Below, in pieces: positions 1-5,802 of a DNA stretch of 5,802 nucleotides. Each line of letters begins with the position of its first letter. The first letter of the stretch is position 1. The stretch covers positions 5,086-10,887 of the forward strand of contig JAPPKQ010000215.1 in assembly GCA_028819945.1 (NCBI GenBank). Direction: 5' to 3'. A program made the position numbers and the translations under genes. This DNA comes from a bacterium (GTDB taxonomy: Bacteria; Actinomycetota; Acidimicrobiia; Acidimicrobiales; CATQHL01). A model generated the notes under the pieces. The model did not search any database and had not been told where the DNA came from. It worked only from the letters and a program-made list of their open reading frames with translations.

Positions 1-618
1 GTGCACGGCCGCGAGGATGAAGACTTCGTCGGCGACCTCCTCGACGTGGTCGGGTTGCCGCGTTCGTTCGCGCGTCGCCGTCCCCGGGCGCTGAGCGGCG
101 GGCAGCGCCAGCGTGCCGCCATCGCCCGAGCGCTGGCCGTGCAACCCGAGGTGCTGATCGCGGATGAGGCCGTGAGCGCGCTCGACGTGTCGATCCAGGC
201 CCAGATCCTGAACCTGTTCGCCCAGTTGAGTGACGATCTGGGCCTGGCGATGATCTTCATCGCCCACGATCTGGCCGTCGTCTCCCACGTGGCCGACCGT
301 GTGGCCATCATGTACCTGGGGCGGATCGTCGAGGAGGGTCCGGTCGAGTCCGTCTTCCGCACCCCCAGGCATCCGTACACGCGGGCGCTGCTCGACGCCC
401 ACCCCGATCCCTACTCGCTGGGCGCTGCGGACGAGGCCGCCTCCATCTCCGGAGACGTTCCCTCACCACTCGACATCCCGTCGGGATGCCGTTTCCGGAC
501 CCGCTGCCCCTACGCCACCGACATTTGCGAGACCGACGACCCGGCACTCGCGCCCGGCGACCTGCCGCACCGGGTGGCCTGCCACGTGCTGCCTTTCGGA
601 TCTCCGGCAGAGGGCTAG
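1..618 (+). CDS. Opp/Dpp-type ABC transporter ATP-binding protein, 5'-truncated by the window edge
   Basis: This is the C-terminal two thirds of a cytoplasmic ATPase that powers an oligopeptide/dipeptide (or nickel or glycan) ABC importer. In the visible 205 residues, the ABC signature LSGGQ is at 31-35 and Walker B VLIADEA at 51-57 with D55 and catalytic E56. The D-loop SALD is at 59-62 and the H-loop histidine is H89. The C-terminal extension typical of OppD/OppF/DppD/DppF follows: the HPYTRALL stretch at 124-131, then CRFRTRCP and further cysteines (C163, C169, C176, C194). In this family such cysteines have been shown to hold an iron-sulfur cluster. Walker A is absent, so the gene must begin left of base 1; the GTG at base 1 is probably internal. 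The usual Pro after the Walker B Glu is Ala here, a change I believe is common in this branch. D and F subunits cannot be told apart. Stop TAG at 616-618. Confidence 0.93.
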   Translation: MHGREDEDFVGDLLDVVGLPRSFARRRPRALSGGQRQRAAIARALAVQPEVLIADEAVSALDVSIQAQILNLFAQLSDDLGLAMIFIAHDLAVVSHVADRVAIMYLGRIVEEGPVESVFRTPRHPYTRALLDAHPDPYSLGAADEAASISGDVPSPLDIPSGCRFRTRCPYATDICETDDPALAPGDLPHRVACHVLPFGSPAEG

Positions 619-636
619 CGGGCTCGGCCCACCGCT

Positions 637-652
637 CGCGGACGCATCCGCG
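637..652. terminator. Possible hairpin terminator between convergent genes
   Basis: A perfect 6-bp inverted repeat, CGCGGA / TCCGCG, with a 4-base loop (CGCA) sits in the 42-base gap between two convergent stop codons. The position suits a bidirectional terminator. There is no T-run on either side, so it would not be a classical intrinsic terminator, and short GC hairpins are frequent in DNA of this composition. Confidence 0.3.
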
Positions 653-660
653 GCCGCGTG

Positions 661-1083
661 TCAGCCGAGGACGGCTCGCAGGCCTGCGGCGTACATCTTG
701 CGCCGCGCCTTGACCATGAGGGGCACGAAGGGCCGCAGCAGGATGAACGGCCCGGAGGGCTTCATCTCCAGGTCCATGGTGATGCGCGTTCCGCCGCCGG
801 CCAGGTCGCTGAGGCGGTAGGTGCCACGCACCGGCCAGGTGGTCTCCTCGGCGCACACCCAGGAGATGGCTGAGCCGTCCTCCACGCCGGTGATCCGGAA
901 CTCCACCTCCTGGCCGCGGTTGGTCTGGCGGTAGACCGCGCCGACCGCTCCGGAGGTGCCCTCGGTCAGTGCGCACGTCTCCACGTCGTGGCGCCAGGCG
1001 GGCTGGTTGGCGGCGTCGGCCAGGAACTCGAAGGTTCGCTGCTGGTCGGCGGCCACGTCGATCTCAACGGTGCAGATACTCAT
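661..1083 (-). CDS. SRPBCC (START-like / polyketide cyclase-type) family protein
   Basis: A 140-residue single-domain protein with the general pattern of the SRPBCC helix-grip fold, which binds hydrophobic ligands in a deep cavity. The N-terminus alternates like a first beta strand (CTVEIDVAAD). It is followed by the family's typical helix with TFEFLADAANQPAWRHDV at 17-34, then strands containing YRQTNRGQEVEFRITGVE (51-68) and a GGGTRITMDLEMKP segment (96-109). A C-terminal helix carries basic residues (VKARRKMYAAGLRAVL). The ATG at 1083 is chosen because the homologous domain begins exactly there; an in-frame extension to 1338 would run antisense through the aldolase gene and has no domain character. 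It stands alone on this strand, convergent with the ABC ATPase and divergent from the aldolase, so there is no operon clue. Ligand and role are unknown: family members range from aromatase/cyclases to stress proteins. Confidence 0.85.
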   Translation of the reverse strand: MSICTVEIDVAADQQRTFEFLADAANQPAWRHDVETCALTEGTSGAVGAVYRQTNRGQEVEFRITGVEDGSAISWVCAEETTWPVRGTYRLSDLAGGGTRITMDLEMKPSGPFILLRPFVPLMVKARRKMYAAGLRAVLG

Positions 1084-1122
1084 GGGCGGCGATCCTACGG
1101 CGCGCCGAGCGTTCCAAGGCAA
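1084..1122 (-). promoter_or_regulatory. Candidate promoter of the SRPBCC gene, possibly leaderless
   Basis: Read on the minus strand, TAGGAT (1097 to 1092) fits the TANNNT -10 pattern and ends 8 bases before the ATG. A transcript starting from it would begin at or next to the start codon. A weak -35 candidate, TTGCCT (1122 to 1117), lies 19 bases upstream. The same AGGA could instead be a Shine-Dalgarno at a 9-base spacing, so the two readings compete. A 10-bp perfect palindrome, CGGCGCGCCG (1098-1107), sits between the two boxes where an operator could act. Confidence 0.35.
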
Positions 1123-1164
1123 TCCCTGCTCTCCTGGCACGGGGGGTTCTGGAGCCGGGTGAAG

Positions 1165-1196
1165 TAGGGTCGCTGTGAGCCGGCGACGATCGGAGG
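1165..1196 (+). promoter_or_regulatory. Candidate -10 box and Shine-Dalgarno of the aldolase gene
   Basis: TAGGGT at 1165-1170 fits the TANNNT -10 pattern; no good -35 is visible. Transcription would begin near 1177. A strong Shine-Dalgarno, GGAGG at 1192-1196, lies 5 bases before the GTG at 1202. Both signals argue against the earlier in-frame GTG at 1175, which would overlap the predicted transcription start and has a poorer ribosome site. Confidence 0.45.
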
Positions 1197-1201
1197 TCAC
1201 G

Positions 1202-1831
1202 GTGGCTGATCTGGTGGCGGCGGAGTTGCGTCGCAGCATCGTGGTGACGATGAAGCGCCTGTCGGCGTCGTCGCTCATGCCGGCGTCCCAGGGCAACCTC
1301 AGCGCCCGCGACCGGGACACGGGCAACGTGGTGATCACGCCTCACGCCTATCCGTACGAGGACATGACGCCCGACGACCTGGCGGTGCTCGGCCCGGACG
1401 GGACGCAACTCGACGGCCGGCTGGATCCGTCGTACGACGCGCTCCTGCACCTCGGCGTCTACGCGGCGCGTCCCGAGGTGTTCGCGGTGCTGCACACCGA
1501 GCCGCCGTACGTCAACGCCTTCGGGGCATTGGGCCGGGACATCCTGCCGGTGACGACGACCGGCCTGAAGTCGGCCAACGGCAGCATCCCCATCATGCCG
1601 TTCCGACACCGTCGCGACGAGGCATTCACCGAGGAGATGCTGGAAGTCATGGGCGACCGGCACGGGGTGGTGTGGCAGAACCACGGCCTGCTGGTGGTGG
1701 CCGACACCGTGGAGAACGCCGCCGAGCGCACCATCGGAATCGAGTTCAACGCGCAGGTCATGCATCTCGCCGTCCGGGTAGGCGAGCCTCAGACGCTCGA
1801 GCGCGTCGGCGCCGACATGATCGTGGCCTGA
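1202..1831 (+). CDS. Class II aldolase/adducin family protein (FucA/AraD-like sugar-phosphate aldolase or epimerase)
   Basis: A 209-residue cytoplasmic enzyme of the metal-dependent class II aldolase fold, of typical length. Members cleave ketose 1-phosphates into a glycolytic triose phosphate and an aldehyde, epimerise pentose 5-phosphates, or decarboxylate sugar acids. Visible landmarks are GNLSARD (31-37, the phosphate-binding loop), ITPHAYPYEDMTPDDLAVL (45-63), PSYDALLHLGVY (76-87), VLHTEPPYVNAF (96-107) and QNHGLL (159-164). Placed against E. coli FucA from memory, the catalytic Glu73 position is D79. The zinc ligands His92/His94/His155 are H98, E100 and H161, so one histidine is replaced by glutamate. 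The GTG at 1202 is preferred over 1175 because of GGAGG five bases upstream and a likely -10 box at 1165. It is the first gene of the sugar cluster, followed 119 bases later by the kinase. The exact reaction is uncertain. Confidence 0.88.
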   Translation: MADLVAAELRRSIVVTMKRLSASSLMPASQGNLSARDRDTGNVVITPHAYPYEDMTPDDLAVLGPDGTQLDGRLDPSYDALLHLGVYAARPEVFAVLHTEPPYVNAFGALGRDILPVTTTGLKSANGSIPIMPFRHRRDEAFTEEMLEVMGDRHGVVWQNHGLLVVADTVENAAERTIGIEFNAQVMHLAVRVGEPQTLERVGADMIVA

Positions 1832-1934
1832 GGGGATGAACGGCCCGGTTCCAGAGGGCACTCCCCGCAACGGATGACCCTCACCGGCGTCGCCGCGGGT
1901 TCGGGCGCCGGCGAGCCAACCTTCGTGACCCGTC

Positions 1935-1940
1935 GGAGGG
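1935..1940 (+). promoter_or_regulatory. Shine-Dalgarno of the kinase gene
   Basis: GGAGGG lies 10 bases before the GTG at 1951 and supports that start. I see no convincing -10/-35 pair in the 119-base gap after the aldolase, so the kinase is probably read from the aldolase promoter. The gap also contains CCGGCG (1884-1889) and CGCCGG (1906-1911), which could pair across a 16-base loop; in DNA this GC-rich that is weak evidence. Confidence 0.6.
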
Positions 1941-1950
1941 CAGCGAGCCC

Positions 1951-3474
1951 GTGACACTCCTCGGCGTCGATGTCGGCACGACCGGGTGCAAGGCCGCCGT
2001 GGTCGGACTCGAGGGGTCGGTTCAGGCGACCGCGTACCGCGAGTATCCCCTGGAGACGCCACGGCCAGGATGGGCCGAACTGGACCCCGACGGCGTCTGG
2101 GACGCGGTCTGCGCGGCCATCCGGGAGGCCACCACGGCCGTGGCCGAACCGCCGCGGGCTCTGGCGTTCGCCACCCTCGGCGAGGCGGTGACGCCCATCG
2201 ACGCGTCCGGCGCCGCGCTGGCGCCGACGATCGTCTCCTTCGACGGCCGGGCCGGCGGCTGTTACGAGGAGATGGTCGCCGCCGTTGGCGCGGAGCGGCT
2301 TACTGCAGTCTGCGGCATGGCGCCCCAGCCGCACTACTCGGTCGCCAAGTGGCGCTGGATCGCCCGGGAGATGCCCGACACTTACCGCCGCGCCGCCCTC
2401 CTCGCCTGCTTCGGCGATCTCTGCGCCGTGCGCCTGGGGCTTCCGCCCGTCATCGACCACACGATGGCGACGCGGACACTCGCCTTCGATGCCGCCAGTC
2501 ATTGCTGGTCCCCCGAGATCCTCGATGCCGCCGGCGTGGATGCCGGGAAGCTCCCGACCCCGGCGCCCACCGGGACAGTCGTCGACGCCGTCGCTGCACC
2601 GCTGGCCCGCGATCTGGGCCTCGCCGACGGCGCACTGCTCGTCACCGGAGGGCTGGACCAGGTCTGCGCCGCCCATGGCGTCGGCATCGCCGGCGATGGG
2701 AGCGCCATGCTGTCGCTCGGGACCGTCGCCGTCCTAGCGGCGGTGACCGGCACCGACTCCCCGGGCGCGACCGCGGTGCCGACGGTGCCCTACCTCCAAC
2801 CGATGAAGCGGCTCGCAATCGCCGGGTCTCCCGCCGGGGGCGCCGTCCTTCGCTGGTGGCGTGATCGGTTCGCCACCGTCGAGGTGACAGCGCCGGGCGG
2901 TGCCGGCACGGAGGGCGAGTCTTACGACCGGATCGTCGACGCCGCTGCCGATGTCGAGACCGATCTGATCGCCCTGCCCCACTTCGCGGGCTCGCGCACG
3001 GCCTTCGCCGATCCCGAGGCGAGAGCCGCACTCGTCGGCCTGACGTTCGCTACCGAGCGGCGCGACATCGTCCGTGCCCTGCTGGAGGGCGTGGCGCTGG
3101 AGACCGCCGTGATGGCCGAGCGGCTCGCGGAGGCGGGTGCCCCGGTGACGTCGCTCCGTGCAGCCGGCGGCGGATCGCGCTCGGCGGTCTGGATGCAGAT
3201 CTTCGCCGACGTGCTGGGGATCCCTGTGGACTCGACGGCCAGCGCGGACGCGGCAGCGGTCGGGGCGGCGCTGATCGCCGGTGCCGCCACGGGAATGGTC
3301 GCCGACGATCGCGGAAGTCTTCCCGTGATCATGCGGTGCGAGCCGGAGGACTCCCGTCGCAGGCGGTACCGCTCGACGCTCGAGCGGTACCGGGCTCTTC
3401 ATGGCGCGCTGGCCGCGCGCAGCGACGCGGACTCGTCACGCCACGCCGGCAGCGAGGGGGGTGGGGTCACATGA
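1951..3474 (+). CDS. FGGY-family carbohydrate kinase (xylulokinase/gluconokinase-like)
   Basis: A 507-residue ATP-dependent sugar or polyol kinase, of usual family length (about 500). The N-terminal domain opens with LGVDVGTTGCKAAVV (4-18), whose D7-x-G-T-T binds ATP phosphates, followed by the common PRPGWAELDPDGVW (37-50). VSFDGRAG (95-102) matches the sugar-contact loop, and TGGLDQVCAAHGVGI (232-246) carries the presumed catalytic base D236. The second domain has LSLGTVAVLAAV (255-266), LEGVALETAVMAERL (378-392) and the FGGY C-terminal signature around AAGGGSRSAVWMQIFADVLG (404-423). All key residues appear intact, so it should be active. The GTG start has GGAGGG upstream and places the DxGTT motif where it belongs. 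The stop overlaps the next gene's start (ATGA), implying translational coupling. The tail after about residue 490 (Ser/Asp/Gly-rich) is unconserved-looking. Substrate specificity cannot be read from sequence; its neighbours suggest a ketose destined for aldol cleavage. Confidence 0.93.
   Translation: MTLLGVDVGTTGCKAAVVGLEGSVQATAYREYPLETPRPGWAELDPDGVWDAVCAAIREATTAVAEPPRALAFATLGEAVTPIDASGAALAPTIVSFDGRAGGCYEEMVAAVGAERLTAVCGMAPQPHYSVAKWRWIAREMPDTYRRAALLACFGDLCAVRLGLPPVIDHTMATRTLAFDAASHCWSPEILDAAGVDAGKLPTPAPTGTVVDAVAAPLARDLGLADGALLVTGGLDQVCAAHGVGIAGDGSAMLSLGTVAVLAAVTGTDSPGATAVPTVPYLQPMKRLAIAGSPAGGAVLRWWRDRFATVEVTAPGGAGTEGESYDRIVDAAADVETDLIALPHFAGSRTAFADPEARAALVGLTFATERRDIVRALLEGVALETAVMAERLAEAGAPVTSLRAAGGGSRSAVWMQIFADVLGIPVDSTASADAAAVGAALIAGAATGMVADDRGSLPVIMRCEPEDSRRRRYRSTLERYRALHGALAARSDADSSRHAGSEGGGVT
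3364..3392. repeat. Perfect 13-bp inverted repeat inside the 3' end of the kinase gene
   Basis: The arms CGGTACCGCTCGA (3364-3376) and TCGAGCGGTACCG (3380-3392) are exact reverse complements separated by CGC. The repeat covers codons 472-481 of the kinase (residues RYRSTLERYR) and lies 78 bases before the oxidoreductase ATG. The outer 8 bases of each arm, CGGTACCG, are themselves palindromic, so they are also direct repeats. It could be an operator, an RNA hairpin, or a by-product of the repeated Arg-Tyr-Arg codons. Confidence 0.75.
3455..3466 (+). promoter_or_regulatory. G-rich Shine-Dalgarno deciding the oxidoreductase start
   Basis: AGGGGGG (3455-3461) followed by TGGGG lies just upstream of ATG 3471, with 9 bases between the first tract and the start. 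It lies inside the last codons of the kinase. It supports ATG 3471 over the in-frame ATG at 3336, which would add 45 residues with no family character. Confidence 0.65.
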
Positions 3475-4568
3475 GCAGGCTGCGACTGGGGATGATCGGA
3501 GCCGGCGCCTGGAGCGTGGCTTCGCATCTGCCGCGGCTCCAGCTTCACCGGGATCGCGTGGAATTCGTCGCCGTCAACCGGCGCGATCCGGAGATGGCAG
3601 AGAGCGTGCGCTCGCGCTTCGGGTTCGCCTCGGCGCACACGCACTATGAGGGCGTTCTGGAGGCGGATCCCGACATCGTCGTGGTCGCCAGCCCGGTGCG
3701 CTGGCACCACGAGCAGGCCAGGGCCGCGCTGGAGGCCGGAGCGCATGTCCTCGTGGAGAAGCCGTTCACGTTGCATCCCGACGAGGCCCGCGATCTGGTC
3801 GCCACCGCGGCGGCGATGGACCGCCATCTACTGATCGCACTCGGTTGGCACTACAAGGACATCGTGATCAGGGCCAAGGAGTTGATGGACTCCGACGGGG
3901 GCGTGGGTGACGTCGAGCACGTCTCGATCGTGATGTCCTCCACGACGCGCGAGGCGCTCGCGGGCCGGCAGCCCTCGTTCGCCGCCGATCAGACGGCCGG
4001 TGAGATCGTCGGCGCCGAGCAGGTCCCCGAACTGACGCCCCGGCCGGAGACGCTGACCGACCCGGCGATCTCCGGGGGCGGCTACGCGCAGGCCCAACTC
4101 AGCCATGCACTCGGCCTGGGGCTCTGGCTCACGGGCCTGCGCGGTGCCGAGGTGTTCGCCATGATGTCAGCGCCGCAGGACACGGCCGTTGAGTTCCATG
4201 ACAGCCTGTCGGTCCGCTTCACGAGCGGCGCGATCGGCAGCGTCTCGGGCGTTTCGGCTCATCTGGCCGTCAACGCCGGCAAGCACTATCTGGTGTTACA
4301 GGTCATCGGCTCCGACGGCCAACTCACGGTGGATCTGAACCGCGAGATGCTGATTCGCTACCGCGTCGGCGAGGGAGAGTTGACGATTCCCTTGGCGCCG
4401 GGCGCCGGGGCGTACGACTGCGGCGGACCGATCGACGCGCTCGTTGCGCTGGCGAGCGGCGCGCACATCGCCAACAACTCCCCGGGAGAGCTGGGTGTGC
4501 GCACGGTGGAGATCATCGAGGCCGCCTACCGGAGTGCCGGCAGCGGCCGAGTCGAAGCCGTCGCCTAG
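3471..4568 (+). CDS. Gfo/Idh/MocA family NAD(P)-dependent oxidoreductase
   Basis: A 365-residue sugar/polyol dehydrogenase of typical family length. The N-terminal Rossmann domain has LGMIGAGAWSVASHLPRL (6-23) as the dinucleotide loop, VVVASPVRWHHEQARAALEAG (70-90), and the hallmark EKP at 96-98 in HVLVEKPFTLHPDEA, whose lysine K97 is the conserved catalytic or binding lysine. The C-terminal alpha/beta domain contains GGGYAQAQLSHALGL (202-216), which aligns with the usual GGG-x-L-x-D-x-G-x-H element. H212 is kept, but the Asp position reads Ala208 and the Gly reads Leu210. The ATG overlaps the kinase stop (ATGA) and has a G-rich ribosome site; this and the Rossmann start fix the N-terminus. 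It probably oxidises the same carbohydrate that the kinase and aldolase process, or an upstream form of it. Substrate and cofactor preference are not determined. Confidence 0.92.
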   Translation: MSRLRLGMIGAGAWSVASHLPRLQLHRDRVEFVAVNRRDPEMAESVRSRFGFASAHTHYEGVLEADPDIVVVASPVRWHHEQARAALEAGAHVLVEKPFTLHPDEARDLVATAAAMDRHLLIALGWHYKDIVIRAKELMDSDGGVGDVEHVSIVMSSTTREALAGRQPSFAADQTAGEIVGAEQVPELTPRPETLTDPAISGGGYAQAQLSHALGLGLWLTGLRGAEVFAMMSAPQDTAVEFHDSLSVRFTSGAIGSVSGVSAHLAVNAGKHYLVLQVIGSDGQLTVDLNREMLIRYRVGEGELTIPLAPGAGAYDCGGPIDALVALASGAHIANNSPGELGVRTVEIIEAAYRSAGSGRVEAVA

Positions 4569-4706
4569 TTGCTCGGGGTCGAGATGGAGTCCCATGCCTC
4601 CCGGTCCATCGGTATCGCTGCCGGCATGAGCGCACATCCCCACGGTTTCTGCGCCTGAGTCGTCGCCCGAGCGCCCCCTGAAGAACACCTCCCGGCCATC
4701 ACGGTT

Positions 4707-4726
4707 CGCGGGACAGGCTGCCCGCG
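4707..4726. repeat. Inverted repeat just upstream of the first twin promoter
   Basis: CGCGGG (4707-4712) and CCCGCG (4721-4726) are perfect 6-bp arms around an 8-base loop, ending six bases before the TAAGGT box. It may be the terminator of the sugar cluster, though no T-run follows, or an operator. The rest of the 4569-4706 gap shows no gene or clear signal. Confidence 0.35.
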
Positions 4727-4732
4727 TCTCTG

Positions 4733-4783
4733 TAAGGTATGCGAGTCGCCCGGATCCGTCGGGCGCCGAACATATGGGGGGGA
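4733..4783 (+). promoter_or_regulatory. Twin leader module, copy A: -10 box, 5' hairpin, G-tract Shine-Dalgarno
   Basis: TAAGGT (4733-4738) fits a TANNNT -10 box; GGGACA (4710-4715) at a 17-base spacing is a possible weak -35. Transcription would begin near 4745, immediately before a hairpin with arms CGCCCGG (4747-4753) and TCGGGCG (4759-4765), loop ATCCG, and one G-U pair closing the loop. CCGAA (4766-4770) follows, then GGGGGGG (4776-4782) 8 bases before the ATG at 4791. The module aligns without gaps to copy B at 5161-5211. The hairpin would sit at the very 5' end of the mRNA, where it could protect it or bind a regulator; alternatively the DNA palindrome is an operator. Confidence 0.65.
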
Positions 4784-4790
4784 CTGCTCC

Positions 4791-5036
4791 ATGGACGCAC
4801 TGCTCAACCCGATCTACGGATTGATCAAGGCTCTGATGACCTTGGCGGCGAAGGTCATCCTTCTCCCGGCCAGAATCGCGCACGCGCTACCGTTGCCGAG
4901 CGTCGTGTTGAAGCCAATGGACGCGCTGCTGGGCCTGCTGGTCACCGTCGTCGCAGCCGTGCCGATGCCGGCCGCGCTCAAAGCGCACATGACCGAGCTG
5001 CGAGCCGAGTTGGACGAGATCACGGGCGGCGACTGA
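4791..5036 (+). CDS. Small hydrophobic protein of unknown function (81 aa)
   Basis: I do not recognise this protein. It has two hydrophobic stretches. Residues about 3-32 (ALLNPIYGLIKALM, then TLAAKVILLPARIA) are broken by K13, K21 and R28 and look like an amphipathic or re-entrant helix. Residues about 45-63 (ALLGLLVTVVAAVPMPAAL) could span a membrane. The tail (HMTELRAELDEITGGD) is charged and helical-looking. MDALL occurs at 1-5 and again at 43-47, hinting at an internal duplication. There is no cleavable signal or lipobox and no Cys. Evidence that it is a gene: a G-tract Shine-Dalgarno 8 bases upstream, G/C-rich third positions, and its own promoter-like module shared with the next gene. 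The overlapping 133-codon reading frame (4739-5140) is Arg/Pro-rich and looks like a shadow. It is likely co-regulated with the sugar-binding lipoprotein and possibly membrane-associated. Confidence 0.72.
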   Translation: MDALLNPIYGLIKALMTLAAKVILLPARIAHALPLPSVVLKPMDALLGLLVTVVAAVPMPAALKAHMTELRAELDEITGGD

Positions 5037-5127
5037 CACCGGCACGCGGCACACGCCCGCAACCTGACAGAAGCCCACAGCGGGTCGCTGCTCGCGTGGC
5101 TGACGCCGCGCTCCCGGGTGTTCCACG

Positions 5128-5146
5128 CCGGCGCCGCTAGCGCCGG
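5128..5146. repeat. Inverted repeat upstream of the second twin promoter
   Basis: CCGGCGC (5128-5134) and GCGCCGG (5140-5146) form a perfect 7-bp repeat with a 5-base loop (CGCTA), 14 bases before the TACAGT box. It is placed to act either as terminator of the small gene (only a short TTT, some bases downstream) or as an operator covering the -35 region. The remaining gap from 5037 holds one weaker 5-bp repeat, CAGCG/CGCTG at 5078-5090, and no gene that I can see. Confidence 0.4.
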
Positions 5147-5160
5147 ATCGCTCCGTTTCC

Positions 5161-5211
5161 TACAGTTGGTGCATCGCCCGGACGAGCCGGGCGCCGAATC
5201 AATTGGGGGGA
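5161..5211 (+). promoter_or_regulatory. Twin leader module, copy B: -10 box, 5' hairpin, G-tract Shine-Dalgarno
   Basis: TACAGT (5161-5166) is the -10-like box; no clear -35 is seen. Eight bases later comes a perfect 7-bp hairpin, CGCCCGG (5175-5181) and CCGGGCG (5187-5193), loop ACGAG, followed by CCGAA (5194-5198 region). GGGGGG (5205-5210) then lies 6 bases before the GTG at 5217. From -10 box to G-tract it is 51 bases, exactly as in copy A. The stem is kept while the loop differs, and the one stem difference (C here, T in A) changes a C-G pair to a G-U pair. Confidence 0.65.
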
Positions 5212-5216
5212 CACTC

Positions 5217-5802
5217 GTGAAGAGAACCTCGGGCCTTCTGGGCCTCATCCTGGCCGTCGTCCTCGTAGCCGCGGCCTGCGGCGGCGACGACGACGAGAAG
5301 ACGGTTGGTTTCGCCAACATTCTGCGGACGGGTTGCGAGTTCTGCAATGACGTGGAGAACGGTGTGACCGCGGAGGTCGCGGATGCGGGTTGGGAGCTGT
5401 ACGCGCTCGACCACGATCTGGACGCCAACAAGATGCTCGCCAACGCCGACGCCATGATCACCCGCGAGGTGGACGTCTATCTGAACTTCGACGGCGGCAT
5501 CACGAACTACGAAGCGACGCTGGAGAAGATGGCCGAGGCGGAGATCCCGATGATCTTCATCGACGGCCCGATCCCGGCGCCGGCCGATGACGTGTACTGG
5601 TTCGGCGCGCACGGCCAGTCGGCGGGCCAGCAGATGGGCGAGTACGCCCTCGACTACATCAACAACAATTGGGGTGGCAACGTCGACGGCATCTTCGGCA
5701 TCTACCAGAGCACCTGGCCCGATGAGACCAAGGCGCGCATGGTCGTGGCCATGGACGTGATCTCCCAGCAGTTCCCGGAGTGGACGATGGACACGATCAC
5801 CC
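5217..5802 (+). CDS. Type 1 sugar-binding lipoprotein of an ABC importer (RbsB-like), 3'-truncated by the window edge
   Basis: The first 195 residues of an extracellular solute-binding protein, open to the end of the window. A signal peptide (VKRTSGLLGLILAVVLVAAA) ends at a lipobox-like VAAAC with C21 as the lipidated cysteine; the -3 residue is Ala rather than the usual Leu/Val. An acidic linker (GGDDDE) follows. The mature part fits the periplasmic-binding-protein-like I sugar family: strand TVGFANIL (29-36), helix DVENGVTAEVADAGWEL, then an ANADAMITREVDVYLNF segment, the AEIPMIFIDGPIP strand, and the GAHGQSAGQQMGEYALDYI helix. It would capture a monosaccharide or polyol outside the membrane and pass it to a permease/ATPase presumably encoded to the right. 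Unusual is a C40-x-x-C43 pair (CEFC) in the loop after the first strand, where relatives contact ligand. GTG 5217 follows a G-tract Shine-Dalgarno and gives a complete signal peptide. Ligand unknown; autoinducer-2 or inositol binding cannot be excluded. Confidence 0.88.
   Translation, partial: MKRTSGLLGLILAVVLVAAACGGDDDEKTVGFANILRTGCEFCNDVENGVTAEVADAGWELYALDHDLDANKMLANADAMITREVDVYLNFDGGITNYEATLEKMAEAEIPMIFIDGPIPAPADDVYWFGAHGQSAGQQMGEYALDYINNNWGGNVDGIFGIYQSTWPDETKARMVVAMDVISQQFPEWTMDTIT

Follow-up and report, generated by a model that had tools for sequence, protein, structure and literature searches.

The promoters of two neighbouring genes in an uncultured Acidimicrobiia genus share a short inverted repeat, which follows the predicted -10 box at a constant distance. 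This element is real and conserved, and its strong copies are confined to a single locus in a single genus. It is of an ordinary kind. The repeat may well be a DNA operator where one dimeric repressor would block both neighbouring promoters, a reading that we hold at a little under an even call. The mechanism is read from sequence comparison and folding predictions. The earlier note had left three options, a stabilising stem, a target for an RNA-binding protein or ligand, and an operator for a sugar regulator. The operator appears to fit slightly better than a 5'-terminal RNA stem, and the RNA readings rank behind it, because the arms are conserved in sequence, the centre drifts at fixed length and the phasing with the promoter is rigid. 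If this is right, the repeat would give an uncultured Acidimicrobiia genus a concrete site of regulation, and a lineage-specific small gene would share the control site of its neighbour.

The window, the whole stretch of 5,802 nucleotides that was analysed, belongs to a metagenome-assembled genome of 485 contigs that is 76% complete (G000:C423:5086-10887). Genes were assigned by Pfam. The window opens with the end of a gene for an oligopeptide-type ABC ATPase (1-618), followed by genes for a Polyketide_cyc2 protein on the minus strand (664-1083), a class II aldolase (1202-1831), an FGGY kinase (1951-3474) and a GFO_IDH_MocA oxidoreductase (3471-4568). Next come an 81-codon hydrophobic orphan ORF on the plus strand, starting with the ATG at 4791 (4791-5036), and a solute-binding-protein gene, also on the plus strand, which starts with the GTG at 5217 and extends past the window end (5217-5802; Peripla_BP_4, E 7.6e-12). 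In the related genome G001 the cluster goes on with an AP_endonuc_2 (xylose-isomerase-like) protein, a second GFO_IDH_MocA protein, an ABC ATPase, two BPD_transp_2 permeases and an aldehyde dehydrogenase. The last was assigned by NCBIfam in G001 and by Pfam in G007; none of the cluster proteins submitted to NCBIfam passed a family cut-off. Both promoters sit in one transport and catabolism cluster, predicted to serve sugar uptake. G005 retains only a short 5' remnant of the oxidoreductase gene that precedes the promoter, with promoter and repeat still in place (L013, just upstream of 1444).

Both copies of the element read on the plus strand. Copy 1, upstream of the 81-codon ORF, has a predicted -10 box TAAGGT at 4733-4738 (TAGAGT in the aligned G001 sequence) and the inverted repeat CGCCCGG-ATCCG-TCGGGCG at 4747-4765, with 7-bp arms at 4747-4753 and 4759-4765 around the 5-base centre ATCCG at 4754-4758. 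The repeat reads CGCCCGA-ATCGG-TCGGGCG in G001. A G-tract at 4776-4782 is the predicted ribosome-binding site of the ORF. Copy 2, upstream of the solute-binding-protein gene, has a -35-like block TAGCGC at 5138-5143, 17 bases before a predicted -10 box TACAGT at 5161-5166; both hexamers are invariant in the five orthologs. Its inverted repeat, CGCCCGG-ACGAG-CCGGGCG at 5175-5193, is supported by the ortholog alignment and a covariance model, and consists of arms at 5175-5181 and 5187-5193 around the centre ACGAG at 5182-5186. The predicted ribosome-binding site is the G-tract at 5205-5210. The two copies thus have a common 7-bp inverted repeat, CGCCCGG-N5-(C/T)CGGGCG, at an equal distance from a TANNNT box.

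As the earlier note had described, 4733-4783 and 5161-5211 align without gaps; the comparison gives 36 of 51 positions identical. The note's count of about 20 matches in the middle agrees with 20 identities in the central 25 bases, and its stems can pair in both copies, the inner pair being G-C in copy 2 and G-U in copy 1. The CCGAA that it took as part of the unit does not hold up, since that place reads GCCGAA in G000, CCCAAA in G005, CGACAA in G006 and GCAGAG in copy 1 of G001. The likeness of the copies is limited to about 51 bases, bounded by the -10 box and the ribosome site. Compared without gaps, the two upstream regions reach at best a score of 27 over 35 bases. Among 1500 random pairs of G001 and G005 upstream regions 1499 score 25 or less and one scores 35, so that the two copies are more alike than 1499 of the 1500.

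The genus set consists of eight genomes, G000 to G007. Copy 2 precedes the orthologous solute-binding-protein gene in five of them (G000, G001, G005, G006 and G007), and copy 1 is found in two (G000 and G001). When the five copy-2 promoters were aligned ungapped from -70, invariant columns numbered 2 of 44 upstream of the -35 block, 6 of 6 in TAGCGC, 5 of 17 in the spacer, 6 of 6 in TACAGT and 4 of 8 in the bases after the -10 box. They then numbered 6 of 7 in the first arm, 1 of 5 in the centre, 6 of 7 in the second arm and 2 of 10 in the bases after the repeat. All 12 columns of the 6-base core arms are invariant, which upholds the proposal that the stem is conserved between orthologous loci. 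With copy 1 included, GCCCG is present in 14 of 14 half-sites, followed by an inner base that is G in 11 and A in three. The centre is five bases long in all seven copies and its last base is always G. The distance from TANNNT to GCCCG is nine bases in 7/7, a fixed place relative to the promoter with the start site inferred. The distance from the second arm to the G-tract varies (12, 12, 10, 8, 10, 11 and 9 bases). Since the spacings are fixed up to the second arm and variable beyond it, the -35-like block, the second arm and everything between them form the rigid unit, from which the ribosome site is excluded. Conserved half-sites at a fixed spacing around a variable centre are the features expected of an operator.

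A covariance model built from the seven copies was searched in the eight genus genomes and in 198 genomes of the order. In the genus it returned the seven copies at E 5.5e-8 or better and 22 further matches, the best at E 0.51, and no other strong copy. In the 198 genomes there was no strong copy outside the genus; at E 0.1 or below the search matched the known copies in G000, G001 and G005 plus five other sites (E 0.030-0.065), with G006 and G007 not among its matches. Further copies in related genomes had been anticipated; genus mates do have them at their orthologous loci, and a wider family of strong copies does not extend through the 198 genomes. The other three genus members, G002, G003 and G004 (75-83% complete), have only weak matches to the solute-binding protein (best E 6.4e-5). 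In G162, of a sister genus, the solute-binding-protein gene is 72% identical and the repeat is absent. No match was found in Rfam up to E = 1 among 4227 families, no relative in IMG/VR, and a literature search returned nothing on this element.

A wider family of the element was considered and dropped. With up to three mismatches allowed, the pattern finds nothing in G000 besides the two copies. A looser promoter-plus-repeat pattern with one mismatch gave 66 matches in the eight genomes versus 52 for a reversed control; its exact matches number 10, made up of the seven copies, one string common to G004 and G005, and one G003 site. Twelve of the 27 weak covariance-model matches (22 from the genus, five from the order) were inspected. 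Eleven are unconvincing and one, in G003 (E 4.4), has a promoter-like setting: TATATT-N9-GCCCGG-TTCAG-CCGGGC upstream of a class III aminotransferase gene (L051 1501-1566, G003:C47). It keeps the exact spacing of the element, TANNNT-N9-GCCCGG-N5-CCGGGC, and is a lead only, because the one-mismatch pattern hardly exceeds its control. The window's solute-binding-protein gene has no close relative in G003.

A genus-wide class of 5' hairpins was also considered. Hairpins of at least 6 bp were sought in 1.55 Mb of G001, G005 and G007 DNA, with the foot placed 11-17 bases past a TANNNT box that precedes a gene. They occurred at 15/96, 6/44 and 4/41 boxes versus 131/1991 in other bins; copy 2 of G005 itself is part of the first sample, and one hairpin enters the count twice because two boxes overlap. 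Pooled, 25 of 181 boxes versus 131 of 1991 box-bins means that hairpins are about twofold commoner at that distance. The first scan had given 13 of 805 TANNNT versus 0.25-0.76% for ten control hexamers. Among ortholog-conserved TANNNT boxes 15 of 26 had the hairpin in the first test, six of them being the window's locus. A fresh ortholog sample that included new G001 stretches, taken through the same procedure, yielded 3 of 24, a count that does not exceed that of one other bin. The statistic is clumpy, as control hexamers reached 27/77 in one bin of the old ortholog sample. The mean folding energy is -6.2 at the hairpin place versus -5.7 to -6.0 for control hexamers, and strong hairpins precede 6 of 13 lipoprotein genes versus 15 of 69 other genes (rank-test p 0.15). 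The class was dropped with the energy profile, the lipoprotein contrast and the fresh sample against it.

Several individual leaders came to notice in these scans, and a few promoters have kept their hairpin. A flavin-reductase-domain gene has a leader hairpin conserved in G001 and G007 (L108, minus strand, upstream of the ORF at 8310, and L182), with an apparent compensatory change of a G-C to a C-G pair in an alignment read by eye. A lipoprotein-type gene in G001 (L117, minus strand, upstream of the ORF at 2091; G001:C54) has TACGGT followed by the perfect 9-bp inverted repeat GCAGGTTAG-AGTGC-CTAACCTGC; the centre is five bases long as in the element, the arms are other, and it is perhaps another operator. 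Solute-binding-protein leaders in G005 (L125) and G006 (L128) have an AGAAGCT...AGCTTCT hairpin right after a -10-like box and an additional AGCTTC copy ahead of the ribosome site. An identical AACTAC-ACGTAG-GTAGTT inverted repeat follows TACAAT upstream of an 810-codon ORF in G005 and G001 (L094 and L278), and a second GC-rich hairpin comes after it.

The main alternative to an operator is a 5'-terminal RNA stem-loop, common to the two genes by descent. The stem would lie two bases after the start of each message; it would slow decay that depends on the 5' end and so give more output of both genes. We consider this a close rival, somewhat less probable than an operator. A hairpin is predicted in all seven copies, with 24-base cores folding at -12.1 to -14.4 kcal/mol; 6 to 60 of 1000 dinucleotide shuffles of the core fold as well. 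In B. subtilis and E. coli a hairpin at the 5' end is known to stabilise the message (PMC3997798, whose references include B. subtilis aprE and E. coli papA). The excess of hairpin feet 11-17 bases past TANNNT (against about 6.6% elsewhere) also favours the stem, whereas the failed replication of the genus-wide class and the small difference in mean folding energy do not. Taken as an RNA stem, the aligned copies have standard pairs in 47 of 49 cells, and five of the seven pairs are invariant. One pair, the inner one, has changed on both sides in the series G-C, G-U, A-U, yet this covariation is not significant, with 147 of 500 shuffles as good. It looks as if the arm sequence, not the pairing, is what is conserved, and the fixed length of a centre whose sequence drifts, while the spacers past the repeat vary, leans toward the DNA reading. 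When selection was simulated on pairing only, with G-U allowed, 12 core arm sites stayed unchanged in five genomes with P of about 0.04-0.06. The rates were chosen to leave 26-34% of free columns invariant, and 12 of 40 columns (30%) around the arms are so. The simulation gives only a lean, because its tree is a star, its composition is kept constant, and invariance becomes likely as well under stricter selection for GC pairs.

It is very unlikely that an RNA-binding protein or a small ligand has its target in the leader. A stable leader hairpin common to two genes and the constant G at the end of the centre would suit such a target; the unconserved loop (one of five columns in copy 2), the occurrence in one genus only and the empty Rfam search would not. 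The varying distance of 8-12 bases also argues against any fixed coupling of the hairpin to the ribosome site, which is not free in the predictions (mean unpaired probability 0.04-0.64). Another explanation, unlikely as well, is that the orphan ORF received a recent duplicate of its neighbour's promoter-leader piece, so that the likeness would be mainly descent and the repeat would have no shared function. The ORF lies between the oxidoreductase and solute-binding-protein genes (4791-5036 of the window, also 1211-1456 of L003). It has no match in Pfam or NCBIfam, is present in two of 198 searched genomes (G000 and G001), and matches three database proteins, one of them identical to the query. 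This narrow distribution, with copy 1 in two of the eight genus genomes, and the confinement of the similarity to a short stretch are consistent with a recent copy. Against it, the two copies agree in their arms and diverge in the bases that follow the -10 box, in the centre and in the spacer, and the likeness stops just at the -10 box and ribosome site. In addition, the arms of copy 1 are kept except for one base between G000 and G001, two genomes with 73% identical ORFs. The differences between these ORFs number 10, 13 and 23 at codon positions 1, 2 and 3, a spread as for a translated gene.

The operator remains our preferred reading, and its proposed working is as follows. The shared unit GCCCG(G/A)-N5-(C/T)CGGGC would act from its fixed place downstream of both predicted -10 boxes. 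Judged from these boxes, transcription would start near 4745 and 5173, so that the repeat would be centred near +12 with its half-sites about one helical turn apart. A helix-turn-helix dimer would bind the repeat, the effect would be repression rather than activation, and the signal would presumably be a sugar or sugar acid. Counting against the operator, the stem would begin two bases after the predicted message start, a place ideal for an RNA role too; the inner-pair series keeps pairing; and a strict GC-pair demand would likewise leave the arms unchanged. Neither the own-genome pattern nor the genus covariance model established a further regulon member in the carriers. There is also a slim chance of dual use, with the palindrome serving as an operator in DNA and as a 5'-terminal stem in the message. 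Such a genus-specific element would set both the switch and the message lifetime of the solute-binding protein and of an orphan membrane peptide, which would have taken on the element to join the regulon.

The regulator itself was looked for in three families, LacI, DeoR and GntR, and among ORFs around the G001 locus. No cognate protein was identified there, and this weighs most heavily against the operator reading. Predicted sugar-binding proteins are many in the genus (6-20 Peripla_BP_4 matches per genome) and LacI or DeoR regulators are few. LacI helix-turn-helix (HTH) domains number zero in G000, G001, G005 and G006 and one each in G002, G003, G004 and G007. Thus one of the five carriers (G007), in genomes that are 76-96% complete, has the LacI protein that each would have with a LacI operator. 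HTH_DeoR occurs in two carriers, G005 (one, weak) and G006 (two), and in none of G000, G001 and G007. A cognate regulator of LacI or DeoR type is unlikely. GntR matches, weak ones included, number 2, 4, 5, 5 and 3 in G000, G001, G005, G006 and G007, three in G004, and none in G002 and G003. Around the G001 locus no regulator domain was found in 31 scanned ORFs of a stretch with about a dozen more, the orthologs of the window genes having been scanned in the window only. GntR fusions, in which a GntR HTH is directly followed by Peripla_BP_4 in one ORF, are present in G000:C391, G001:C87, G006:C6 and G007:C128, and are not among the listed matches of G002, G003 and G004. The genes of G001 and G006 directly precede a lipoprotein-type ORF. 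As candidates for the regulator these proteins were set aside; they are located elsewhere, and no repeat with the element's spacing is listed nearby.

Among known systems, riboswitches and other Rfam leader RNAs also place a short hairpin between promoter and ribosome site; unlike them, the present element matches none of the 4227 families (E up to 1) and has an unconserved loop. The ompA message of E. coli carries a 5'-terminal stabilising stem-loop. Like ompA, papA and aprE, both genes here would have a stable stem, predicted two bases from an inferred message start. In contrast to these, the arm sequence is conserved, covariation is not significant and one stem sequence is shared by two genes. 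Promoter-proximal operators of bacterial sugar repressors, of the lac O1 type, are centred near +11. The element differs from them in that LacI HTHs occur in one of five carriers and in its GC-rich half-sites GCCCG(G/A), for which we know of no named regulator. It resembles them in that an inverted repeat closely follows the -10 box, has conserved half-sites around a variable centre, and is shared by promoters of a single catabolic cluster.
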